64,000 bases of DNA from an uncultured Clostridia bacterium (lineage in GTDB: Bacteria > Bacillota > Clostridia > UMGS1883): NCBI GenBank assembly GCA_947629005.1, contig CANRCD010000005.1, positions 1-64,000 of the forward strand, read 5' to 3'. Below the pieces are notes generated by a model that searched no databases, was not told the DNA's origin, and saw only the letters and a list, made by a program, of their open reading frames with translations. This document shows positions 1 to 64,000 of this stretch, piece by piece (within the stretch, counting starts at the first letter, position 1; the number at the start of each line of letters is the position of its first letter). The position numbers and the translations under genes were made by a program.

Positions 1-12
1 TAAAAAATTACT

Positions 13-2967
13 ATGAACAGTAAGAAAATTTTGGCTATGATAGTGGCCGTCGCCATGGTCGTAGCCATCGTTCCCGCGTTCACGCTGACAGCCGCCGCGG
101 TGGCAGGAGAACAAAGTATTTCAGCAACCAATGCCTACAGTATGAATAGCTCCGATGTTAAGGAAGACGACCTTTCAGTAATCGGAGAAAATTCTATGAG
201 CAAACGAATTACTTTGATCGGGTTTGACGTTCCTAATCTTGAGGAAAACGAAATTATAACCAAGGCTGAGCTTGTTCTTACAGTTAAGGACGTAACTAAC
301 GGCGATTCAACTATTACCGTGGACGACGCTTCGACTATATGGACGAAAAAGAGCTCTACCATAACTTGGCAAGAATCAGGCTCTGATATTTCGCTCCCTT
401 CCGTGACAGAGTTTGGTGTAACGTCCGGCGATAAGGGCAAAACCATAGTAATAGACGTAACCGACTATGTTGCAACAAAAGCAGGGGATTTTGCTTCTTT
501 TAGATTGAGAAACTTTACGCCAAAATCCGGCAACAAATCCAATATTGTCAAGTTTTACAACACATCTGACGATGCACATGCCCCGAAGCTTAACATTTCC
601 ATAAAAGAAAAGGCCTCCATAACTGTCAATTTCAAGACAAAGTCCGGCGAACCTCTTAATACGGAAATGCTTCAAGGATATGTAGGCGACACATATACCT
701 ACACAAATTCGGTAAACGACAACTATGCTATAATTGAAAAAGACGGAAGCGATGGTAATTTTGGATACATAGCCGAGATTCTCGAGTCTAACCCTACGGA
801 GGTAGTTTCCGGCGGGATCGAGGTCGATGTTATCGTTGCACCAAAATATAAGCTTAAATCAAAGAACCTATTGCCGGACGGCGAAGACGGGTTGGATCAG
901 TATACCGTCGGCAGCGGTACAGCAGGGAATTATACAACACAGATTCTGAGTGCGGGCGGCAATCTCAGAAAGACTGATGAAAAAGCTCATTCCGGAAGCA
1001 ATTCTATAAAAACCACAAACAATGGATGGGGTGCCGGCGATAGCTTGTGGTCATGGTATGGTTCAAATTCTCTTGTTATGTACAGAGAAGTAAATGCCAA
1101 TTCAAAATATTACTTTGCCGGTTCGTTCTTCCCCGGCGCCGCCAGAGGAACACAGGCAACCATTGCAACTCTTGCCGCCGCTAATGACCCTACATCCATG
1201 CAGGGAATTGAAGACGGAGCCGACGAGCCCGGCGGCGGAAAAATATTAAGCAATGGTGGCGTTACTTCATGGAATGGTCTTGAGCTAACAAAGTCATCTG
1301 GTACCGGAACCAACAATAATAAATCATGGCCGGGCAATGAGGACGGTGGGAAACTCTTCCCCAACATGACCGGTAAGTGGAATCAACTTGAATATGAGCT
1401 TACTACGGATGCAAATTCCAAAGGATTTATGGCGGCGTTCTACTATACGCTCGATTGCGGAACAAGCTTCTTTGATGATTTCATGCTCTACGAAGTGGAA
1501 GATTATGCTGATGAGCTAGAAAGTATTGAAAAAGCAAATATAACCGTAATCGAGGGCAATGATCCCATTCTTCCCAAAAAACTTACAGGGCATACTAAGA
1601 ACGGGCTTGCCGTTAATGTTGACATTGATTGGGACCTTGGCTCCGTTGATTTTACTAATGCAAATAGCCCTGTAACGGTGAACGGCCATGCACACGACGA
1701 AACGGGCGTTGCTGCCGAGGCGACTGTAACAGTCCTTCCGAATACCTTTGAAATGGGAAATATTACATCTGTTTCTTGCAAGCAAGGCGAATATGCAGGA
1801 AAAGCGCATAAATTCCCGAAGAATATTGTTTTCGCGAAAGATTTCAGCGTGGAGTTTGACTATAAAGTGAACAGTATAGCTGACGCGTCTATTCAGGTCT
1901 GCAAGGATGGCGCGATATTTGGAGATGGCGCTGTGGCCATTGGCATAGGCGGCGCTCTCCTTAATGTGACCTCAGGTAAGGGACTTACCGACAGCAGCAG
2001 AGTTTCAACCAATTTGTTTACAGTCGCTGTTGGCGAGCAGTACCGTGTACTCATTAACATTAAAACAGAAGAAAAAATGTTTAATGTAACCGTTACTAAG
2101 CCCGATGGCACAAGCTACTCCACTGAAGACGTTTACTTCAGAAATTGCGGCAAGCATGATGTTATAAACACCATAGGCGCACTCTCCAATTCGGAATCTG
2201 GTAACACTGCGGACGGCGATATTGAGATGCTCAACATAAAGATTTATGACGCCAACTACAAGGAGTTTAAGGCTCTTGCTCCCGAGCTTGCTTGGACTGG
2301 AGAGGACTTTGCCATAAACTTCCTGTTTGGCGACGATGCTGATGATGGAACTTATACCATTAATGTAACCAAGAAGAATGCCGAAACCAAGGAATTTACC
2401 GAAACTGTTAACAACACAGCGACGGTTGAGGTAAACGATACTGTGAAGGGCTTTACACTTAACGGAAAGAGCAATGACATTTATAAGGCCGAAGCTGTAA
2501 ATGGCGATGTTGTTACTGCTGATATGACTAACGGCGTAAGCGTATACGGCCTTGTTATGAAGGCTCTCAGCGAGCTCACCCTTGCTGACGGCGACAAAAT
2601 ACTTGCCGAACAGATCGACGCTGTCAATAAGGTTGTAAACGATGGAGGTCTTTACATCAAGGACGGCGCTCTTCCTATCGAGGCTGTTGGCATTCTAAGC
2701 TATGATTCGGCTGAAAACACTGTCACCATCAATGATAAGCTGTTCAATGCCGGCTTGAAGTTTGAAATGGTTAAGTACACCAGCGGAGAAGATGTAGATA
2801 AGGATGCAACAATTGAGGATGCTGGCAAGACGGCAAAGCTTAGCTCCGCCATGTCTGCCGGTCTTGACGAGATTTTCCTCAGCGAGATCGAGTTTGTATT
2901 TGAACCCGGCGAGGTAGCGGAGGAAGCCGACGAAGCCGGTACTATTGACTTCGTTGAGGAGATATAA
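13..2967 (+). CDS. Large secreted modular carbohydrate-binding-like surface protein (cassette A)
   Basis: The 984-residue protein starts with a clear signal peptide (MNSKKILAMIV..., cleavage probably near residue 32 after a TAAAVA-like stretch). What follows looks like a chain of binding modules: a DNRLRE/CBM96-like beta domain (about 35-200), a MucBP-like stretch (about 205-280), a CBM4/9-like jelly roll ending in DDFMLYEV (about 285-500), a bacterial Ig-like Big_4 domain (about 510-575), a LamG/CBM-like domain (about 580-755) and a C-terminal module (about 760-984). That last module contains SVYGLVMKA, AEQIDAVN and NDGGLY and ends in an acidic tail, FVEEI. I see no catalytic motif, LPXTG or SLH anchor. 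The C-terminal module recurs in the inverted partial gene at 12965-13972. A 53-residue peptide gene follows 14 nt downstream and is surely co-transcribed. Base composition is AT-richer than in the neighbours. The promoter lies outside the window. Domain names are by pattern; the function (glycan binding at the surface) is inferred. Confidence 0.8.
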   Translation: MNSKKILAMIVAVAMVVAIVPAFTLTAAAVAGEQSISATNAYSMNSSDVKEDDLSVIGENSMSKRITLIGFDVPNLEENEIITKAELVLTVKDVTNGDSTITVDDASTIWTKKSSTITWQESGSDISLPSVTEFGVTSGDKGKTIVIDVTDYVATKAGDFASFRLRNFTPKSGNKSNIVKFYNTSDDAHAPKLNISIKEKASITVNFKTKSGEPLNTEMLQGYVGDTYTYTNSVNDNYAIIEKDGSDGNFGYIAEILESNPTEVVSGGIEVDVIVAPKYKLKSKNLLPDGEDGLDQYTVGSGTAGNYTTQILSAGGNLRKTDEKAHSGSNSIKTTNNGWGAGDSLWSWYGSNSLVMYREVNANSKYYFAGSFFPGAARGTQATIATLAAANDPTSMQGIEDGADEPGGGKILSNGGVTSWNGLELTKSSGTGTNNNKSWPGNEDGGKLFPNMTGKWNQLEYELTTDANSKGFMAAFYYTLDCGTSFFDDFMLYEVEDYADELESIEKANITVIEGNDPILPKKLTGHTKNGLAVNVDIDWDLGSVDFTNANSPVTVNGHAHDETGVAAEATVTVLPNTFEMGNITSVSCKQGEYAGKAHKFPKNIVFAKDFSVEFDYKVNSIADASIQVCKDGAIFGDGAVAIGIGGALLNVTSGKGLTDSSRVSTNLFTVAVGEQYRVLINIKTEEKMFNVTVTKPDGTSYSTEDVYFRNCGKHDVINTIGALSNSESGNTADGDIEMLNIKIYDANYKEFKALAPELAWTGEDFAINFLFGDDADDGTYTINVTKKNAETKEFTETVNNTATVEVNDTVKGFTLNGKSNDIYKAEAVNGDVVTADMTNGVSVYGLVMKALSELTLADGDKILAEQIDAVNKVVNDGGLYIKDGALPIEAVGILSYDSAENTVTINDKLFNAGLKFEMVKYTSGEDVDKDATIEDAGKTAKLSSAMSAGLDEIFLSEIEFVFEPGEVAEEADEAGTIDFVEEI

Positions 2968-2981
2968 GGAGGGCGAAGACT

Positions 2982-3143
2982 ATGAAGAAATTTATTGTTC
3001 CCGAGATCAACGTCGTTAATCTCGACCAGCAGGACGCGATTATGACTTCCCCCGGTATTACAGATAAGCGCGCGCTTACAACTGTCATTACTGATGAAAC
3101 GAGCGCACAGTATAATATGTGGAAAGGCTATGACGCCGAGTAA
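2982..3143 (+). CDS. 53-residue conserved peptide, cassette A
   Basis: A 53-codon gene begins with ATG behind a strong ribosome site (AAGGAGG at 2967-2973), 14 nt after the surface-protein stop. The product starts MKKFIVPEINVV, has DAIMTSPG in the middle and ends QYNMWKGYDAE. It is hydrophilic with no signal peptide, membrane segment or cysteine. A homologue of identical length lies on the other strand at 12789-12950; 33 of 53 positions are the same, which argues strongly that the gene is real. It is followed directly by a terminator. Short MKKF-x-x-PE...TS peptides next to secreted proteins resemble small Clostridia hypothetical proteins I have seen, but I know of no established function. 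Confidence 0.82.
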   Translation: MKKFIVPEINVVNLDQQDAIMTSPGITDKRALTTVITDETSAQYNMWKGYDAE

Positions 3144-3156
3144 TCACAAATCAGCG

Positions 3157-3180
3157 AAGGGCCCCTTTTGGGGCCCTTTT
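3157..3180 (+). terminator. Rho-independent terminator of cassette A
   Basis: A 9-bp perfect stem (AAGGGCCCC / GGGGCCCTT) with loop TTTT is followed by a short T run, 14 nt after the 53-residue peptide stop. The same stem preceded by CAGCG is found, inverted, after the homologous peptide gene at 12789. Confidence 0.88.
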
Positions 3181-3261
3181 GCTATGTGCGGATTATTTTG
3201 CCCACGAGGACGCGGCCGCGCGAAGCACGCCGCTCGCGGCGGACCAATCTTCCCACGCAAA

Positions 3262-3287
3262 TAAAAAGCGCCCGATCACTCGGGCGC
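3262..3287 (-). terminator. Terminator overlapping the rsmI stop codon
   Basis: An 8-bp stem (GCGCCCGA / TCGGGCGC) sits at 3268-3287, with a T run (A run on the + strand) at 3263-3267. The loop contains the rsmI TGA stop, so the last codons of rsmI form one arm. Confidence 0.82.
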
Positions 3288-4127
3288 GATTTTAAGCTGT
3301 GCGTATATCTCACGGCGGGAAACGCCGCGGTCGTTGGCAGCGGCCTTCATGGCTTCTTTTTCTGACATACCCTCGTCCGTATAAAGCCGGACGTGCTCGG
3401 CTACGGTCATATTCTCCCAACGGGAACGCTCCTCGGCGGCAGCCTCCACGCTCGGGCGGCCCTCGATCACAAGGACGAACTCGCCCCTCGGCGGCGTCTG
3501 CTCGTAGCGGGCAAGGGCGGAGGCAAGGTCGGCGCGGTAAATTTCCTCATGCAGCTTCGTGATCTCGCGGCACAGGGCCGCTTTGCGGTTGCCGAAGGCC
3601 GCCAGCATATCCCGAAGCGTATTCACAAGCTTATGAGGGGCCTCGTAAAAAATCATGGTGCGCTCCTCGGCCTTGAGCTTTTCAAGCATCTCGGCGCGGC
3701 CGCGCTTATTGACGGTGAGAAAGCCCTCAAAGGCGAAGCGTCCCGTGGGCAGACCGCTGGCGATAAGCGCGTTTATGCCGGCAACCGCCCCGGGAACGGG
3801 CACGACGTCAACGCCGTTCTCGGCGCAGAGCCGGACAAGGTCCTCGCCGGGGTCGCTGATGGCGGGGGTGCCTGCATCGCTGACGAGAGCTATGCTCTCG
3901 CCGGCTTTGAGCCTTTCAAGCAGCATTTCGCCCCTTTCACGGCGATTGTGCTCGAAGTAGCTCACCATCGGCTTGTCAATATTAAGATAGTTAAGCAGAC
4001 CGCGGGTGTGTCGGGTGTCCTCAGCGGCAATAAGATCCACCGAGCGCAGCGCCTCCACGCAGCGGTAGGTTATGTCGCCGAGGTTCCCGATGGGCGTGGC
4101 GCACAGGTACAGCTTGCCGTATGCCAT
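3276..4127 (-). CDS. rsmI: 16S rRNA (cytidine(1402)-2'-O)-methyltransferase
   Basis: The 283-residue protein is a typical RsmI. It begins GKLYLCATPIGNLGDITYR and contains AAEDTRHT, the SDAGTPAISDPG loop and PGAVAGINALIASGLPT, all features of the tetrapyrrole-methylase-fold SAM enzyme that 2'-O-methylates C1402 in the ribosomal decoding centre. Length fits the family. Its ATG abuts the stop of the upstream methylase gene with no spacer, so the two are co-transcribed. The gene ends inside its own terminator hairpin. Confidence 0.96.
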   Translation of the reverse strand: MAYGKLYLCATPIGNLGDITYRCVEALRSVDLIAAEDTRHTRGLLNYLNIDKPMVSYFEHNRRERGEMLLERLKAGESIALVSDAGTPAISDPGEDLVRLCAENGVDVVPVPGAVAGINALIASGLPTGRFAFEGFLTVNKRGRAEMLEKLKAEERTMIFYEAPHKLVNTLRDMLAAFGNRKAALCREITKLHEEIYRADLASALARYEQTPPRGEFVLVIEGRPSVEAAAEERSRWENMTVAEHVRLYTDEGMSEKEAMKAAANDRGVSRREIYAQLKIAPE

Positions 4128-4853
4128 TTATACGATCCCCTCAGTTACGTTTTGTATATAGTTGCCCGCGTCGTCGTACATGAACACGGGCTTTTCAAGC
4201 TTAAGCTGCGGCCTGCCGCCGAGCAGGCCCTCCACAAGTATCAGATTGGCGGAGGCGTTGCTGCGCGGATAAACCACGGCCAGCCGCTTCGGCTCGATTT
4301 TGTGCAGGCGAAAAGCGGAAAATACGTCGCAGAGCCGGTCGGCGCGGTGTACCATAAACAGCCGTCCGCCAATTTTCAGGCAGTCAGCGGCACTTTTTAC
4401 CACGCCCTCCAGAGTGCAGCGCAGCTCGTGGCGGCTGACGGCAAGATCGTCGTTTGGATTCACCAGCCCGCCGCCTGCGGCCATATACGGAGGGTTGCAG
4501 GTAACGGCGTCGAAGCGGCGCTTGCCAAGCATGGCGGGCGCGTCGGCGAGGTCGGCGTTGTGTACGGTTATCACATCCTGAAGAGAATTTAGCTTCACCG
4601 TGCGCGAGGCCATGTCGGCCACCCACGGGATTATCTCCACGGCATCCACCGAGGCGGGCTCGTACAAGGCGCAGAGCAGCACGGGAATTATGCCCGTGCC
4701 GGCGCACAGATCCAGCACGCGGTCACGCCTGCCCACCCGCGCGAATTTTGCCAGCAGCACGGCGTCGCTGCCGAAACAGAAGCCATCCTTGCTTTGAATT
4801 ATTTTATAACCCTTAATCCCAAGCTCCTCGATTTTTTCTCTGTCCGAAGCCAT
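4128..4853 (-). CDS. TrmN6/YabB-like SAM methyltransferase (tRNA1 adenine-N6 type)
   Basis: The 241-residue protein has a Rossmann SAM site (LDLCAGTGIIPVLL, about residue 47) and the NPPY adenine-N6 motif (FDAVTCNPPYMA). It matches the TrmN6 / YfiC family, which methylates A37 of tRNA1(Val), and such genes often sit next to rsmI in Firmicutes. I start at ATG 4853 (MASDREKIEE), 7 nt after AGGAGA; the open frame extends 23 codons further upstream without a ribosome site or family-like sequence. The stop codon is adjacent to the rsmI start. Confidence 0.88.
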   Translation of the reverse strand: MASDREKIEELGIKGYKIIQSKDGFCFGSDAVLLAKFARVGRRDRVLDLCAGTGIIPVLLCALYEPASVDAVEIIPWVADMASRTVKLNSLQDVITVHNADLADAPAMLGKRRFDAVTCNPPYMAAGGGLVNPNDDLAVSRHELRCTLEGVVKSAADCLKIGGRLFMVHRADRLCDVFSAFRLHKIEPKRLAVVYPRSNASANLILVEGLLGGRPQLKLEKPVFMYDDAGNYIQNVTEGIV

Positions 4854-4940
4854 AGCGTTATCTCCTGCAAAGCGAACCGATTTTCCGCAATTAGTCCGAT
4901 GGGGCTTCCTGCGAAGCCCCATCAGAGTTATTATGTTCGA

Positions 4941-5111
4941 TTACTCCTGAGCGGGAGCGCCAACGGGACAAGTGTCCGCGCAAGCGCCGCACTCGATGCA
5001 CTGCTCGGCGTCAATCATGTACTTACCGTCGCCTTCGCTAATGCAGCTGACGGGGCAGCCGTCCGCGCAAGCGCCGCAGCTGATGCAATCGTCACTGATT
5101 ACGTATGCCAT
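4941..5111 (-). CDS. 2[4Fe-4S] ferredoxin
   Basis: The 56-residue protein contains two clostridial ferredoxin motifs, CISCGACADGCP and CIECGACADTCP, each providing CxxCxxCxxxCP ligands for a low-potential [4Fe-4S] cluster. Size and symmetry fit clostridial ferredoxins that carry electrons in fermentation. It has its own promoter in the space shared with the divergent PTS gene. It is probably a separate unit from the methylase genes downstream, although no terminator is visible between them. Confidence 0.95.
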   Translation of the reverse strand: MAYVISDDCISCGACADGCPVSCISEGDGKYMIDAEQCIECGACADTCPVGAPAQE

Positions 5112-5145
5112 CTCAATACACCTCTCTTTGTTTTATTCTATTTAC

Positions 5146-5173
5146 ATTGTATCATAAAAACTACAAATTTCAA
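5146..5173 (-). promoter_or_regulatory. SigA-type promoter of the ferredoxin gene
   Basis: On the minus strand, TTGAAA and TACAAT are separated by 16 nt, about 35 nt upstream of the ferredoxin ATG. AGAGAGGTG provides the ribosome site. Confidence 0.7.
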
Positions 5174-5207
5174 TACTTTTTTTAAAATTACTTGTGAAAA
5201 ATTTTTC

Positions 5208-5236
5208 TTGATTTTTATAATCCCTGCCTGTATAAT
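5208..5236 (+). promoter_or_regulatory. SigA-type promoter of the PTS EIIC-like / dus unit
   Basis: TTGATT (5208-5213), a 17-nt spacer and TATAAT (5231-5236) precede the AGGGAGGA ribosome site and the ATG at 5279. Confidence 0.82.
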
Positions 5237-5278
5237 AAAAATAATAAACACGGACTACCGTATTAGGGAGGAACTGAT

Positions 5279-6349
5279 ATGGCTGACAAACGGAAGAATA
5301 TAGCGCACACCGTCTTTATCGACGGCCTCAGCGGAATGGCGCTCGGCCTTTTCGCCACACTTATTGTGGGGACCATATTTGTCCAAATCAGTGATTATAT
5401 AAGCGGCGCCTTCGGGAATTTGCTGCTGGTGGTTGGCAAAACGGCTCAGCTCCTGACAGGAGCGGGCATAGGCTGCGGCGTGGCGCTGAAGCTGGGGCAG
5501 ACGGCTCCGCTCGTGACCATCAGCGCGGCTATCTGCGGTTTTGTGGGTGCCTACGCGAGGGCTATCCTCGCGGGGACGTTCTTCACCGATAACGCCTTTG
5601 GCATAAATCCTCCGGGCGAGCCTCTGGGCGCCTTTATTGCCGCCATTGCGGGTATAGCCGTGGGCAGGCTCGTCAGCGGCAAAACCGGCATAGACATACT
5701 GCTCACGCCGGTTTGCTGCATTGTCGCGGGCTGCGCTGCGGGGCTTCTGGTGGGGCCGTATATCACGCGTTTTATGAATTGGCTGGGTTACCTTGTCAAC
5801 TGGGGAACAGTTCAGCGGCCGGTGCTCATGGGCATAATCGTATCCGTCCTCATGGGTATTTTCCTGACGCTGCCAATCAGCTCGGCGGCGATCGGCGTGT
5901 CGCTGGGGCTCAGCGGCCTTGCGGCGGGGGCGGCAACAGCGGGCTGCTGCGCCAATATGATAGGCTTTGCCGTCGCCAGCTACCGCGAGAATAAGGTCGG
6001 CGGGCTGGTGGCTCAGGGACTGGGCACAAGTATGCTCCAGATACCGAATATAATCCGCCATCCGCAGATCTGGCTTCCGGCCATAATCAGCAGCGCCGTG
6101 CTCGGGCCGGTATCCACCGTACTTTTTAAAATCGAATCCAACGCCGTCGGCAGCGGCATGGGCACCGCCGGACTTGTGGGGCCGATAATGACCTACAATA
6201 CCATGGCGCCCAACGGCAATGCCGCCATGGTGCTGGGCGTAATACTGCTTGTGTATTTTGTGCTGCCGGCGCTCATCAGCCTTGCCGTCAGCGAGGGTAT
6301 GCGCAGAGCCGGCTGGATAAAGTCCGGCTACATGAAGCTCGATATATGA
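5279..6349 (+). CDS. PTS EIIC-like membrane permease (PTS_EIIC_2 family)
   Basis: The 356-residue protein is very hydrophobic, with about nine or ten membrane segments. It has the look of the PTS_EIIC_2 family (GTIFVQISDYI, PISSAAIGVSLGLSGLAAGAATAGCCANMIGF, NTMAPNGNAAM). Such proteins are annotated as PTS subunit IIC, though no IIA, IIB or other PTS component is nearby, so sugar phosphorylation by this protein is not assured. The ATG at 5279 follows AGGGAGGA. The 3' end overlaps dus by 4 nt (ATGA), implying translational coupling. Confidence 0.82.
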   Translation: MADKRKNIAHTVFIDGLSGMALGLFATLIVGTIFVQISDYISGAFGNLLLVVGKTAQLLTGAGIGCGVALKLGQTAPLVTISAAICGFVGAYARAILAGTFFTDNAFGINPPGEPLGAFIAAIAGIAVGRLVSGKTGIDILLTPVCCIVAGCAAGLLVGPYITRFMNWLGYLVNWGTVQRPVLMGIIVSVLMGIFLTLPISSAAIGVSLGLSGLAAGAATAGCCANMIGFAVASYRENKVGGLVAQGLGTSMLQIPNIIRHPQIWLPAIISSAVLGPVSTVLFKIESNAVGSGMGTAGLVGPIMTYNTMAPNGNAAMVLGVILLVYFVLPALISLAVSEGMRRAGWIKSGYMKLDI

Positions 6350-7293
6350 AGATAGGCGGTATTGAACTTAAAAACAACCTCATCCTCGCCCCGATGGCGG
6401 GCGTGGCCGACCTGCCCTTTCGCATGGTTTGCCACTCCTTTGGGGCGGGGCTGTCGTATACGGAAATGGTCAGCGCAAAGGCTTTGGGCTTTGAAAACGA
6501 AAAAACCTTCCGCTTAATGAGCACCGAGGGCTTGCCCACAGCGGTGCAGCTTTTCGGCTCCGAGCCGGAGGCCGTGGCCGCCGCCGTACCTATGGCGGAA
6601 AAGGCGGGGCTGTTCATTGATATCAACATGGGCTGTCCCGCGCCAAAGATAACCGGCAACGGCGAGGGCTCGGCCCTTATGAAGGACCTCGGCAGGGCGA
6701 GGGCCGTTATTGAGGCCGCCGTCGGCGCGGCCTCTAAGCCCGTGACCGTGAAAATGCGCGCCGGCTGGGACGCGGAGCACATAAACGCTCCCCTTCTCGC
6801 ACGGCTGGCCGAGGAGGCCGGAGCGGCGGCGGTGACGGTACACGGCCGCACAAGGGAGCAGTTCTACTCCGGAAGCTCTGACCGAAGCGTTATCCGCCGC
6901 GTGCGAGAGGAGGTATCTGTACCGCTCATCGCCAACGGCGACGTATTTTCGCCGGAGGACGCCGTATCGCTTATGGAGCAGACCGGCGCCGACGGCGTCA
7001 TGATAGGCCGCGGCTCGCAGGGCAGGCCATGGATATTTGCCATGATTACCGAATACATGGCGCGAGGCGGTTATACCGAGCCCTCGCCCGAGGAAAAAAT
7101 CGCCGTTGCCTCAAGGCACATTGCCCTCATCGTGGAGCACAAGGGCGAATATATAGGCGCGCGCGAGGCGCGCAAGCACGCGGCGTGGTATATTCGGGGC
7201 CTGCGCGGTGCGGCGGCGCTTCGGGCGGAGATTAATTCCGCCGAAACTCTTGAAAAAATGACAGAAATAATGAAAAAAGCTATTGACGGATAA
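6346..7293 (+). CDS. dus: tRNA-dihydrouridine synthase (DusB-like)
   Basis: The 315-residue flavoenzyme reduces uridines in the tRNA D-loop. Visible features are LAPMAGVADLPFR at the N-terminus, the catalytic cysteine in INMGCPAPKI, the basic VTVHGRTREQ segment and the FMN-phosphate loop ANGDVFSPEDA...GVMIGRGSQGRPWIF. Length and order fit the DusB/YohI group. The gene overlaps the permease stop by 4 nt. The guaB promoter lies within its last codons. Confidence 0.94.
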   Translation: MKIGGIELKNNLILAPMAGVADLPFRMVCHSFGAGLSYTEMVSAKALGFENEKTFRLMSTEGLPTAVQLFGSEPEAVAAAVPMAEKAGLFIDINMGCPAPKITGNGEGSALMKDLGRARAVIEAAVGAASKPVTVKMRAGWDAEHINAPLLARLAEEAGAAAVTVHGRTREQFYSGSSDRSVIRRVREEVSVPLIANGDVFSPEDAVSLMEQTGADGVMIGRGSQGRPWIFAMITEYMARGGYTEPSPEEKIAVASRHIALIVEHKGEYIGAREARKHAAWYIRGLRGAAALRAEINSAETLEKMTEIMKKAIDG

Positions 7294-7311
7294 GCCGTAT
7301 TTTGGTATAAT
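7283..7311 (+). promoter_or_regulatory. SigA-type promoter of guaB
   Basis: TTGACG (7283-7288, inside the end of dus), a 17-nt spacer and TATAAT (7306-7311) lie about 34 nt upstream of the guaB ATG. The leader is too short for a purine riboswitch. Confidence 0.84.
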
Positions 7312-7317
7312 AAATAA

Positions 7318-8799
<1,482 letters not shown>

Positions 8800-8804
8800 C
8801 GCAC

Positions 8805-9056
8805 GAGGCCGTAAAAAAGTCTCGCAGAACATTCAAGGCCGCGAATATTTTGAAGGGCCGAATGTTTTGATTGAAGGCAAATTTATGCAGCTATAGGAAT
8901 TACAAAAAAGAAAAAAGCTTGAATTAATTTAGAACATCCGCTCAAAAGAGCGGATGTTCTTCATTTTATGCTCCCGAACTACGAACGAAAATCACCCTTG
9001 ACGTACCCCGTCGGGAGGGTTTTCTCGGCGGCTAAAGCCGCCTGCGCGAGCTTGAT
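8805..9056 (+). repeat. Dispersed intergenic repeat, copy 1
   Basis: This about 250-bp stretch fills most of the 388-nt gap after guaB. It matches the stretch at 38906-39160: both start GAGGCCGTAAAAAA, both contain the same long hairpin (AACATCCGCT...AGCGGATGTT), then CACGAACGAAAATCACCC-like sequence and a GCCTGCGCGAG end. A third copy is inverted at 41290-41508. I see no gene in 8800-9187. Confidence 0.72.
8931..8964 (+). terminator. Long hairpin (terminator-like) in repeat copy 1
   Basis: A 13-bp perfect stem (AGAACATCCGCTC / GAGCGGATGTTCT) with loop AAAA is followed by TCATTTT. It belongs to the AATCCGCTC-core hairpin family found at six gene 3' ends in this window and probably ends guaB transcription. 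Confidence 0.7.
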
Positions 9057-9063
9057 AACGGGG

Positions 9064-9092
9064 CCACAAAATTGACGAAGCCAATTTTGTGG
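9064..9092. repeat. 11-bp inverted repeat hairpin
   Basis: CCACAAAATTG and CAATTTTGTGG flank a 7-nt loop. A purine-rich AGAAGGAGGAGC segment follows, resembling the one after the palindrome at 16371. The role is unknown. Confidence 0.5.
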
Positions 9093-9187
9093 AGAGAAGG
9101 AGGAGCGGCAAACCGCGATTCGCAGCTTGCTACGACGCCGTTCTGCATGATTTTTTCAACCGGCCCGTATTATTTATACAATAACCG

Positions 9188-10042
9188 CTATCCGCGCGCG
9201 GCACGTATGGAGGCGGAGCGGACGGTGTTTTTCATAAGCATGGCAATCGTCATAGGCCCGACGCCGCCGGGCACGGGCGTAATTGCGGAGGCAACCCCGC
9301 TTACGGCGGCAAAATCCACATCGCCGCAGAGCTTGCCGTCCACGCGGTTCATTCCGACGTCGATAACCACGGCGCCGGGCTTGACCATGTCGGCGGTGAT
9401 GAGCTTCGCCCTGCCGACGGCGGCCACAAGTATGTCGGCGCGGCGGCATACTTCGGAAAGATTTTTGGTTTTGCTGTGGCATACAGTTACGGTTCCGTTC
9501 TGGTGCAGCAGCAGCATGGCCTGCGGCTTGCCAACAATATTGCTGCGTCCCACGACGACACATTCCTTGCCCGCGACCTCGATTCCTGCGAGCTTGATGA
9601 GTTCCATAACTCCGGCGGGAGTGCAGGGCAGGAAGTCGAAATTGCCAATCATTATCTTTCCCACGTTCACCGGATGGAACGCATCCACGTCCTTGGCGGG
9701 ATCAATGGCGAGAAGCACCCTTTCGCTGTTGATATGCTTCGGCAGCGGCAACTGTACGAGTATACCGTCGATATCGCCGCGTCCGTTCAGCTCGCCTACA
9801 AGCTTAAGCAGCTCGTCCTCGCCTGTTTCGGCGGGGAGGGCGTACTCCTCGCTCATGATGCCGCATACCTCACAGGCCTTTTTCTTATTGTTCACATAAA
9901 CGCGGCTGGCCGGATCGTCGCCTACGATTATGACCGCGAGCCCGGGCTTAACGCCCCTTGCCGTCAGGGCGTCGGCCTCGATGCGGAGCTCCTCCTTTAT
10001 TTTGGCCGACAGGGCCTTTCCGTCCAGAATTTGTGCTGCCAT
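9188..10042 (-). CDS. folD: Bifunctional methylene-THF dehydrogenase / methenyl-THF cyclohydrolase
   Basis: The 284-residue FolD interconverts 5,10-methylene-, methenyl- and 10-formyl-tetrahydrofolate. Visible are the [10 protein letters not shown] segment with the conserved lysine, [20 protein letters not shown], the dinucleotide site [14 protein letters not shown] and [10 protein letters not shown] near the end, with [13 protein letters not shown] start at ATG 10042 (MAAQILDG), behind AAGGAG; the frame continues 6 codons upstream. Its first 95 nt overlap the end of the upstream radical SAM gene in another frame. Confidence 0.96.
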
Positions 10043-11852
10043 TTTTTGCTCTCCTTTCACTTTTTCCCTTTATTTCGGGCCTGATAAGGCACTTTTCGCC
10101 AAAGCCTATCAAATCTCGGCGGCCGGCCTTTATGAGCGCCTCTCGCACGAGCTTATAGTTTTCGGGCCGCGACCACTGGAGCAGGGCCCGCTGCATGGCT
10201 TTTTCGTGCGGATCGCGGGGGACGTATACGCGCTTCATGGTTCGCGGGTCGAGGCCGGTATAGAACATTGCCGTGCTAAGCGTGCCGGGAGTTGGATAAA
10301 AATCCTGCACCTGCTCGGGATGGATTTTGTTTTCTTTCAGATACAGAGCCAACTCAACGGCGTCGTTTATGGTGCTGCCGGGGTGGCTGCTCATAAGATA
10401 GGGCACAAGGTACTGCTCCTTGCCGGCCTCGCGGCTGATAGCGTAGAACTTGTCCTTAAATTTATTATAGACCTTAACATTGGGCTTGCCCATATAACGC
10501 AGCACATTGTCGCTGATATGCTCGGGCGCGACCTTTAGCTGCCCGCTGACATGGTGGGCGCAGAGCTCGCGGAAGAAGGTGTCGTCCTTGTCGGCAAGGC
10601 AGTAGTCGTAACGTATGCCGCTTCTGACAAAGACCTTTTTCACCCTGGGTATGGCGCGGAGCTTATGCAGAAGCTCCACATAGTCGCTGTGATCGACCTT
10701 AGCGTTGGGGCAGACCGAGGGGTATAGGCACTGGCGGTCGCGGCAGGCCCCGCTTTTGAGTTGCTTATCGCAGGCGGGCGCGCGGAAGTTTGCCGTGGGG
10801 CCGCCCACGTCGTGAATATAGCCCTTGAAGTCCTTGTCCCAGACGAAGCTCTCGGCCTCGCGCAGTATCGAGGCATGGCTGCGGGACTGTATTATCCTGC
10901 CCTGATGGAAGGTGATGGCGCAGAACGAACAGCCTCCGAAGCAGCCGCGGCTGCTGGTTAAGGAAAATTTCACCTCGTCGTAGGCCGGCACACCGCCCTC
11001 GCCGTCGTAGCTCGGGTGCCAAGCGCGTTCATAGGGCAAGGCGTAGATTCTGTCCATCTCGCTCTGGCTGAGAGGCGGACTCATGGGGTTCTGCACCACG
11101 TATTTATCGCCGTGCCTCTGCGCCAGTACGGCCCCGCGGATAGGGTCCTGCTCGCGATACTGTATGGCCGCTGCTTCGGCGTACTTCGTCTTGTCGTCGC
11201 GGGTTTCCTCAAAGGAGGGCAGCGTTATGGCGGTTCGCGGAGGTTCGTCGGCGATGTAGCAGGTTCCGCGTATGTTGGTGATAAGGTTCACCGGCGTTCC
11301 CTCGGCCAGAGCGTCGGCAATCTGGACGATGCTTTTTTCGCCCATGCCAAAGGAGATGAGATCAGCTCTACTGTCAAAAATTATGCTTCGGCGCACCTTG
11401 TCGCTCCAATAGTCGTAGTGGGCGAAGCGGCGCAGGCTGGCCTCGGTGCCGCCGATAATGAGCGGAATTTTGCCGAAGGCCCTCCGCACAAGGCTGCCGT
11501 AAACTATCGTTGCGCGGTCGGGGCGTTTGCCTGCCTTGCCGCCGGGCGAATAAACGTCCTCGCTGCGCTTCCTTTTCGCGGCGGTATAGTGATTAACCAT
11601 CGAATCTATCACCCCGCCGGAAATCAGCGCTCCGAGCCTCGGCCTCCCGAAGCGCGTCAGAGAGTCCGGTGTGGAAACGTCGGGCTGGGCGCATATCGCC
11701 ACGCGATAGCCCTCGGCCTCCAAAAGGCGGCTGAGGATGGCAGTGCCAAAGGAGGGGTGGTCAACGTAAGCGTCGGCGCTGATGAATAAAAAATCGTAAT
11801 AGTCCCAGCCGCGTGCGTCCATGTCAGCCTTCGATACGGGCAAAAAAGCCAT
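9948..11852 (-). CDS. YgiQ family radical SAM protein
   Basis: The 634-residue protein has the radical SAM cluster motif [12 protein letters not shown] (CxxxCxxC), the N-terminal [19 protein letters not shown] typical of the YgiQ family, [20 protein letters not shown], and [12 protein letters not shown]. The substrate is not known for this family. A basic, glycine-rich tail (last about 40 residues) carries the folD ribosome site and start. I choose ATG 11852 (MAFLPVSK), 4 nt after AGGAGG, rather than the upstream ATG at 11903 that lacks a site. It is likely co-transcribed with folD. Confidence 0.9.
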
Positions 11853-11909
11853 TGCGCCTCCTCCTTTTTTACATAAATACCGTGGTTTTTGCCAATAATA
11901 CACACATAT

Positions 11910-11938
11910 ATTCTAACAGGCTTTCCGCCGGTTGTCAA
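11910..11938 (-). promoter_or_regulatory. SigA-type promoter of ygiQ-folD
   Basis: Minus-strand TTGACA (11933-11938) and TAGAAT (11910-11915) with a 17-nt spacer, about 58 nt upstream of the ygiQ ATG. It lies back-to-back with the DUF421 gene. Confidence 0.78.
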
Positions 11939-11955
11939 GAGAAAGGGTGCATTTT

Positions 11956-12636
11956 ATGGCGGTATTGTTCTTTCGCACGCTCGTGCTTTATATACTTGTG
12001 GTGGCCGCGCTGCGCGTCATGGGCAAGCGGCAGCTCGGCGAGCTTCAGCCTTCGGAGCTGGTCGTTGCAATCATGATAAGCGATTTGGCGGCTATCCCCA
12101 TCGAGGAGCGTTCCACAAGTATGCTTGAGGGCGTCGTCCCAATTCTGACGCTTGTGGTTATGGAGCTCATTTTTTCGGTTCTTGTCATCAAAAGCGAGTT
12201 TTTCCGCTCGGTACTGACAGGCCGGCCGGCGCTTATAATCAAAAATGGAAAAATTCAACAGGGCGTGCTGCGCCGCCTGCGACTCAGCATAGACGATTTG
12301 CTGGAGCAGCTTCGCCTTATGGGTTACAGCGATATTTCCGAGGTCAATACAGTGTTACTGGAGACCAACGGGCAGATATCCGTCATTCCAAGGGAAATCA
12401 GCCGTCCGGCCACTCCAAAGGACCTTGGCCTAACGCCCACGCAGACTCATCTTCCCCACACTGTCATAGCTGACGGCAAGCTCCGCCAAAGCGGACTTGA
12501 GGCCGCGAATATTACCGAAGAGCGCGTTATGGAGCTGCTTAAGAAAAAAAAGATTCGTTCCACCAAAGACGTGTTTTATATGAACGTCACCGACGACGGC
12601 GGCGTATTTATCGAGCCGAAGGATAAAACGCGGTAG
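11956..12636 (+). CDS. DUF421 / YetF family membrane protein
   Basis: The 226-residue protein has three N-terminal membrane segments (FFRTLVLYILVVAALRVMGKRQLGEL, SELVVAIMISDLAAIP, ILTLVVMELIFSVLVI) followed by the cytosolic DUF421 domain (PALIIKNGKIQQGVLRRLRLSIDDLLEQLR...DISEVNTVLLETNGQISV). This is the pattern of YetF/YdfR/YkjA proteins; related proteins are linked to spores in Bacillus, but the biochemical function is unknown. I choose ATG 11956; an in-frame TTG exists at 11932. Confidence 0.9.
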   Translation: MAVLFFRTLVLYILVVAALRVMGKRQLGELQPSELVVAIMISDLAAIPIEERSTSMLEGVVPILTLVVMELIFSVLVIKSEFFRSVLTGRPALIIKNGKIQQGVLRRLRLSIDDLLEQLRLMGYSDISEVNTVLLETNGQISVIPREISRPATPKDLGLTPTQTHLPHTVIADGKLRQSGLEAANITEERVMELLKKKKIRSTKDVFYMNVTDDGGVFIEPKDKTR

Positions 12637-12750
12637 CGCGGCGCTGTGGCCTTTATGCGCTAACAATGGCAAACCCTTCACAGTATGGGTGTGCATTGCG
12701 CTCCCTTCGGATGAGGGCCTAAACGCAATATTTACAATAATGAACCACAC

Positions 12751-12775
12751 AAAAAGGGCCCCGAAAGGGGCCCTT
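12751..12775 (-). terminator. Rho-independent terminator of cassette B
   Basis: A 9-bp stem (AAGGGCCCC / GGGGCCCTT read on the minus strand) with a 4-nt loop and a T run. It is a near copy of the cassette A terminator in opposite orientation, sharing the CAGCGAAGGGCCCC run. Confidence 0.86.
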
Positions 12776-12788
12776 CGCTGTTTTGTGG

Positions 12789-12950
12789 TTATTCGGCGTT
12801 AAAGCCTTTCCACATCTCGTATTGCGCTGAAGTGTCATCTGCAACGACCTTGGTAAATGTGTTTTTATCCGTAACGCCAAGGGAATTCATAATCACATCA
12901 GCCTGACCGAGTTCAACTGTGTTGACCTCGGGAGCAATAAATTTCTTCAT
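12789..12950 (-). CDS. 53-residue conserved peptide, cassette B
   Basis: This is the homologue of the peptide at 2982-3143: same length, 33 of 53 residues identical, including MKKFI, PE, TDK, TSAQY and MWKG. The ATG lies behind AAGGAGG in a spacer nearly identical to that of cassette A and only 14 nt after the stop of the truncated surface-protein gene. It has no cysteine, signal peptide or membrane segment. Conservation of the peptide, its spacing and its terminator, while the large gene has diverged or broken, suggests the peptide is under selection. Function is not known. Confidence 0.8.
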   Translation of the reverse strand: MKKFIAPEVNTVELGQADVIMNSLGVTDKNTFTKVVADDTSAQYEMWKGFNAE

Positions 12951-12964
12951 GGTTTTCGCCCTCC

Positions 12965-13972
12965 TTATATCTCTTCAACAAAGTCTACCAAACCGGTCTC
13001 GTCGGCTATTTTGGATACCTCGTCGGGCTCAAAAACAAATTCGATTTCCTCAAGGAATATATCCTCAAGTTCCTCCATATCGCCTGAGGTAATGGTTATC
13101 GTTACTGACTTGCCGTCATCGGCGACCACTGCGGTAGCATTAGCTATGGTGGTTATTGTTTTGGCATTGGCAAAGGATAAACCGGCATTGCTGGTAATAT
13201 CCGTAATCGTTACGGTCAGGGTGTTTTTTGCGCTGGATTTAAGAGTAAGAACATCTTTTACCTCGTCGGTGAGCCTATACTTGAGAGTATCCTCAGCACT
13301 ATCGTCAGCTATCAAATACAGGCCACCGTCATTAAGCACGGTGTTGATCGCATCAATCTGCTCGGCTGCAATGATATCTCCCTCGCCGATGCTGGCAATA
13401 GCCCTCATAACAAGGCCGTAGACACTGGCCTTAGTGCTGTCATTCCCGCCTTTAACCCTTGCGGAGTAAATCGCGTTGGAACTTGCGGGCTTAACGGCAA
13501 CGCCGTTAACAGAGCCGCTTGCGACAACTTCTGCATTGGCGGCAGCGCTTTCTGCATTGGCGGCGTTGAATACGCTTACGCTATATGTAGTGTCGGTCTT
13601 AGCGTTTTCAAACAGGAAATCAACGGTGAAAGCATTCTCGTTCCAGCCAAGAGCAGGAATAAGATCTACGGGCGCAGGAATGAGACTGATGTCGTCTGTA
13701 AGGCCCCAAAGGATGTTGTGGCCATTGCAAAGCAACACGACCTTATTGTTGCCTTTGGCCTTCTCGGTTATTTTTGCAGTGTCTACATCGGTAATATGAT
13801 TTCCAAAGGTTTTTTGGTTGCTATCGTTTGTGCCTTTGCCGGTAGTAATGATATTGTTTTGTATGGCCTTGTATACTGCGGCTCTATCGGCTATATCAAG
13901 AGCGCTAAACTCTTCAAGACTAATTGCCGCGATATAGGTGTGGCTTGCGCCATTTCCTTGATAGCGATTCAA
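12965..13972 (-). CDS. 5'-truncated surface-protein tail carrying the cassette C-terminal module
   Basis: The 335-residue frame has no ATG near its 5' end; the nearest start is TTG at 13972, with no ribosome site, and the open frame runs to a stop at 14015-14017. The sequence just before the TTG (FSSEIIAGL) reads as normal protein, so the 5' end looks cut off. The C-terminal 200 residues match the last module of the 984-residue protein (SVYGLVMRA, AEQIDAIN, NDGGLY, IFLEEIEFVFEP, FVEEI). No signal peptide remains, so export of the present product is unlikely. It precedes the 53-residue peptide by 14 nt. I read it as the tail half of a gene whose head now lies inverted at 14039-15088. Confidence 0.65.
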   Translation of the reverse strand: MNRYQGNGASHTYIAAISLEEFSALDIADRAAVYKAIQNNIITTGKGTNDSNQKTFGNHITDVDTAKITEKAKGNNKVVLLCNGHNILWGLTDDISLIPAPVDLIPALGWNENAFTVDFLFENAKTDTTYSVSVFNAANAESAAANAEVVASGSVNGVAVKPASSNAIYSARVKGGNDSTKASVYGLVMRAIASIGEGDIIAAEQIDAINTVLNDGGLYLIADDSAEDTLKYRLTDEVKDVLTLKSSAKNTLTVTITDITSNAGLSFANAKTITTIANATAVVADDGKSVTITITSGDMEELEDIFLEEIEFVFEPDEVSKIADETGLVDFVEEI

Positions 13973-14038
13973 ACCAGCGATTATTTCTGACGAAAAACCG
14001 GCCTTGCGGAAACATTAAGAAGGAGGTTAATTTTAACT

Positions 14039-15088
14039 ATGAACAGGACAAAAATTTTGGCTATGATTATGGCATTTGCTATTGTCATGGTCGTCGTATT
14101 TGCTATCGGAATTGTTGCCGTAGCAAGCGAAAATCTCGCTTCGTATGAAGGACTAGGCCCAGAGAACAGCTGGTTTGCCACAGCCAATCAAAACAACAAC
14201 AATAAAAATACTAACCTTGGCCAAAATTTCAGCGGACATCTAAAAATAGAATTCGACCTAATGTACCCTGAAACGCCAGACAGCAGTACACTTATTGCAT
14301 TCTCAAAAGACAACGGCACATTCGGCAATGCGGAAATATCTATCCAAGGCTGAAATTTAAATAATGTAAATTTTCATTTAACAAGTGATACGTATGCCGG
14401 ATCGTTTGCAATTGAACTTAACCATATGTACCATCTAGTTTTGGAAACCACCGTTCCCGAAAACACATATAGTGCTCAAGTAACGGACGCCATTACGGGC
14501 GAGGCTGTTATGATAACGCATTCTGGCGACGGAGAAGCTGTTACAAAGCTTGAAAGTATTTCCTACAGAAATAATGGTATAGATGCTATCAACTCTATGG
14601 TTATGCTTCAGAACGACGGTCGTAATGATTCGTCTAATAACCGAGCTAGACTTACGAATCTTAAAATTTATGAGTTTGACGTACCCTCCAAGGAAATTAC
14701 GGTAAACTACACGTGCGACGGCCAATTGGTCGGCACAGCAAAGGTACACGTTAAATCTGACGCGAATGAGTATTCAGTAGCAAAAAATGCTTTGGTGAAC
14801 GGTACGAACGCAAAATATTATATTGAATCGGAACAGACCATCACTATTGAATGCGACACTGTTACCGTGCTGGTTAAATCACTTGGCAGTTGTTCTAAAT
14901 CCGTGATAACAAGCTTTGGGACGCTGACGCTGGCATTGGCAACGGCGCCAACGGCACAAACAGTTTCTGTGCCTTCAACTGGGGTGTGCTTGGCACTTAT
15001 GACAGAATGGGGGGTTGCCATTGTTGACGTTCCCTCTATTGGAGCCGAGGATGTGTTCAATATTATCGCGATTAATGCAGGCAACTGA
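14039..15088 (+). pseudogene. Broken surface-protein head with decayed signal peptide
   Basis: A gene start behind AAGGAGG (14031-14037 region) encodes MNRTKILAMIM..., clearly related to the start of the 984-residue protein but with the cleavage region altered. Translation stops at an in-frame TGA (14351-14353). After it the same frame continues with sequence resembling residues 600-755 of the intact protein (RLTNLKIYEF), then a MucBP-like stretch (KEITVNYTCDGQLVGTAK). From about 14890 to 15005 another frame reads better (DNKLWDADAGIGNG, FCAFNWGVLGTYDR), returning to the first frame at a run of six G. One stop and two compensating frameshifts point to decay, or to sequencing error in part. 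No C-terminal module follows. Confidence 0.68.
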
Positions 15089-15606
15089 GCTAACGAGCGG
15101 TAGCCGGTAAAATTTTGAACGGAACAAGCAAGTATGGTATTATAGATTATTATTAGATATACAGTTGCTTTATCGTGCATATATTAATGATCTAACATTA
15201 ATTGTAACACATTATATTTTATATCTCATCTTAAGACTTGCCGCTTTTTAACATTAAAACGGCGAGTAAAATGTACATTTTAGAAAAAGTTTTTTCCGCA
15301 AAAATTTTGCTTTAAATTTTGCTTTAAAAATTAGTGCGAATTAATGAGAAAATATGATATATTTTTCTGTGCGTGTATATCGGACGGGCGGCGGAGCAAG
15401 AGCCGCGAGGGACAATTTTTTAAAAAATTGTAACAAATAACAAAAACAGTTGCATTACCGTTGGATTTATGCTAAAATTATGATGTATGTTTATATACGC
15501 GTACTGCGCGCTTTGCGCAGCGCGGAAGCCATGAGAGGCGAAAAAGCCCGCGGGAATGCCCGCGCGGCGAGGAAACTCGTTCACAATCGGTGAAAGGAGA
15601 AAAATT
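15089..15606. other. AT-rich intergenic region with palindromes and a leader
   Basis: No gene is visible. The first 350 nt are strongly AT-rich and contain two perfect palindromes: a 16-nt one at 15267-15282 (TAAAATGT/ACATTTTA) and a 20-nt one at 15412-15431 (ACAATTTTTT/AAAAAATTGT). From 15479 to 15606 lies a GC-rich, hairpin-prone leader of the hemolysin III gene that matches no riboswitch I recognise. Confidence 0.5.
15450..15478 (+). promoter_or_regulatory. SigA-type promoter of the hemolysin III gene
   Basis: TTGCAT (15450-15455), a 17-nt spacer and TAAAAT (15473-15478). The resulting leader is about 120 nt. Confidence 0.68.
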
Positions 15607-16269
15607 ATGACTACAGCGGCAAGGCGTCGGGGAAAGCTGTATTCCGTCGGCGAGGAAATATTCAGCTCGGTATCGCACGGCATAGGCGCGCTTATCGGCG
15701 TCGCCGCGCTGGCGCTGATGGTGGTTTTTGCCGCCCGCGCTCACAACATTTACGGCGTGGTGAGCGGCGCGATTTACGGCTCAACCATGATAATTCTTTT
15801 TACAATGAGCACGCTCTACCACGCTATTCAGGCCCCTCGGGCGAAAAAGGTTTTCCGTGTGATGGATCATTGCAGCATATATCTGCTTATCGCCGGAACC
15901 TATACTCCCATAACGCTTTGCACGGTACGCCAGCACGGCGGCTGGGTGATGTTCGGCGTGGTGTGGGGAGTGACGGTGCTGGGCATTGTGCTCAACTCTA
16001 TCAGCCTTGAAAAATTTAAGCTGGTAAGCCTTATCAGCTACATTGTCATGGGCTGGGCTGTCGTCGCAATGATTGGGCCCATCAGGGCCGCTCTTCCCGC
16101 GGCCGGCATTTGGCTGCTGGTTTCCGGCGGGTTGGTATACATGGTCGGCGTAGTGTTTTATTGCATGAAAAAAATAGCCTATATGCACTCTATATGGCAC
16201 CTGTTCGTACTGGGAGGAAGTATTCTGCACTTTTTGTGCATACTGCTTTACGTGATGCCGGTCAAGTAA
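15607..16269 (+). CDS. Hemolysin III / YqfA family membrane protein (PAQR-like)
   Basis: The 220-residue seven-span protein contains the hemolysin III signatures EEIFSSVSHGIGALIG near the N-terminus, STLYHAI, MDHCSIYLLIAGTYTP and the C-terminal HSIWHLFVLGGSILHF, whose conserved histidines and aspartate suggest the PAQR-type metal site. The molecular role in bacteria is uncertain. I start at ATG 15607 (MTTAARRRG) behind AAAGGAG. A MITE-like element begins at its stop codon. Confidence 0.92.
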   Translation: MTTAARRRGKLYSVGEEIFSSVSHGIGALIGVAALALMVVFAARAHNIYGVVSGAIYGSTMIILFTMSTLYHAIQAPRAKKVFRVMDHCSIYLLIAGTYTPITLCTVRQHGGWVMFGVVWGVTVLGIVLNSISLEKFKLVSLISYIVMGWAVVAMIGPIRAALPAAGIWLLVSGGLVYMVGVVFYCMKKIAYMHSIWHLFVLGGSILHFLCILLYVMPVK

Positions 16270-16502
16270 ACGCTGATTAAATCTGGCGCGTTGACTGGCG
16301 AGAAAAATTTTCACGAGGCAAGGCAAAAAGCCCAGGGATACTTTATGTATTCCGAGAATAAGGGGCCCAAAAAAACTCAAGCGCTTGAGTTTTTGGGAAA
16401 GAGGAGGAGCAAAGTCTCCCTTTGCGACGACGATAACGCGGCATCGGGGAAATTTGGCCGACAAGCGACGTGCCAAGCAAAAGCGTGATTTAATCAGCGT
16501 TT
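16268..16502 (+). mobile_element. MITE-like element with 16-bp terminal inverted repeats
   Basis: Perfect 16-bp inverted ends (AAACGCTGATTAAATC at 16268-16283 and its complement at 16487-16502) bound a 235-bp stretch with no coding capacity. Inside is a 24-nt perfect palindrome at 16371-16394 (arms AAAAACTCAAGC / GCTTGAGTTTTT). The left end overlaps the last two bases of the hemolysin stop codon. I cannot identify a target duplication with confidence. Its transposase family is unknown. Confidence 0.6.
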
Positions 16503-16549
16503 GCTTTAGGCGTGACCGATATATTTTTACTACCGAAAGGAAGATTGTT

Positions 16550-17833
16550 TTGGAACCCCTGCCTGTCTGTTTGACTATAGTCGGACTATTCATTCTCTGC
16601 GGCTTTTTTACGGTGATGACTGCGGCGCTTGACGACGTGAGCCTCTCGCTGCTCCAGAAGGAGCCCGAGGACCGGCGCTGCCGGACGCTGCTTAAGCTTA
16701 AGGAAAACGAGACGGCGTTTTTGTCCGTCTGCCGCTTTTGGACGACGCTGCTTCTGCTCGCGGCAGGCGCGGTGGGAGCCGTGGGCTTTGCCCGAACGGC
16801 TCCGCTTTACGCGGCGCTTATCGTGCTGGCGGCGGCCTTTGCGGGTATTGTAATTGTGTGGCTGGCCCCGCTGCGCATTGCGCTTAAGAACGCCGAACCG
16901 ATTGCCCGCGCCCTTGCGCCGGTTATGCGCGTGGTGTATATTGCGACGAGTCCGGTCGTGGCCGCGGCCCAGTGGCTGGCGCGGCTGCTGGCCGTTATGG
17001 GCGGAGTGGCTCCTGACGAGGAGCTCAGCGACATAACCGAGGAGGAAATTCGTCTGATGGTGGACATAGGCTCGGAGAGCGGCGCGATTGCCCCCGAGGA
17101 AAAGGAGTTCATCGAAAACATCTTTGAATTTGACACAATGAGCGCCGCCGACGTGATGACGCACCGCACCGACGTGGCCGTTTTAAAGCTTGGGGACGAT
17201 CCCAGAGAATGGGAGAAAATCGTGCGCGACACGGGCTTTTCGCGCTTTCCGGTCTGCGGTGATAAAATCGACAATATTGTGGGTGTGGTTCACGCGAGGG
17301 AGCTTTACGAGTTCCTTTACGACGGCAGCGGCAAGGCGGCCGATATAATCCGTCCGGCTTATGTGGTGCCCGAGACCGTCTCGGCGGACATACTTTTCCG
17401 CAATATGCAGAAGGAGAAAAACCACATGGCCATCGTGGCCGACGAGTACGGCGGCTTCAGCGGTATAGTTACGCTGGACGACCTGCTGGAGGAGCTTGTG
17501 GGCCAGATAATGGACGAAAAGGAGGAGCAGCTTGAGGACGCTCCGCCTATAATCAAGCTTGACGAAAACACATGGTCTATTGACGGCACCGCTCCGCTGG
17601 ACGACGTTTCCGAGGAGCTCGGGGTGGAGCTGCCCACCGAGGAATACGGAACGATTGGCGGGCTGATTTTTGCCCAGATGGACAAAATACCCGACGACGG
17701 CCTGACCTTCGAGGTCGAGGCCTACGGCCTTGTGATGAAGGTAGTGAAGATTTCCGATAGGCGCATTGAGCGGGTGTTGGTCTGCATAGCCGAACCCGCC
17801 GGGGAGTTGGAAAACAGTGAAATTACAGAATAA
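16550..17833 (+). CDS. CNNM/CorC (HlyC/CorC) family membrane protein with CBS domains
   Basis: The 427-residue protein has an N-terminal CNNM transmembrane domain (four hydrophobic segments, about 1-140), an ITEEEIRLMVDIGSESGAI linker, paired CBS domains (about 205-325, with SRFPVCGDKIDNIVGVVHARELYEFL and NHMAIVADEYGGFSGIVTLDDLLEELVG), and a CorC_HlyC C-terminal domain (GTIGGLIFAQMDKIPDDGLTFE). The family is linked to Mg2+/Co2+ handling. Start chosen at TTG 16550, 10 nt after GAAAGGA; the frame reads back into the MITE-like element, so longer starts are unlikely. The next gene overlaps its end by 17 nt. Confidence 0.88.
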   Translation: MEPLPVCLTIVGLFILCGFFTVMTAALDDVSLSLLQKEPEDRRCRTLLKLKENETAFLSVCRFWTTLLLLAAGAVGAVGFARTAPLYAALIVLAAAFAGIVIVWLAPLRIALKNAEPIARALAPVMRVVYIATSPVVAAAQWLARLLAVMGGVAPDEELSDITEEEIRLMVDIGSESGAIAPEEKEFIENIFEFDTMSAADVMTHRTDVAVLKLGDDPREWEKIVRDTGFSRFPVCGDKIDNIVGVVHARELYEFLYDGSGKAADIIRPAYVVPETVSADILFRNMQKEKNHMAIVADEYGGFSGIVTLDDLLEELVGQIMDEKEEQLEDAPPIIKLDENTWSIDGTAPLDDVSEELGVELPTEEYGTIGGLIFAQMDKIPDDGLTFEVEAYGLVMKVVKISDRRIERVLVCIAEPAGELENSEITE

Positions 17834-19562
17834 CAGGCGCGGCCGCGGCTTTGGCGGCGTGCTGGAGCTGGCCGCGGCGGCGTTTACGCTGCTGGGGCCC
17901 TCCTTTATCAACGCGGCCTGCCGGAGCTGGGGACTGTATATAGCCTTCGCGGCGGCCGCGGCGTGCTTTGTTGCGCGGCTGCTTGAGACCGGCCGCGTAT
18001 ACGTGAGCTTTAACATTGTGCTGGGCGTGTTCCTCGGGGCATACGCCCTTTTAGCGTTTGCATGGGCGGACAACTATTTTCAGCATATACGATATGTTTA
18101 CTTAATACTGACGGCTACGCTGGCAATGCTTTTGGCGGCGGACTATTATACGCTTGAGAAGGAAAAGGGCCTTGGCGGGCGGCTGACGGTGATGGTGATT
18201 TTTTCGGCCAACCTCTGCGCTCTGTGGAATCTGGCGTGCTGGGCCTTTGCGGATCATTTTGCCCTTGACCGTCCGTTTTCCGCCGGCATGGGCCAGAGCG
18301 ACCTTTTAGGCATATACATGGCCGTAGGGCTGTGGTGCGCCGTTAAGGCCGGCGTTGACAGACGGCTCAGGCGCGGCGCGGCGGCGGGACTTTCCATAGC
18401 TCCGGCCATAGTTCTCATCATGAGCCGCAGCTCCCTCACGTGGTTTTTCGGCGCGGCCTTTGCCGCGGTGTACATATTCAAAAAGGGAAAAAAGGCTCCT
18501 GCGGCTGTATTCGCGCTTTTGGCGATTGTTTCCGGAGTTCTCCTCGCGGTGCGGGCGGTCGTGCCCGGCATCGGCGCGGCCTTTGCCGACGCGCTGCTTG
18601 CTGGAGTTCGCCATCCGCCCGGACTTGGCGGGGGCGGCTTCTTTTCGCGGCAGACGCAGCTTCAGTCCGCGGCATACCCGCCGGTTACGGAGCTCGGCGC
18701 GGGCGCGTCGCTGGCGAGTTCCCTCGGCATAGTGGGCCTTTTGGCGGCGCTGATGTTTATTGGCGCCGAGGTGTGGCTTGCCTTCAAGTATAAAAGCTGG
18801 TTCAGCGCTTTCACGGCGCTGCTTGGCGTTTACGCCTTTTTTGCTCCTCTCGGCAGCGGATTGGCGGCCCTTATTTTGTTGCTCTGTACCTCGGTTTACG
18901 GCGAATGGAAGCACGGCAGAACCTATAAAATCAATCTTTCGCCCCTGACTATGGCGATAAAATGCTGCGTTTTGGCCGCGCTGACCCTTGCCGGCGGAGC
19001 GTTGGGCGTGGGCGAGGCCTTCCGTGCGGTGGGTATGCGCACGCTTCTCACCGATGAACGAAAGGCCGTATCGCGGTTGTCAGTGGCCTCGGCTATTAAT
19101 CCCTTTGACGGCGAAAGCTGCTACAGCGCGGCGAACGCCCTGCGTTACTTATACGAGGAGGACGGAAACCGAGAAGACGCCGTCAACGCGGAATACTACA
19201 TAAAACGCGCCATTGAGCGAGACGGATACAGCGCCCTTTACCACGGCGAATATGCCCGCCTGTTATCTGATATGGACGATTACGCCTCCGCCGTCGAGGA
19301 GGGCGGCAAAGCGGTGGAGTTAGCGCCGAAAAATGACAGCTACAAGGCCGATCTCAGCGAAAGCCTGTACCATCTTATGGAAACCTTTGAACGCGGCAGC
19401 GTGGAGGCGCAGAGGTGCTACAGCCGAATTCTGGAATGTGCCGAGACCGCCGCTGACATGGATAAAAAGAAAATAATAAACGACTGGGCCGACAAAGCCC
19501 AGCCATATACGAGAATAGAGTACTTTGCCGACGGCGGCGGAGCGGAGGAGGAGCGGGAATGA
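17817..19562 (+). CDS. O-antigen-ligase-like membrane protein with C-terminal TPR repeats
   Basis: The 581-residue protein starts with GTG 17817 behind GGGGAG. About ten or eleven hydrophobic segments span residues 13-400, with the long hydrophilic loop seen in Wzy/WaaL-type proteins (about 245-300, HPPGLGGGGFFSRQTQLQSAAYPPVTELGAGASLASSLG). A soluble part (about 425-575) contains TPR-like helices (YSALYHGEYARLLSDMDDYASAVEEGGKAVELAP). The architecture suggests transfer or polymerisation of a surface glycan, but no glycan gene cluster is adjacent. It overlaps the CorC gene by 17 nt and dtd by 4 nt. Confidence 0.75.
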   Translation: MKLQNNRRGRGFGGVLELAAAAFTLLGPSFINAACRSWGLYIAFAAAAACFVARLLETGRVYVSFNIVLGVFLGAYALLAFAWADNYFQHIRYVYLILTATLAMLLAADYYTLEKEKGLGGRLTVMVIFSANLCALWNLACWAFADHFALDRPFSAGMGQSDLLGIYMAVGLWCAVKAGVDRRLRRGAAAGLSIAPAIVLIMSRSSLTWFFGAAFAAVYIFKKGKKAPAAVFALLAIVSGVLLAVRAVVPGIGAAFADALLAGVRHPPGLGGGGFFSRQTQLQSAAYPPVTELGAGASLASSLGIVGLLAALMFIGAEVWLAFKYKSWFSAFTALLGVYAFFAPLGSGLAALILLLCTSVYGEWKHGRTYKINLSPLTMAIKCCVLAALTLAGGALGVGEAFRAVGMRTLLTDERKAVSRLSVASAINPFDGESCYSAANALRYLYEEDGNREDAVNAEYYIKRAIERDGYSALYHGEYARLLSDMDDYASAVEEGGKAVELAPKNDSYKADLSESLYHLMETFERGSVEAQRCYSRILECAETAADMDKKKIINDWADKAQPYTRIEYFADGGGAEEERE

Positions 19563-20026
19563 AGGCCGTTATACAAAGGTGCGGAAGGGCCTCGGTCAGC
19601 GTGAACGGCGAGACCGTCTCCGCCATAGGCAGGGGATATTTGGCGCTGCTGGGCGTGGAACGCGGCGACACTGCCGCAGACGCCGGCTACATAGCCGACA
19701 AGCTGCTTAAGCTCCGCATTTTTGAAGATGAGGATGGGAAAATGAATCTCAGCCTGCCGCAAATAGGAGGCGAGATGCTCATCGTCAGCCAGTTCACGCT
19801 GATAACTGACATCCCCGTTGGGAACCGGCCTTATTTTGGAGGGGCCGAGGAACCTGCGGCGGCGCAGGCCTTGTACGACCTTGTGTGCGATAACATCAGC
19901 GCGGTTGTGCCCGTGAAAAAGGGAGTTTTCGGCGCACACATGAGCGTGGAGCTCGTGAACGACGGGCCGGTGACTATTGTTATCAACAGCCGTGACAAAC
20001 TGAAAAGACGGGAGGACGCGCTATGA
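19559..20026 (+). CDS. dtd: D-aminoacyl-tRNA deacylase
   Basis: The 155-residue DTD hydrolyses D-amino acids (and mischarged glycine) from tRNA. It has the VIQRCGRASVSVNGE start, the SQFTLITD motif (about 79-86) and the Gly-cisPro motif NDGPVTIVI (about 137-145), the two strands of the chirality-checking active site. Length fits. It is coupled by ATGA overlaps to both neighbours. Confidence 0.96.
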   Translation: MKAVIQRCGRASVSVNGETVSAIGRGYLALLGVERGDTAADAGYIADKLLKLRIFEDEDGKMNLSLPQIGGEMLIVSQFTLITDIPVGNRPYFGGAEEPAAAQALYDLVCDNISAVVPVKKGVFGAHMSVELVNDGPVTIVINSRDKLKRREDAL

Positions 20027-21585
20027 AAAAGCTGATACCGGCGGCTGCGGGACTCGTTTCGGCGGTCCTTACGCTTATTATGGCAGTTCCCGCCCTCGGG
20101 GCGGGCGTTGTGGTGGACGGAGCGCGTCTCGGCTGCGAGGCCGTGAACCTTGACGGCAGCCTGTATATTCCCGCGGACTGCGGTCTTTTCACCGCTCCGG
20201 CCGGTCTTGTGGAGGAGGGCGGCGTGATCTACGCACCGTTGAGACTTAACTGCGAGAGCTTGGGCTGGACGGTCAGATGGAATGACGAAACCGGCGACGC
20301 CGCCGTTATGACGGGAGTTCCCGCCATCGAGGCGCTCCGCTCCACCGAGGGCTACGCCATGCTCGATGAAGACGCTCGCCAGCGGTTTGACAGTTTCGTT
20401 TTCGGCTCTCGGGCCTTCAAAAGCGGCGTATACGACGCGGCCGCGGCCCTGCTTGAGGCGAACGGTTATCTTCAAAAGTCCCCTGATGAGCAGGAGGCTC
20501 TTTTGGCCGAATGTCTCAGGCTCGCACCCTTTGTCATGGTCGATTTCGGCGGCGTGCCCGACCTTTGCGGCGGCGTTGAGGCCGAGATTGGAGCAAAGAC
20601 ATATCTCCCGTCCTATAATGTTTGGCGCGGAGATTTGAAGCCCGTCTGGCGCTATGAGGCGTCTATGTCCGACGGGTATAAAACGGATATTTTCACCACC
20701 GTTGAGGATAACCCCGTGGTGGAGATTTCCGCCCGTGCGCTGACCCGCTTTCCGCTGGCCGTGCGGCAGTATCTCAAACGGCTTATTTACATAGAAGACG
20801 GGGTCAACAGCTATAACGGCAGCGGGGATACAGTCTGGATACGCCTTGACCATGAGCCCGACGAGGACTCCGTTGCCCGCACGCTTGCCCACGAGCTGGG
20901 GCACGTGCTCGACAAGAGCCTCACCTCGGACGACTCCGTCTGGGAGGCGGCTCAGGCCGCCGACGGGGTGGCGGTTTCGACCTACGGCAGCAGCAGTCGC
21001 GACGAGGACTTGGCCGAGTTCAGCCGTCTTTACTTTATGACAGCGACCGACAGCGCAGCCTCTGAAGCCGTGGCGCGCGCCTACCCCAACCGCAGCGCGG
21101 CCTTCCGCGCCTTGCTCTATGCTGCCGACGGCGAATATTACAAGGATTTCAGGGCCGACTTCGACAGCCTGTCCCCATTCGAGGCCGCTGAGCCGGTATA
21201 CAGCGTTATTATGCCGAAAAACAGCCGTATGGCGCTGACGGTGCAGAGCGCGGACTCGGCCGCGGGCTCGGTTCTTGTTCTCGCTAAAAATGAGGGCAAG
21301 GATACTCAGCTCTGGTGGATACGACGCAGAACAGACGGCGGCGCGGCTCTTGTCAACAAGGCTACGGGCTATTGCGCCAGCGTGTCGGGCGGCAGCCTTG
21401 CCGACGGCCGTCCGCTTGTCACATGGGACGGCCCCGCACGCCTTAACGAAACGTGGAATATTGAGGAAAAGGACGGCTGCCTCGTATTCCGCGCACGCCA
21501 CAGCGGGTTCTGTATGGGCTTTAACGACGCCGCCGTCGTGCAAAGCGCCGCCGAGACTCTATGGACGGCGGAGGCGGCGCAATGA
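20023..21585 (+). CDS. Secreted lethal-factor-like zinc metalloprotease with ricin-type C-terminal domain
   Basis: The 520-residue protein has a signal peptide (MKKLIPAAAGLVSAVLTLIMAVPALGAG). Residues about 30-105 resemble the copper-amine-oxidase N-terminal (stalk-like) domain (YIPADCGLF...GVIYAPLRLNCESLGWTVRWND). The zinc site HELGH is at 290-294, and a downstream DLAEFSRLYF supplies the likely third ligand, as in the anthrax lethal factor / ATLF family. Residues about 400-520 look like a ricin-B-type lectin domain (LVNKATGYCASV, LVFRARHSGFCMGF). Substrate is unknown. ATGA overlaps on both sides place it in the dtd operon. Mentions of toxin relatives refer only to fold; this is a common secreted protease type. 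Confidence 0.78.
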   Translation: MKKLIPAAAGLVSAVLTLIMAVPALGAGVVVDGARLGCEAVNLDGSLYIPADCGLFTAPAGLVEEGGVIYAPLRLNCESLGWTVRWNDETGDAAVMTGVPAIEALRSTEGYAMLDEDARQRFDSFVFGSRAFKSGVYDAAAALLEANGYLQKSPDEQEALLAECLRLAPFVMVDFGGVPDLCGGVEAEIGAKTYLPSYNVWRGDLKPVWRYEASMSDGYKTDIFTTVEDNPVVEISARALTRFPLAVRQYLKRLIYIEDGVNSYNGSGDTVWIRLDHEPDEDSVARTLAHELGHVLDKSLTSDDSVWEAAQAADGVAVSTYGSSSRDEDLAEFSRLYFMTATDSAASEAVARAYPNRSAAFRALLYAADGEYYKDFRADFDSLSPFEAAEPVYSVIMPKNSRMALTVQSADSAAGSVLVLAKNEGKDTQLWWIRRRTDGGAALVNKATGYCASVSGGSLADGRPLVTWDGPARLNETWNIEEKDGCLVFRARHSGFCMGFNDAAVVQSAAETLWTAEAAQ

Positions 21586-22430
21586 CGGCGGCTCTGATAA
21601 CCGCCGCGGCAGTAATCCTCGCGGCGCTGTTCATGACGGCCCCCTCGCTAAGCCCGTCCCGCAAGCGGCGGCTGGCCCCTTTTGAATCAACTCTTATCGC
21701 CCATCGGGGACTGTTCGACAACGGCTCCGATTCGCCTGAGAACACTCTGCCCGCCATACGCGCTGCGGCTGAGGCCGGCTTTGGTCTGGAAATTGACGTT
21801 CGCCTGACTAAGGACGGACGGCTTGTGGTGGCCCATGACCCCGATCTCAAGCGGATTGCCGGAATCAAGCGTAAGGTGAGCGGCATGACTGCCGACGAAC
21901 TTTCCGCTATATCCGTGTTCGGCTCAAATCAGGGAGTACCGCTCTTTGCCGACGCAATGGAGGCGGCGGGCCGCGCCCCGCTCATAGTTGAAATAAAGGC
22001 CGAAAACCTTGCGGGCGAACGAGCCGTCTGCCGCGCCGCGGCAAGGCAGCTCTCGTCATACCCCGGGCCATGCTGCGTGCAGGCTTTTTCGCCGACGGCT
22101 CTGCTCTGGTTCCGCCTGCACCGTCCGGATATGCTGCGCGGCCAGCTTTCGATGGACTATTTTACTCCGTCCAGACGCAAAAAAAGGGGCGGAAGGCCGA
22201 ACGCCGTCAACGGTTTTATGCTGGGTTCGCTGCTGTATAATTTTCTCTCGCGGCCCGACTATGTGGCCTACGACTTCCGCGACAGAAAATCCGCCGCGCT
22301 CGGATTGCAGCGCCGGCTGTATAAAACGGCGCTTGCCGCGTGGACGCTGAAAAGCCGCCCCCAGCTTGCCGAGGCGGCCAAGGACGGCTTCAGTATTCTG
22401 ATTTTCGACGGCTTTGACCCTGAAACTTAG
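21582..22430 (+). CDS. Glycerophosphodiester phosphodiesterase family protein
   Basis: The 282-residue protein has one N-terminal membrane segment (ALITAAAVILAALFM) and a GDPD domain: HRGLFDNGSDSPENT with the catalytic histidine, GLEIDVRLTKDGRLVVAHD, and VEIKAE. The barrel appears short compared with classical GlpQ but includes the core residues. It would release glycerol-phosphate from phosphodiesters at the membrane face. I choose ATG 21582, which overlaps the upstream stop as ATGA, over the ATG at 21561. Confidence 0.88.
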   Translation: MTAALITAAAVILAALFMTAPSLSPSRKRRLAPFESTLIAHRGLFDNGSDSPENTLPAIRAAAEAGFGLEIDVRLTKDGRLVVAHDPDLKRIAGIKRKVSGMTADELSAISVFGSNQGVPLFADAMEAAGRAPLIVEIKAENLAGERAVCRAAARQLSSYPGPCCVQAFSPTALLWFRLHRPDMLRGQLSMDYFTPSRRKKRGGRPNAVNGFMLGSLLYNFLSRPDYVAYDFRDRKSAALGLQRRLYKTALAAWTLKSRPQLAEAAKDGFSILIFDGFDPET

Positions 22431-22433
22431 CGG

Positions 22434-22943
22434 TTAGCGATTAAGCAGATATATCGCGAGCGTCAGGTATCCGGCAAAGCTTACCCACAGCAAATATGGG
22501 ATTTGCAGCCGCGCCGCCAGCGGGCTTACCAGCGCAAAGCGCCGTATCATAAGGATTATCAGCCCCAATAGCAGCAGCAGCCAGAAGAATGCCAGAAGAA
22601 AGGCCCTCGCGTTGAAAAATACGAGGCTCCATGTCAGGTTGGCGGCCAACTGTAGGGCGTAGGCCCGCATGGCCGCCCGCGCCGCCGCCTCTTTGCCGAC
22701 GCGGTTTTGCTGCACCAGCGCCGCGCCCGCGCCCATTAGCACGAACAGAACCGTCCATACCGCCGGAAATACCGCCGCAGGCGGCGTGAGGGGCGGCTTT
22801 TTTATACTTTGGAATAAATCCATATTTCCGCGTGTCAGCCACGAGGATAACGCGCCGACGCCCAGCGCCAGCGCGATTTGCATTATAAACTGCCACGCCG
22901 CGCCCCGCGCGGCTCCAACGCTCCGTACAGTGTTGTTTTCCAT
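22434..22943 (-). CDS. tspO: TspO/MBR family tryptophan-rich sensory protein
   Basis: The 169-residue five-helix protein shows TspO signatures: SIKKPPLTPPAAVFPAVWTVLFVLMGAGAALV, ANLTWSLVFFNARAFLLAFFW and PYLLWVSFAGYLTLAIYLLN. The family binds tetrapyrroles and takes part in stress responses in bacteria. Start at ATG 22943 (MENNTVRS), after a GGGGGG-containing purine stretch. It is convergent with the GDPD gene; only 3 nt separate their stops. Confidence 0.93.
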   Translation of the reverse strand: MENNTVRSVGAARGAAWQFIMQIALALGVGALSSWLTRGNMDLFQSIKKPPLTPPAAVFPAVWTVLFVLMGAGAALVQQNRVGKEAAARAAMRAYALQLAANLTWSLVFFNARAFLLAFFWLLLLLGLIILMIRRFALVSPLAARLQIPYLLWVSFAGYLTLAIYLLNR

Positions 22944-23189
22944 TATTGCTTTCCCCCCCTTTTTGTTCAGTGTATGCGCGGGCCGAACAATAATGCCATT
23001 TGAGCTTGGCTGATTTTGGCCGCGCACGACTGCGGGGGCGGGGCTAAAGATAGGGCAAGCGAACTTTTTTATTTTTAGGCCCCGATATTATGTGCCGGTA
23101 TGAAAAAAGCGTGGAAATAAACGGCGTAAGCCGAGCGGCCGGATATTTTGTGAACCAAGCGGATGTTTACACGGCGCGCTTATACGGTT

Positions 23190-23456
23190 TTATATGATAT
23201 TGACAACAACCGCCACAATGCCGGCAAGCACGGCCAGAGCTGCGGTAACGGCAAAGGGAATAAAATCCCAGTCGCGGGGTTTTTTAGGACTGCGGGGAAG
23301 GGGAGCGGGCGCGAAATACTCTTCCACTATCCGCTCGGCCTCAAAAACCGCGCTGCGGCTTTCCTCGCTGCCGTCCTTCAGCACAAAGAACGCCTGGTCG
23401 AAGTGGCGCGATTTGAGGTCGCTTAGGACGATAATTTTTCTTTCCCTGCTTTTCAA
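23190..23456 (-). CDS. Small membrane-anchored protein coupled to spoIIE
   Basis: The 88-residue product (MKSRERKIIVLSDLKSRHFD...) starts with TTG at 23456, overlapping the spoIIE TGA stop by two bases within TTGA, with AAGGAGG 8 nt upstream. A soluble part (about 1-65) precedes one C-terminal membrane segment (FIPFAVTAALAVLAGIVAVVVNII). The coupling implies co-expression with spoIIE in early sporulation. I recognise no family with a known role. An overlapping 198-residue frame in the same phase extends back into spoIIE and is unlikely. Confidence 0.68.
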   Translation of the reverse strand: MKSRERKIIVLSDLKSRHFDQAFFVLKDGSEESRSAVFEAERIVEEYFAPAPLPRSPKKPRDWDFIPFAVTAALAVLAGIVAVVVNII

Positions 23457-25732
23457 GCCCTTTTCCTCCTTATACTCGCGGCGATTACGGTCAGGTCGTC
23501 GCCGGGGACGCCGCCCGAATGGTCGCGGGCGCGGTTCAGTATTTCCGAGGCCAGCCGCTGGGGCGTGGCAAGGGCCCCGTGCTCGATGAGTTCCTTTATC
23601 CACCCGCTTTCGCCGCTGCCCGAGAGCGCCACGCCGTCGCTGATAAGCACAAGAGTGCTTTCGTCCTCCATGCGCCGCTCGTAGCACTCGGCTCCTCCGG
23701 CAGCGGCGGCTCCCGCGGGCAGCCCGCCGGGAGCTATTTCCTCGGCGGCGCCCTTTTGGCTGAGATACGTGGCCGCGCCGCCGCACTTATAAAGCTTCGC
23801 TTTTCCTCCGAGCTCCGCCACGCACAGGTCAATGGCGGTATAGCTGCCGGCGTTGCTGCCTATTATCAGAGAATTTGTAAGGTTGATGGCCTCCTCGGCC
23901 TCCATTCCCGCCTCCATCAGCGAAATCAGCATTTCGGCGCACAGGCGGCTTTCGCGGGCGGCCCTGTCGCCGCTGCCCATGCCGTCGCACAGGGCCATGA
24001 CAAAGGTGTCGCGGTCGAGCAGGCAGCATATCGGGAAGTCTCCGCTGACGCGGCGATTCTCCCTGACTGCCGAGGCTACGGCCGCATCCACGTCGTAGTC
24101 GGGAGCCACCACGTAGCGGCAGCGGCAGACGCCGCAGCTCTTGAGGCCGGTCTTAGCGAATTTCAGACCGGTGGCCTGCTCCAGCACCGATGGCACAAAC
24201 TCCTCGCAGCAGCCAAGCTCGCCGCAGCCGCGCAGCGTCAGGCGAACCTCCATCTCGTCTCCCTCGCCGGTGACGTAAACGTCCCGCGAGTCTATGCCCA
24301 GCCGCCGCAGCCGAGAGCGCACGTCGTCTGAGAGCAGCTCGTCGCACAGCTCCGCCGCCGGCGGCTTTGCGGCAAGGCGCGAGATTATGGCGCTGACGCC
24401 GCCGAATCCCGTCAGCATTGAAGCCTGAAGCTCGCGGCGGCGGGCGCTCCACACAAGGTCGTTTCGGTAGAGCTCGTGCATTTTGGCAAACTCCTCGGCA
24501 AAAATATCGGGCCGTATACAGTGCGAGGGCGCGAGCTCGCCCGTGGGCTTTTCGCCCCGCAGCAGGGCCTCGGCCAGACGGTCCATGGCCTCGCGGGTGT
24601 TTTTGCCGTCGCGGCCCCAGCAGTATTTTTTAAGTCCGCAGCGGGTGCAGACGCGGCGGGCCGTGCGGTCACACATATTTTGGCGCAGACCGTTTTCTAC
24701 CTCCTCCGCTGAGGGCGAGAGCGCGCGCAGCGTGGCCTCGGCCGAGGAAAGCGCCGTCCCAAGGCGGCGCAGACTGTCGCGCAGGACAACGTCTGTCGCC
24801 GCGGGGGCAAGGCCCACCGAGGTTATGACCTCGAAAAACCTTCTCGGCACAAGAAAGATAAGGGCCGCCGCGGCCAGCGAGCAGGCGAGGTTTATGAGCA
24901 CCTCGGCCGAGCCGTTGGCAAGAGCCGTCACCACAGCGTTGCTCAGGATAAAGGCCGCGCAGGCGGCCAGCTTGCCCTTTTTGCCGAAGTATCCTGCCGC
25001 TATGCCGCTGACGGCGAAGGAGGCGGGCGAGGCGTCTATCCTTCCGCGGCTAAGCGCGCAGATAAGCCCCATTATGGCGCCGGCTGCTCCGCCGTGGAGG
25101 CTGCCGAAGCGTATGGCGTAGACCATCACGAGGAATACGCAGGCCGTTTCACCCAAGTCGAGCGCGCCGAAGAGCTCAACTCCCACAAGGCCGGCCACAG
25201 CGCAGCCAAAAAGCATTGCCATGCAAAGGGTCTCCTCGCCGGTCAGCGTGCGCCGAAGGTGCAGAGAGGGCAGCAGCGACAGCGCGACCGAGAAGGCAGC
25301 CGCCGCTACGTATACCGTGGCCGCCTCGGCCGCGAGGACAATGCAGTCGTAAAGCAGGGGATAGCCGCCCACGCTCATGCTTATAAACAGTAAAAACAGC
25401 CCCACCGCCGGAATTATTATCGAGGCCAGCAGCGCGGACTGCCGCTTTGCCGCGAAGGGCAGGCGGCCCTTTTTTATGCCCGGGAACACGGCCATGAAGA
25501 TGGCTGCCGAAAAAACGTATCTGCCAACGTCGATGAGGCCGGCGCGGCTGAGCAGCAGTCCGGCGGCTCCTCCGAGAGCCGCGGGCAGACTTCCGCCGCA
25601 GGCGGCGAAGAACGCAAAACCGAAGGGGTGGCTTTTTCCAATGCCTTCGGCCCGCGAAAGCAAAAGCGCCGTCAGAAAAAGCGCCGCTACGGGAAGCGCC
25701 TTTTTGAGCAGCTTAGAGATTTTCTGTTTCAT
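23453..25732 (-). CDS. spoIIE: Stage II sporulation protein E (PP2C phosphatase)
   Basis: The 759-residue protein has about ten N-terminal membrane helices (to about residue 310), a central region with a cysteine cluster (CTRCGLKKYCWGRDG, about 370) and a C-terminal PP2C-type phosphatase domain (about 560-755: ALCDGMGSGDRAARES, LISDGVALSGSGESGWI, GDDLTVIAASI). SpoIIE dephosphorylates SpoIIAA to release SigF in the forespore and acts at the asymmetric septum. Full length for the family. ATG 25732 follows AAGGAGAG. A Spo0A-box candidate lies upstream. Confidence 0.96.
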   Translation of the reverse strand: MKQKISKLLKKALPVAALFLTALLLSRAEGIGKSHPFGFAFFAACGGSLPAALGGAAGLLLSRAGLIDVGRYVFSAAIFMAVFPGIKKGRLPFAAKRQSALLASIIIPAVGLFLLFISMSVGGYPLLYDCIVLAAEAATVYVAAAAFSVALSLLPSLHLRRTLTGEETLCMAMLFGCAVAGLVGVELFGALDLGETACVFLVMVYAIRFGSLHGGAAGAIMGLICALSRGRIDASPASFAVSGIAAGYFGKKGKLAACAAFILSNAVVTALANGSAEVLINLACSLAAAALIFLVPRRFFEVITSVGLAPAATDVVLRDSLRRLGTALSSAEATLRALSPSAEEVENGLRQNMCDRTARRVCTRCGLKKYCWGRDGKNTREAMDRLAEALLRGEKPTGELAPSHCIRPDIFAEEFAKMHELYRNDLVWSARRRELQASMLTGFGGVSAIISRLAAKPPAAELCDELLSDDVRSRLRRLGIDSRDVYVTGEGDEMEVRLTLRGCGELGCCEEFVPSVLEQATGLKFAKTGLKSCGVCRCRYVVAPDYDVDAAVASAVRENRRVSGDFPICCLLDRDTFVMALCDGMGSGDRAARESRLCAEMLISLMEAGMEAEEAINLTNSLIIGSNAGSYTAIDLCVAELGGKAKLYKCGGAATYLSQKGAAEEIAPGGLPAGAAAAGGAECYERRMEDESTLVLISDGVALSGSGESGWIKELIEHGALATPQRLASEILNRARDHSGGVPGDDLTVIAASIRRKRA

Positions 25733-25773
25733 TAGTACATCTCTCCTTATGTAAATAATGTAAAACTATCTTT

Positions 25774-25807
25774 ATTATATATCCCATGGGACAAGCATTA
25801 TGTCGAA
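25774..25807 (-). promoter_or_regulatory. Candidate Spo0A-controlled promoter of spoIIE
   Basis: A TATAAT -10 (minus strand, 25774-25779) lacks a good -35. Instead a perfect Spo0A box, TGTCGAA (25801-25807, + strand), covers the -35 position; a second TGNCGAA match is at 25833-25839 on the minus strand. In Bacillus, spoIIE is switched on by Spo0A~P binding over the -35 of a SigA promoter. Assignment here is inference from motif and position. Confidence 0.55.
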
Positions 25808-25896
25808 AGGCGAAAAGCGTGCGGAAAAATTTTTCGCCAAATTAGGCCCGCCTTCGCCGAATGCGGCGGGGCCGATGGAAATTAATAAAATAACAC

Positions 25897-25925
25897 TTGC
25901 ATAATTTCGCCGAAGCCTGTATAAT
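25897..25925 (+). promoter_or_regulatory. SigA-type promoter of the GH35 gene
   Basis: TTGCAT (25897-25902), 17-nt spacer, TATAAT (25920-25925), then GGAAAGGAG ahead of the ATG at 25957. Confidence 0.82.
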
Positions 25926-25956
25926 AAAGGTGACATATCCGGAAAGGAGAAAAGCT

Positions 25957-27741
25957 ATGAGCACATTTGAAATTAAGGATAATTTTTACCTTGACGGCAA
26001 ACCCTTCAAAATAATAAGCGGAGGCATACACTATTTCCGCGTTGTGCCCGAATATTGGCGCGATCGCCTTGAAAAGCTCAAGGCCATGGGCTGCAACACT
26101 GTTGAAACCTACGTTTGCTGGAACCTGCACGAACCCCAGCCGGGCAAATTTGACTTTGAGGGCGGGCTCGACATCGCCCGCTTTATAAGCATTGCCGGCG
26201 AGCTTGGACTTAAGGTCATAGTTCGCCCGGGCCCGTTTATCTGCGCCGAGTGGGAGTTCGGAGGACTTCCGGCGTGGCTGCTCCGCGAGGACGGCGTAAA
26301 GTTGCGCGGCCTTTACGAGCCGTATATGACGCACGTTAAAAATTACTTCCGAGAGCTGTTTAAGCGCCTTGCTCCCCTTCAGGTTACTAAGGGCGGGCCG
26401 GTGATACTGTTCCAGATCGAGAATGAGTACGGCTACTATGGCGACGACAAGGAATATCTCATGGAGATGGGCCGCCTTATGCACGACTGCGGCGCGGAGG
26501 TGCCCTTTGTGACGAGCGACGGCCCGTGGGACGACGCTCTGGAGTGCGGCAAGTGCGATATGGCGCTGCCGACGGCCAATTTCGGCTCCCATGTGGAGGC
26601 GCAGTTCAAAACTCTCTCCGAGCACACCGGCGGGGGCCCGCTGATGTGCATGGAGTTTTGGGTGGGCTGGTTCGATAATTGGGGCAGCGAAAAACATTCC
26701 ACCAGCAACCTTGACGCCAATAAGCGCGACTTTGACGACGCTCTGCGCCTCGGCCACGTGAACATTTATATGTTTCACGGCGGCACCAACTTCGGCTTTA
26801 CCAACGGAGCCAACTACTACGATGAGCTTTCGCCCGACGTCACCAGCTACGATTACGACGCCGTGCTCACCGAATGGGGCGACGTCACCCCCAAGTATGA
26901 GGCCTTCCGCGAGATAATCAGAAAGTATGCCGACGTGCCCGAGGTGGAGCTGACCGCCAAAATTGAAAAGGGAGCTTACGGCGCTCTCGAATGTGAAGGC
27001 CGCGTGAGCCTGAACAGCGTGCTTGACGATATTTCGACCCCTGTTTACGCCAAGGACGCCGTGTGCATGGAAAAGCTTGGCCAGAACTTCGGCTACACGC
27101 TCTATCGCGCGTCCTTCCCCAAGGGCAAGACCATAGGCAAGCTGTCGTTCTCGAGGGTGAATGACCGCGCCATTGTGTTTATGGAGGGAAAGCGCTTCGG
27201 CACTTATTACGACCGCGAGCTGCTTGAGGAATACGACTTCAAGCGCAATCCCTACGTCTACGCCGAGGACGGCGATTTCGACGTGCTTACCGAGAACATG
27301 GGCCGCGTGAACTTCAGCTATAAAATCGAGAACCAGCGCAAGGGCATAGACGGCGGCGTGCTGATAAACGGCCATTACCACAACGGTTGGAAAATGTATC
27401 CGCTGCCGCTCGACAATATTGACAAAATCGACTTCGACAAGCCCTACCGCAAGGGCGACCCCGCCTTTTACAAGTTTGGCTTCAACGCCTACAAAAAAAT
27501 GGATACCTTCCTCGACCTTGAGGGCTTCGGCAAGGGCTGCGCCTTCATTAACGGCTTTAATCTGGGACGCTTCTGGGAGATAGGGCCGCAAAAAAGGCTC
27601 TATATTCCCGCGCCGCTCATCCGCGAGGGTCACAACGAGATAGTCATATTTGAGACTGAGGGCAAGGCCTCCCGAACGGTATCCCTTGCGGCCGAGCCGG
27701 ACCTCGGCCCGCTTTACCTACCCGACGGCCGCCCCGAGTAA
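25957..27741 (+). CDS. Glycoside hydrolase family 35 beta-galactosidase
   Basis: The 594-residue protein has no signal peptide and should be cytoplasmic. The N-terminal barrel shows GH35 hallmarks: ISGGIHYFRVVPEYWRDRLEK, NTVETYVCWNLHEP, RPGPFICAEWEFGGLPAWL, the acid/base Glu157 in QIENEYG, and the nucleophile Glu233 in MEFWVGWFDNWG. The C-terminal beta-sandwiches (FINGFNLGRFWEIGPQKRLYIP) are complete. It removes terminal beta-linked galactose from oligosaccharides. ATG 25957 lies behind AAAGGAG. A deacetylase gene follows 12 nt downstream. Confidence 0.94.
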   Translation: MSTFEIKDNFYLDGKPFKIISGGIHYFRVVPEYWRDRLEKLKAMGCNTVETYVCWNLHEPQPGKFDFEGGLDIARFISIAGELGLKVIVRPGPFICAEWEFGGLPAWLLREDGVKLRGLYEPYMTHVKNYFRELFKRLAPLQVTKGGPVILFQIENEYGYYGDDKEYLMEMGRLMHDCGAEVPFVTSDGPWDDALECGKCDMALPTANFGSHVEAQFKTLSEHTGGGPLMCMEFWVGWFDNWGSEKHSTSNLDANKRDFDDALRLGHVNIYMFHGGTNFGFTNGANYYDELSPDVTSYDYDAVLTEWGDVTPKYEAFREIIRKYADVPEVELTAKIEKGAYGALECEGRVSLNSVLDDISTPVYAKDAVCMEKLGQNFGYTLYRASFPKGKTIGKLSFSRVNDRAIVFMEGKRFGTYYDRELLEEYDFKRNPYVYAEDGDFDVLTENMGRVNFSYKIENQRKGIDGGVLINGHYHNGWKMYPLPLDNIDKIDFDKPYRKGDPAFYKFGFNAYKKMDTFLDLEGFGKGCAFINGFNLGRFWEIGPQKRLYIPAPLIREGHNEIVIFETEGKASRTVSLAAEPDLGPLYLPDGRPE

Positions 27742-27753
27742 AGGCGGCCCGAC

Positions 27754-28548
27754 ATGGCAAGGATAAGGAGAAGGGCGCTTATTCCGCTGCTGCTTCTGGC
27801 GGCCGCGGTGTTCGGCATTATCGCGCTTAACGTCTATTACGCAGGCAGCGGCGTGATAGTCTATATGTACCACAGCGTCCGCGAGGAGCCCGTCAACGCC
27901 GACGACGAGGAGCTGAGCGTCCGCCCCGAAAGCTTTGAGGAGCAGCTCCGCTTTTTCGCCGAGAGCGGCAGGAAAACGATTTTCGCTTCGGAGCTCCCGA
28001 AGGTGCAAAAGGGAGGCAAATACCTTGCGCTCACCTTTGACGACGGCTACGAGGACAACTATACTGAGGTGTTCCCGCTGCTGAAAAAGTACGGCTGCAA
28101 GGCCACCATATTCATGATAACCAGCCTCATAGGCAAGGAGGGGTATCTCTCCGCCGAGCAGATACGCGAAATGACGGCCAGCGGACTGGTGAGCGTGCAG
28201 TCGCACACTGTGTCGCACGAGCCCTTGGCCCTCGGCGATAAGGAGTTCGAGGACGTGGACGGCGAGTTCAGGAACAGCAAAATCGTGCTACAGACCATTT
28301 CTGGCAAAAGGGTGAACGCCGTGGCCGTGCCGAACGGAAGCTATGACCCTGTGGTGCTGGACATAGCTCAAGGCTATTACGACGTGATTTTCAGCGGCAC
28401 GAGCTTTAAGCTCTACGACTACAACCCCTTGGACGTGCCGCGCATAGGGATATACCGCCGCCACACTCTGTGGGAGGTCAAGGCCCTGACCGAGCAAAGG
28501 GGCACGTATATGGCGGTGAGGACGCTGCAAAAGCTGATAGGGAAGTAG
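27754..28548 (+). CDS. Membrane-anchored polysaccharide deacetylase (NodB domain)
   Basis: The 264-residue protein has an N-terminal signal anchor (ALIPLLLLAAAVFGIIALNVYY) and a NodB homology domain: YMYHSV, LTFDDGYEDNYTEVFPLLKKY with the catalytic/metal aspartates, and the metal histidines in SHTVSHEPL. The family de-N-acetylates chitooligosaccharides, peptidoglycan or other cell-wall glycans; the order here (YMYHSV first) is like PdaA/PgaB-type enzymes. The substrate cannot be read. It lies 12 nt after GH35 and ends before a terminator. Confidence 0.9.
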   Translation: MARIRRRALIPLLLLAAAVFGIIALNVYYAGSGVIVYMYHSVREEPVNADDEELSVRPESFEEQLRFFAESGRKTIFASELPKVQKGGKYLALTFDDGYEDNYTEVFPLLKKYGCKATIFMITSLIGKEGYLSAEQIREMTASGLVSVQSHTVSHEPLALGDKEFEDVDGEFRNSKIVLQTISGKRVNAVAVPNGSYDPVVLDIAQGYYDVIFSGTSFKLYDYNPLDVPRIGIYRRHTLWEVKALTEQRGTYMAVRTLQKLIGK

Positions 28549-28565
28549 GAACTCAATTTCGCTCG

Positions 28566-28612
28566 AAAGCCATGGAAAGGCCGCGTCTCCCATGGCTTTT
28601 CCCTTTTTTTCG
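28566..28612 (+). terminator. Terminator after the deacetylase gene
   Basis: Arms AAAGCCATGG and CCATGGCTTT enclose a 14-nt loop, followed by TCCCTTTTTTT. Confidence 0.8.
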
Positions 28613-28639
28613 GCGGCGTTATTCATGCCGCTCCGCTTG

Positions 28640-28661
28640 CATATACTGATATGCAAGGAGG
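28640..28661 (+). promoter_or_regulatory. Candidate SigE -10 element and ribosome site of the SpoIVF-like pair
   Basis: CATATACT (28640-28647) matches the SigE -10 consensus CATAYAMT of Bacillus, 21 nt before the ATG; I find no convincing -35. The same bases form an 8-bp inverted repeat (TTGCATAT / ATATGCAA), whose right arm runs into AAGGAGG. It could be promoter, translational hairpin or both. Confidence 0.35.
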
Positions 28662-28668
28662 GAAAACA

Positions 28669-28869
28669 ATGCCCGATATACGCAAGCTTTTGCAGGATTT
28701 TCTTTTCCGTGTTTCGGTGTGCATGGGGCTTTTGCTCCTGTGCTTTGCCATGCGCCGGTTGTGGCCCGAGGGCTTCGGCGCGTTTCGGGAAAATCTGTTT
28801 TACCGCGTGGATTTCGGCCTTGTCATGCGCGAACTTCGGGAGCTGGGAAGGTGCGTGCTGCCCCGATGA
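28669..28869 (+). CDS. Small membrane protein upstream of SpoIVFB-like protease (possible SpoIVFA stub)
   Basis: The 66-residue protein (MPDIRKLLQDFLFRV...) has one membrane segment (VSVCMGLLLLCFAM) followed by a short extracytoplasmic part (FRENLFYRVDFGLVMRELRELG). ATG 28669 follows AAGGAGG. The stop overlaps the protease ATG as ATGA, the arrangement of spoIVFA-spoIVFB. The layout (short cytosolic N-terminus, one span, short outer helix) recalls the N-terminal part of SpoIVFA without its M23 domain. That homology is inferred from position and topology, not from clear sequence identity. Confidence 0.6.
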   Translation: MPDIRKLLQDFLFRVSVCMGLLLLCFAMRRLWPEGFGAFRENLFYRVDFGLVMRELRELGRCVLPR

Positions 28870-29393
28870 AATTAAAAATACACCCGCTGGCGATTGTAAC
28901 GGTCGCCTTTTTTGTTTGGAATAAAACCTATGCCAGGCTCCTTGCATCGGCCCTGCTCCACGAGCTCGGCCATGCGCTGGCGGCGTGGCTCGCCGGCAGG
29001 CGGAATCTGGTTTTTACGCTGACTCCGCTGGGCTTTTCACTCTACGCCGGCGAATTGAGCGGCCCTGCCGCGCTGGCGGTGTATCTGGCCGGACCGGCGG
29101 TCAGCCTCGCCATAGCGCCGTGGCTTTCTCCTCAGACGCTGTGGGTGCTGGTATTTAACCTGATTCCCGTGCTGCCGCTGGACGGCGGGCGCATTGCCGC
29201 CGTACTGCTTGGCGAGCGCGCCGCCCTCTCGCTCGGTTCGCTGGCGCTGCTTTTTCTGCTGCTGCTATCGGCCTTGCACGACGTCCCGCCCGTGGGGCTT
29301 GTCGCGGTGCTTATTCTCCACGGGCGGTACGTCGCTTCCGGAGGGTATATGAAAATCCGCCGCGCGGCCGACTTTTTGCGGGACCTGTATTGA
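28866..29393 (+). CDS. SpoIVFB-like site-2 (M50) intramembrane metalloprotease
   Basis: The 175-residue membrane protein has the S2P zinc motif HELGH at 32-36 and the second motif NLIPVLPLDGGR (about 98-109), the family's NPxPxxPLDGG aspartate site. It lacks the C-terminal CBS domain present in B. subtilis SpoIVFB. In sporulation, SpoIVFB cleaves pro-SigK in the mother cell. The gene is translationally coupled to the short membrane gene before it. The next promoter overlaps its stop codon. Confidence 0.82.
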   Translation: MKLKIHPLAIVTVAFFVWNKTYARLLASALLHELGHALAAWLAGRRNLVFTLTPLGFSLYAGELSGPAALAVYLAGPAVSLAIAPWLSPQTLWVLVFNLIPVLPLDGGRIAAVLLGERAALSLGSLALLFLLLLSALHDVPPVGLVAVLILHGRYVASGGYMKIRRAADFLRDLY

Positions 29394-29418
29394 CTTTTCT
29401 CACCGATTGTGATAAAAT
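29390..29418 (+). promoter_or_regulatory. SigA-type promoter of the TIGR03960/TIGR03936 pair
   Basis: TTGACT (29390-29395), 17-nt spacer, TAAAAT (29413-29418), followed by GAAAGGA before ATG 29450. Confidence 0.8.
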
Positions 29419-29449
29419 CAAGCCGAATTAACAGAAAGGATAAAGCCTC

Positions 29450-31339
29450 ATGAGCACAGTGAACATAGACCGCCTGCTTAAGCGGGTGCAAAAGCCTACG
29501 CGCTACTGCGGGGGCGAGCTGAACAGCGTTATAAAAAATCCGGCCGATGTTAAAATACGCTACGCTTTCGCCTTCCCCGACACGTACGAGGTGGGAATGA
29601 GCCACCTCGGCATAAAGATACTCTATCACTGCCTCAACCTCCGGCCCGACGTTTACTGCGAGCGGGTCTTTGCCCCTTGGATAGATATGGAAGAGGAAAT
29701 GCGCCGCGAGGGCGTGCCGCTGTTTTCGATTGAGACGCGCACCCCCGTGAGCGAGTTTGACTTCCTCGGCGTAACGCTCCAGTATGAAATGAGCTACACT
29801 AACATACTTAATATGCTCGATCTTGCCGGCATACCGTTGCTCTCCCGCGACCGCGGCGAGGACTGCCCCTTCGTGAACGCCGGAGGGCCCTGCGCCTATA
29901 ATCCCGAGCCGCTGGCCGGCATCTTCGACTTTTTCACCATGGGAGAGGGCGAGGAGGTCATCGGGGAGCTGATGGACGCCTATAACGAATGGAAGGCCGA
30001 GGGCGGCAGGCGAATCGACTACCTTAAAAAAATTGCGAAAATAGAAGGAATATACGTCCCCTGCCTCTACGATGTGGAATATAACCCCGACGGCACGCTT
30101 AAGTCCATGACGCCAAACTGCCCCGAGGCAAAGCCACGCGTCAGAAAGCGCATAATCGAAAAGCTGGACGAGGTGGTTTTTCCCGACAAGTTCATCGTGC
30201 CGTTTATGGACATAGTCCACGACCGCGTTAGTCTGGAGGTGTTCCGCGGCTGCATACGGGGCTGCCGCTTCTGTCAGGCGGGCATGATATACCGCCCCGT
30301 GCGCGAAAAATCGCCTGACTGCCTTGTGCGCGACGCCGTAAATTTGATAGGCTCCACCGGATACGAGGAGCTTAGCCTTTCGAGCCTTTCCACCAGCGAC
30401 TACACCCGTTTTGCCGAGCTGGCCGACCGCCTGCTTGAGTTCACCGAAAAGGAGAAGGTAAGCCTGTCGCTGCCGTCGCTGAGGGTGGATAACTTCGGCC
30501 TCGGCCTTATGGAAAGGGTGCAGAAGGTCAGAAAAAGCGGCCTCACCTTTGCGCCCGAGGCCGGCAGCCAGCGTATGAGGGATGTCATCAACAAAAACGT
30601 CACCGAGGACGACCTAATGCAGAGCGTGGGCCTCGCCTTCGACGGCGGCTGGATAACCGTCAAGCTCTATTTCATGATAGGTCTGCCATACGAGACCGAC
30701 GACGACATTGCCGGCATTGCCCGACTTGCCGAAAAGGTGGTGGAGCGCTATTACTCCTCCGAAAAGACCAACAAGCGCCGCTCTCCCTCGGTGAATATCA
30801 GCGTGGCGGGCTTTGTGCCCAAGCCGTTCACTCCCTTTCAGTGGGCGGAGCAGAACAGCCCCGAAACGCTTCGGCGAAAGCAGCAGCTTTTAAAAGACGA
30901 AATTCACAACCGCCACATAAAGTACAGCTATCACCAGAGCGACGTAAGCGTGCTGGAAGGCGTTTTCGCCAGAGGTGACAGACGCCTCTGCGACGTTCTT
31001 GTCCGCGCCTTCGAGCTGGGCTGCAAGCTGGACGGATGGAGCGAGTGTTTTGATATGGAAAAATGGCGCCGAGCTTTTCTCGACTGCGGCGTAAGCATGG
31101 ATTTCTACACCCGCGAGCGCGGAGCGGACGAGCTTTTCCCGTGGGATTTTGTGGACATCGGCGTTACGAAAGAGTTCCTCGCCGCCGAAAACGAACGCGC
31201 GTCCCGCGCCGAAACTACGCCTAATTGCCGCCAAAAATGCAGTAATTGCGGGGCCGCGTCCCTGTGCGAGGACGGCAAGTGCAGCGTCTATGCAGAGGAA
31301 AGCAGCCTTCGGGCCGTAAGGGAGATGAGAAAAGCGTGA
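29450..31339 (+). CDS. TIGR03960 family B12-binding-type radical SAM protein
   Basis: The 629-residue protein starts RLLKRVQKPTRYCGGELNSV, typical of TIGR03960. An N-terminal cobalamin-binding-like domain (about 30-190) precedes a radical SAM domain with EVFRGCIRGCRFCQAGMIYRP (CxxxCxxC near residue 268). A cysteine-rich tail (NCRQKCSNCGA) ends the protein. This family almost always accompanies TIGR03936, as it does here by a 4-nt overlap. The substrate is unknown; proximity to ribosomal or RNA genes in many Firmicutes suggests RNA or translation-related modification. Confidence 0.92.
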   Translation: MSTVNIDRLLKRVQKPTRYCGGELNSVIKNPADVKIRYAFAFPDTYEVGMSHLGIKILYHCLNLRPDVYCERVFAPWIDMEEEMRREGVPLFSIETRTPVSEFDFLGVTLQYEMSYTNILNMLDLAGIPLLSRDRGEDCPFVNAGGPCAYNPEPLAGIFDFFTMGEGEEVIGELMDAYNEWKAEGGRRIDYLKKIAKIEGIYVPCLYDVEYNPDGTLKSMTPNCPEAKPRVRKRIIEKLDEVVFPDKFIVPFMDIVHDRVSLEVFRGCIRGCRFCQAGMIYRPVREKSPDCLVRDAVNLIGSTGYEELSLSSLSTSDYTRFAELADRLLEFTEKEKVSLSLPSLRVDNFGLGLMERVQKVRKSGLTFAPEAGSQRMRDVINKNVTEDDLMQSVGLAFDGGWITVKLYFMIGLPYETDDDIAGIARLAEKVVERYYSSEKTNKRRSPSVNISVAGFVPKPFTPFQWAEQNSPETLRRKQQLLKDEIHNRHIKYSYHQSDVSVLEGVFARGDRRLCDVLVRAFELGCKLDGWSECFDMEKWRRAFLDCGVSMDFYTRERGADELFPWDFVDIGVTKEFLAAENERASRAETTPNCRQKCSNCGAASLCEDGKCSVYAEESSLRAVREMRKA

Positions 31340-31965
31340 ACGATTACTGCCTTATATACGAGAAAACAGACGCTGCAAAGTACATTTCTCATCTCGACTT
31401 TGTGAGGGTCATGGGCCGCATGATGCGCCGCGCTTCGGTGCCGGTGGCGTTTTCAGAGGGCTTTAACCCTCACCCGCTGCTGGTTTTCGCGCTGCCGCTT
31501 TCGGTGGGCTATACCAGCGGCTGCGAGCTTATGGAATTCCGCTTGGCGGAGTATATGCCTCCCGACGAGGTGGAAAGCCGCCTGCGCGCTTCCGCGCCGG
31601 CGGGGATAAACGTGCTTTCGGTCAGGGAGGGCAAAAGCCGCATGAAAAAGCTGCGCTACGCCCTTTACCGCGTCACTCCCGAAAGGCTGCCCGCCTCGGC
31701 GGACGGCTTCCTTGCCCGAAAGGAGACCGTAGTTGATAAAAAGACGAAAAGCGGCGTTAAGGATACCGACATTCGCTCCGACATCATAAGCATAGGCCTT
31801 GCGGACGGTCATATCGACATGACGCTCAGCGCAGGCAGCGAGCATAATCTTAAGCCGGACGTGGTGATGAAGGCCATGAATAAGTATATCGACGGCTATG
31901 ACAGCGGCGACTGCGAATATCACCGCGCCGCCATATACGACGAAAACATGGAGGAAATAAAGTAG
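31336..31965 (+). CDS. TIGR03936 / DUF2344 radical SAM-associated protein
   Basis: The 209-residue protein begins at GTG 31336, which overlaps the stop of the radical SAM gene (GTGA). It shows the DUF2344 signature YISHLDFVRVMGRMMRRA...PVAFSEGFNPHPLLVFALPLSVGYTSGCELMEF. In other species this partner can be fused to or placed beside the TIGR03960 enzyme and is believed to work with it. Downstream rng and rplU genes, frequent in other Clostridia, are absent here. Confidence 0.9.
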   Translation: MNDYCLIYEKTDAAKYISHLDFVRVMGRMMRRASVPVAFSEGFNPHPLLVFALPLSVGYTSGCELMEFRLAEYMPPDEVESRLRASAPAGINVLSVREGKSRMKKLRYALYRVTPERLPASADGFLARKETVVDKKTKSGVKDTDIRSDIISIGLADGHIDMTLSAGSEHNLKPDVVMKAMNKYIDGYDSGDCEYHRAAIYDENMEEIK

Positions 31966-32339
31966 AGGCAAAAGGCTTCCCCTTCGGGGGAAGCTGTCGT
32001 CATAGTCGTCGCAGGCTCCGCATTGAGGTTTCGGTTTTTTCAAAACCAAAACCGAGCTTGCTCCGCCGCTCCTTCTTTCCCCACAAATCCGGCATTACCG
32101 TCTTTGCGGAGCCCCTTTGGGGTTAAATTCATAGGTTGTTTTCGCCCGCGCCTAGTAATTATGCCGCCCATGCGGTGTGCCTCAACACGCCCTCCGCTTC
32201 GAGGACGCGCCTTCGGCGCGGGAGTCGTATTTAATTTTATGCCTATGTTCTTTTGCGACCAAAAGAACCAAAAGTCTCGGGACTTTGCAGTCGGCGCGGC
32301 GGCGCGGGCATTTTTTTTGTTACTTTTTTGTAAAAAAAC
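31966..32339. other. Gene-free region with remnant repeats
   Basis: About 370 nt hold a GCTTCCCC/GGGGAAGC hairpin right after the operon (about 31979-31998), a GGTTTT...AAAACC inverted segment near 32032-32049, and TTTTGCGACCAAAAGAACC-like sequence near 32252. The 116-residue frame across it has no ribosome site or protein-like composition. I see no gene. Confidence 0.5.
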
Positions 32340-32368
32340 TTGCTTTTGCTATGGCGTTATGATAGAAT
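32340..32368 (+). promoter_or_regulatory. SigA-type promoter of the yqeY-GH2 unit
   Basis: TTGCTT (32340-32345), 17-nt spacer, TAGAAT (32363-32368), then GAAAGGAG before the GTG start at 32411. Confidence 0.7.
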
Positions 32369-32410
32369 TGTGAAGGAAAAACAGAAATATCCGAAAGGAG
32401 ACTGATTGCC

Positions 32411-35966
<3,556 letters not shown>

Positions 35967-35982
35967 AGCACCGCATAAAATG

Positions 35983-36003
35983 GGGCGGCCCTCGCGGCCG
36001 CCC
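35983..36003 (+). terminator. GC-rich hairpin after GH2
   Basis: Arms GGGCGGCC and GGCCGCCC around a short loop, 17 nt after the stop. No T run follows, so termination is only likely. Confidence 0.5.
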
Positions 36004-36025
36004 TGTGTTGGCCTAAAAATTGCTA

Positions 36026-36054
36026 TTTACAAGACGGGAAAATTGTGATATAAT
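36026..36054 (+). promoter_or_regulatory. SigA-type promoter of the SLH-GH16 gene
   Basis: TTTACA (36026-36031), 17-nt spacer, TATAAT (36049-36054), then GGGAGG ahead of ATG 36090. Confidence 0.8.
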
Positions 36055-36089
36055 TATATAAAGCCACATAAAAAAGGGAGGAAAACGAA

Positions 36090-37427
36090 ATGAAACTGCG
36101 CGCTATAGCCGCCGCCTGCCTCGGCTTGGCAATGCTTACGGGTACGGCCTTCGCGGATGCGCCAAGCCTCGGGCACGGGCCGCAGGTCTATTCTAAGGGC
36201 CAGTTCATGCAGCTTCTGGCGGTCGAGACTAAGGTTAATCCGCTGATATACAGCGGTGTGTTCAAGGATGTAGGCTCAGATAACTACTACAGCGACATTG
36301 TGGAGGGCCTTGTGGTGGCCGGAATTGTCGATATGGAAATGGCAAAGGACGGCGAAATAGGCCTCGACGAGCCAATTACCAATGAGGAGGCCGTGGCGCT
36401 GATGGTTCGCGGGCTCCGCTATAAAAAAAGCAATATGGCCATAGGGGTGGACCTTCAGTTTGAGGACAAAGACGATATTTCGCCTTGGGCATTGAGCTAT
36501 ATCGAGGTTGCCGCCGCCAACGGCCTTGTGGACAACAGCGGCCGCTTTGAGCCGCAGGCAAAGGTAATGGGAGCGCCCGCCATGATAGAGCGCATGGACA
36601 AGGTATACCGCAGTCTGCCGCTGCTCCCCGGCAGCGGGCTTATGCGCATTGAGTTTCCCGTGCTGGACGCGCCCGAGGGCGTGGAGCGGCCTGCAATGCT
36701 TAGCGAGGACTACAAGCTGGTGTTTGACGATGAGTTTGACGGAGACTCCCTTAATACCAAAAACTGGGGATATAACTATTCTTGGGGCCACAGCCACAAC
36801 CATTCCGGCTGGTGCGTACCTGAAAACGTCATAATAAAGGACGGCGTGCTCACGCTACGCGGCGAGAACGAGCGCCATCCCGACTCCGTAGGCAAGCAGT
36901 ATACCTTTAACAATCAGAAGAACGATATTATGTATACCAGCGGCGCGGTGAATACCGCCGGTACGTTCCGCTTTAACTACGGCTATTTCGAGGCCCGCAT
37001 GAAAATGCCCAAGGGCAAGGGCCTGTGGCCAGCGTGGTGGATGCTGAAGGACGGCTGGCCGCCCGAGATTGATATGCTCGAAATTCTCTGCTCAAGGCCG
37101 AAGCAGCTCCGCGTGAACTGCCATTACGGCGCTTCGTGGAACAGCGAAAGGAGCCATGAGCAGGTTATAACCCTTGATTTTGACTCCACCGACGATTTCC
37201 ACACTTACGGCTTTGAGTGGACGCCAAAGTACATGAAGTACTATGTGGACGGCGTTCAGGTGGGCCATGCTCTCACCGATAAGGCGGCTCTTGACCAGTG
37301 CACAAATATGTATATGCTGCTAAACCTCGCCATCGACGGCTGGGACGGAAAGCCCGACTCAACCACCGTATGGCCCGCGGATTTTCAGTGTGATTTCGTC
37401 CGAGTATGGCAGAAAAACGAGTATTGA
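36090..37427 (+). CDS. SLH-anchored GH16 beta-glucanase-like enzyme
   Basis: The 445-residue protein has a signal peptide (MKLRAIAAACLGLAMLTGTAFA), an SLH-like region of about two repeats (about 30-165: GVFKDVGSDNYYSDIVEGLVVAGIVD, FEDKDDISPWALSYIEVAAANGLVD) and a C-terminal GH16 domain (about 215-445). The catalytic motif is EIDMLEI with nucleophile Glu326, Asp328 and acid/base Glu331; LVFDDEFDGDSLNTKNW and WPAWWML are typical of laminarinase/lichenase-type members. It should hydrolyse beta-1,3 (or mixed) glucans or galactans while attached to wall polymers. Exact linkage preference is not readable. Confidence 0.88.
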   Translation: MKLRAIAAACLGLAMLTGTAFADAPSLGHGPQVYSKGQFMQLLAVETKVNPLIYSGVFKDVGSDNYYSDIVEGLVVAGIVDMEMAKDGEIGLDEPITNEEAVALMVRGLRYKKSNMAIGVDLQFEDKDDISPWALSYIEVAAANGLVDNSGRFEPQAKVMGAPAMIERMDKVYRSLPLLPGSGLMRIEFPVLDAPEGVERPAMLSEDYKLVFDDEFDGDSLNTKNWGYNYSWGHSHNHSGWCVPENVIIKDGVLTLRGENERHPDSVGKQYTFNNQKNDIMYTSGAVNTAGTFRFNYGYFEARMKMPKGKGLWPAWWMLKDGWPPEIDMLEILCSRPKQLRVNCHYGASWNSERSHEQVITLDFDSTDDFHTYGFEWTPKYMKYYVDGVQVGHALTDKAALDQCTNMYMLLNLAIDGWDGKPDSTTVWPADFQCDFVRVWQKNEY

Positions 37428-37504
37428 TAAAAAAATAGGGAACTTTTTCGCGGGATGATACGTCTAAATAACGGAACTCCCAGAACATGAAAGGATTGAT
37501 TTAC

Positions 37505-38896
37505 ATGAAGAAAAGAATTCTCGGCCTCGCGCTGGCGCTTATCATGATGCTCAGCTCGGCGCCCTCCATGGCCTACAGCGTCCGCGACGCCTACGCCGAC
37601 TTTGTGAGCGAATACTCCGGCTTTGTCGATACGCTCATGGCCGCCGGCGACGGAACGGTGTCTGAGGGGCTGCTCATAGACTTCCTCGGTGAGCTTCAGG
37701 ACTATCTGGCCTATATCAATAAGTACGCGGAGGAAATAACCGAGGAAAACCTACAGGATAATCTGGTGGAGGCCGTTCAGTCCATTCTTACAACGTCCAC
37801 CTACGCTCCGCTTTACAGCGCAATTTATACTGCCTATCCCTCCGCCGTAAAGGCTGCGATAAAGGGAGAGATAAGCCCTGACCTTATGCCGATATATGAC
37901 ACTATAAAATCCATGATCTTTCAGTACCACATGCTGGAAGATGTTGACCACAGCGACAGCGGAGATCTAAAAATAGTAGAGATATCCGAGCTTGGCGACG
38001 TCAGCGTTGATCAGGGAGATACGGTTCGGCTGCCCGCCTCGGTTGACGCGAAATCTGAAACCGGCGTCAATACAAGACTTCCCATTGAGTGGGAGGGTAC
38101 GCCCGACACCTCTAAGGCCGGAACATTTAGTTTTGCCGGAAAAATACGTGTGCCCGCCGGTTATGCTCTGGACAAGGGCCTCAGTGAGGACGTTTCCGTG
38201 AAGATTATTGTGGCGAAGAAGGACAGCGGCGGCACGAGCTCCGGCGGCACGAGCTCCGGCGGCACTGGCGGCGGAGTAGGCGGCGGTATCGGCGGCGGCT
38301 CCGGCAACGACAGTAATGTTACCCAGACGGTTACCCATAAAAATAAATTCTCGGACGTTCCCAGCGATACAACCGAGGCCGGAAAGGCCATTTACGCCCT
38401 AAACGACATTGGCGTCATCAACGGCTACGGCGACGGCACCTTCCTGCCCGGCAATAACATAAAGCGCAGCGAGTTCACTACCATGGTGGTTACCGCTCTC
38501 GGACTTTACAATAAAGACGCGACGACGTCGTTTGCCGATGTGGCCGCCGGAGCGTGGTATCATTCTTATGTGGCCTCCGCGGTTTATAACGATCTCATCA
38601 AGGGCTACGAGGATAACACCTTCCGTCCCGAGAACCAAATCACCCGCGCCGAGGTAATGACCGTAATTTGGAGGGCGCTGAACAATAATAAGGCTCTCAC
38701 GGCGACGGCAGCGCAGACGCCCTACGCCGACGACGGGGCCATCCCCGCCTATGCCCGCGACTACGTTTACGCCCTCGCGGCCAACGGCATTGTTAAGGCG
38801 GCCGACAATATGATTAAGGCCGAAGCTCCCGCTACCCGCGAGCAGTGTGCCGTCATGCTTTATAACGCTCTTGTGAAGCTTGGCAAAATAAAGTAA
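37505..38896 (+). CDS. Secreted SLH-domain protein with Ig-like domain
   Basis: The 463-residue protein has a signal peptide (MKKRILGLALALIMMLSSAPSMA), a helical N-terminal domain of unknown type (about 25-150), a Big_4-like Ig domain (about 160-235), a Gly/Ser-rich linker (about 240-275) and three C-terminal SLH repeats (FSDVPSDTTEAGKAIYALNDIGVINGYGDGTF; FADVAAGAWYHSYVASA; YADDGAIPAYARDYVYALAANGIV). It is presumably a cell-wall-bound structural or scaffold protein. I choose ATG 37505 behind GAAAGGA over ATG 37487, which lacks a site. It lies 77 nt after the GH16 gene, perhaps in the same transcript. Confidence 0.88.
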   Translation: MKKRILGLALALIMMLSSAPSMAYSVRDAYADFVSEYSGFVDTLMAAGDGTVSEGLLIDFLGELQDYLAYINKYAEEITEENLQDNLVEAVQSILTTSTYAPLYSAIYTAYPSAVKAAIKGEISPDLMPIYDTIKSMIFQYHMLEDVDHSDSGDLKIVEISELGDVSVDQGDTVRLPASVDAKSETGVNTRLPIEWEGTPDTSKAGTFSFAGKIRVPAGYALDKGLSEDVSVKIIVAKKDSGGTSSGGTSSGGTGGGVGGGIGGGSGNDSNVTQTVTHKNKFSDVPSDTTEAGKAIYALNDIGVINGYGDGTFLPGNNIKRSEFTTMVVTALGLYNKDATTSFADVAAGAWYHSYVASAVYNDLIKGYEDNTFRPENQITRAEVMTVIWRALNNNKALTATAAQTPYADDGAIPAYARDYVYALAANGIVKAADNMIKAEAPATREQCAVMLYNALVKLGKIK

Positions 38897-38905
38897 AAGC
38901 AGAAA

Positions 38906-39160
38906 GAGGCCGTAAAAAAATACGTGCAGACCGTTCAAGGGCTGAATGTGTTATGTTAATGCGACCAAGAAGTATCATTTTGTGAGAATAAAATGATGAA
39001 TTGACGAAGAACATCCGCTTTAAAGAGCGGATGTTCTTCGTTTTAAGCCCTTGAACCACGAACGAAAATCACCCTCGGCGTACCTGTGTACCGCTTGCTC
39101 GGCGGCAGGCGTTAGTCTGTTTTCCGCCGCTTTGCGGCGCCGCCTGCGCGAGTTTGATTT
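38906..39160 (+). repeat. Dispersed intergenic repeat, copy 2
   Basis: The stretch begins GAGGCCGTAAAAAAA, holds the hairpin at 39005-39040, then CACGAACGAAAATCACCC and CGGCGTACC, and ends GCCTGCGCGAG. It corresponds base for base, with gaps, to 8805-9056. The 446-nt gap 38897-39342 contains this repeat and the promoter of the next gene and nothing else I can see. Confidence 0.72.
39005..39044 (+). terminator. Long hairpin (terminator-like) in repeat copy 2
   Basis: A 15-bp perfect stem (CGAAGAACATCCGCT / AGCGGATGTTCTTCG) followed by TTTT; downstream of the SLH gene. Confidence 0.7.
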
Positions 39161-39259
39161 TCGTCCGTTCTGACGCGATTTTTTTTGCGCGCGTCAGGCT
39201 ACACAGCAAAAAGGTTCGCACCCATAAAATAAATTAATACATTTTTATTGATTTTTTTA

Positions 39260-39288
39260 TTGTATTTTTTTTCACACTGTGCTATAAT
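39260..39288 (+). promoter_or_regulatory. SigA-type promoter of the third SLH gene
   Basis: TTGTAT (39260-39265), 17-nt spacer, TATAAT (39283-39288) in a very AT-rich stretch; AAAGGGAGGA precedes ATG 39343. Confidence 0.82.
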
Positions 39289-39342
39289 GTATATATCATG
39301 ATAAAATGTCTGATTTTTTCGGATAAAAAGGGAGGAATACAC

Positions 39343-41259
39343 ATGACCAAAAAAATTCTGTCCATAGCCTTGGCGCTGTGCATTGCGGCCTCAATGGGCC
39401 TGACGGCGCTGGCCGAAAGCAGCTTTTCCGACGTTATCAGTCCGGATTACGACTGGGCCGCCGACGAGATTGAGGAAATGACTACTCTCGGTATAATCAA
39501 AGGTTACACCGACGGCACCTTCCGTCCGGCGATAACTATAAGGAAAATTGAGGCGCTTTTGCTGCTTTCAAGGGCCGCCGGCTATTCCAATGCCGACTAT
39601 GAGCCCTTCGCGCACTATGCCATTTCGCTCTATACACCGGTTCTTGAAAAGTATGACCTCGGCTCGACATATAACCTTTATAAGGACGAGGTCGCCTTTC
39701 TGCTTTACAAGGGAGTACTCTCCGTGGACGAGCTTGACAATTGGCTCAGCGGCGCGGGCTCCGCTCTCAAGAGGTACGAGGCCGCAGTGCTGCTGACCAA
39801 GCTTATGGGCGCGGAGGAAGCGGTGAAGGACAACTCGTCCGTGCTGCTCAGCTACAGCGACACACCGAAGATTCCTTCCGACGCGCTGCCTTATGTTGAG
39901 TATGTGACGGCTCAGGGGCTTATGAAGGGCCTTGAAAATAACGAGTTTGGCCCCAATGACAACGTCACCCGCGTTCAGATAACCATTCTGCTTCACAGGA
40001 TACTTGACGCTCTCGACCAGACTACCAAAACCGGCGTGGTAACCGCAGTTGACCTCGCGGCCGCCGGCGGCCCTGCCGTTACGGTATACGACGAGGGGAC
40101 CAAGACCTCCGCTACATACACGCTTGCCGGCGGCGTGACCGTTATTAAGGACGGCGTAAGGAGCGCTGCCGCCAATATTGTGAACGGCAGCGAAGCTATA
40201 GCCGTGTTCAGCGGCGATAAGCTCACCGGCTTTGAGGCGCTTTCACCCAATTCCTCGAACACGGGCGCGAATTCCAACACTAACACCAACACCAATACCA
40301 ATACCAACACCAACACTAATACTACTCCGGAGGACGAGGAGGTTTCCGGCAGACTGGCCGATTTGTCCTTCCGCACGGGCAGCACTTCCTTCGCCGTGGT
40401 TGAAGGCAAAAATTACCGCGAGATAGTTGTTTCCGACAATGCAGATACAAAGATTACCGTGGACGGCAAAAAAGCTGAGATAAAGGACCTTAAGAACGGA
40501 TACAATGTTACGGTTTACATTGAGAAGGGCGTTGTTGACGAGATTGAGGCCAAGTCCGGCGAGCAGACCGTGTCCGGCACGGTTCGCTCTAAGAAGGATG
40601 ACACTATCACCCTCCGCACAGACAGCAGTTCCAACGTGACGTACGATGTGGACGATGAAGTGACGGTAACCCGCAATTCCGCTAAATCCTCGTTTGAGGA
40701 CGTGGCAGCGGGCGATAAGGCGACCGTTAAGCTGCTCGACGGCGTGGTTGTGGAAATTACCGCCACCAGCGCAAACTCCAGCATTACCGGCACTATAGTT
40801 TCTATAATTATAAGCTCCTCTCCCTCGCTTGAGGTTGAGGTTGACGGCAAAAAGCAGAGCTACGAGCTTTCGCCCAAGGCCAAGATAACCTCCGGCGGCA
40901 AAACGGCTGAGGTTTACGACCTCCGCGTCGGCGATAATGTTTCACTTGACCTTGAAAGCGGAGTTATAACCGCCGTCACCGCAACGGTTTCGCCCTCCAC
41001 CTACCAGAAGAGCGGCACGGTTACGGGCATCAGCACGAGTAACAGCTATCTCACCCTCAGCATTGACGGCAAGAGCGAGCGCGTTTACGCGGCGACGAGG
41101 ACCAGCGGTGCGGTTTCAGCCGCGGTGCTCAACAATTCTACCGGCAAGACTGTCAACTTCTCGGATATAAAGCGCGGCGACACGGTGACCGCTATCGGCT
41201 CTATCGACAGCGACGGCCACTTTACCGCTACGACCATTGTTGTAATGCCTGCGGAATAA
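39343..41259 (+). CDS. SLH-domain cell-surface protein with Asn-Thr repeat linker
   Basis: The 638-residue protein has a signal peptide (MTKKILSIALALCIAASMGLTALA) and three N-terminal SLH repeats (about 25-230; SFSDVISPDYDWAADEIEEMTTLGIIKGYTDGTFRP is the clearest). An (Asn-Thr)n linker near residues 308-325 joins to five or so repeats of a small beta domain (about 335-638; KITVDGKKAEIKDLKNGYNV, GDKATVKLLDGVVVEI, GDNVSLDLESGVI), similar to those in clostridial S-layer-associated proteins. No catalytic motif. ATG 39343 follows AAGGGAGG. It is probably a major wall-associated protein, given its strong promoter. Confidence 0.88.
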   Translation: MTKKILSIALALCIAASMGLTALAESSFSDVISPDYDWAADEIEEMTTLGIIKGYTDGTFRPAITIRKIEALLLLSRAAGYSNADYEPFAHYAISLYTPVLEKYDLGSTYNLYKDEVAFLLYKGVLSVDELDNWLSGAGSALKRYEAAVLLTKLMGAEEAVKDNSSVLLSYSDTPKIPSDALPYVEYVTAQGLMKGLENNEFGPNDNVTRVQITILLHRILDALDQTTKTGVVTAVDLAAAGGPAVTVYDEGTKTSATYTLAGGVTVIKDGVRSAAANIVNGSEAIAVFSGDKLTGFEALSPNSSNTGANSNTNTNTNTNTNTNTNTTPEDEEVSGRLADLSFRTGSTSFAVVEGKNYREIVVSDNADTKITVDGKKAEIKDLKNGYNVTVYIEKGVVDEIEAKSGEQTVSGTVRSKKDDTITLRTDSSSNVTYDVDDEVTVTRNSAKSSFEDVAAGDKATVKLLDGVVVEITATSANSSITGTIVSIIISSSPSLEVEVDGKKQSYELSPKAKITSGGKTAEVYDLRVGDNVSLDLESGVITAVTATVSPSTYQKSGTVTGISTSNSYLTLSIDGKSERVYAATRTSGAVSAAVLNNSTGKTVNFSDIKRGDTVTAIGSIDSDGHFTATTIVVMPAE

Positions 41260-41289
41260 TTTAAGCTGCCGGGGAAAGCCTGTTCCGTA

Positions 41290-41508
41290 TCATTACCGCT
41301 TCGCCGCAATGCGGCGGCAAAACAGGCGAACGCCTGCGACGAGGGTAATTTTCGTTTGTGGTTCAAGGGTATAAAATGAGAAAAATCCGCTCAATGGAGC
41401 GGATTTTTCTCATTAATACATTGCTTTTTCGTTAACCTGTAATACTCAAGGCGGACTTAAATAAGTACGTTTGGCCCCTGAGCGTTCTGCGCGACTTTTT
41501 TACGGCCG
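41290..41508 (-). repeat. Dispersed intergenic repeat, copy 3 (inverted)
   Basis: Read on the minus strand this starts ACGGCCGTAAAAAAGTCGC, passes through AAAGCAATGTATTAATG and the hairpin, then CCCTTGAACCACAAACGAAAA and TACCCTCG. It aligns with copies 1 and 2 and lies between convergent gene ends. Confidence 0.68.
41375..41418. terminator. 18-bp hairpin, bidirectional terminator candidate
   Basis: Perfect 18-bp arms (AATGAGAAAAATCCGCTC at 41375-41392 and complement at 41397-41414) with loop AATG, between the SLH gene and rpmE, both of which end here. Confidence 0.68.
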
Positions 41509-41532
41509 TGTATACTTTTATGAAAAAGCAAA

Positions 41533-41550
41533 AGGCCGCCATGGCGGCAG
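41533..41550 (-). terminator. Possible rpmE terminator
   Basis: GCCGCCATGGCGGC palindrome (41535-41548), 9 nt after the rpmE stop; on the minus strand it is followed by TTTTGCTTTTT. Confidence 0.6.
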
Positions 41551-41556
41551 CCCTGC

Positions 41557-41763
41557 TTATTTGTTCCCAAGATTGAACTTCTTTCTGAACTTCTCGACGC
41601 GTCCGCCCGTATCAACGAGCTTCTGCTTGCCGGTGTAGAAGGGGTGGCACTTGGAGCAGATTTCTACGTTTATGTTCTGCTTGGTGGAGCCTGTTTCAAT
41701 GACATTGCCGCAAGCGCACCGAATAACCGTCTGCTGGTACTTGGGATGGATGCCCTCTTTCAC
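41557..41763 (-). CDS. rpmE: Ribosomal protein L31, zinc-binding type
   Basis: The 68-residue L31 keeps the zinc ligands (CACG and CSKCH), so it is the C+ form expressed under zinc-replete conditions. [15 protein letters not shown] and [20 protein letters not shown] are family hallmarks. GTG start behind GAGGTGA. It has its own promoter. Confidence 0.97.
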
Positions 41764-41805
41764 GAATGTTCACCTCTTATCAATAGATTTAATCAGAGTG
41801 TTTAT

Positions 41806-41834
41806 ATTATAGCACAGCTTTCGCAAAATTGCAA
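41806..41834 (-). promoter_or_regulatory. SigA-type promoter of rpmE
   Basis: Minus-strand TTGCAA (41829-41834), 17-nt spacer, TATAAT (41806-41811). Confidence 0.82.
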
Positions 41835-41869
41835 GCCCTTTTTCAAAATATTTTGTTTTTTCTCATATT

Positions 41870-42418
41870 TTAATATTCTACTTCCTCGGTTATCTTTTCA
41901 AGCACGCCTGCCACTGTGCCTATAACTCTCACGTCGGAGCGGAATTCATCCGCGCCGAAGCAGAGCTTTTCCCCTCCGCGGGAGAGGGTCGTTCTTCCAC
42001 CGTCCGCTCCGTAAATGTAAAGCAGGGGCTCGCCGCCGCGCACCGAGGCCAGTATTACGCTTTCGCAGGCAAGCGGGACGTTCTGGTGAATCACAACATA
42101 GCAGCCGGCGAATATGTGTCGCTCGGCGAGGGCGTCATCCTGAACCTCAATGCCGAAGCTGAGCGGCCTTCGCAGGCGGCTGTCAAGCTGAGCGGTGTTA
42201 AGCTCGCCCGACACGGTTCTGCTTACAATCGGCGGGTCGTTCTCCGGCAAAACGGAAAAGCGGGAGAAAAGCTTTTGCACCACAGTTGGTTGGGGCTTGG
42301 CGTAACCCGTTATCAAATTTTCAAACATCACCTCGCCCATGCCCAAAGCGGCGCATATATCGCCGTTGTCCACACCGAGGTTGAGCTTTATCCATTCCAC
42401 GGCCTCCGCAAAATCCAT
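41870..42418 (-). CDS. HTH regulator with degenerate S24/LexA-type C-terminal domain
   Basis: The 182-residue protein has an Xre-like helix-turn-helix at the N-terminus (AVEWIKLNLGVDNGDICAALGMGEVMFENLITGYAKP) and a C-terminal S24-like fold (SFGIEVQDDALAERHIFAGCYVVI, ESVILASVRGGEPLLYIYG, VRVIGTVAGVL). Where LexA and phage repressors have GDSM with the catalytic Ser, this protein has DDALA, and no lysine follows in the VILASVRG...LYIYG strand, so self-cleavage is not expected. Its ATG overlaps the stop of the GH43-like gene (TGATG), making it the second gene of that operon. It may regulate that operon. Confidence 0.72.
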   Translation of the reverse strand: MDFAEAVEWIKLNLGVDNGDICAALGMGEVMFENLITGYAKPQPTVVQKLFSRFSVLPENDPPIVSRTVSGELNTAQLDSRLRRPLSFGIEVQDDALAERHIFAGCYVVIHQNVPLACESVILASVRGGEPLLYIYGADGGRTTLSRGGEKLCFGADEFRSDVRVIGTVAGVLEKITEEVEY

Positions 42419-43335
42419 CACTTGTCACCATAAGCCGCAAGCAAGCGGTCGTATTCCTCCGCCGTGATGGGAATTACTCCTCCGTGACGGAGCTTAAGGT
42501 CGGAATTGAATTCGTGGCGAAGCTTGGTGAAGCCGCCGGTCGAAAGGTCGGCGCAGGTGTAGGCGCAGTAGCCGAGGCCTTTGGCGTATCGGTCAACAAT
42601 CAGGCACCACTTGCCGTTTTTTAGGCGGAAGCACTCCGGACCCTCCACGCCGCGGGTGTGGTCGATGGTGGTCTCTATGCGCCGGAACTCTCCCAGCAGG
42701 GTTTCGCCGCGCTCCACGGTTATCACCTTAAAGGTCTCGTCTTTGCTGAAGCGGTAATAGCAGCCGGCCTCACTGTCGCGGACAATGGTGGTGTCTATAA
42801 CGTCGCTGGGACGCTCGATGTAAAGCTCCGCGGGTGTGAAGCTGCGGAAATCACGGGTTTTGCTGTAATACATACGGCACTTTCTGCGCCCGTCCTTGAG
42901 TGAGCGCGAGGCCCAGAACACCATGTAATCATCCTGCTCCTCATCGTAGATGACTTCCGGCGCCCAAGCGCAGCCGGCATCCTCGGGTGCGATGGTGCAC
43001 ATACGCACATCCGTCCAGTTCACAAGATCGCTGCTTTCCCACACGAGAATACTCCTGCTGCCGTTGATGGTGGCCATTTTCCAGCCGTCGCGGCGCAGAT
43101 GTACGTTGAGGTCGGTGCCGACAATATAGAACTTGTCATTTTGGGGGGAACGCACAATAAACGGGTCGCGCACGCCGCGCTCGCCCACATTTGAGGTGAG
43201 CACAGGCTGCTTGGCGTTCAGCGTCTGCCAAGTGTAGCCGTCGCGGCTAACAGAAAAATAGACCTGCTCGCTTAGGGGCGTGTTATGCTTTTTGTCGATG
43301 AAGTGTACGAATAAGTACGCGTCCGTATTCAACAC
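42418..43335 (-). CDS. Glycoside hydrolase family 43-like (five-bladed propeller) enzyme
   Basis: The about 305-residue protein reads as a GH43/GH32-clan propeller: AYLFVHFIDKK, QVYFSVSRDGYTWQTLNAKQPVL, VRDPFIVRSPQNDKFYIVGTDLNV, SILVWESSDLVNWTDV, CAWAPEVIYDEEQDDYMVFWAS and VEGPECFRLKNGKWCLIVDRY. Aspartate in RDPF and glutamates in APEV and EGPE fit catalytic or structural positions. No signal peptide in the chosen form. The open frame extends to 43416, but its first part coincides with the promoter, so I start at GTG 43335 behind GAGGTG (GTG 43344 is possible). Substrate may be arabinan or galactan side chains; not certain. Confidence 0.82.
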   Translation of the reverse strand: MLNTDAYLFVHFIDKKHNTPLSEQVYFSVSRDGYTWQTLNAKQPVLTSNVGERGVRDPFIVRSPQNDKFYIVGTDLNVHLRRDGWKMATINGSRSILVWESSDLVNWTDVRMCTIAPEDAGCAWAPEVIYDEEQDDYMVFWASRSLKDGRRKCRMYYSKTRDFRSFTPAELYIERPSDVIDTTIVRDSEAGCYYRFSKDETFKVITVERGETLLGEFRRIETTIDHTRGVEGPECFRLKNGKWCLIVDRYAKGLGYCAYTCADLSTGGFTKLRHEFNSDLKLRHGGVIPITAEEYDRLLAAYGDK

Positions 43336-43387
43336 GGGAAACACCTCGGAACTGTTAAAAAACAATGATGAAACAAAAGTCAAAAGT

Positions 43388-43416
43388 ATCATAGCACAGT
43401 TAATTCTGGAAGTCAA
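43388..43416 (-). promoter_or_regulatory. SigA-type promoter of the GH43-like/S24-like operon
   Basis: Minus-strand TTGACT (43411-43416), 17-nt spacer, TATGAT (43388-43393). It overlaps the upstream end of the open frame, which decides the later start codon. Confidence 0.75.
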
Positions 43417-43437
43417 GCGATAAATTCAAAAAGAAAA

Positions 43438-43472
43438 AAAACGGCATACTTCATAAAAAAGTATGCCGTTTT
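43438..43472 (-). terminator. Terminator of the EF-G-like gene
   Basis: Arms AAACGGCATAC (43439-43449) and GTATGCCGTTT (43461-43471), with T runs on both strands, so it could work both ways. Confidence 0.85.
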
Positions 43473-43509
43473 TCAGTCTGTTTTGTGAATTATTCTGAGC
43501 TTTTTCCCG

Positions 43510-45585
43510 TTATTTTCTGGCCTCGATTATCTTCTGAGCTATGTTTGCGGGGGCCTCCTCGTAGCGTATGAACTCGAACGAGAAGCTGCCGCGGCCCTGA
43601 GTCATGGAGCGCAGATCGGAGGAGTAGCGGCTCATCTCTCCAAGCGGAACCTCGGCCGTAACCTTGCCCTTGCCGCCGCCTATGGGGGACATATCGAGTA
43701 TCCTGCCGCGGCGCTTGTTTATGTCGCCGGTAACGTCGCCCATCTGGCCCTCGGGCACGGTCACCTCGAGGCGGCCTACGGGCTCGAGCAGCACCGGCGC
43801 GGCTTGGGGAAGGCCGTCCTTATAGGCGATGGAGGCCGCCATCTTGAATGCCATTTCGCTGGAATCCACAGGGTGGTAGCTGCCGTCCACCAGCACAGCC
43901 TTAAGCCCTACGACAGGGTAGCCTGCCAGCGGGCCGCGGGCTATGCACTCACGCAGGCCCTTTTCAACGGCGGGGAAGTAGTTCTTTGGCACCGCGCCGC
44001 CGAACACGTTCTCCTCAAAGATGAGGTCGTCGCCGTCGTGGGGCGAGAACTCTATCCAAACGTCGCCGAACTGGCCGTGGCCGCCGCTCTGCTTCTTGTG
44101 TCGGCCCTGAACCTTGACGGACTTGCGTATGGTCTCGCGGTAGGGAATGGTGGGGGGCTGAAGATTCACGCCCACGCCGAACTTGCTTTGCAGCTTGGAG
44201 CATATAACCTCAAGATGCAGGTCGCCAAGGCCGCTGATAACGGTCTCCTTGGTTTCGTTGTTTACCTCAACCGAGAAGGTGGGATCCTCCTCGTTCAGGC
44301 GGGAAAGGCCGGAATTTATCTTTTCTTCGTCGCCCTTGCTCTTAGGTACAATGGCCATTGAAAGATTGGGCTTGGGCAGGGTGATTCCGGTGAGCGATAT
44401 GACGGGAGCGGAGGGCGAGCAAAGAGCGTCGCCGGTCTGAGTCTGAGCCAGCTTCGTCACGGCTCCGATGTCTCCGGCGCGAAGCTCGGTGACCTCTATC
44501 TGCTTTTTGCCGCGCAGCATATAGAGCTTGCCTATTCTTTCGCTTACGCCTTTGTTGGGGTTGAAAACGGTGCTGTCGGGGCGGATAACTCCGCTGTAAA
44601 CGCGGAATATGGACATCTTGCCGACATACGGGTCGGCCACTGTCTTAAACACGAGCGCGGCCAGCGGGTCGGTATTACTGCCGGTCAGCTCCACGGGCTC
44701 GCCGTCCTTTTCGGCAAGCTCCGGCGGGCACTGGATGGGTGTGGGCAAATACTTGAGCATAGCGTCCATAAGGGAACGCACGGCGAAGGTAGTTCCTGTG
44801 GAGAAGCCTCCGTAAACGGGGGCCACTACGCCGGCGCGCACAGCCTCCTTAAGCACGGAGCGCATCTCCTCATCGGTGATGACGCCGCCCTCGAGGTATC
44901 GTTCGAGCATTTCCTCGCTGCTTTCGGCCACGGCCTCGAGCAGAAATTCGTGGTACTCGTTATATATATCGGCCATATCGTCCGGAATAGGAATCTCGGT
45001 CTCAATGTCGTTATTTATAGTGTAGGCCCTGCCGCTGACAACATTTACATAGCCCTTTATCTTTTTGCCGTCCTTAATGGGAATGCGGAAGGGGGCCACG
45101 CTCTTGCCGAATTTTTCCTTAAGCTGGGCTACGACCGAGGCGAAGTCGGCGTATTCGTCGTCCATATTGCTGACGAAGAACATCTTGGCCATACCCTTGC
45201 CGGTGGCCAACTCATAAGCCTGCTCGGTGCCGACCTGAACGCCGCTCTTGGCGTTCACCACAATGAGCGCGCTGCCGCACACGCGGACGCCGCATATAGC
45301 GTCGCCCACAAAGTCAAAGTAGCCGGGCGTATCTATAAGATTCACTTTTGTCAGGCCTATTTTCTCGGTTTTCCACTCGTAGGGCTCAACCGTTAGGTTT
45401 ATTGAGATTTGGCGCTTGATTTCCTCGGGATCGTAGTCGGAAACCGTCGTTCCGTCCGACACCTTGCCAAAGCGGTCGCTTACGCCCGCCTTGCTGAGTA
45501 TTGCCTCTACAAGGCTTGTCTTACCGCTGCCTCCGTGACCCATAACGCAGATGTTTCTTATGTTTTCCGCGCTGAATATGTTCAT
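43510..45585 (-). CDS. Elongation factor G-like GTPase (EF-G2 type)
   Basis: The 691-residue protein has all EF-G domains but belongs to the EF-G-like branch. Walker A is GHGGSGKT (16-23); the G3 motif is DTPGYFDF, with Tyr in place of the catalytic His of EF-G; the G4 motif reads SNMD instead of NKMD. Domain IV (KQSGGHGQFGDVWIEFSP) and the C-terminal domain (GDITGDINKRRGRI-like: GDVTGDINKRRGRILDMSP) are intact. Canonical EF-G must be encoded elsewhere. Mycobacterial EF-G2 lacks ribosome-stimulated GTPase; a similar special role is possible. ATG 45585 behind AAAGGAGG. Confidence 0.88.
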   Translation of the reverse strand: MNIFSAENIRNICVMGHGGSGKTSLVEAILSKAGVSDRFGKVSDGTTVSDYDPEEIKRQISINLTVEPYEWKTEKIGLTKVNLIDTPGYFDFVGDAICGVRVCGSALIVVNAKSGVQVGTEQAYELATGKGMAKMFFVSNMDDEYADFASVVAQLKEKFGKSVAPFRIPIKDGKKIKGYVNVVSGRAYTINNDIETEIPIPDDMADIYNEYHEFLLEAVAESSEEMLERYLEGGVITDEEMRSVLKEAVRAGVVAPVYGGFSTGTTFAVRSLMDAMLKYLPTPIQCPPELAEKDGEPVELTGSNTDPLAALVFKTVADPYVGKMSIFRVYSGVIRPDSTVFNPNKGVSERIGKLYMLRGKKQIEVTELRAGDIGAVTKLAQTQTGDALCSPSAPVISLTGITLPKPNLSMAIVPKSKGDEEKINSGLSRLNEEDPTFSVEVNNETKETVISGLGDLHLEVICSKLQSKFGVGVNLQPPTIPYRETIRKSVKVQGRHKKQSGGHGQFGDVWIEFSPHDGDDLIFEENVFGGAVPKNYFPAVEKGLRECIARGPLAGYPVVGLKAVLVDGSYHPVDSSEMAFKMAASIAYKDGLPQAAPVLLEPVGRLEVTVPEGQMGDVTGDINKRRGRILDMSPIGGGKGKVTAEVPLGEMSRYSSDLRSMTQGRGSFSFEFIRYEEAPANIAQKIIEARK

Positions 45586-45751
45586 TTTCCTTTTCCTCCT
45601 TTATAGTGGCAAAGCCTATATATAAAATATTATACTATAAAATTCCAACAAATACACCCCTAAACTTTCACAATTATTTGTGCAATTTGTATGCAAGTTG
45701 AACAAAAAGCTTGCTTCGGCTAAAAAGTTGGGGCAAAAACCGCTCCCACTC

Positions 45752-45780
45752 TTGACTTTCGGCTTCGGCTGTGATATAAT
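45752..45780 (+). promoter_or_regulatory. Near-consensus SigA promoter of tRNA-Arg
   Basis: TTGACT (45752-45757), 17-nt spacer, TATAAT (45775-45780), 10 nt before the mature tRNA 5' end. Confidence 0.88.
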
Positions 45781-45790
45781 TTACCAATAA

Positions 45791-45867
45791 GCATCCGTAG
45801 CTCAGCTGGATAGAGCGTCAGACTCCGACTCTGAAGGCCGTGTGTTCGAATCACATCGGATGCACCA
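45791..45867 (+). tRNA. tRNA-Arg (anticodon CCG)
   Basis: A 77-nt cloverleaf: acceptor stem GCATCCG/CGGATGC with encoded CCA, D arm GCTC/GAGC, anticodon stem TCAGA/TCTGA with loop CTCCGAC (anticodon CCG, reading CGG), and T arm GTGTG/CACAT with loop TTCGAAT. Confidence 0.96.
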
Positions 45868-45868
45868 G

Positions 45869-45904
45869 TCGGAGCGGGCCCTATTACGCTCGCTCTGATT
45901 TTTT
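45869..45904 (+). terminator. Terminator after tRNA-Arg
   Basis: Stem TCGGAGCG / CGCTCTGA (one G-T pair), then six T. The T run is half of an 18-nt perfect palindrome (45896-45913, GATTTTTTG/CAAAAAATC). Confidence 0.65.
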
Positions 45905-45969
45905 GCAAAAAATCGAAGGGCCGCGTTCGTTTCGTACAACGCCGCCACAGTATGAAAGGAGCCACTCCC

Positions 45970-46815
45970 ATGCGCCCCTCGGTATCAATCCTTCTCGCGC
46001 TGAACAAACTGTTCCCTCTGCCGGTTCATCCCTTTAACCTCCAGAACGAGGGCAAGAAAACCTACGCTCAATGGCAGTATGAAAAAGGGGCCGACACGAT
46101 AAAGTTCTATAACGAGGTCGTTTCTCCCGCCGATATGTTTGAGGGCAAAACCGTGCTCGACATCGGCTGCGGCGCCGCCGGCAAGTCACTTTACTACGCC
46201 TCGCTCGGGGCTGAAAAGGTCTACGGTATCGACATAGTGGAGGCCTACGCCGCTCAGTCCGCCGCGCTGGCCGAGGAAAAGGGCCTCGCCGATAGATTCG
46301 AGTTCCGCCTTTGCGACGCGGGCGACACCGGCTTCCCCGATGATTTTTTCGATACGATAATCATGAACGACAGCATGGAACACGTGGCCGAACCCGAGAG
46401 GGTTCTGCGCGAGTGTTGGCGCGTCCTCAAAAAGGGCGGGCGGCTGTTCGTGAACTTTTGCCCCTACTACCACCCCTTCGGCGCGCACCTCAGCGACGCC
46501 GTGGGTATTCCGTGGGTGCATATATTCTTCAGCGAGCAGACCATGATTGACGCCTATAAGATACTGATAAAGGACGTACCCGACCGCGACAGCCGCATAG
46601 CCTTCCGCTTTTCCAAAAAGCCCGACGGCGGCGATACCATTTCCTATATCAATCACATGACGATAAAGCGCTTCAATAAGATACTCGCTGGACAGCCCTT
46701 TACGGTGAAGTACTACCGCGAGGTTCCGCTGCGCCCGTTCCTCACGCCGCTGGCGAAGCTCCCCCTGACAAAGGAGATGTTCGTCAAAATGACCGTCGCG
46801 ATACTTGCGAAATAG
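45970..46815 (+). CDS. Class I SAM-dependent methyltransferase
   Basis: The 281-residue protein has an UbiE/Methyltransf_11-type core: motif I VLDIGCGAAGKSLYYASLGA (about 63-82), the acidic YGIDIV, NDSMEHVAEPERVL and LKKGGRLFVNF. The N-terminal 45 residues (MRPSVSILLALNKLFPLPVHPFNLQNEGKKTYAQWQYEKG) and the C-terminal half are specific to a subgroup I cannot name. Substrate unknown; such proteins often modify small molecules, lipids or glycans. ATG 45970 behind AAAGGAG. It may be read from the tRNA promoter or an unseen one. Confidence 0.85.
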   Translation: MRPSVSILLALNKLFPLPVHPFNLQNEGKKTYAQWQYEKGADTIKFYNEVVSPADMFEGKTVLDIGCGAAGKSLYYASLGAEKVYGIDIVEAYAAQSAALAEEKGLADRFEFRLCDAGDTGFPDDFFDTIIMNDSMEHVAEPERVLRECWRVLKKGGRLFVNFCPYYHPFGAHLSDAVGIPWVHIFFSEQTMIDAYKILIKDVPDRDSRIAFRFSKKPDGGDTISYINHMTIKRFNKILAGQPFTVKYYREVPLRPFLTPLAKLPLTKEMFVKMTVAILAK

Positions 46816-46870
46816 GCAGGACGCCCCATGTCGGTTGGGGGGCGGCTGCGCCTACGAATAACGCAAAACA

Positions 46871-46896
46871 AAAATCCGCTCATACGAGCGGATTTT
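46871..46896. repeat. AATCCGCTC-core hairpin between convergent genes
   Basis: Perfect 11-bp arms (AAAATCCGCTC / GAGCGGATTTT), loop ATAC; on the minus strand preceded by GAATTAATG as in other copies. It can serve as terminator for both the methyltransferase and the M23 gene. Confidence 0.66.
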
Positions 46897-46935
46897 GTGC
46901 ATTAATTCAAATTCGGGCAATTTTGCCGACGCGCG

Positions 46936-47646
46936 TCACGGCTCCACAATATTCACTACATAGCTTTCCGGATTGACGCAGACATCGTCCTGCCATGTTT
47001 CAAAATGCAGGTGCGAAGCGGCCTTGCTTTCGATTGGCGAAGAACCTACCCCGCTGATAACGGTCCCCTTTTTGACCTCTTCGCCTACGCTGACCATGTC
47101 GAGGGTGGATACGCCCTTGTAGACAGACCGCAAACCTCCCTTATGCTTCAGCTCGATGACATTGCCCCAGAGCTTGTCCTCGTACGCTTTAGCCACGGTG
47201 CCGTCGGCGGCGGCCACCACGGCGGCGGCCAGCGGGGCCGCTATATCCATGCCCGAGTGGGAACGCCAGTCCTGCATGGTTTCGGAGTAGACAGCCTGAA
47301 GGGAATAGGGGGCGCAGACGGCGCCGCTTACGGGCTGCTCAAGCGGGAAGGGCGGATCATCGTCCTCCTCTTCGGGCTCTTCCTCTTTTTCCACGTCATC
47401 AGCCGGAGCGGCGGTTTTGAGCGTCTCCGGCTCCGGCGAGGAGGGAGCCTTAATATCGGGCACGTCGGACACGGGAGAGGAGGCGCGCAGCAACGGAGCA
47501 ATGGCCACGGCGCGTTCGGCGGCGTCAACGGCCATAGAGTTGCGCAGAGCTCCGTTCCGCACGGCGGTTATATGACCCATGGCGAAGCTGACGGCGAACA
47601 CCGCCAGCAGCGCCAAAATAACCATAGTTCTTTTCACAGACTTCAT
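46936..47646 (-). CDS. M23 family peptidase, SpoIIQ-like
   Basis: The 236-residue protein has one N-terminal membrane span (TMVILALLAVFAVSFAMGHI), an acidic linker (about 70-100) and a C-terminal M23/LytM domain with HSGMD and HLHFE; the metal ligands His and Asp of HSGMD and the histidines of HLHF are kept, so unlike B. subtilis SpoIIQ it may be active, as in Clostridioides. Topology and length match SpoIIQ, the forespore partner of SpoIIIAH in engulfment. A SigF-type promoter directly upstream supports this. I see no spoIIIAH nearby. Confidence 0.8.
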   Translation of the reverse strand: MKSVKRTMVILALLAVFAVSFAMGHITAVRNGALRNSMAVDAAERAVAIAPLLRASSPVSDVPDIKAPSSPEPETLKTAAPADDVEKEEEPEEEDDDPPFPLEQPVSGAVCAPYSLQAVYSETMQDWRSHSGMDIAAPLAAAVVAAADGTVAKAYEDKLWGNVIELKHKGGLRSVYKGVSTLDMVSVGEEVKKGTVISGVGSSPIESKAASHLHFETWQDDVCVNPESYVVNIVEP

Positions 47647-47665
47647 TTGGACTTCACCTCAGTTT

Positions 47666-47695
47666 TAGCTTCGCCGTTTTTTGTGTAATTTATAC
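47666..47695 (-). promoter_or_regulatory. SigF-type promoter of the SpoIIQ-like gene
   Basis: Minus strand GTATA (47691-47695) matches the SigF -35 consensus GYWTA; after exactly 15 nt, GGCGAAGCTA (47666-47675) matches GGNRANAMTW at all but one position. The predicted transcript starts just before GAGGTGAA, the ribosome site of the gene. Confidence 0.62.
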
Positions 47696-47704
47696 AAAAA
47701 AATT

Positions 47705-47833
47705 TTACCGCCGCCCGAGAGCGGCAAAAATTCCCGAAAAAACTCCGCGCATATCGGAAAAATATACCGCCGCGGCGGGCGCGAGCAGCGAAAATAGAAT
47801 GAAAATCGCCGCGGTCAAGAGAAATTTTTTCAT
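47705..47833 (-). CDS. 42-residue hydrophobic leader-like protein
   Basis: ATG 47833 follows AAGGGGAG. The product, MKKFLLTAAIFILFSLLAPA..., has one hydrophobic segment (about 4-24) that could be a membrane anchor or signal peptide, and a short tail ending ALGRR. It precedes the SpoIIQ-like gene by 58 nt on the same strand, but the SigF promoter lies between. No family recognised. Confidence 0.5.
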   Translation of the reverse strand: MKKFLLTAAIFILFSLLAPAAAVYFSDMRGVFSGIFAALGRR

Positions 47834-47893
47834 TATTATCTCCCCTTTTTGCATAATTCTATGCTGAAATCAAAGATTTAGAACATTTTGTTA

Positions 47894-47922
47894 TTGAAAA
47901 AAATTAAATTTTATGCTAAAAT
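47894..47922 (+). promoter_or_regulatory. SigA-type promoter of citrate synthase
   Basis: TTGAAA (47894-47899), 17-nt spacer, TAAAAT (47917-47922), then AAAAAGGAGG before ATG 47950. Confidence 0.8.
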
Positions 47923-47949
47923 AAAGCAATAAAAAAGGAGGCCACCGCC

Positions 47950-49302
47950 ATGAACGAGAAAAACAGCGCCACCTTCCGCGAACTGTGCGAGCTTTCGCGC
48001 AGCATATATACGCTTGAGCCGGAGCTTTACAATACCTTCAACGTAAAGCGCGGGCTCAGGAACGCCGACGGCAGCGGCGTGCTTGTGGGCCTGACCAAAA
48101 TAGGCGAGGTCCACGGTTACGTTGTGGACGAAAACGAAAAGCAGCCAATCTACGGCACACTGCGCTACCGCGGCGTGGACGTGGAGGATATCGTGCGCGC
48201 CTGCCGGACAGAAAAACGCTTTGGCTTTGAGGAAGTCGCATACCTGCTGCTGTTCGGTCGTTTGCCCTCGCGCGATTCCCTTGACAGGTTCAACGCTTAC
48301 CTCGGCTCTAAGCGCCAGCTTCCCCGCAATTTCACTGAGGACATGATTCTTAAGGCCCCGAGCAGCGACATCATGAACAAGCTTGCCCGAAGCGTGCTCG
48401 CCTCCTATTCCTACGACGACAATCCCGACGACAACTCCCTCGAAAACGTGCTGCGTCAGTCCTTTGAGCTCATTGCCCGTATGCCTGTGTTCATTGCGCA
48501 CGCCTATCAGGCCAAGTCGCACTATTATGACGGCAAGAGCCTCATACTGCATATGCCCGTGGAGGAGCTCTCAACAGCGGAAAACTTCCTGCACTTGATG
48601 CGTGCCGACAACGAGTACACGCCCATGGAGGCCGAGCTGCTTGACCTTGCGCTGATTTTGCACGCCGAGCACGGCGGCGGCAACAACAGCGCTTTCACCA
48701 CGCACGTGGTATCCTCGACCGGCACCGATACCTACAGCGCCATTGCCGCTGCCATAGGCTCGCTTAAGGGCCCCAAGCACGGCGGAGCGAACGCAAAGGT
48801 CATGGGCATGATAGAGGATTTCAAGGCCAACGTGGCCGACATAACCGACGAAAATCAAGTCAAGGCGCACATTGTGAAGCTGCTTAAAAGGGAGGCCTAC
48901 GACAGGAGCGGTCTTGTCTACGGTATTGGTCACGCGGTCTACACCAAGAGCGACCCCCGCGCCGTGCTCCTGCGCGAAAACGCGCTGGCTCTCGCCAAGG
49001 AGAAGGGCATGGAGGACGAATTCAATCTTTACGATATCATAGCGAGAAACACCCCGCTTCTCTTTGCCGAGATTAAAAACAGCGATAAGATAATCGCCCC
49101 CAATGTGGACTTCTACAGCGGCTTCGTATACAAAATGCTCAATATCCCGCCCGAGGTCTACACCCCCATCTTTGCCATGAGCCGCATTGTGGGCTGGTGC
49201 GCACATCGGATAGAGGAGATCACCGTGTCCGACCGAATAATCCGTCCGGCATATAAATCCGTTTCGAAAAAGACGGAGTATGTGCCGATTGATAAAAGGT
49301 GA
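47950..49302 (+). CDS. gltA: Citrate synthase
   Basis: The 450-residue enzyme condenses acetyl-CoA and oxaloacetate. Conserved parts are YGTLRYRGVDVEDIV, LHAEHGGGNNSAF with active-site His241, LKGPKHGGANAKV with His277, and YGIGHAVYTKSDPRA with the catalytic Asp. It is longer at the N-terminus than typical GltA, as in several Clostridia citrate/2-methylcitrate synthases. In an anaerobe it probably feeds 2-oxoglutarate and glutamate synthesis. No aconitase or isocitrate dehydrogenase gene is adjacent. Confidence 0.93.
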   Translation: MNEKNSATFRELCELSRSIYTLEPELYNTFNVKRGLRNADGSGVLVGLTKIGEVHGYVVDENEKQPIYGTLRYRGVDVEDIVRACRTEKRFGFEEVAYLLLFGRLPSRDSLDRFNAYLGSKRQLPRNFTEDMILKAPSSDIMNKLARSVLASYSYDDNPDDNSLENVLRQSFELIARMPVFIAHAYQAKSHYYDGKSLILHMPVEELSTAENFLHLMRADNEYTPMEAELLDLALILHAEHGGGNNSAFTTHVVSSTGTDTYSAIAAAIGSLKGPKHGGANAKVMGMIEDFKANVADITDENQVKAHIVKLLKREAYDRSGLVYGIGHAVYTKSDPRAVLLRENALALAKEKGMEDEFNLYDIIARNTPLLFAEIKNSDKIIAPNVDFYSGFVYKMLNIPPEVYTPIFAMSRIVGWCAHRIEEITVSDRIIRPAYKSVSKKTEYVPIDKR

Positions 49303-49413
49303 GTTTTTAGCAAAAATCTTTAATTGTTTTTGCTTTTTATGAAAAAACGCTGGATTTTTTCGCCGAAAAGGTGCATAATGGAAACAGAAGAAATTGAAAG
49401 GAGCTTACATAAA

Positions 49414-50481
49414 ATGGACATTAAAATCACACGCACAACCTCGCCGAAGGCAAAACCAGCCGACGAAACCAAGCTTGGCTTCGGCAGAATTTACACCGAC
49501 CACATGTTCATTATGGACCATACCGAGGGCAGGGGCTGGCATGACGCCCGCATTGTGCCTTACCAGAACCTCAGCCTCGATCCGGCGGCCATGGTGTTCC
49601 ACTACGCGCTCGAGTCCTTCGAGGGGCTCAAGGCCTATCGCTGGCCCGACGGCTCCATTCACCTGTTCCGCCCCGACAAAAACGCACAGCGCATGATAAA
49701 CACAAATCACCGTATGTGCCTGCCCGCTCTTCCGGCGGAAAATTTCGTTGAGGCTGTGAAGGCTCTTGTTAAGGTAGACGCTGACTGGGTCCCCTCCGCC
49801 GAGGGCGCTTCGCTCTACATTCGCCCCTTTGTCATCGCCACCGAACCTCATCTCGGCGTGCGCCCCTCGACGACGCACCAGCTCATCATTATATGCTCGC
49901 CCGTCGGGGCCTACTACTCCACCGGTATCAATCCCGTCAAGATTTTTGTCGAGGACGAGTACACCCGCGCTTGTCCGGGCGGCACCGGCTTCACCAAGTG
50001 CGGCGGCAACTACGCGGCCTCGCTTATTTCGCAGGTAAAGGCTCACGAGCTCGGATATGAGCAGACGCTCTGGCTTGACGGCGTGGAGCACAAGTACGTC
50101 GAAGAAGTGGGCAGCATGAACTGCTTCTTCAAGATTGACGGCAAAGTTTATACCGCTCCCACCGTGGGTACGGTGCTCCCCGGCGTGACGCGTATGTCGT
50201 GCATTGAGTTGCTTAACAAGTGGGGCTACGAGGTAAGCGAGGACCGCCTGCCCATAGCCGACGTTATGGCGGCCTCCCGCGAGGGCAAGCTGGAGGAGGT
50301 TTTCGGCACCGGTACCGCCGCCGTTATCTCGCCCGTGGGCGAGCTGCGCTACGAGGACGAGGTGGCCTATATCAATAACGGCGAGATTGGCCCCGTCACC
50401 CATAAGCTTTACGAGACAATAACCGGTATTCAGTGGGGCAAGCTGCCCGACGATATGGGCTGGACAATGGCTATAGACTGA
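49414..50481 (+). CDS. ilvE: Branched-chain amino acid aminotransferase (class IV PLP)
   Basis: The 355-residue transaminase interconverts Leu/Ile/Val and their keto acids. It is the larger BCAT type: FGRIYTDHMFIMDH, FEGLKAYRWPDGSIHLFRPDKNAQRM, the PLP lysine Lys195 in GTGFTKCGGNYAAS, and EVFGTGTAAVISPVG. ATG 49414 behind AAAGGAG; upstream in-frame starts lack sites. No T-box is visible in the 111-nt gap. A strong terminator follows. Confidence 0.95.
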   Translation: MDIKITRTTSPKAKPADETKLGFGRIYTDHMFIMDHTEGRGWHDARIVPYQNLSLDPAAMVFHYALESFEGLKAYRWPDGSIHLFRPDKNAQRMINTNHRMCLPALPAENFVEAVKALVKVDADWVPSAEGASLYIRPFVIATEPHLGVRPSTTHQLIIICSPVGAYYSTGINPVKIFVEDEYTRACPGGTGFTKCGGNYAASLISQVKAHELGYEQTLWLDGVEHKYVEEVGSMNCFFKIDGKVYTAPTVGTVLPGVTRMSCIELLNKWGYEVSEDRLPIADVMAASREGKLEEVFGTGTAAVISPVGELRYEDEVAYINNGEIGPVTHKLYETITGIQWGKLPDDMGWTMAID

Positions 50482-50502
50482 TATAAATCAATAGTTATTA
50501 CA

Positions 50503-50531
50503 GGCGGGCCGGACGAATCGGCCCGCCGTTT
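50503..50531 (+). terminator. Terminator of ilvE
   Basis: Arms GGCGGGCCG (50503-50511) and CGGCCCGCC (50519-50527), followed by GTTTT. Confidence 0.82.
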
Positions 50532-50593
50532 TGCGGGGGATAATATTTACGCGGCTTTCCATAAACTCACAGGAATGTTTTTTCCCATAGGGA

Positions 50594-50621
50594 TTGACAA
50601 AATGTATTGCAATGTGATAAA
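50594..50621 (+). promoter_or_regulatory. Promoter of the subtilase gene
   Basis: TTGACA (50594-50599), 16-nt spacer, extended TGTGATAAA (-10 at 50616-50621). Confidence 0.6.
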
Positions 50622-50660
50622 ATAAATCATAATTATTTTACTTTGGAAAAGGTGCTGCCA

Positions 50661-52139
50661 ATGAAAAAGTTGAAATTTGCATTAGTGGCTTTTATTATGC
50701 TGTTAATGATTTCCGCAGGCGCGGAAGCCAGCGAGTTTATATTCAAATACAGCGACGACGCCCCTCAGCCCGCGGTCTTTGACTTTGAGGCCGAGTATTT
50801 TGATATGAACATTTATTTTACCGACGATGAGGAAGGCATAAAGCGTCTGTCCGAAAAGGGCTATATTGAATATTACGAACGCAACACTGAAATATATCTG
50901 CCCGACGAGCCCGAGCCCGACGTTTCGCTTATGTCCATGCCTAACGACAGCCTTGTGGAAAGACAGATGGAATATGAATTTAACGTGACAAACGCTCAGG
51001 GCGTGGTGAACAATACCATCGCCTGCGGCGACTACTCCGGTATTCGGGGGCAGGGAGTTCGTATCGGCATAATCGACACAGGCATAGACCAAGATCATCC
51101 CGACATCGACTACAGCAGGGTTAATCAGTATGATATATTCACTAAGGGCAATGTCGCCAACGACTTCGACGGCCACGGCACCGGCGTGGCCGGAATTATC
51201 GCTGCGAGGACCGATAACGGCATTGGCCTTGCCAGCCTTGCGCCCGAGGCGGAAATATATGTTATCAAAGTATATAAGGACGACTCGAAAACCACTGATT
51301 CCCAAAATCTGCTGGATGGCTGCAAGTACGCCGTCACGGTGGGCTGCGATGTTGTCAACATAAGCTCCGGTATGCCGGCGAATTCCAAATCGCTGAGGGA
51401 ATACATAGATAAGATGAACAGCTACGGCATAATCGTTGTCGCCGCCGCCGGCAATCACAACTCGAGCGACGCCGACCCCTACCCTGAGGACAGCAAGCCG
51501 CTTTACCCCGCCGCGTGGGACAGCGTGATAAGTGTGGCCGCCGTTGACAGCGAGGGCGAAAGAACGTGGTTCTCATATCACAACGCCTACGTTGACACCG
51601 CGGCCGCCGGTCTCTACGTGCAGGTGCTGACGAATGGCGGCGGCTACGGCACAAACAGCGGCACTTCTTTTTCATCGCCGTTTGTGGCCTCCGTCGCGGC
51701 TCTGGCAAAGCAGCTCGATATGAGCATAGACGCGGCTCGCTTCTGTGAGCTGCTCGAGCTCACCTCCACCGACAAAGGCGTACCTGGCAAGGACACGCTC
51801 TACGGCTACGGCATAATCAACGTCGGCGCGATGTTGGATTATATGCTCCACGGCGTTGATATAGATATTGCGGATATGATAGATGTGGGCGAAATCGAGC
51901 AGGAAAACTTCATTTTTACTGTGACCGTTGTTAATAACTCGATGGAACCTGTCGAGCTGATTGATAGTTGGACGGCGGATTTTGGCGGGCAGATGAACGT
52001 CTCCAACACTATCGTTACGGCTCAGCCCGGCGAAAATAAGCTTACCTACAGCGGCTTGGGCAAAATAAGGCACTTTGTCTGGTTTAAGGAGAATATCCGG
52101 CCCCTTTGCCCCGTTCAAACGGCGGAATTTAATCCATAA
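50661..52139 (+). CDS. Secreted subtilisin-like serine protease (S8)
   Basis: The 492-residue protein has a signal peptide (MKKLKFALVAFIMLLMISAGAEA), a short pro-region (about 25-115) and an S8 domain with the complete triad: Asp139 in GIIDTGIDQDHPD, His172 in DGHGTGVAG and Ser336 in GTSFSSPFVAS. About 110 C-terminal residues form a beta-rich tail (NFIFTVTVVNNSMEPVELIDSWTADFGGQMNVS) without an anchor. It probably acts outside the cell on proteins or peptides. ATG 50661 is preceded by GGAAAAGGTG. Monocistronic by context. Confidence 0.93.
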   Translation: MKKLKFALVAFIMLLMISAGAEASEFIFKYSDDAPQPAVFDFEAEYFDMNIYFTDDEEGIKRLSEKGYIEYYERNTEIYLPDEPEPDVSLMSMPNDSLVERQMEYEFNVTNAQGVVNNTIACGDYSGIRGQGVRIGIIDTGIDQDHPDIDYSRVNQYDIFTKGNVANDFDGHGTGVAGIIAARTDNGIGLASLAPEAEIYVIKVYKDDSKTTDSQNLLDGCKYAVTVGCDVVNISSGMPANSKSLREYIDKMNSYGIIVVAAAGNHNSSDADPYPEDSKPLYPAAWDSVISVAAVDSEGERTWFSYHNAYVDTAAAGLYVQVLTNGGGYGTNSGTSFSSPFVASVAALAKQLDMSIDAARFCELLELTSTDKGVPGKDTLYGYGIINVGAMLDYMLHGVDIDIADMIDVGEIEQENFIFTVTVVNNSMEPVELIDSWTADFGGQMNVSNTIVTAQPGENKLTYSGLGKIRHFVWFKENIRPLCPVQTAEFNP

Positions 52140-52156
52140 AAAAATGTAAAACATAC

Positions 52157-52216
52157 TTGACATTTTGGCTTTTATGTGGTAGTATAAAAGTAAAGCGCGC
52201 TTTACTTTTATACTAC
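52157..52216 (+). promoter_or_regulatory. Promoter overlapped by a perfect 38-bp palindromic operator
   Basis: TTGACA (52157-52162), 17-nt spacer and TAGTAT (52180-52185). A perfect 38-bp palindrome spans 52179-52216 (half-site GTAGTATAAAAGTAAAGCG), covering the -10 and start point. A dimeric or tetrameric repressor bound there would block transcription, and the small Xre gene directly downstream is the obvious candidate. In RNA it would form a 17-bp hairpin followed by CCCTTTTTT, so it might also attenuate. Confidence 0.75.
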
Positions 52217-52229
52217 CCTTTTTTCGGAG

Positions 52230-52439
52230 GTGATTTTTATTAAAAATCTGGTAGAGGAGCTCCGTAAGGAGCGCGGCCTGACGCAGGCGGAGCTCGCGGA
52301 AAAGCTCGGCGTTTCGCGCCAGACGGTTATTTCGCTCGAGGGCGGGCGTTACAACCCGTCCATCACGCTGGCCCACAAAATCGCGGCGGCGTTTTCCAAA
52401 ACCATTGAGGAAGTATTTATTTTTGAGGAGGAAAATTAG
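52230..52439 (+). CDS. Small Xre-family HTH regulator
   Basis: The product is one helix-turn-helix domain (KNLVEELRKERGLTQAELAEKLGVSRQTVISLEGGRYNPSITLAHKIAAAF), 66-69 residues depending on start. It belongs to the small regulators found ahead of a membrane-protein gene in Firmicutes. The only standard start, GTG 52230, lies inside the ribosome site GGAGGTGA (52226-52233). The codon at normal spacing is ATT 52239, giving IKNLVEELRK..., so a rare ATT start is possible. The next gene begins right after its stop. Confidence 0.85.
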   Translation: MIFIKNLVEELRKERGLTQAELAEKLGVSRQTVISLEGGRYNPSITLAHKIAAAFSKTIEEVFIFEEEN

Positions 52440-52835
52440 ATGAGCTTCAAAACAAGGCTGATAATCAAGCTGGGCTTTCTGTATGCGTTTGCGGCGGCGC
52501 TGCTGCTGCTTGGCTATGGAAGGGACAATAACTTTTTCACTATGGGAACGACTATGGCTATGATGGCCGTAATATTTACGGTGCGCTTCGCGCTGCTTTT
52601 GAAAAACGGCGAAAAGCTGGCCGCGCTCGAGACCGATTCGCATGACGAGCGTACGGTGTTCGTATCCATGAAAAGCTATAGCTTTGCCTTTTGGCTTAGC
52701 ATAGTGGCCGAGGCGGCGGCCTTCTTTGTTCTGGAATGGCGCGGCAGCGCGGCGGCGAGACCGCTCTGCTTTGTGATTTGCTTCCAAGCGTTCGCGTATT
52801 TGGGTTCATATCTCTTTTTTAACAAAAAGTACTGA
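52440..52835 (+). CDS. Four-helix membrane protein paired with the Xre regulator
   Basis: The 131-residue protein has two pairs of hydrophobic segments (LIIKLGFLYAFAAALLLLGYG; GTTMAMMAVIFTVRFALLL; FAFWLSIVAEAAAFFVLEW; LCFVICFQAFAYLGSYLFF) with a central DSHDERTVF loop, a recurring motif in proteins coupled to such regulators. ATG 52440 immediately follows the regulator stop, with GAGGAGGAAAA as site. Function unknown; expression must follow the palindromic operator. Confidence 0.78.
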   Translation: MSFKTRLIIKLGFLYAFAAALLLLGYGRDNNFFTMGTTMAMMAVIFTVRFALLLKNGEKLAALETDSHDERTVFVSMKSYSFAFWLSIVAEAAAFFVLEWRGSAAARPLCFVICFQAFAYLGSYLFFNKKY

Positions 52836-52895
52836 TTTTTATCGGAATAAAAAATTGCCCTCCGGCGCATGATAGCTATCGAGGGTGATGATTGA

Positions 52896-53549
52896 ATGGC
52901 GTTTCTGGTAGCTGTCTTTACGGTGGGCTCAGTGGCGGGTTATGTCGCCGAGATGATTTGGTGCATGATAACAAATCAAGTGATAGAATCACGCCAAGGC
53001 ATGGTTTTTGGCCCATTTAGCCAGATATACGGCATAGCCGCCGTTATACTGACTCTGATAATAAAAAAGGACAGTCCGGCAACGAGAATTTTCCTCATAA
53101 GCGCGGCAGTCGGCGGAGTGTACGAGTACCTTTGCTCGTATATACAGGAGCAGCTCTTTGGAACTGTTTCTTGGGACTACGGCGACAGCTTTCTAAGCAT
53201 AAACGGCAGAACAAGTCTTGTTTTCTGCCTGTTCTGGGGAACAATGGGAGTTTTTCTGATAAAGGTCATCAATCCCGCTCTCTCGTCTGTTTTATCGAGG
53301 GTCCGCGCGGAAAGCCTTACAATCGCGAGCGCGCTTGTTGCGGCCTTCTTTATTTTCAATCTTCAGTTAAGCTTTATGGCCGTTAAGCGCCAAAGCGGGC
53401 GCAGAATGAACATTCCCGCCGTTACGAGGGTTGAAAAATGGCTGGACCTTCGGTTTAACGATGACGTGCTGAAAAAAATTTATCCGAATATGATCGTTGT
53501 AGAGGCAAAAGGCAATGAAAAAGCAAAATCGGGCCAAGGAGGCCCTTAA
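52896..53549 (+). CDS. CmpB-type membrane protein (putative ABC transporter permease, PF06541)
   Basis: The 217-residue protein has about five membrane segments and the CmpB pattern: GYVAEMIWCMI, GMVFGPFSQIYGIAAVI, EYLCSYIQEQLFGTVSWDYGDSFLSINGRTSLVFCLFWGTMG. Despite the family name no ABC ATPase is coupled to it, and transport is unproven. ATG 52896 has GAGGGTGATGATTGA upstream. The last 35 nt overlap the start of a 59-residue gene. Confidence 0.82.
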   Translation: MAFLVAVFTVGSVAGYVAEMIWCMITNQVIESRQGMVFGPFSQIYGIAAVILTLIIKKDSPATRIFLISAAVGGVYEYLCSYIQEQLFGTVSWDYGDSFLSINGRTSLVFCLFWGTMGVFLIKVINPALSSVLSRVRAESLTIASALVAAFFIFNLQLSFMAVKRQSGRRMNIPAVTRVEKWLDLRFNDDVLKKIYPNMIVVEAKGNEKAKSGQGGP

Positions 53550-53694
53550 AAAATCAGAAAATCCAAGGGAGGCAAAGAAGGCCGCCGAGGCCTTCACTAG
53601 CAAGGACAATGTTATGACCGACCCCTTGGGCAGTTGGACGGGCAACCCCGCCGATCTTGGCGATGTGCCGACGCAGGACGTTGACGATTTATAA
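53515..53694 (+). CDS. 59-residue hydrophilic conserved protein
   Basis: The frame starts with ATG 53515 inside the previous gene and encodes a basic first half (MKKQNRAKEALKKSENPREA) and an acidic second half with DPLGSWTGNP and a C-terminal PTQDVDDL. That TDPLGSWTG...P-x-QD-x-DDL pattern is familiar from small hypothetical proteins of Clostridia, which supports the gene; its role is unknown. No signal peptide or membrane part. Translational coupling to the upstream gene is likely. Confidence 0.66.
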   Translation: MKKQNRAKEALKKSENPREAKKAAEAFTSKDNVMTDPLGSWTGNPADLGDVPTQDVDDL

Positions 53695-53779
53695 GGAACC
53701 GTTAAAAATGCCCACAGACTGGCATCGCCACAAATACGGCTCCGCCGTCTTTGCGGGGGCCAATGGCTGAATGTATTGA

Positions 53780-53850
53780 TTTAAGACTGTTTTGAGTTTA
53801 GCGAAAAGCAATGAATTAATGTGGAAATCCGCTCGTATGAGCGGATTTCT
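53780..53850 (+). repeat. Partial copy of the dispersed repeat with hairpin
   Basis: ATTTAAG...TTGAGT, GAAAAGCAATGAATTAATG and an 11-bp hairpin (GAAATCCGCTC 53824-53834 / GAGCGGATTTC 53839-53849) correspond to the same parts of the copy at 41290-41508. It lies between the convergent 59-residue gene and livF. The rest of 53695-53986 holds no gene I can see. Confidence 0.62.
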
Positions 53851-53986
53851 GTGTGTTGACAAAGCCGTCAGCGTAGGCAGAGTAAGGAGCGCCGACCCCG
53901 GCGCTCAGCGTTTAAATGTTCGTGTGTAAACACTTCACCCGCCACCCTTCCGGTGACACCTTCCTCCTTAAGGTAAAGACGAGCTT

Positions 53987-54691
<705 letters not shown>

Positions 54692-54702
54692 AGCTTCGCC
54701 CC

Positions 54703-55461
54703 CTATTCGCCGATATAGGCCTTGATGACCTCTGGATCGCTCAGCACGTCGGCCGTCTTGCCCGAGGTGAGTATCTTGCCGAAGTTAAGCACGGTTATCT
54801 CCTCGCATATACCCGAAACAAGGCTCATGTCGTGCTCTATGAGCAGAATGGATATCTTGAAACGGTCGCGTATAAAGCGGATATTTTCCATCAGCTCGGC
54901 GGTCTCGTTGGGATTCATGCCGGCGGCGGGCTCGTCGAGCAGCAACAGCTTCGGCTGAGTGGCGAGCGCACGGGCTATCTCCAGCTTGCGCTGTTTGCCG
55001 TAGGGAAGATTTGCGGCTATTGTATACGCCTCGCCGTCGAGGTCGAACACCTTTAGCAGTTCAATGGCCGTTTCATCCATGAGCTTTTCGTTTTTGAAGT
55101 ACGACGGCAGGCGCAGTACGCCGCTTATGGCGCTGTACGGAAAGCGGTTGTGCAGACCGAGCTTTACGTTGTCGAGCACGCTCTGCTTATCGAATAGGCG
55201 GATGTTTTGGAATGTGCGGGCAATGCCGCATTTGCTTATCTCCACCGGACTTTTGCCGAGCAGAGGCTGCCCTTCCAGAAAGAACGCGCCCGAGCCGGGC
55301 TTATACACGCCGGTCAGCATATTGAACACCGTGGTTTTGCCCGCGCCGTTGGGGCCGATAAGGCCGTATAGCTGCCCCTGCTCGATAGAAATGGTGAAGC
55401 CGTCCACGGCCTTGAGGCCGCCGAATGTTATGCCGAGGTTTTTGGTTTCAAGCGCCTTCAA
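54703..55461 (-). CDS. livG: Branched-chain amino acid ABC transporter ATP-binding protein LivG
   Basis: The 252-residue ATPase has Walker A GPNGAGKTT, the LivG-typical GIARTFQNIRLF, signature NLPYGKQRKLEIARALAT, Walker B LLLLDEPAAGMNPNE and SILLIEHDMSLV. It overlaps the livM stop by 4 nt. Confidence 0.95.
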   Translation of the reverse strand: MKALETKNLGITFGGLKAVDGFTISIEQGQLYGLIGPNGAGKTTVFNMLTGVYKPGSGAFFLEGQPLLGKSPVEISKCGIARTFQNIRLFDKQSVLDNVKLGLHNRFPYSAISGVLRLPSYFKNEKLMDETAIELLKVFDLDGEAYTIAANLPYGKQRKLEIARALATQPKLLLLDEPAAGMNPNETAELMENIRFIRDRFKISILLIEHDMSLVSGICEEITVLNFGKILTSGKTADVLSDPEVIKAYIGE

Positions 55462-56513
55462 TTTTCAGCCGCCTCCTTTCCCTTCCTGTGCAGCAGCCTG
55501 CCGGTGACGCTGCTTACAAGGCTTTTGAACTTTTCGTTGTTGTTCAGCAGCATTGCCAGAATAAGGATTATTGCGTAGAACAGCATACGGTAGTCGTTAA
55601 ACGAGCGCAGCAGCTCGGGCAGCAGGTAGAGCAGCAGCGTGGCGATTATGCTGCCGCGTATGCTGCCGAGGCCGCCCAGTACCACGTAAACCAAAATCAT
55701 TATCGAGGTGTTGTAGTTGAATATTTTGGTATTCAGCATGGATATGTTGTGCGCGTAGAGCACGCCCGCAATTCCCGCGAAGAAGGCCGAGACCGTGAAG
55801 GCCATCAGCTTGTACTTTGTTATGCTTACGCCGATGGTCTCTGCGGCGATACGGTTATCGCGCACGCTCATGATTGCGCGGCCCGCGCGGGAATCGGTCA
55901 GGTTCATTACCACGAACAGCGTAATAAGTATTACCACGAAGCATATAGTAAATGTACTGTCCCTCGGCACGGGGCTTATGCCCAACGCGCCATTGATCAG
56001 GGTTTTGCCGGTGGCCTTGTCAAGATTCATGCTCATGGCGTTTTTCATGGAGAAGTGCAGGCCGTTTTTATCAATGCCGACATAAATCGCGTTAAACAAG
56101 TTTTTGATTATTTCGCCGAAGGCCAGCGTAACAATGGCAAGATAGTCGCCGCGCAGACGCAGCACCGGTATGCCGATGAGCACTCCGAATACCGCCGCGA
56201 CAAGGCCGCCAATCAGCATGGCGAGGCAGAGCCTTAGCAGCGGCGTCGTGATAACGTCGCGGGTAATTACCGAGAACATGGCCGAGAAATAGGCCCCCAC
56301 GCACATAAAGCCCGCGTGGCCGAGGCTCAGCTCGCCGAGTATACCTACCGTCAGGTTAAGCGACACGGCGAGGATGATGTAATAGCTTATCGGAACCAGC
56401 AGCCCCGAAAGGTGGCTGCCCAGAACTCCTGTGGCCGATGCGAGCTGCGCCGCGGCAAAGAGGGCTATGACTATGGCGTAGGTCACGAGATTATGTTTTG
56501 TTGCCGCTTTCAT
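55458..56513 (-). CDS. livM: Branched-chain amino acid ABC transporter permease LivM
   Basis: The 351-residue permease has about ten membrane spans and LivM motifs: ISYYIILAVSLNLTVGILGELSLGHAGFMCVGAY and the EAA-like DSRAGRAIMSVRDNRIAAETIGVSITKYKLMAF. A charged insertion (about 150-190) faces outside. It pairs with LivH. Confidence 0.95.
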   Translation of the reverse strand: MKAATKHNLVTYAIVIALFAAAQLASATGVLGSHLSGLLVPISYYIILAVSLNLTVGILGELSLGHAGFMCVGAYFSAMFSVITRDVITTPLLRLCLAMLIGGLVAAVFGVLIGIPVLRLRGDYLAIVTLAFGEIIKNLFNAIYVGIDKNGLHFSMKNAMSMNLDKATGKTLINGALGISPVPRDSTFTICFVVILITLFVVMNLTDSRAGRAIMSVRDNRIAAETIGVSITKYKLMAFTVSAFFAGIAGVLYAHNISMLNTKIFNYNTSIMILVYVVLGGLGSIRGSIIATLLLYLLPELLRSFNDYRMLFYAIILILAMLLNNNEKFKSLVSSVTGRLLHRKGKEAAEN

Positions 56514-56526
56514 AACTTCCGCCTCC

Positions 56527-57405
56527 TCACACTTTTTCGTTATACTTTTTGCCCATAATGCCCGTGGGCTTTATAAGCAGGATTATTATCAGCACGCTGA
56601 ACACGATGGCGTCGGCTATCTGCGATGATATGTAGGCTCTCGAAAGGTTTTCGATTATCCCCATCAGTATGCCGCCAACCATCGCTCCCGGGATACTGCC
56701 TATGCCGCCGAATACCGCCGCCGTGAAGGCTTTAATGCCGGGCATCGCGCCTGTGTAGGCGTTTATCTGTGGGTAGGACGAGCACAGCAGCACGCTTGCC
56801 ACGGCGGCAAGAGCGCTGCCTATGGCGAAGGTTATGGAGATGGTGCGGTTGACGTTTATCCCCATTAGCTGGGCCGCACCGCGGTCCTCGCTGACGGCCA
56901 GCATGGCGCTGCCGATTTTAGTCTTGTTGATGAACAGCGTGAGCGCAAGCATTATGACGAGCGATACAACGATGGTTGTTATTGCCTCGCCCGAAATTGT
57001 GAGCGTGTCATTCACCTTCCACGCCTTTACCGGCACCACGGACTTAAAGGTGCGCGAGTTGCTTCCAAAAATCAGCAGAGCCAGATTTTGCAGCAGATAG
57101 CTCACGCCGATAGCCGTTATGAGCACCGCGAGGGGAGTGGCGTTCCGAAGCGGCTTGTAGGCCACCTTCTCTATCGTCACGCCAAGCAGCGTACATACGA
57201 TTATCGCGGCGAGCACGGCTACCGCCGGAGATACTCCCCCCAGCGACATAGTCATGAACACGGTGAAGCCGCCCACCATAATTACGTCCCCGTGGGCAAA
57301 ATTCAGCATCTTCGCGATGCCATACACCATTGTATAGCCTAAGGCGATGAGCGCGTATATCCCGCCGAGGCTGACGCCGTTTACCAAGTATGAAATAAAG
57401 CTCAT
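56527..57405 (-). CDS. livH: Branched-chain amino acid ABC transporter permease LivH
   Basis: The 292-residue permease starts NGVSLGGIYALIALGYTMVYGIAKMLNFAHGDVIMVGGF, the LivH hallmark, with the EAA-like region KIGSAMLAVSEDRGAAQLMGINVNRTISITFAIG. It is the first gene of the operon; the usual livK/livJ binding-protein gene is not upstream, where a terminator and a response regulator gene lie instead. Confidence 0.95.
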   Translation of the reverse strand: MSFISYLVNGVSLGGIYALIALGYTMVYGIAKMLNFAHGDVIMVGGFTVFMTMSLGGVSPAVAVLAAIIVCTLLGVTIEKVAYKPLRNATPLAVLITAIGVSYLLQNLALLIFGSNSRTFKSVVPVKAWKVNDTLTISGEAITTIVVSLVIMLALTLFINKTKIGSAMLAVSEDRGAAQLMGINVNRTISITFAIGSALAAVASVLLCSSYPQINAYTGAMPGIKAFTAAVFGGIGSIPGAMVGGILMGIIENLSRAYISSQIADAIVFSVLIIILLIKPTGIMGKKYNEKV

Positions 57406-57437
57406 ACGACCCTACTCCTTTCAGATAACTATGCTTT

Positions 57438-57466
57438 ATTGTATCATAAAGGGGCAAAAAACGCAA
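57438..57466 (-). promoter_or_regulatory. SigA-type promoter of livHMGF
   Basis: Minus-strand TTGCGT (57461-57466), 17-nt spacer, TACAAT (57438-57443), then GAAAGGAG before the livH ATG. Confidence 0.8.
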
Positions 57467-57509
57467 TAGCAAAATAAAAAACGAGTGTTTTTTTGCGCGA
57501 AAAAAGGTA

Positions 57510-57544
57510 AAAAAAAAGAAATCCGCCATGGCTCGCATGGCGGA
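57510..57544 (-). terminator. Terminator of the response regulator gene
   Basis: Arms TCCGCCATG and CATGGCGGA around a 5-nt loop, followed on the minus strand by TTTCTTTTTTTTT. Confidence 0.88.
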
Positions 57545-57575
57545 CACGGCAAAAATCGCCCCCGCTCCTTGCCGC

Positions 57576-58232
57576 TTATTCTACCTTGTATCCCGCGCTC
57601 CAGACGGACTTGATAAATTTGGGCCTTTTGGGATTTTCTTCAATTTTTTCGCGTATATGGCGGATGTGTACGGCCACGCTGTTGTCGCCGGCGGCAAAGC
57701 TCTCGTTCCACACGCGGCAGTATATTTCCGAAGCCGAAAAAATCTTTCCTTTGTTAAGGCACAGCAGCTCAAGTATGCGGTATTCGGTCGGCGTCAGCCG
57801 CGCCGCGCGGCCCTCGGCCTCGACTCTGCGGCGGAGGGGATCCAGTGTCAGGCCGCCGGCGCGGATGAGCCCGCCGTCATTTTCGGCGGCGGTTTCACGC
57901 CCCAACCGAAAGGCCGCCCTCGAAGCCAGCTCCTCCGCCGTGAATGGCGCAAGCAGATAATCGTCGGCCCCAAGCTCCGCCGCGCGGCTTATTTCGTCTC
58001 TGCGGGAAAGCGCTAAAATGAGCGGAATGTCCTTCTCACGCCTGAGCCTGAGCAGCGCCCGTCCGGCCTCTCCCGCAAGCTGCGGACAGCCTGCGATCAG
58101 CAGGCCCACGTCGTACTGCGCCGCCGCCTCGAGCGCGCCGAGAGCGTCCTCCGAGGCAATTACGGGAGAAAGCTCCCTTAGAACGGGCTCGTATTCTCTT
58201 TCGCGCCCGCAGATAGTAAGTATGTATTTCAT
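57576..58232 (-). CDS. OmpR-family regulator with a degenerate receiver domain
   Basis: The 218-residue protein has a C-terminal winged helix of the OmpR/PhoB class (LTPTEYRILELLCLNKGKIFSASEIYCRVWNESF, SVAVHIRHIREKIEENPKRPKFIKSVWSAGYKV). The N-terminal domain keeps the receiver fold, but the acidic pair is missing (ILTICGREREYE), the phospho-Asp position is Ile in YDVGLLIAG, and the conserved KPF lysine is Ala in LLAPF. Phosphorelay control is therefore unlikely. No histidine kinase gene is adjacent. Its promoter carries operators shared with the divergent HTH gene. Confidence 0.85.
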   Translation of the reverse strand: MKYILTICGREREYEPVLRELSPVIASEDALGALEAAAQYDVGLLIAGCPQLAGEAGRALLRLRREKDIPLILALSRRDEISRAAELGADDYLLAPFTAEELASRAAFRLGRETAAENDGGLIRAGGLTLDPLRRRVEAEGRAARLTPTEYRILELLCLNKGKIFSASEIYCRVWNESFAAGDNSVAVHIRHIREKIEENPKRPKFIKSVWSAGYKVE

Positions 58233-58264
58233 CTTATGTACCTCCGAAAATTATTTCAAAAAAC

Positions 58265-58336
58265 TGACATTTACTAAATGTCATTTCTGCCATAATTATA
58301 GCATATAATAAAGAAAATGACAAGTACTAAATGTCA
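58265..58336. promoter_or_regulatory. Divergent promoter region with paired operators
   Basis: A perfect 19-bp palindrome TGACATTTACTAAATGTCA lies at 58265-58283, and a close copy (TGACAAGTACTAAATGTCA) at 58318-58336. Between and overlapping them are a minus-strand promoter, TTGTCA (58318-58323) N17 TATAAT (58295-58300), for the response regulator gene, and a plus-strand TATAAT (58304-58309) for the HTH gene with a poor -35. One regulator bound to both sites could control both directions. Confidence 0.75.
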
Positions 58337-58353
58337 AAAAACGGAGAAAAAAT

Positions 58354-58602
58354 ATGTTCAAGAATAAAAGCGCCGACGGTTCCAATAATATTTGCGGAAA
58401 AAACGTCGCCGAACTGCGCAAGTCCATCCGTCCTAAAATGTCGCAGCGCGCGCTGGCCGACAGGCTCCAGCTCGCCGGTATCGACGTGGACAAAAATGCG
58501 GTGCAGCGCATTGAGAGCGGGCTGCGCTTTGTGACCGATATCGAGCTCGCCGCATTGGCCGAGATTTTCGGCGTGCCGTGCGACGAGCTGCTGAGACGGT
58601 AG
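58354..58602 (+). CDS. Small Xre-family HTH regulator, divergent from the response regulator
   Basis: The 82-residue protein is a single helix-turn-helix domain (ICGKNVAELRKSIRPKMSQRALADRLQLAGIDVDKNAVQRIESGLRFVTDIELAALAEIFGVPCDELL), of the type with a longer second helix loop, with an 11-residue N-terminal extension. ATG 58354 follows GGAGAAAA. It is the best candidate to bind the paired 19-bp operators upstream. Confidence 0.85.
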   Translation: MFKNKSADGSNNICGKNVAELRKSIRPKMSQRALADRLQLAGIDVDKNAVQRIESGLRFVTDIELAALAEIFGVPCDELLRR

Positions 58603-58841
58603 GGCGATTCGCGCCCCGCAGACCGGCGTGTCTTGGCGGGTCAGACCCTTGCGGCCTTCGCTCGGAGGCGGGTTTTCGGCCTACCCTCGTGCGTACCGGT
58701 TACGAAGCGAGTTTTTACATTCCTTCGTGATTTTTATTATAGCATCTCCCATGGGTCATGTCAAGAAATTTACGTTATTTTTTATTAATTTATATGTTAT
58801 TATTACGATATTTCGCATGCAGTGTGTTAAGTTGAAAACAA
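58603..58841. other. Gene-free stretch containing an orphan minus-strand promoter
   Basis: No protein gene is visible. A minus-strand consensus promoter (58736-58764) would drive transcription through the GC-rich 58603-58730 segment and antisense to the HTH gene. I recognise no known RNA family there and no terminator before the HTH gene. Confidence 0.45.
58736..58764 (-). promoter_or_regulatory. Consensus SigA promoter without an obvious gene
   Basis: Minus-strand TTGACA (58759-58764), 17-nt spacer, TATAAT (58736-58741), both hexamers perfect. The spacer contains CCATGG. Confidence 0.7.
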
Positions 58842-58872
58842 TAACGCGGGAGCGCATTGCGCCCCCGCGTTT
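58842..58872 (-). terminator. Terminator of uvrA
   Basis: Arms AACGCGGG-GCGC and GCGC-CCCGCGTT (one mismatch) with a 3-nt loop, followed on the minus strand by ATTGTTTT, 9 nt after the uvrA stop. Confidence 0.85.
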
Positions 58873-58880
58873 AAGATTAT

Positions 58881-61718
<2,838 letters not shown>

Positions 61719-61740
61719 AAAAACGCTCCTTTCCCTGCTG

Positions 61741-63681
61741 TTACAGATTTTTAAGCCGCTTTATCTTGTCCCTTATCTTGGCCGCGTCCTCGAAGCGCAG
61801 CTCCTGTGCCGCCTGCTCCATGGCGTTGGTGAGCTTGGCGATTACGGCCGTCACGTCGGCGGATGGACCCTCGACATCATCTTCGGGCTTAACGGCGGCA
61901 ATAACGTCGCTGACGGCCTTGGTTATGGTCTTGGGGGTTATGCCGTGCTCGAGGTTGTATTTGTGCTGAAGCTCGCGGCGGCGGTTGGTTTCGCCGATGG
62001 CGCGCTTCATGGAATCGGTCTCCGCGTCCGCGTACATTATGACCCTGCCGTCTGCATTGCGCGCCGCGCGGCCTATAGTTTGTATGAGCGAGGTCTCGCT
62101 GCGCAGGAACCCTTCCTTGTCGGCGTCGAGTATCGCCACAAGCGAGACCTCCGGCAGGTCGAGCCCCTCTCGCAGCAAATTTATGCCGACAAGCACGTCG
62201 AAAACGCCCAGCCGCAGGTCGCGGACTATCTCCATGCGCTCCAGCGTTTCCACGTCGGAGTGCATATATTTCACCTTTACGCCCATAGTGCGGAAGTATT
62301 CCGTCAAGTCCTCGGCCATTTTTTTGGTCAAAGTCGTAACGAGCACGCGCTCCTTACGCTCGGCGCGGATAAAAATTTCGTTCAAAAGGTCGTCTATCTG
62401 ACCCTTAACCGGCCGCACGATTATCTCCGGATCGAGCAGGCCCGTGGGGCGTATGACCTGCTCGGCGATGTTTTGCGACAGCCCGCGCTCGTATTCCGCC
62501 GGCGTGGCGCTGACGTAGATGGTCTGGTTGAGCCGCTTTTCAAACTCCTCGAACGACAGCGGCCGGTTATCCAGCGCCGAGGGCAGGCGGAAGCCGTATT
62601 CCACAAGGTTCAGCTTGCGGCTGCGGTCGCCGGCGTACATGGCTCGTACCTGCGGAATGGTGACGTGACTCTCGTCCACCACGAGCAGAAAGTCGTCGGG
62701 AAAGTAGTCGAGCAGAGTGTAGGGCGCGCTGCCCGGCGCGCGGCCGCTTATGTGGCGGGAGTAGTTCTCAATACCGCTGCAATAGCCCACCTCGCGCATC
62801 ATCTCTATGTCGTAGTTGGTGCGCTCCTCAAGACGCTGAGCCTCCACAAGCTTGTTCATGGAGCGAAGCTCGCGCAGCCGTTCCTCGAGCTCGCGCTTTA
62901 TGCTTTCAATAGCCGTTTCAAGCTTGTCGCTGGTGGTAACATAGTGCGAGGCGGGGAAGATGGCCACATGGCTGCGGCTGCCAAGAACCTCGCCGGTCAG
63001 GGTGTCTATCTCGCTGATACGGTCTATCTCGTCGCCGAAAAATTCAATGCGTATTGCGTTTTCGGCGCTGCTGGCGGGAATTACTTCCAGTACGTCGCCC
63101 CGCACGCGGAACTTGCCGCGGACGAAGTTTATGTCGTTGCGCTGGTACTGCATTTCGATAAGCCGCGCGATGATGGCGTCCCTGTCCTTCACCATGCCGG
63201 GCCGCAGCGAAAGCACCATCGAGCGGTAGTCCTCCGGATCGCCGAGGCCGTATATGCAGCTTACCGACGCCACCACAATAACGTCGCGCCGCTCAAAAAG
63301 GGCGCTGGTGGCGCTGTGGCGCAGTTTGTCAATGTCGTCGTTGGTCTGGGCGTCCTTTTCGATGTAGGTGTCGCTCGCCGCGATGTAGGCCTCGGGCTGG
63401 TAGTAGTCGTAAAAGCTCACAAAGTACTCGACGGCATTGTTGGGAAAGAACTCCTTGAATTCGCTGCATAGCTGGGCGGCGAGGGTTTTGTTGTGGGCCA
63501 ACACCAGCGTGGGTTTATTTACTTTTTCAATAACGTTCGCCACGGTGAAGGTTTTTCCGCTGCCCGTGACGCCCAAAAGCGTCTGTGCCGGATAGCCGTT
63601 CAGTATTCCCTTCGTCAGGCTTTCGATGGCCTGCGGCTGGTCGCCGGTGGGCCTGTAGCCGGAAACAAGCTTAAAATCCAT
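61741..63681 (-). CDS. uvrB: Excinuclease ABC subunit B
   Basis: The 646-residue helicase-like protein has Walker [15 protein letters not shown], the beta-hairpin region [34 protein letters not shown], motif [11 protein letters not shown] and a C-terminal UVR motif ([23 protein letters not shown]) that contacts UvrC. Full length. The promoter carries a perfect SOS box. uvrC is not in the window. Confidence 0.98.
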
Positions 63682-63725
63682 TTGCGCTGCTCCTAACTTT
63701 AGCTTATCTTTTTAGCGTATCTTTC

Positions 63726-63754
63726 ATTATACACGAACCTTTGTTCGATGTCAA
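63726..63754 (-). promoter_or_regulatory. LexA-controlled promoter of uvrBA
   Basis: Minus-strand TTGACA (63749-63754) and TATAAT (63726-63731), 17-nt spacer. Within the spacer, CGAACAAAGGTTCG (63734-63747) is a perfect match to the Gram-positive LexA box CGAACNNNNGTTCG. Confidence 0.92.
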
Positions 63755-63879
63755 GCGTCGGGGGAAAATTTCATAAATAATTCGGGAATTTTTTGTGTTT
63801 TTCCGTCTAAATAAACTGATAAACACATAGGGGTAAATTTTTCTGAGGCTGACGGTCTTGCTTTGCCGCTCGGGCGTTA

Positions 63880-63919
63880 AACGAAGAAAATCCGCTCGTA
63901 CGAGCGGATTTTCTTCGTT
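63880..63919. repeat. 40-nt perfect palindrome of the AATCCGCTC hairpin family
   Basis: AACGAAGAAAATCCGCTCGT and its complement form an uninterrupted palindrome downstream of the gene entering from the right edge. It probably acts as terminator. Confidence 0.66.
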
Positions 63920-63948
63920 ATTCATGCGTTATTTATGGTTTCTGCACA

Positions 63949-64000
63949 TTATTCTTCGATAAGCTTAATGCTCTGCTCCTTTTTTTGCTCCTTCAAAACG
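63949..64000 (-). CDS. 3' end of an upstream gene (partial)
   Basis: Only the last 16 codons are inside the window (VLKEQKKEQSIKLIEE, stop at 63949-63951). The stop is followed by the family hairpin at 63880. In many Clostridia a ctpA-type S41 protease precedes uvrB, which would fit, but the fragment is too short to tell. Confidence 0.4.
   Translation of the reverse strand, partial: VLKEQKKEQSIKLIEE

Follow-up and report, generated by a model that had tools for sequence, protein, structure and literature searches.

Why should the gene of a large secreted protein be followed directly by a second cistron for a short peptide that has no signal peptide of its own? This question is raised twice by the window, i.e., the whole 64,000-nucleotide stretch of contig CANRCD010000005.1 analysed here, which comes from an uncultured Clostridia bacterium. 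The two peptide ORFs, each of 53 aa, share 33 of 53 residues (62%), and their match in the genome search (E 2.1e-18) is far above chance. The ORF list and the genome search agree with the preliminary description on position, length and identity, and the absence of a signal peptide that it had noted was confirmed. The features of the two units are as follows.

13 to 2967, forward strand: large secreted partner of 984 aa, with a signal peptide (from sequence) and a DNRLRE domain (NF033679, E 5.5e-11)
2287 to 2964, forward strand: C-terminal domain (CTD) of the first partner, with a conserved acidic tail at its end (profile E 2.2e-46; this sequence is itself a row of the profile)
2966 to 2972, forward strand: Shine-Dalgarno sequence AAGGAGG, overlapping the TAA stop codon of the partner (read from the sequence)
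2982 to 3143, forward strand: 53-aa peptide, first copy (ORF; genome profile search)
2982 to 3044, forward strand: leader-like part of the first copy, codons 1-21, with the FxxPx[IV] motif (column conservation over 78 members and class-wide matches; putative border)
3045 to 3140, forward strand: putative core, codons 22-53, consisting of the variable part and the Trp-containing end
3156 to 3180, forward strand: terminator-like (intrinsic) hairpin 3' of the first peptide (coordinates read from the sequence)
12744 to 12789, reverse strand: terminator-like hairpin 3' of the second peptide (hairpin rule)
12789 to 12950, reverse strand: 53-aa peptide, second copy (ORF; genome search)
12888 to 12950, reverse strand: leader-like part of the second peptide (column conservation; putative border)
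12960 to 12966, reverse strand: Shine-Dalgarno sequence for the second peptide, again overlapping the partner's stop (read from the sequence)
12965 to 13972, reverse strand: second partner ORF, which has 349 open codons and gives 335 aa from a TTG start (contains the CTD; no start resembling a signal peptide was found)
12968 to 13651, reverse strand: CTD of the second partner (profile E 1.7e-43)

On the opposite strand beyond the second partner ORF lie a fragment with a signal peptide (14039-14353) and another fragment (14426-15088), and the region 12965-15088 resembles a broken or rearranged paralogue pair.

The two peptides belong to a family that is widespread in the genus, whose relatives in the GTDB collection are, by name, uncultured Clostridia bacteria from rabbit (Lapin) assemblies. 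The profile search of eight genus genomes returned 92 matches. Three of these would have fused the C-terminal half of the peptide to large proteins (frames of 888-1011 aa, E 0.01-0.23), but they are internal stretches of one enzyme-like protein family and were taken as chance, so that the count is reduced to 89 short ORFs, distributed over G000 to G007 in order as 11, 7, 7, 12, 1, 9, 24 and 18. Member length varies between about 50 and 64 aa, the gaps falling in the middle of the peptide, and the equal, gap-free length stressed in the preliminary description is therefore not general. Its fixed ends and variable middle do hold within the genus, where alignment columns F5, P8 and W52 are invariant in all 78 aligned members, M22 is kept in 72 and D42 in 73; class-wide, only the N-terminal part is shared. 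Its view that the peptide is a real product has been strengthened, because the comparison of synonymous and non-synonymous changes that it had proposed indicates purifying selection at the amino-acid level, with a pooled dN/dS of about 0.23 over 62 non-independent pairs, a value biased downward by the choice of pairs of at least 60% identity. The window pair stands at 0.33 and one G007 pair at 1.13. At loci L068 and L069 (G006:C5:13188 and C1:192399), two identical peptides lie far apart and differ by synonymous changes only.

Of 81 genus copies, 80 have a Shine-Dalgarno sequence within 25 nt upstream, and 46 of 81 have, by the rule used, a terminator-like hairpin within 160 nt downstream. The window peptides matched nothing in Pfam or NCBIfam at E up to 10, and the 78 members together with nine class peptides and one peptide of sister genus g4 gave scattered weak matches; no Pfam or NCBIfam family fits the peptide family. 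The AF2 model of the peptide alone (mean pLDDT 66, pTM 0.18) offered no fold to search, and the plasmid search with the consensus leader as query found nothing. The PDB profile search with the peptides returned two meaningless matches (E 1.7-1.8).

The pairing with a partner is nearly complete, and the preliminary assignment of the peptide to the large protein holds well beyond the window: 86 of 89 peptides start within 24 nt after a CTD-bearing ORF. Among 82 copies, 81 have their start between -11 and +19 nt from the end of an ORF of 349 codons or more, the one without a partner ORF directly before it being G000:C7:76304. The remaining seven comprise five that start 14 to 24 nt after a partner ORF and two at contig ends, one of which still shows the last six residues of the partner. 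The lone peptide (locus L180, G000:C7:76304-76447) has a Shine-Dalgarno sequence and lies about 2 kb behind a complete unit. A signal-peptide-like start was found in 62 of 68 complete partners (13 truncated partners excluded), compared with 35 of the 160 other ORFs at these loci; this count uses a strict rule, which replaced a lax one that flagged 28 of 42 long window ORFs and was discarded. The recognised domains of the 41 partners scanned are mostly lectin- and glycosidase-like (Laminin_G_3 in 17, Big_4 in seven, BNR_4 in three, and single cases of GH43, rhamnosidase and CBM).

What the partners have in common is the CTD of about 215 residues. The AF2 model of the first partner's CTD has a mean pLDDT of 85.8, with about 50-60 in the acidic tail, and the domain is predicted to be an FN3-like sandwich followed by a small alpha/beta part and a conserved acidic tail of low confidence. 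Among the fold matches listed, the FN3-like first half alone resembles solved folds (VIA, with Z reaching 9.2 over 84 residues; Z values in the middle range are common). No Pfam family is common to the CTDs, the best matches covering three of 80 members. Over 72 units, the similarity of the peptide cores tracks that of the CTDs (Mantel r 0.67) more closely than that of the 260 aa before the CTD in these proteins (r 0.31), a contrast partly expected because the CTD is nearest to the peptide and is the only generally alignable part. Four complete CTD genes, in G000, G002, G004 and G005, have no family peptide behind them (L167 at G000:C3:59380-60021, L166, L168 and L169), and three further CTD matches are partial or at contig ends.

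Related peptides occur far outside the genus. In sister genus g4, secreted ORFs of 235-276 codons are followed at 18-21 nt by MKKYNKPEI...WSW peptides, and longer ORFs by other YxxP peptides. A 12-row profile searched against 391 Clostridia genomes (E up to 0.02 per genome) found 57 short ORFs outside the window's own family, in 28 genomes of 15 families; since about eight chance matches are expected over 391 genomes, a few of the 57 could be spurious. The pattern [YFW]xxPx[ILVMA] occurs within the first 16 residues in 54 of the 57, a count that is not independent because YxxP is part of the search profile. The secreted partner is independent of the profile: in 47 of the 57 the start lies -5 to 45 nt from the end of a preceding ORF of 150 aa or longer, and the class partners are secretion-like in 33 of 38 complete cases (nine truncated ones excluded) against 33 of 117 background ORFs (Fisher p 1.5e-10). 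The other ten include three with a partner at 77-90 nt, two at contig starts and five with none in view. Among control short ORFs of the same loci, a small set made up partly of real genes, nine of 29 closely follow an ORF, which in four cases is flagged by the lax signal rule. The part common to the class is the start, MKKYxKPE[IV]xxxxFxxEDVITTS; tails and partner C-termini differ from their counterparts in the genus. As judged from the sequences, peptide tail and partner change with lineage and the N-terminus alone is shared. The aromatic residue of the motif is Tyr in 30 of the first 33 relatives examined outside the family, and Phe in 78 of 78 genus members.

Such a start resembles the leaders that are held by RREs, small PqqD-type adapter proteins. 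A PF05402 match above the cut-off is present in all eight genus genomes, and in all eight a PqqD-type stand-alone RRE lies directly before a gene that we take, from its sequence, to be ispG. The best PDB matches of this RRE, PbaB1 (E 0.045) and TfuB1 (E 0.077), are both RREs. The copy of G006, on contig C17, has 89 aa. Discrete lasso RREs mostly bind [Y/W]xxPx[L/V/I/A/F/Y], and the leaders of the linear polyphosphorylated peptides (LPP) use YxxP (PMC13381572). The genus FxxPx[IV] and the relatives' YxxPx[IV] fit this binding motif, except that the genus Phe lies outside the published [Y/W] set. In LppB, Asn33 fixes the Pro kink of the leader and Asp70 its Tyr hydroxyl (PMC13381572). When aligned through PbaB1, the eight ispG-linked RREs retain Asn33, with Asp70 replaced by Ala and Phe74 by Tyr. 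Asp is found at the Asp70 position in 14 other non-OPT RREs of the family (both G005:C2 proteins counted), and Arg in two OPT-transporter-linked RREs. The leader's Tyr has thus given way to Phe on the same branch on which the RRE has lost the Asp that binds the hydroxyl. No other evidence here is as specific as this match of residues in two aligned families, but it amounts to a single event on a single branch. Ile or Val occupies leader position -2 in some lasso precursors (PMC10368454), and the genus peptides would have [VI]M at that position if the leader ended at M22, which is a lead only.

The presence of an RRE alone is weak evidence, because PqqD-type proteins occur in 20 of 21 family genomes, including some in which no peptide was detected. 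Also, no RRE of this type was found in G010, G012 and G020, which are sister-genus genomes with YxxPx[I] peptides: G010 has only a weak match with a length like that of the OPT-linked type (a label that rests on length), G012 has a weak match of OPT length and another inside a 463-aa frame, and G020, whose genome is 60% complete, has no RRE match. A third PqqD-type protein stands in a conserved row with oligopeptide-transporter-like and dipeptidase-like genes at L229, L240, L241 and L242, with Arg at the Asp70 position in the two that were aligned. At L238:6172-8640 (G005:C2), a 385-aa protein has a PqqD domain at its start and a kinase-like P-loop, possibly an RRE-kinase fusion, and 0.9 kb downstream of it a 149-aa ORF starts with a YxxP-type leader.

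Candidates for processing come from the sister genera, where a small S24-like/signal-peptidase-like gene adjoins the RRE in G009, G014 and G019. The order in G009 is RRE, NTP_transf_5, a P-loop protein and a Peptidase_S24-like protein; the P-loop protein, which has no Pfam match, is putatively HprK-like. Within the same G009 region (L245:6633-12192, G009:C62), the LPP-like gene set is followed by a 980-aa secreted protein with SLH-like repeats. Relatives of the RRE-linked peptidase occur in six of the eight genus genomes and were not found in G002 and G006, despite the 24 peptides of G006. At five genus loci they stand between what are presumably ftsH-like and aluminium-resistance-like genes; G001 shows only the latter. 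Both the RRE genes and the SpI-like genes of the genus sit apart from the peptide units, and no maturation enzyme adjoins the peptide at any unit read, as the preliminary description had observed for the window. Its dismissal of a RiPP-type precursor was premature, given the RRE-binding-like start and an RRE elsewhere in each of the eight genomes; its interpretation as a whole is partly supported. The lasso B2 leader peptidase (Transglut_core3) was found in none of the eight genus genomes. Peptidase_C39, which marks the exporters of double-glycine leader peptides, matched in two of the eight, the window's genome being among the six without a match, and a SPASM protein, as used for sactipeptides and other SPASM radical SAM RiPPs, is present in seven, with none in the window's genome. 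Units scattered at 1 to 24 per genome, together with the lack of an adjoining enzyme, point to capture and any processing in trans.

Several known systems share features with these units. The LPP are made by Bacillota, with a leader YxxPxV held by a discrete RRE that is linked to an SpI-like peptidase, an HprK-like kinase and an NTP transferase, and the roles of LPP-like peptides are stated to be unknown (PMC13381572). Short precursors with a conserved N-terminus and a variable C-terminus, and a comparable gene set in G009, recall the LPP as described there. Unlike the LPP motif given there (YxxPxVLxHQxIxFETxxS), neither the genus nor the class set has conserved HQ or FET columns, and the peptide genes follow secreted-protein genes in many copies per genome instead of lying in a biosynthetic cluster. 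The [Y/W]xxPx[L/V/I..] leader motif and a discrete RRE are also features of lasso peptides, paeninodin-type and others, and we assume a resemblance between the genus leader and that of paeninodin in particular; however, the B2 peptidase is absent from the eight genomes, Phe replaces Tyr or Trp, and there is no cluster at the loci. The Trp close to the C-terminus, which often has a Lys nearby (WKG, WSGK), recalls the tryglysin/streptide RaS-RiPPs, but several subfamilies end in Trp without Lys, no radical SAM enzyme was noticed at the loci read, and the tryglysin family NF050036 gave only weak profile matches in three of 78 members (best E 0.021). Some secreted proteins carry C-terminal sorting domains that are served by dedicated machinery, and the conserved CTD with its acidic tail on diverse secreted proteins is similar to these, although no Pfam family matches more than three of 80 CTD members. 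In the literature searched, the leader string DVITTSG had no match, and the titles and abstract openings on RiPPs, orphan precursors, RREs and small proteins mentioned nothing of this peptide-partner pairing.

From these results, we tentatively propose that the peptides are dispersed RRE-guided precursors, processed in trans and working with the secreted partner, a reading to which we give somewhat less than an even chance. Each locus would be a two-gene unit, with the secreted protein first and a short leader-plus-core precursor as the second cistron. The first 22 or so residues would be the leader, captured in trans by the stand-alone RRE beside ispG, and the rest, with its Trp near the end in the genus, would be the acting part. 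Processing would in most species probably be done by a small peptidase like the RRE-linked one of the sister genus, and the released part, modified or not, may be exported and act with the partner's CTD at the cell surface, e.g., as a bound ligand, cap or tag.

An account with no RRE at all would make the peptide an unmodified dedicated partner: it would serve as a chaperone or subunit, either in the cytoplasm or exported together with the protein, and would bind the CTD before or during export, for example at the disordered acidic tail. The pairing in 86 of 89 copies, with translation directly after the partner, is what such an account expects, as are cores that track the CTD (r 0.67), a CTD tail that is conserved yet predicted to be disordered, and very short partners of 367-370 aa (G001, G003 and G006), which suggest that the peptide depends on the CTD. 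Across the class, however, partner and peptide tail vary and only the N-terminal RRE-like motif is constant, the reverse of what a partner-binding chaperone predicts; moreover, several CTD proteins have no peptide, and while the CTD is expected to be extracellular, the peptide lacks a signal peptide. We consider this account possible but rather doubtful. The same constant start would suit a released peptide signal or bacteriocin made from scattered precursors, with the secreted protein a mere operon neighbour, and the variable remainder, the many paralogues per genome and the tryglysin matches in three of 78 members can be read in that way. But these matches are at chance level for 78 queries, nearly all copies are tied to one kind of partner and in the genus to one domain, and at the loci read we noticed neither a receptor nor an immunity gene or exporter, and a free product of this kind is thus unlikely.

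The close coupling of the two genes could also mean that only translation of the downstream ORF counts and its product does not, as a cis-acting regulatory or translational by-product. The Shine-Dalgarno sequence overlaps the stop codon of the partner in 46 of 81 copies by the pattern used, which would fit. The constraint acts on amino acids, however, with Phe, Pro and Trp at both ends conserved in 78 of 78 members, and the spacing between peptide and partner varies in phase, so that this explanation appears very improbable. RRE-guided handling in trans is the best-supported mechanism, though we hold it with a confidence that stops a little short of even.

A more specific form of the RRE-guided reading is a class-wide system of Clostridia in which many secreted proteins are each made together with a guided peptide of their own; shared enzymes would process this peptide, and it would then be attached to or loaded onto the CTD, so that surface proteins would bear an exchangeable, gene-encoded peptide. 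We think this improbable as it stands; if true, the RiPP leader and RRE machinery would be used for protein display and not for a free natural product. RiPP precursors are usually sought in the neighbourhood of their enzymes. The precursor-like peptides described here are dispersed through the genome, each following one of many lectin- and glycosidase-like secreted proteins, and they extend to 15 families beyond the window's own. Even without the RRE link, a conserved pair of secreted protein and peptide that is absent from Pfam and NCBIfam as searched merits annotation. If the RRE does hold these peptides, the roles of cluster-less stand-alone RREs and of LPP-like peptides would become testable, and gut Clostridia would have an overlooked in-trans pathway tied to their surface proteins.

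Follow-up and report, generated by a model that had tools for sequence, protein, structure and literature searches.

Cassette B, which lies in the 64,000-nucleotide stretch analysed here (the window; contig CANRCD010000005.1 of an uncultured Clostridia bacterium), is probably a decaying copy from a genus-specific family of secreted proteins, rearranged by a static inversion. The ancestral cassette would have been a single minus-strand gene encoding a large secreted protein, with a leader, signal peptide, variable middle, internal domain and C-terminal module, and followed by a small-peptide gene. A segment of ~1.1 kb (13976-15081), comprising the leader, signal peptide and head, would have been turned round in one event of illegitimate recombination, which used 2-5 bp of microhomology and broke the gene inside the internal domain. 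This would leave the present tail with no start and no export signal, and the present head deprived of its C-terminal module and probably of its promoter too. Expression would thereby have been lost, and the inversion would be permanent.

Layout of cassette B and its family

The features on which the analysis draws are as follows.

13-2967, plus strand: cassette A, an intact family member of 984 aa, used as the reference for comparison
12790-12951, minus strand: intact small-peptide gene of 53 codons (MKKFIAPEVN...WKGFNAE); a GGAGG sits between the tail end and this gene
12965-13975, minus strand: tail, an open frame with a remnant of the internal domain and the conserved C-terminal module ending in VDFVEEI; all 23 invariant columns are present
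13974-13978, no strand assigned: fitted left inversion breakpoint (GCTGG on the minus strand), at the edge of the leader homology with contig C3; the junction was fitted with C2 (a paralogue) and G005_C199 (a cassette of a related species)
13976-14027, plus strand: 5' leader ending in the ribosome site, with 51/52 positions matching C3:9-60; read in antisense, it supplies codons 1-13 of the tail
14020-14026, plus strand: AAGGAGG, the ribosome-binding site of the head, identified by sequence
14039-14353, plus strand: head start, with the signal peptide and the first part of the mature region, closed by an in-frame TGA (14351-14353)
14354-15081, plus strand: remaining head, which continues the frame of 14039, shifts out of it near 14896-14904 and returns through a compensating shift at a G run (15009-15014)
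15077-15081, no strand assigned: fitted right inversion breakpoint (GCAGG), a frame-keeping junction
15082-15400, minus strand: AT-rich flank (about 31% G+C), which in the original order would have preceded the leader; a candidate for the former promoter region

The head and tail lie divergently, as the first-pass annotation had described, and its account of a tail devoid of a start or signal peptide also holds: on the minus strand, a TAA at 14017-14015 is immediately followed by an open frame (14014 to 12965) that has no ribosome-binding site, start codon or signal peptide, the one TTG being at 13972. The frame does begin at 14014 as proposed, but its first 13 codons (14014-13976) are the antisense of the head's 5' leader. 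The head was described as carrying a ribosome site and a signal peptide like that of cassette A, with no C-terminal module. This is correct (ribosome site at about 14020-14026, ATG at 14039, signal peptide with 52% identity to its cassette A counterpart across 33 residues), but the TGA and the two frame changes break up the frame of the head. Pfam searches with the head and with the tail gave no match above the cut-off. No strong promoter was found in the flank at 15082-15400, and none was established on either side of the cassette.

The family is defined by a C-terminal (V/I)DFVEE(I/V) module, which in tail B comprises ~230 residues, and occurs in 8/8 genomes of the genus and in 0/90 other genomes searched. 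The present genome (2.04 Mb, 30 contigs) contains nine matches to the tail, of which all but B itself (eight) are each encoded in one unbroken frame, 926 to 1995 codons long. A small-peptide gene follows the module in 8/9 of these tails, tail B included, and the peptide encoded at 12790-12951 is 62% identical to that following cassette A (2982-3140). A family member should also open its frame with a signal peptide; tail B lacks a start codon and the signal peptide lies on the opposite strand, for which reason it is classed as a broken copy and not as a working member.

The module is fused to varied N-terminal parts, including heparinase-like, BNR, GH43 and Laminin-G domains (L014, L015, L017-L020), and a peptide gene of about 55 codons follows it in many cases across the genus, the two examples in the window being those at 2982-3140 and 12790-12951. 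Judging from the sequences, the module and peptide are possibly an undescribed export or anchoring pair. The predicted model of the module is fair (pLDDT 83) and yields only weak fibronectin-like matches. A 5' untranslated region is conserved between C2 (L020 800-1060) and a cassette of G005 (L083 4760-5040); it contains a TTGACA/TATAAT-like promoter and the conserved core AAACNGGTATGGGAGGCC, and matches no Rfam family. Elsewhere in the window, 85-nt imperfect inverted repeats (78%; 38996-39080 and 41337-41421) flank a gene for a 653-aa protein with SLH domains.

The locus of cassette B was not found in the relatives, and a protein scan of genome contigs with the tail gave nothing. In the closest relative, G004 (hlyIII 93% identical), YetF and hlyIII are neighbours, the cassette is missing and a different small gene is present, and the flank 15082-15400 is absent from this empty site. 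Due to the lack of a cassette, the syntenic site carries no information on orientation. The YetF loci of the other genomes contain no cassette either. Between hlyIII and a CorC-like gene, the window harbours a 243-bp element (16264-16506) with 20-bp terminal inverted repeats (95%), which looks like a miniature inverted-repeat transposable element by its sequence. The element has two more nearly complete copies (86-88%) and a split one on C3, and the gap between the two genes is nearly absent in G004.

Head and tail as probable parts of one gene

In the paralogue C2 the N terminus aligns to the head and the C terminus to the tail, and the same holds for G005_C193; in both, the N terminus is matched by the part of the head that holds the signal peptide. 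At the junction, with the head end read in the frames that match the homologues, residues 538-591 of C2 match the head end and residues from 608 onward match the tail start. In G005_C199, residues 1036-1067 match the head end and those from 1087 onward the tail start. When the head end is joined to the tail, the local score against C2 climbs from 86 to 121 and that against G005_C199 from 90 to 133; the joined score was attained by 1/2000 and 0/2000 shuffles of the head end, respectively. The head end alone scores 50 against C2, where the null maximum is 57; since this single alignment is weak, the evidence lies in the adjacency found in the two homologues together. Because the head end and tail start are adjacent and in one frame in C2 and G005_C199, cassette B was most likely one gene formerly. 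The rearrangement proposed in the first-pass annotation is thus supported insofar as an inversion is concerned.

Flipping the segment does restore the head-to-tail order on the minus strand, as had been suggested, but the limits of 14017 and 15100 do not hold: the best breakpoints are 13974-13978 and 15077-15081. Re-inversion of 13976-15081 restores both order and phase, giving ...A-G-L-N-R-Y-Q..., with the phase-keeping GG core formed by joining 15080-15081 with 13974-13975. The homology common to both breakpoints amounts to ~2-5 bp, either an exact GG or GCWGG (4/5, with one mismatch). The earlier failure to find long inverted repeats was confirmed at the breakpoints first proposed and at the fitted ones, where no inverted repeats beyond chance are present; the best imperfect arms match at 9/11 positions, which 68% of random pairs at the same spacing equal or better.

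The disabling changes are all in the head, which contains the TGA at 14351-14353 and the two frameshifts (near 14896-14904 and at the G run 15009-15014), whereas the tail has none and keeps 23/23 columns that are invariant in 11 relatives. Three changes against none in a tail of like length would arise by chance about 1 time in 8, which is not significant, and no argument is built on this imbalance. With a nonsense codon and two frameshifts in the head, no full protein would result even from the restored orientation, and the locus is accordingly read as a decaying pseudogene and not as a two-state switch. The low third-position G+C of the head, given below, also counts in favour of this reading. 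The two halves, next to each other and in the same order in intact homologues, together with the disabling mutations, correspond to what is expected of a pseudogene split by inversion.

Alternatives to a static inversion

Two features run counter to a static inversion in a decaying copy. In an old pseudogene the tail would not have to stay undamaged with every invariant column intact, as it has here, and a random illegitimate event would not have to place the left breakpoint at the shared leader's edge. This leader is 52 bp long and recurs at the very start of C3 with one base different, the homology beginning at 13976. Compared with 147 relatives, the leader DNA has matches in this genome only; viral contigs gave no match to the leader, nor plasmids to the B locus. 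Cassette A and the cassette C3a are 97% identical over the first 103 bp (window 1-103, L014 60-162), both contigs ending there, and beyond this point show no DNA similarity except for a 28-bp stretch, until 69% identity is reached at the 3' end. This pattern suggests, at the level of sequence, a recent exchange of leader and signal peptide between cassettes, with the upstream contexts parting close to the leader edge.

Such recombination among family members, as between A and C3a, would also be compatible with an origin of the head and tail from two different cassettes, brought together by cassette copying or insertion and not by inversion of one gene. The left breakpoint at the leader edge fits this proposal, as does the lower third-position G+C of the head: 0.40, against 0.47-0.51 in A, C3a and C2 and, after allowing for a one-base phase offset, 0.50 in the tail, which resembles the intact members. 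However, the head end supplies the very piece that the tail is missing and keeps the phase, and unrelated fragments are not expected to complement each other within one domain. An origin from two cassettes is therefore unlikely.

The first-pass annotation had also considered a switchable 5' module. Here the segment 13976-15081 would be invertible, so that a recombinase encoded elsewhere would connect the tail to promoter, leader, signal peptide and head in one orientation and cut it off from them in the other. The in-frame junction obtained by re-inversion and the undamaged tail frame are in keeping with a switch, and the search for a recombinase elsewhere in the genome, which that annotation had advised, did return 7 tyrosine-recombinase (PF00589) and 3 resolvase (PF00239) domains, although none on C5 (the contig of the window) or C3. 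RecV, the recombinase of CwpV, likewise works at a distance from its switch (PMC2784873), so the lack of a recombinase domain on these two contigs decides nothing alone. The restored gene, however, would still stop at 14351 and shift frame twice, whereas an inverton has a functional gene in one orientation. In addition, the repeats typical of invertons (10-40 nt; PMC11892184) and of CwpV (21-bp imperfect; PMC2784873) have no counterpart beyond chance, and no second member of the family was found in such a state. A switch is thus improbable, and this part of the earlier interpretation is not supported.

Equally doubtful is the proposal that the 5' leader edge (13976; C3:9) is a recurrent recombination point, at which cassettes swap or flip their leader-signal-peptide ends and one upstream region can be linked to different cassettes, with B as a failed or resting product. 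In line with it, A and C3a have an exact 77-bp 5' end in common (C3:60-136 and C5:1-77), both contigs end there, and the upstream pieces are missing from the bin, in which contigs under about 2.7 kb are absent. From these contig ends we infer a possible hot spot of recombination at the leader edge. Exact common prefixes of 75-77 bp, as arise from a k=77 graph, also occur at many other contig ends of the assembly. A head-to-head pairing of A with C3a on either side of a single promoter found no support, the neighbouring marker genes being on different contigs in G003 and G006.

A misjoin of the two halves during assembly is very improbable: the 30 contigs are of a kind typical of metagenomes and related cassettes exist, but no k-mer of at least 10 crossing either junction is repeated within the window, which leaves the assembler no obvious cause for a misjoin, the sequence contains no Ns, and the many contig ends fall at the shared 75-77 bp stretches that the graph produces.

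If cassette B is a broken copy, it represents an ordinary outcome of gene-family turnover, and a divergent head and tail should not be taken for a phase switch without repeats or reads. If instead recombination is active at the leader edge, this would point to a way for an uncultured gut lineage to diversify its secreted enzymes and adhesins.

Comparison with known systems

Invertons, which are flanked by inverted repeats of 10-40 nt, and gene-altering DNA inversions are known from surface-protein genes in gut bacteria (PMC11892184, and Chanin et al., 2024, therein). Cassette B resembles them in that, in a gut Clostridia genome, a short segment of a surface-protein gene stands in the opposite orientation to the remainder, but differs in having no flanking repeats beyond chance, one known orientation and a damaged coding segment. 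The remote recombinase RecV operates the CwpV switch of Clostridioides difficile by inverting a 195-bp stretch, bounded by 21-bp imperfect repeats, that precedes the gene (PMC2784873). Both cases concern a clostridial secreted protein, and in both the inversion would part upstream signals from the rest of the gene. By contrast, the segment in cassette B is 1.1 kb long, includes the start and signal peptide, and has no repeats of the 21-bp type.

In the Vsa-type switching of 5' ends in Mycoplasma pulmonis, a near-identical leader and signal peptide precede unrelated mature parts. Cassettes A and C3a show the same combination. Unlike in Vsa, the other members of the cassette family keep their own starts, and no expression site or recombination site is apparent. 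Pseudogenes that originate from microhomology-mediated inversion have breakpoints within the gene with 2-5 bp in common, and carry further disabling mutations. Cassette B departs from such pseudogenes in that its tail half is still undamaged and one of its breakpoints coincides with the edge of the shared leader.
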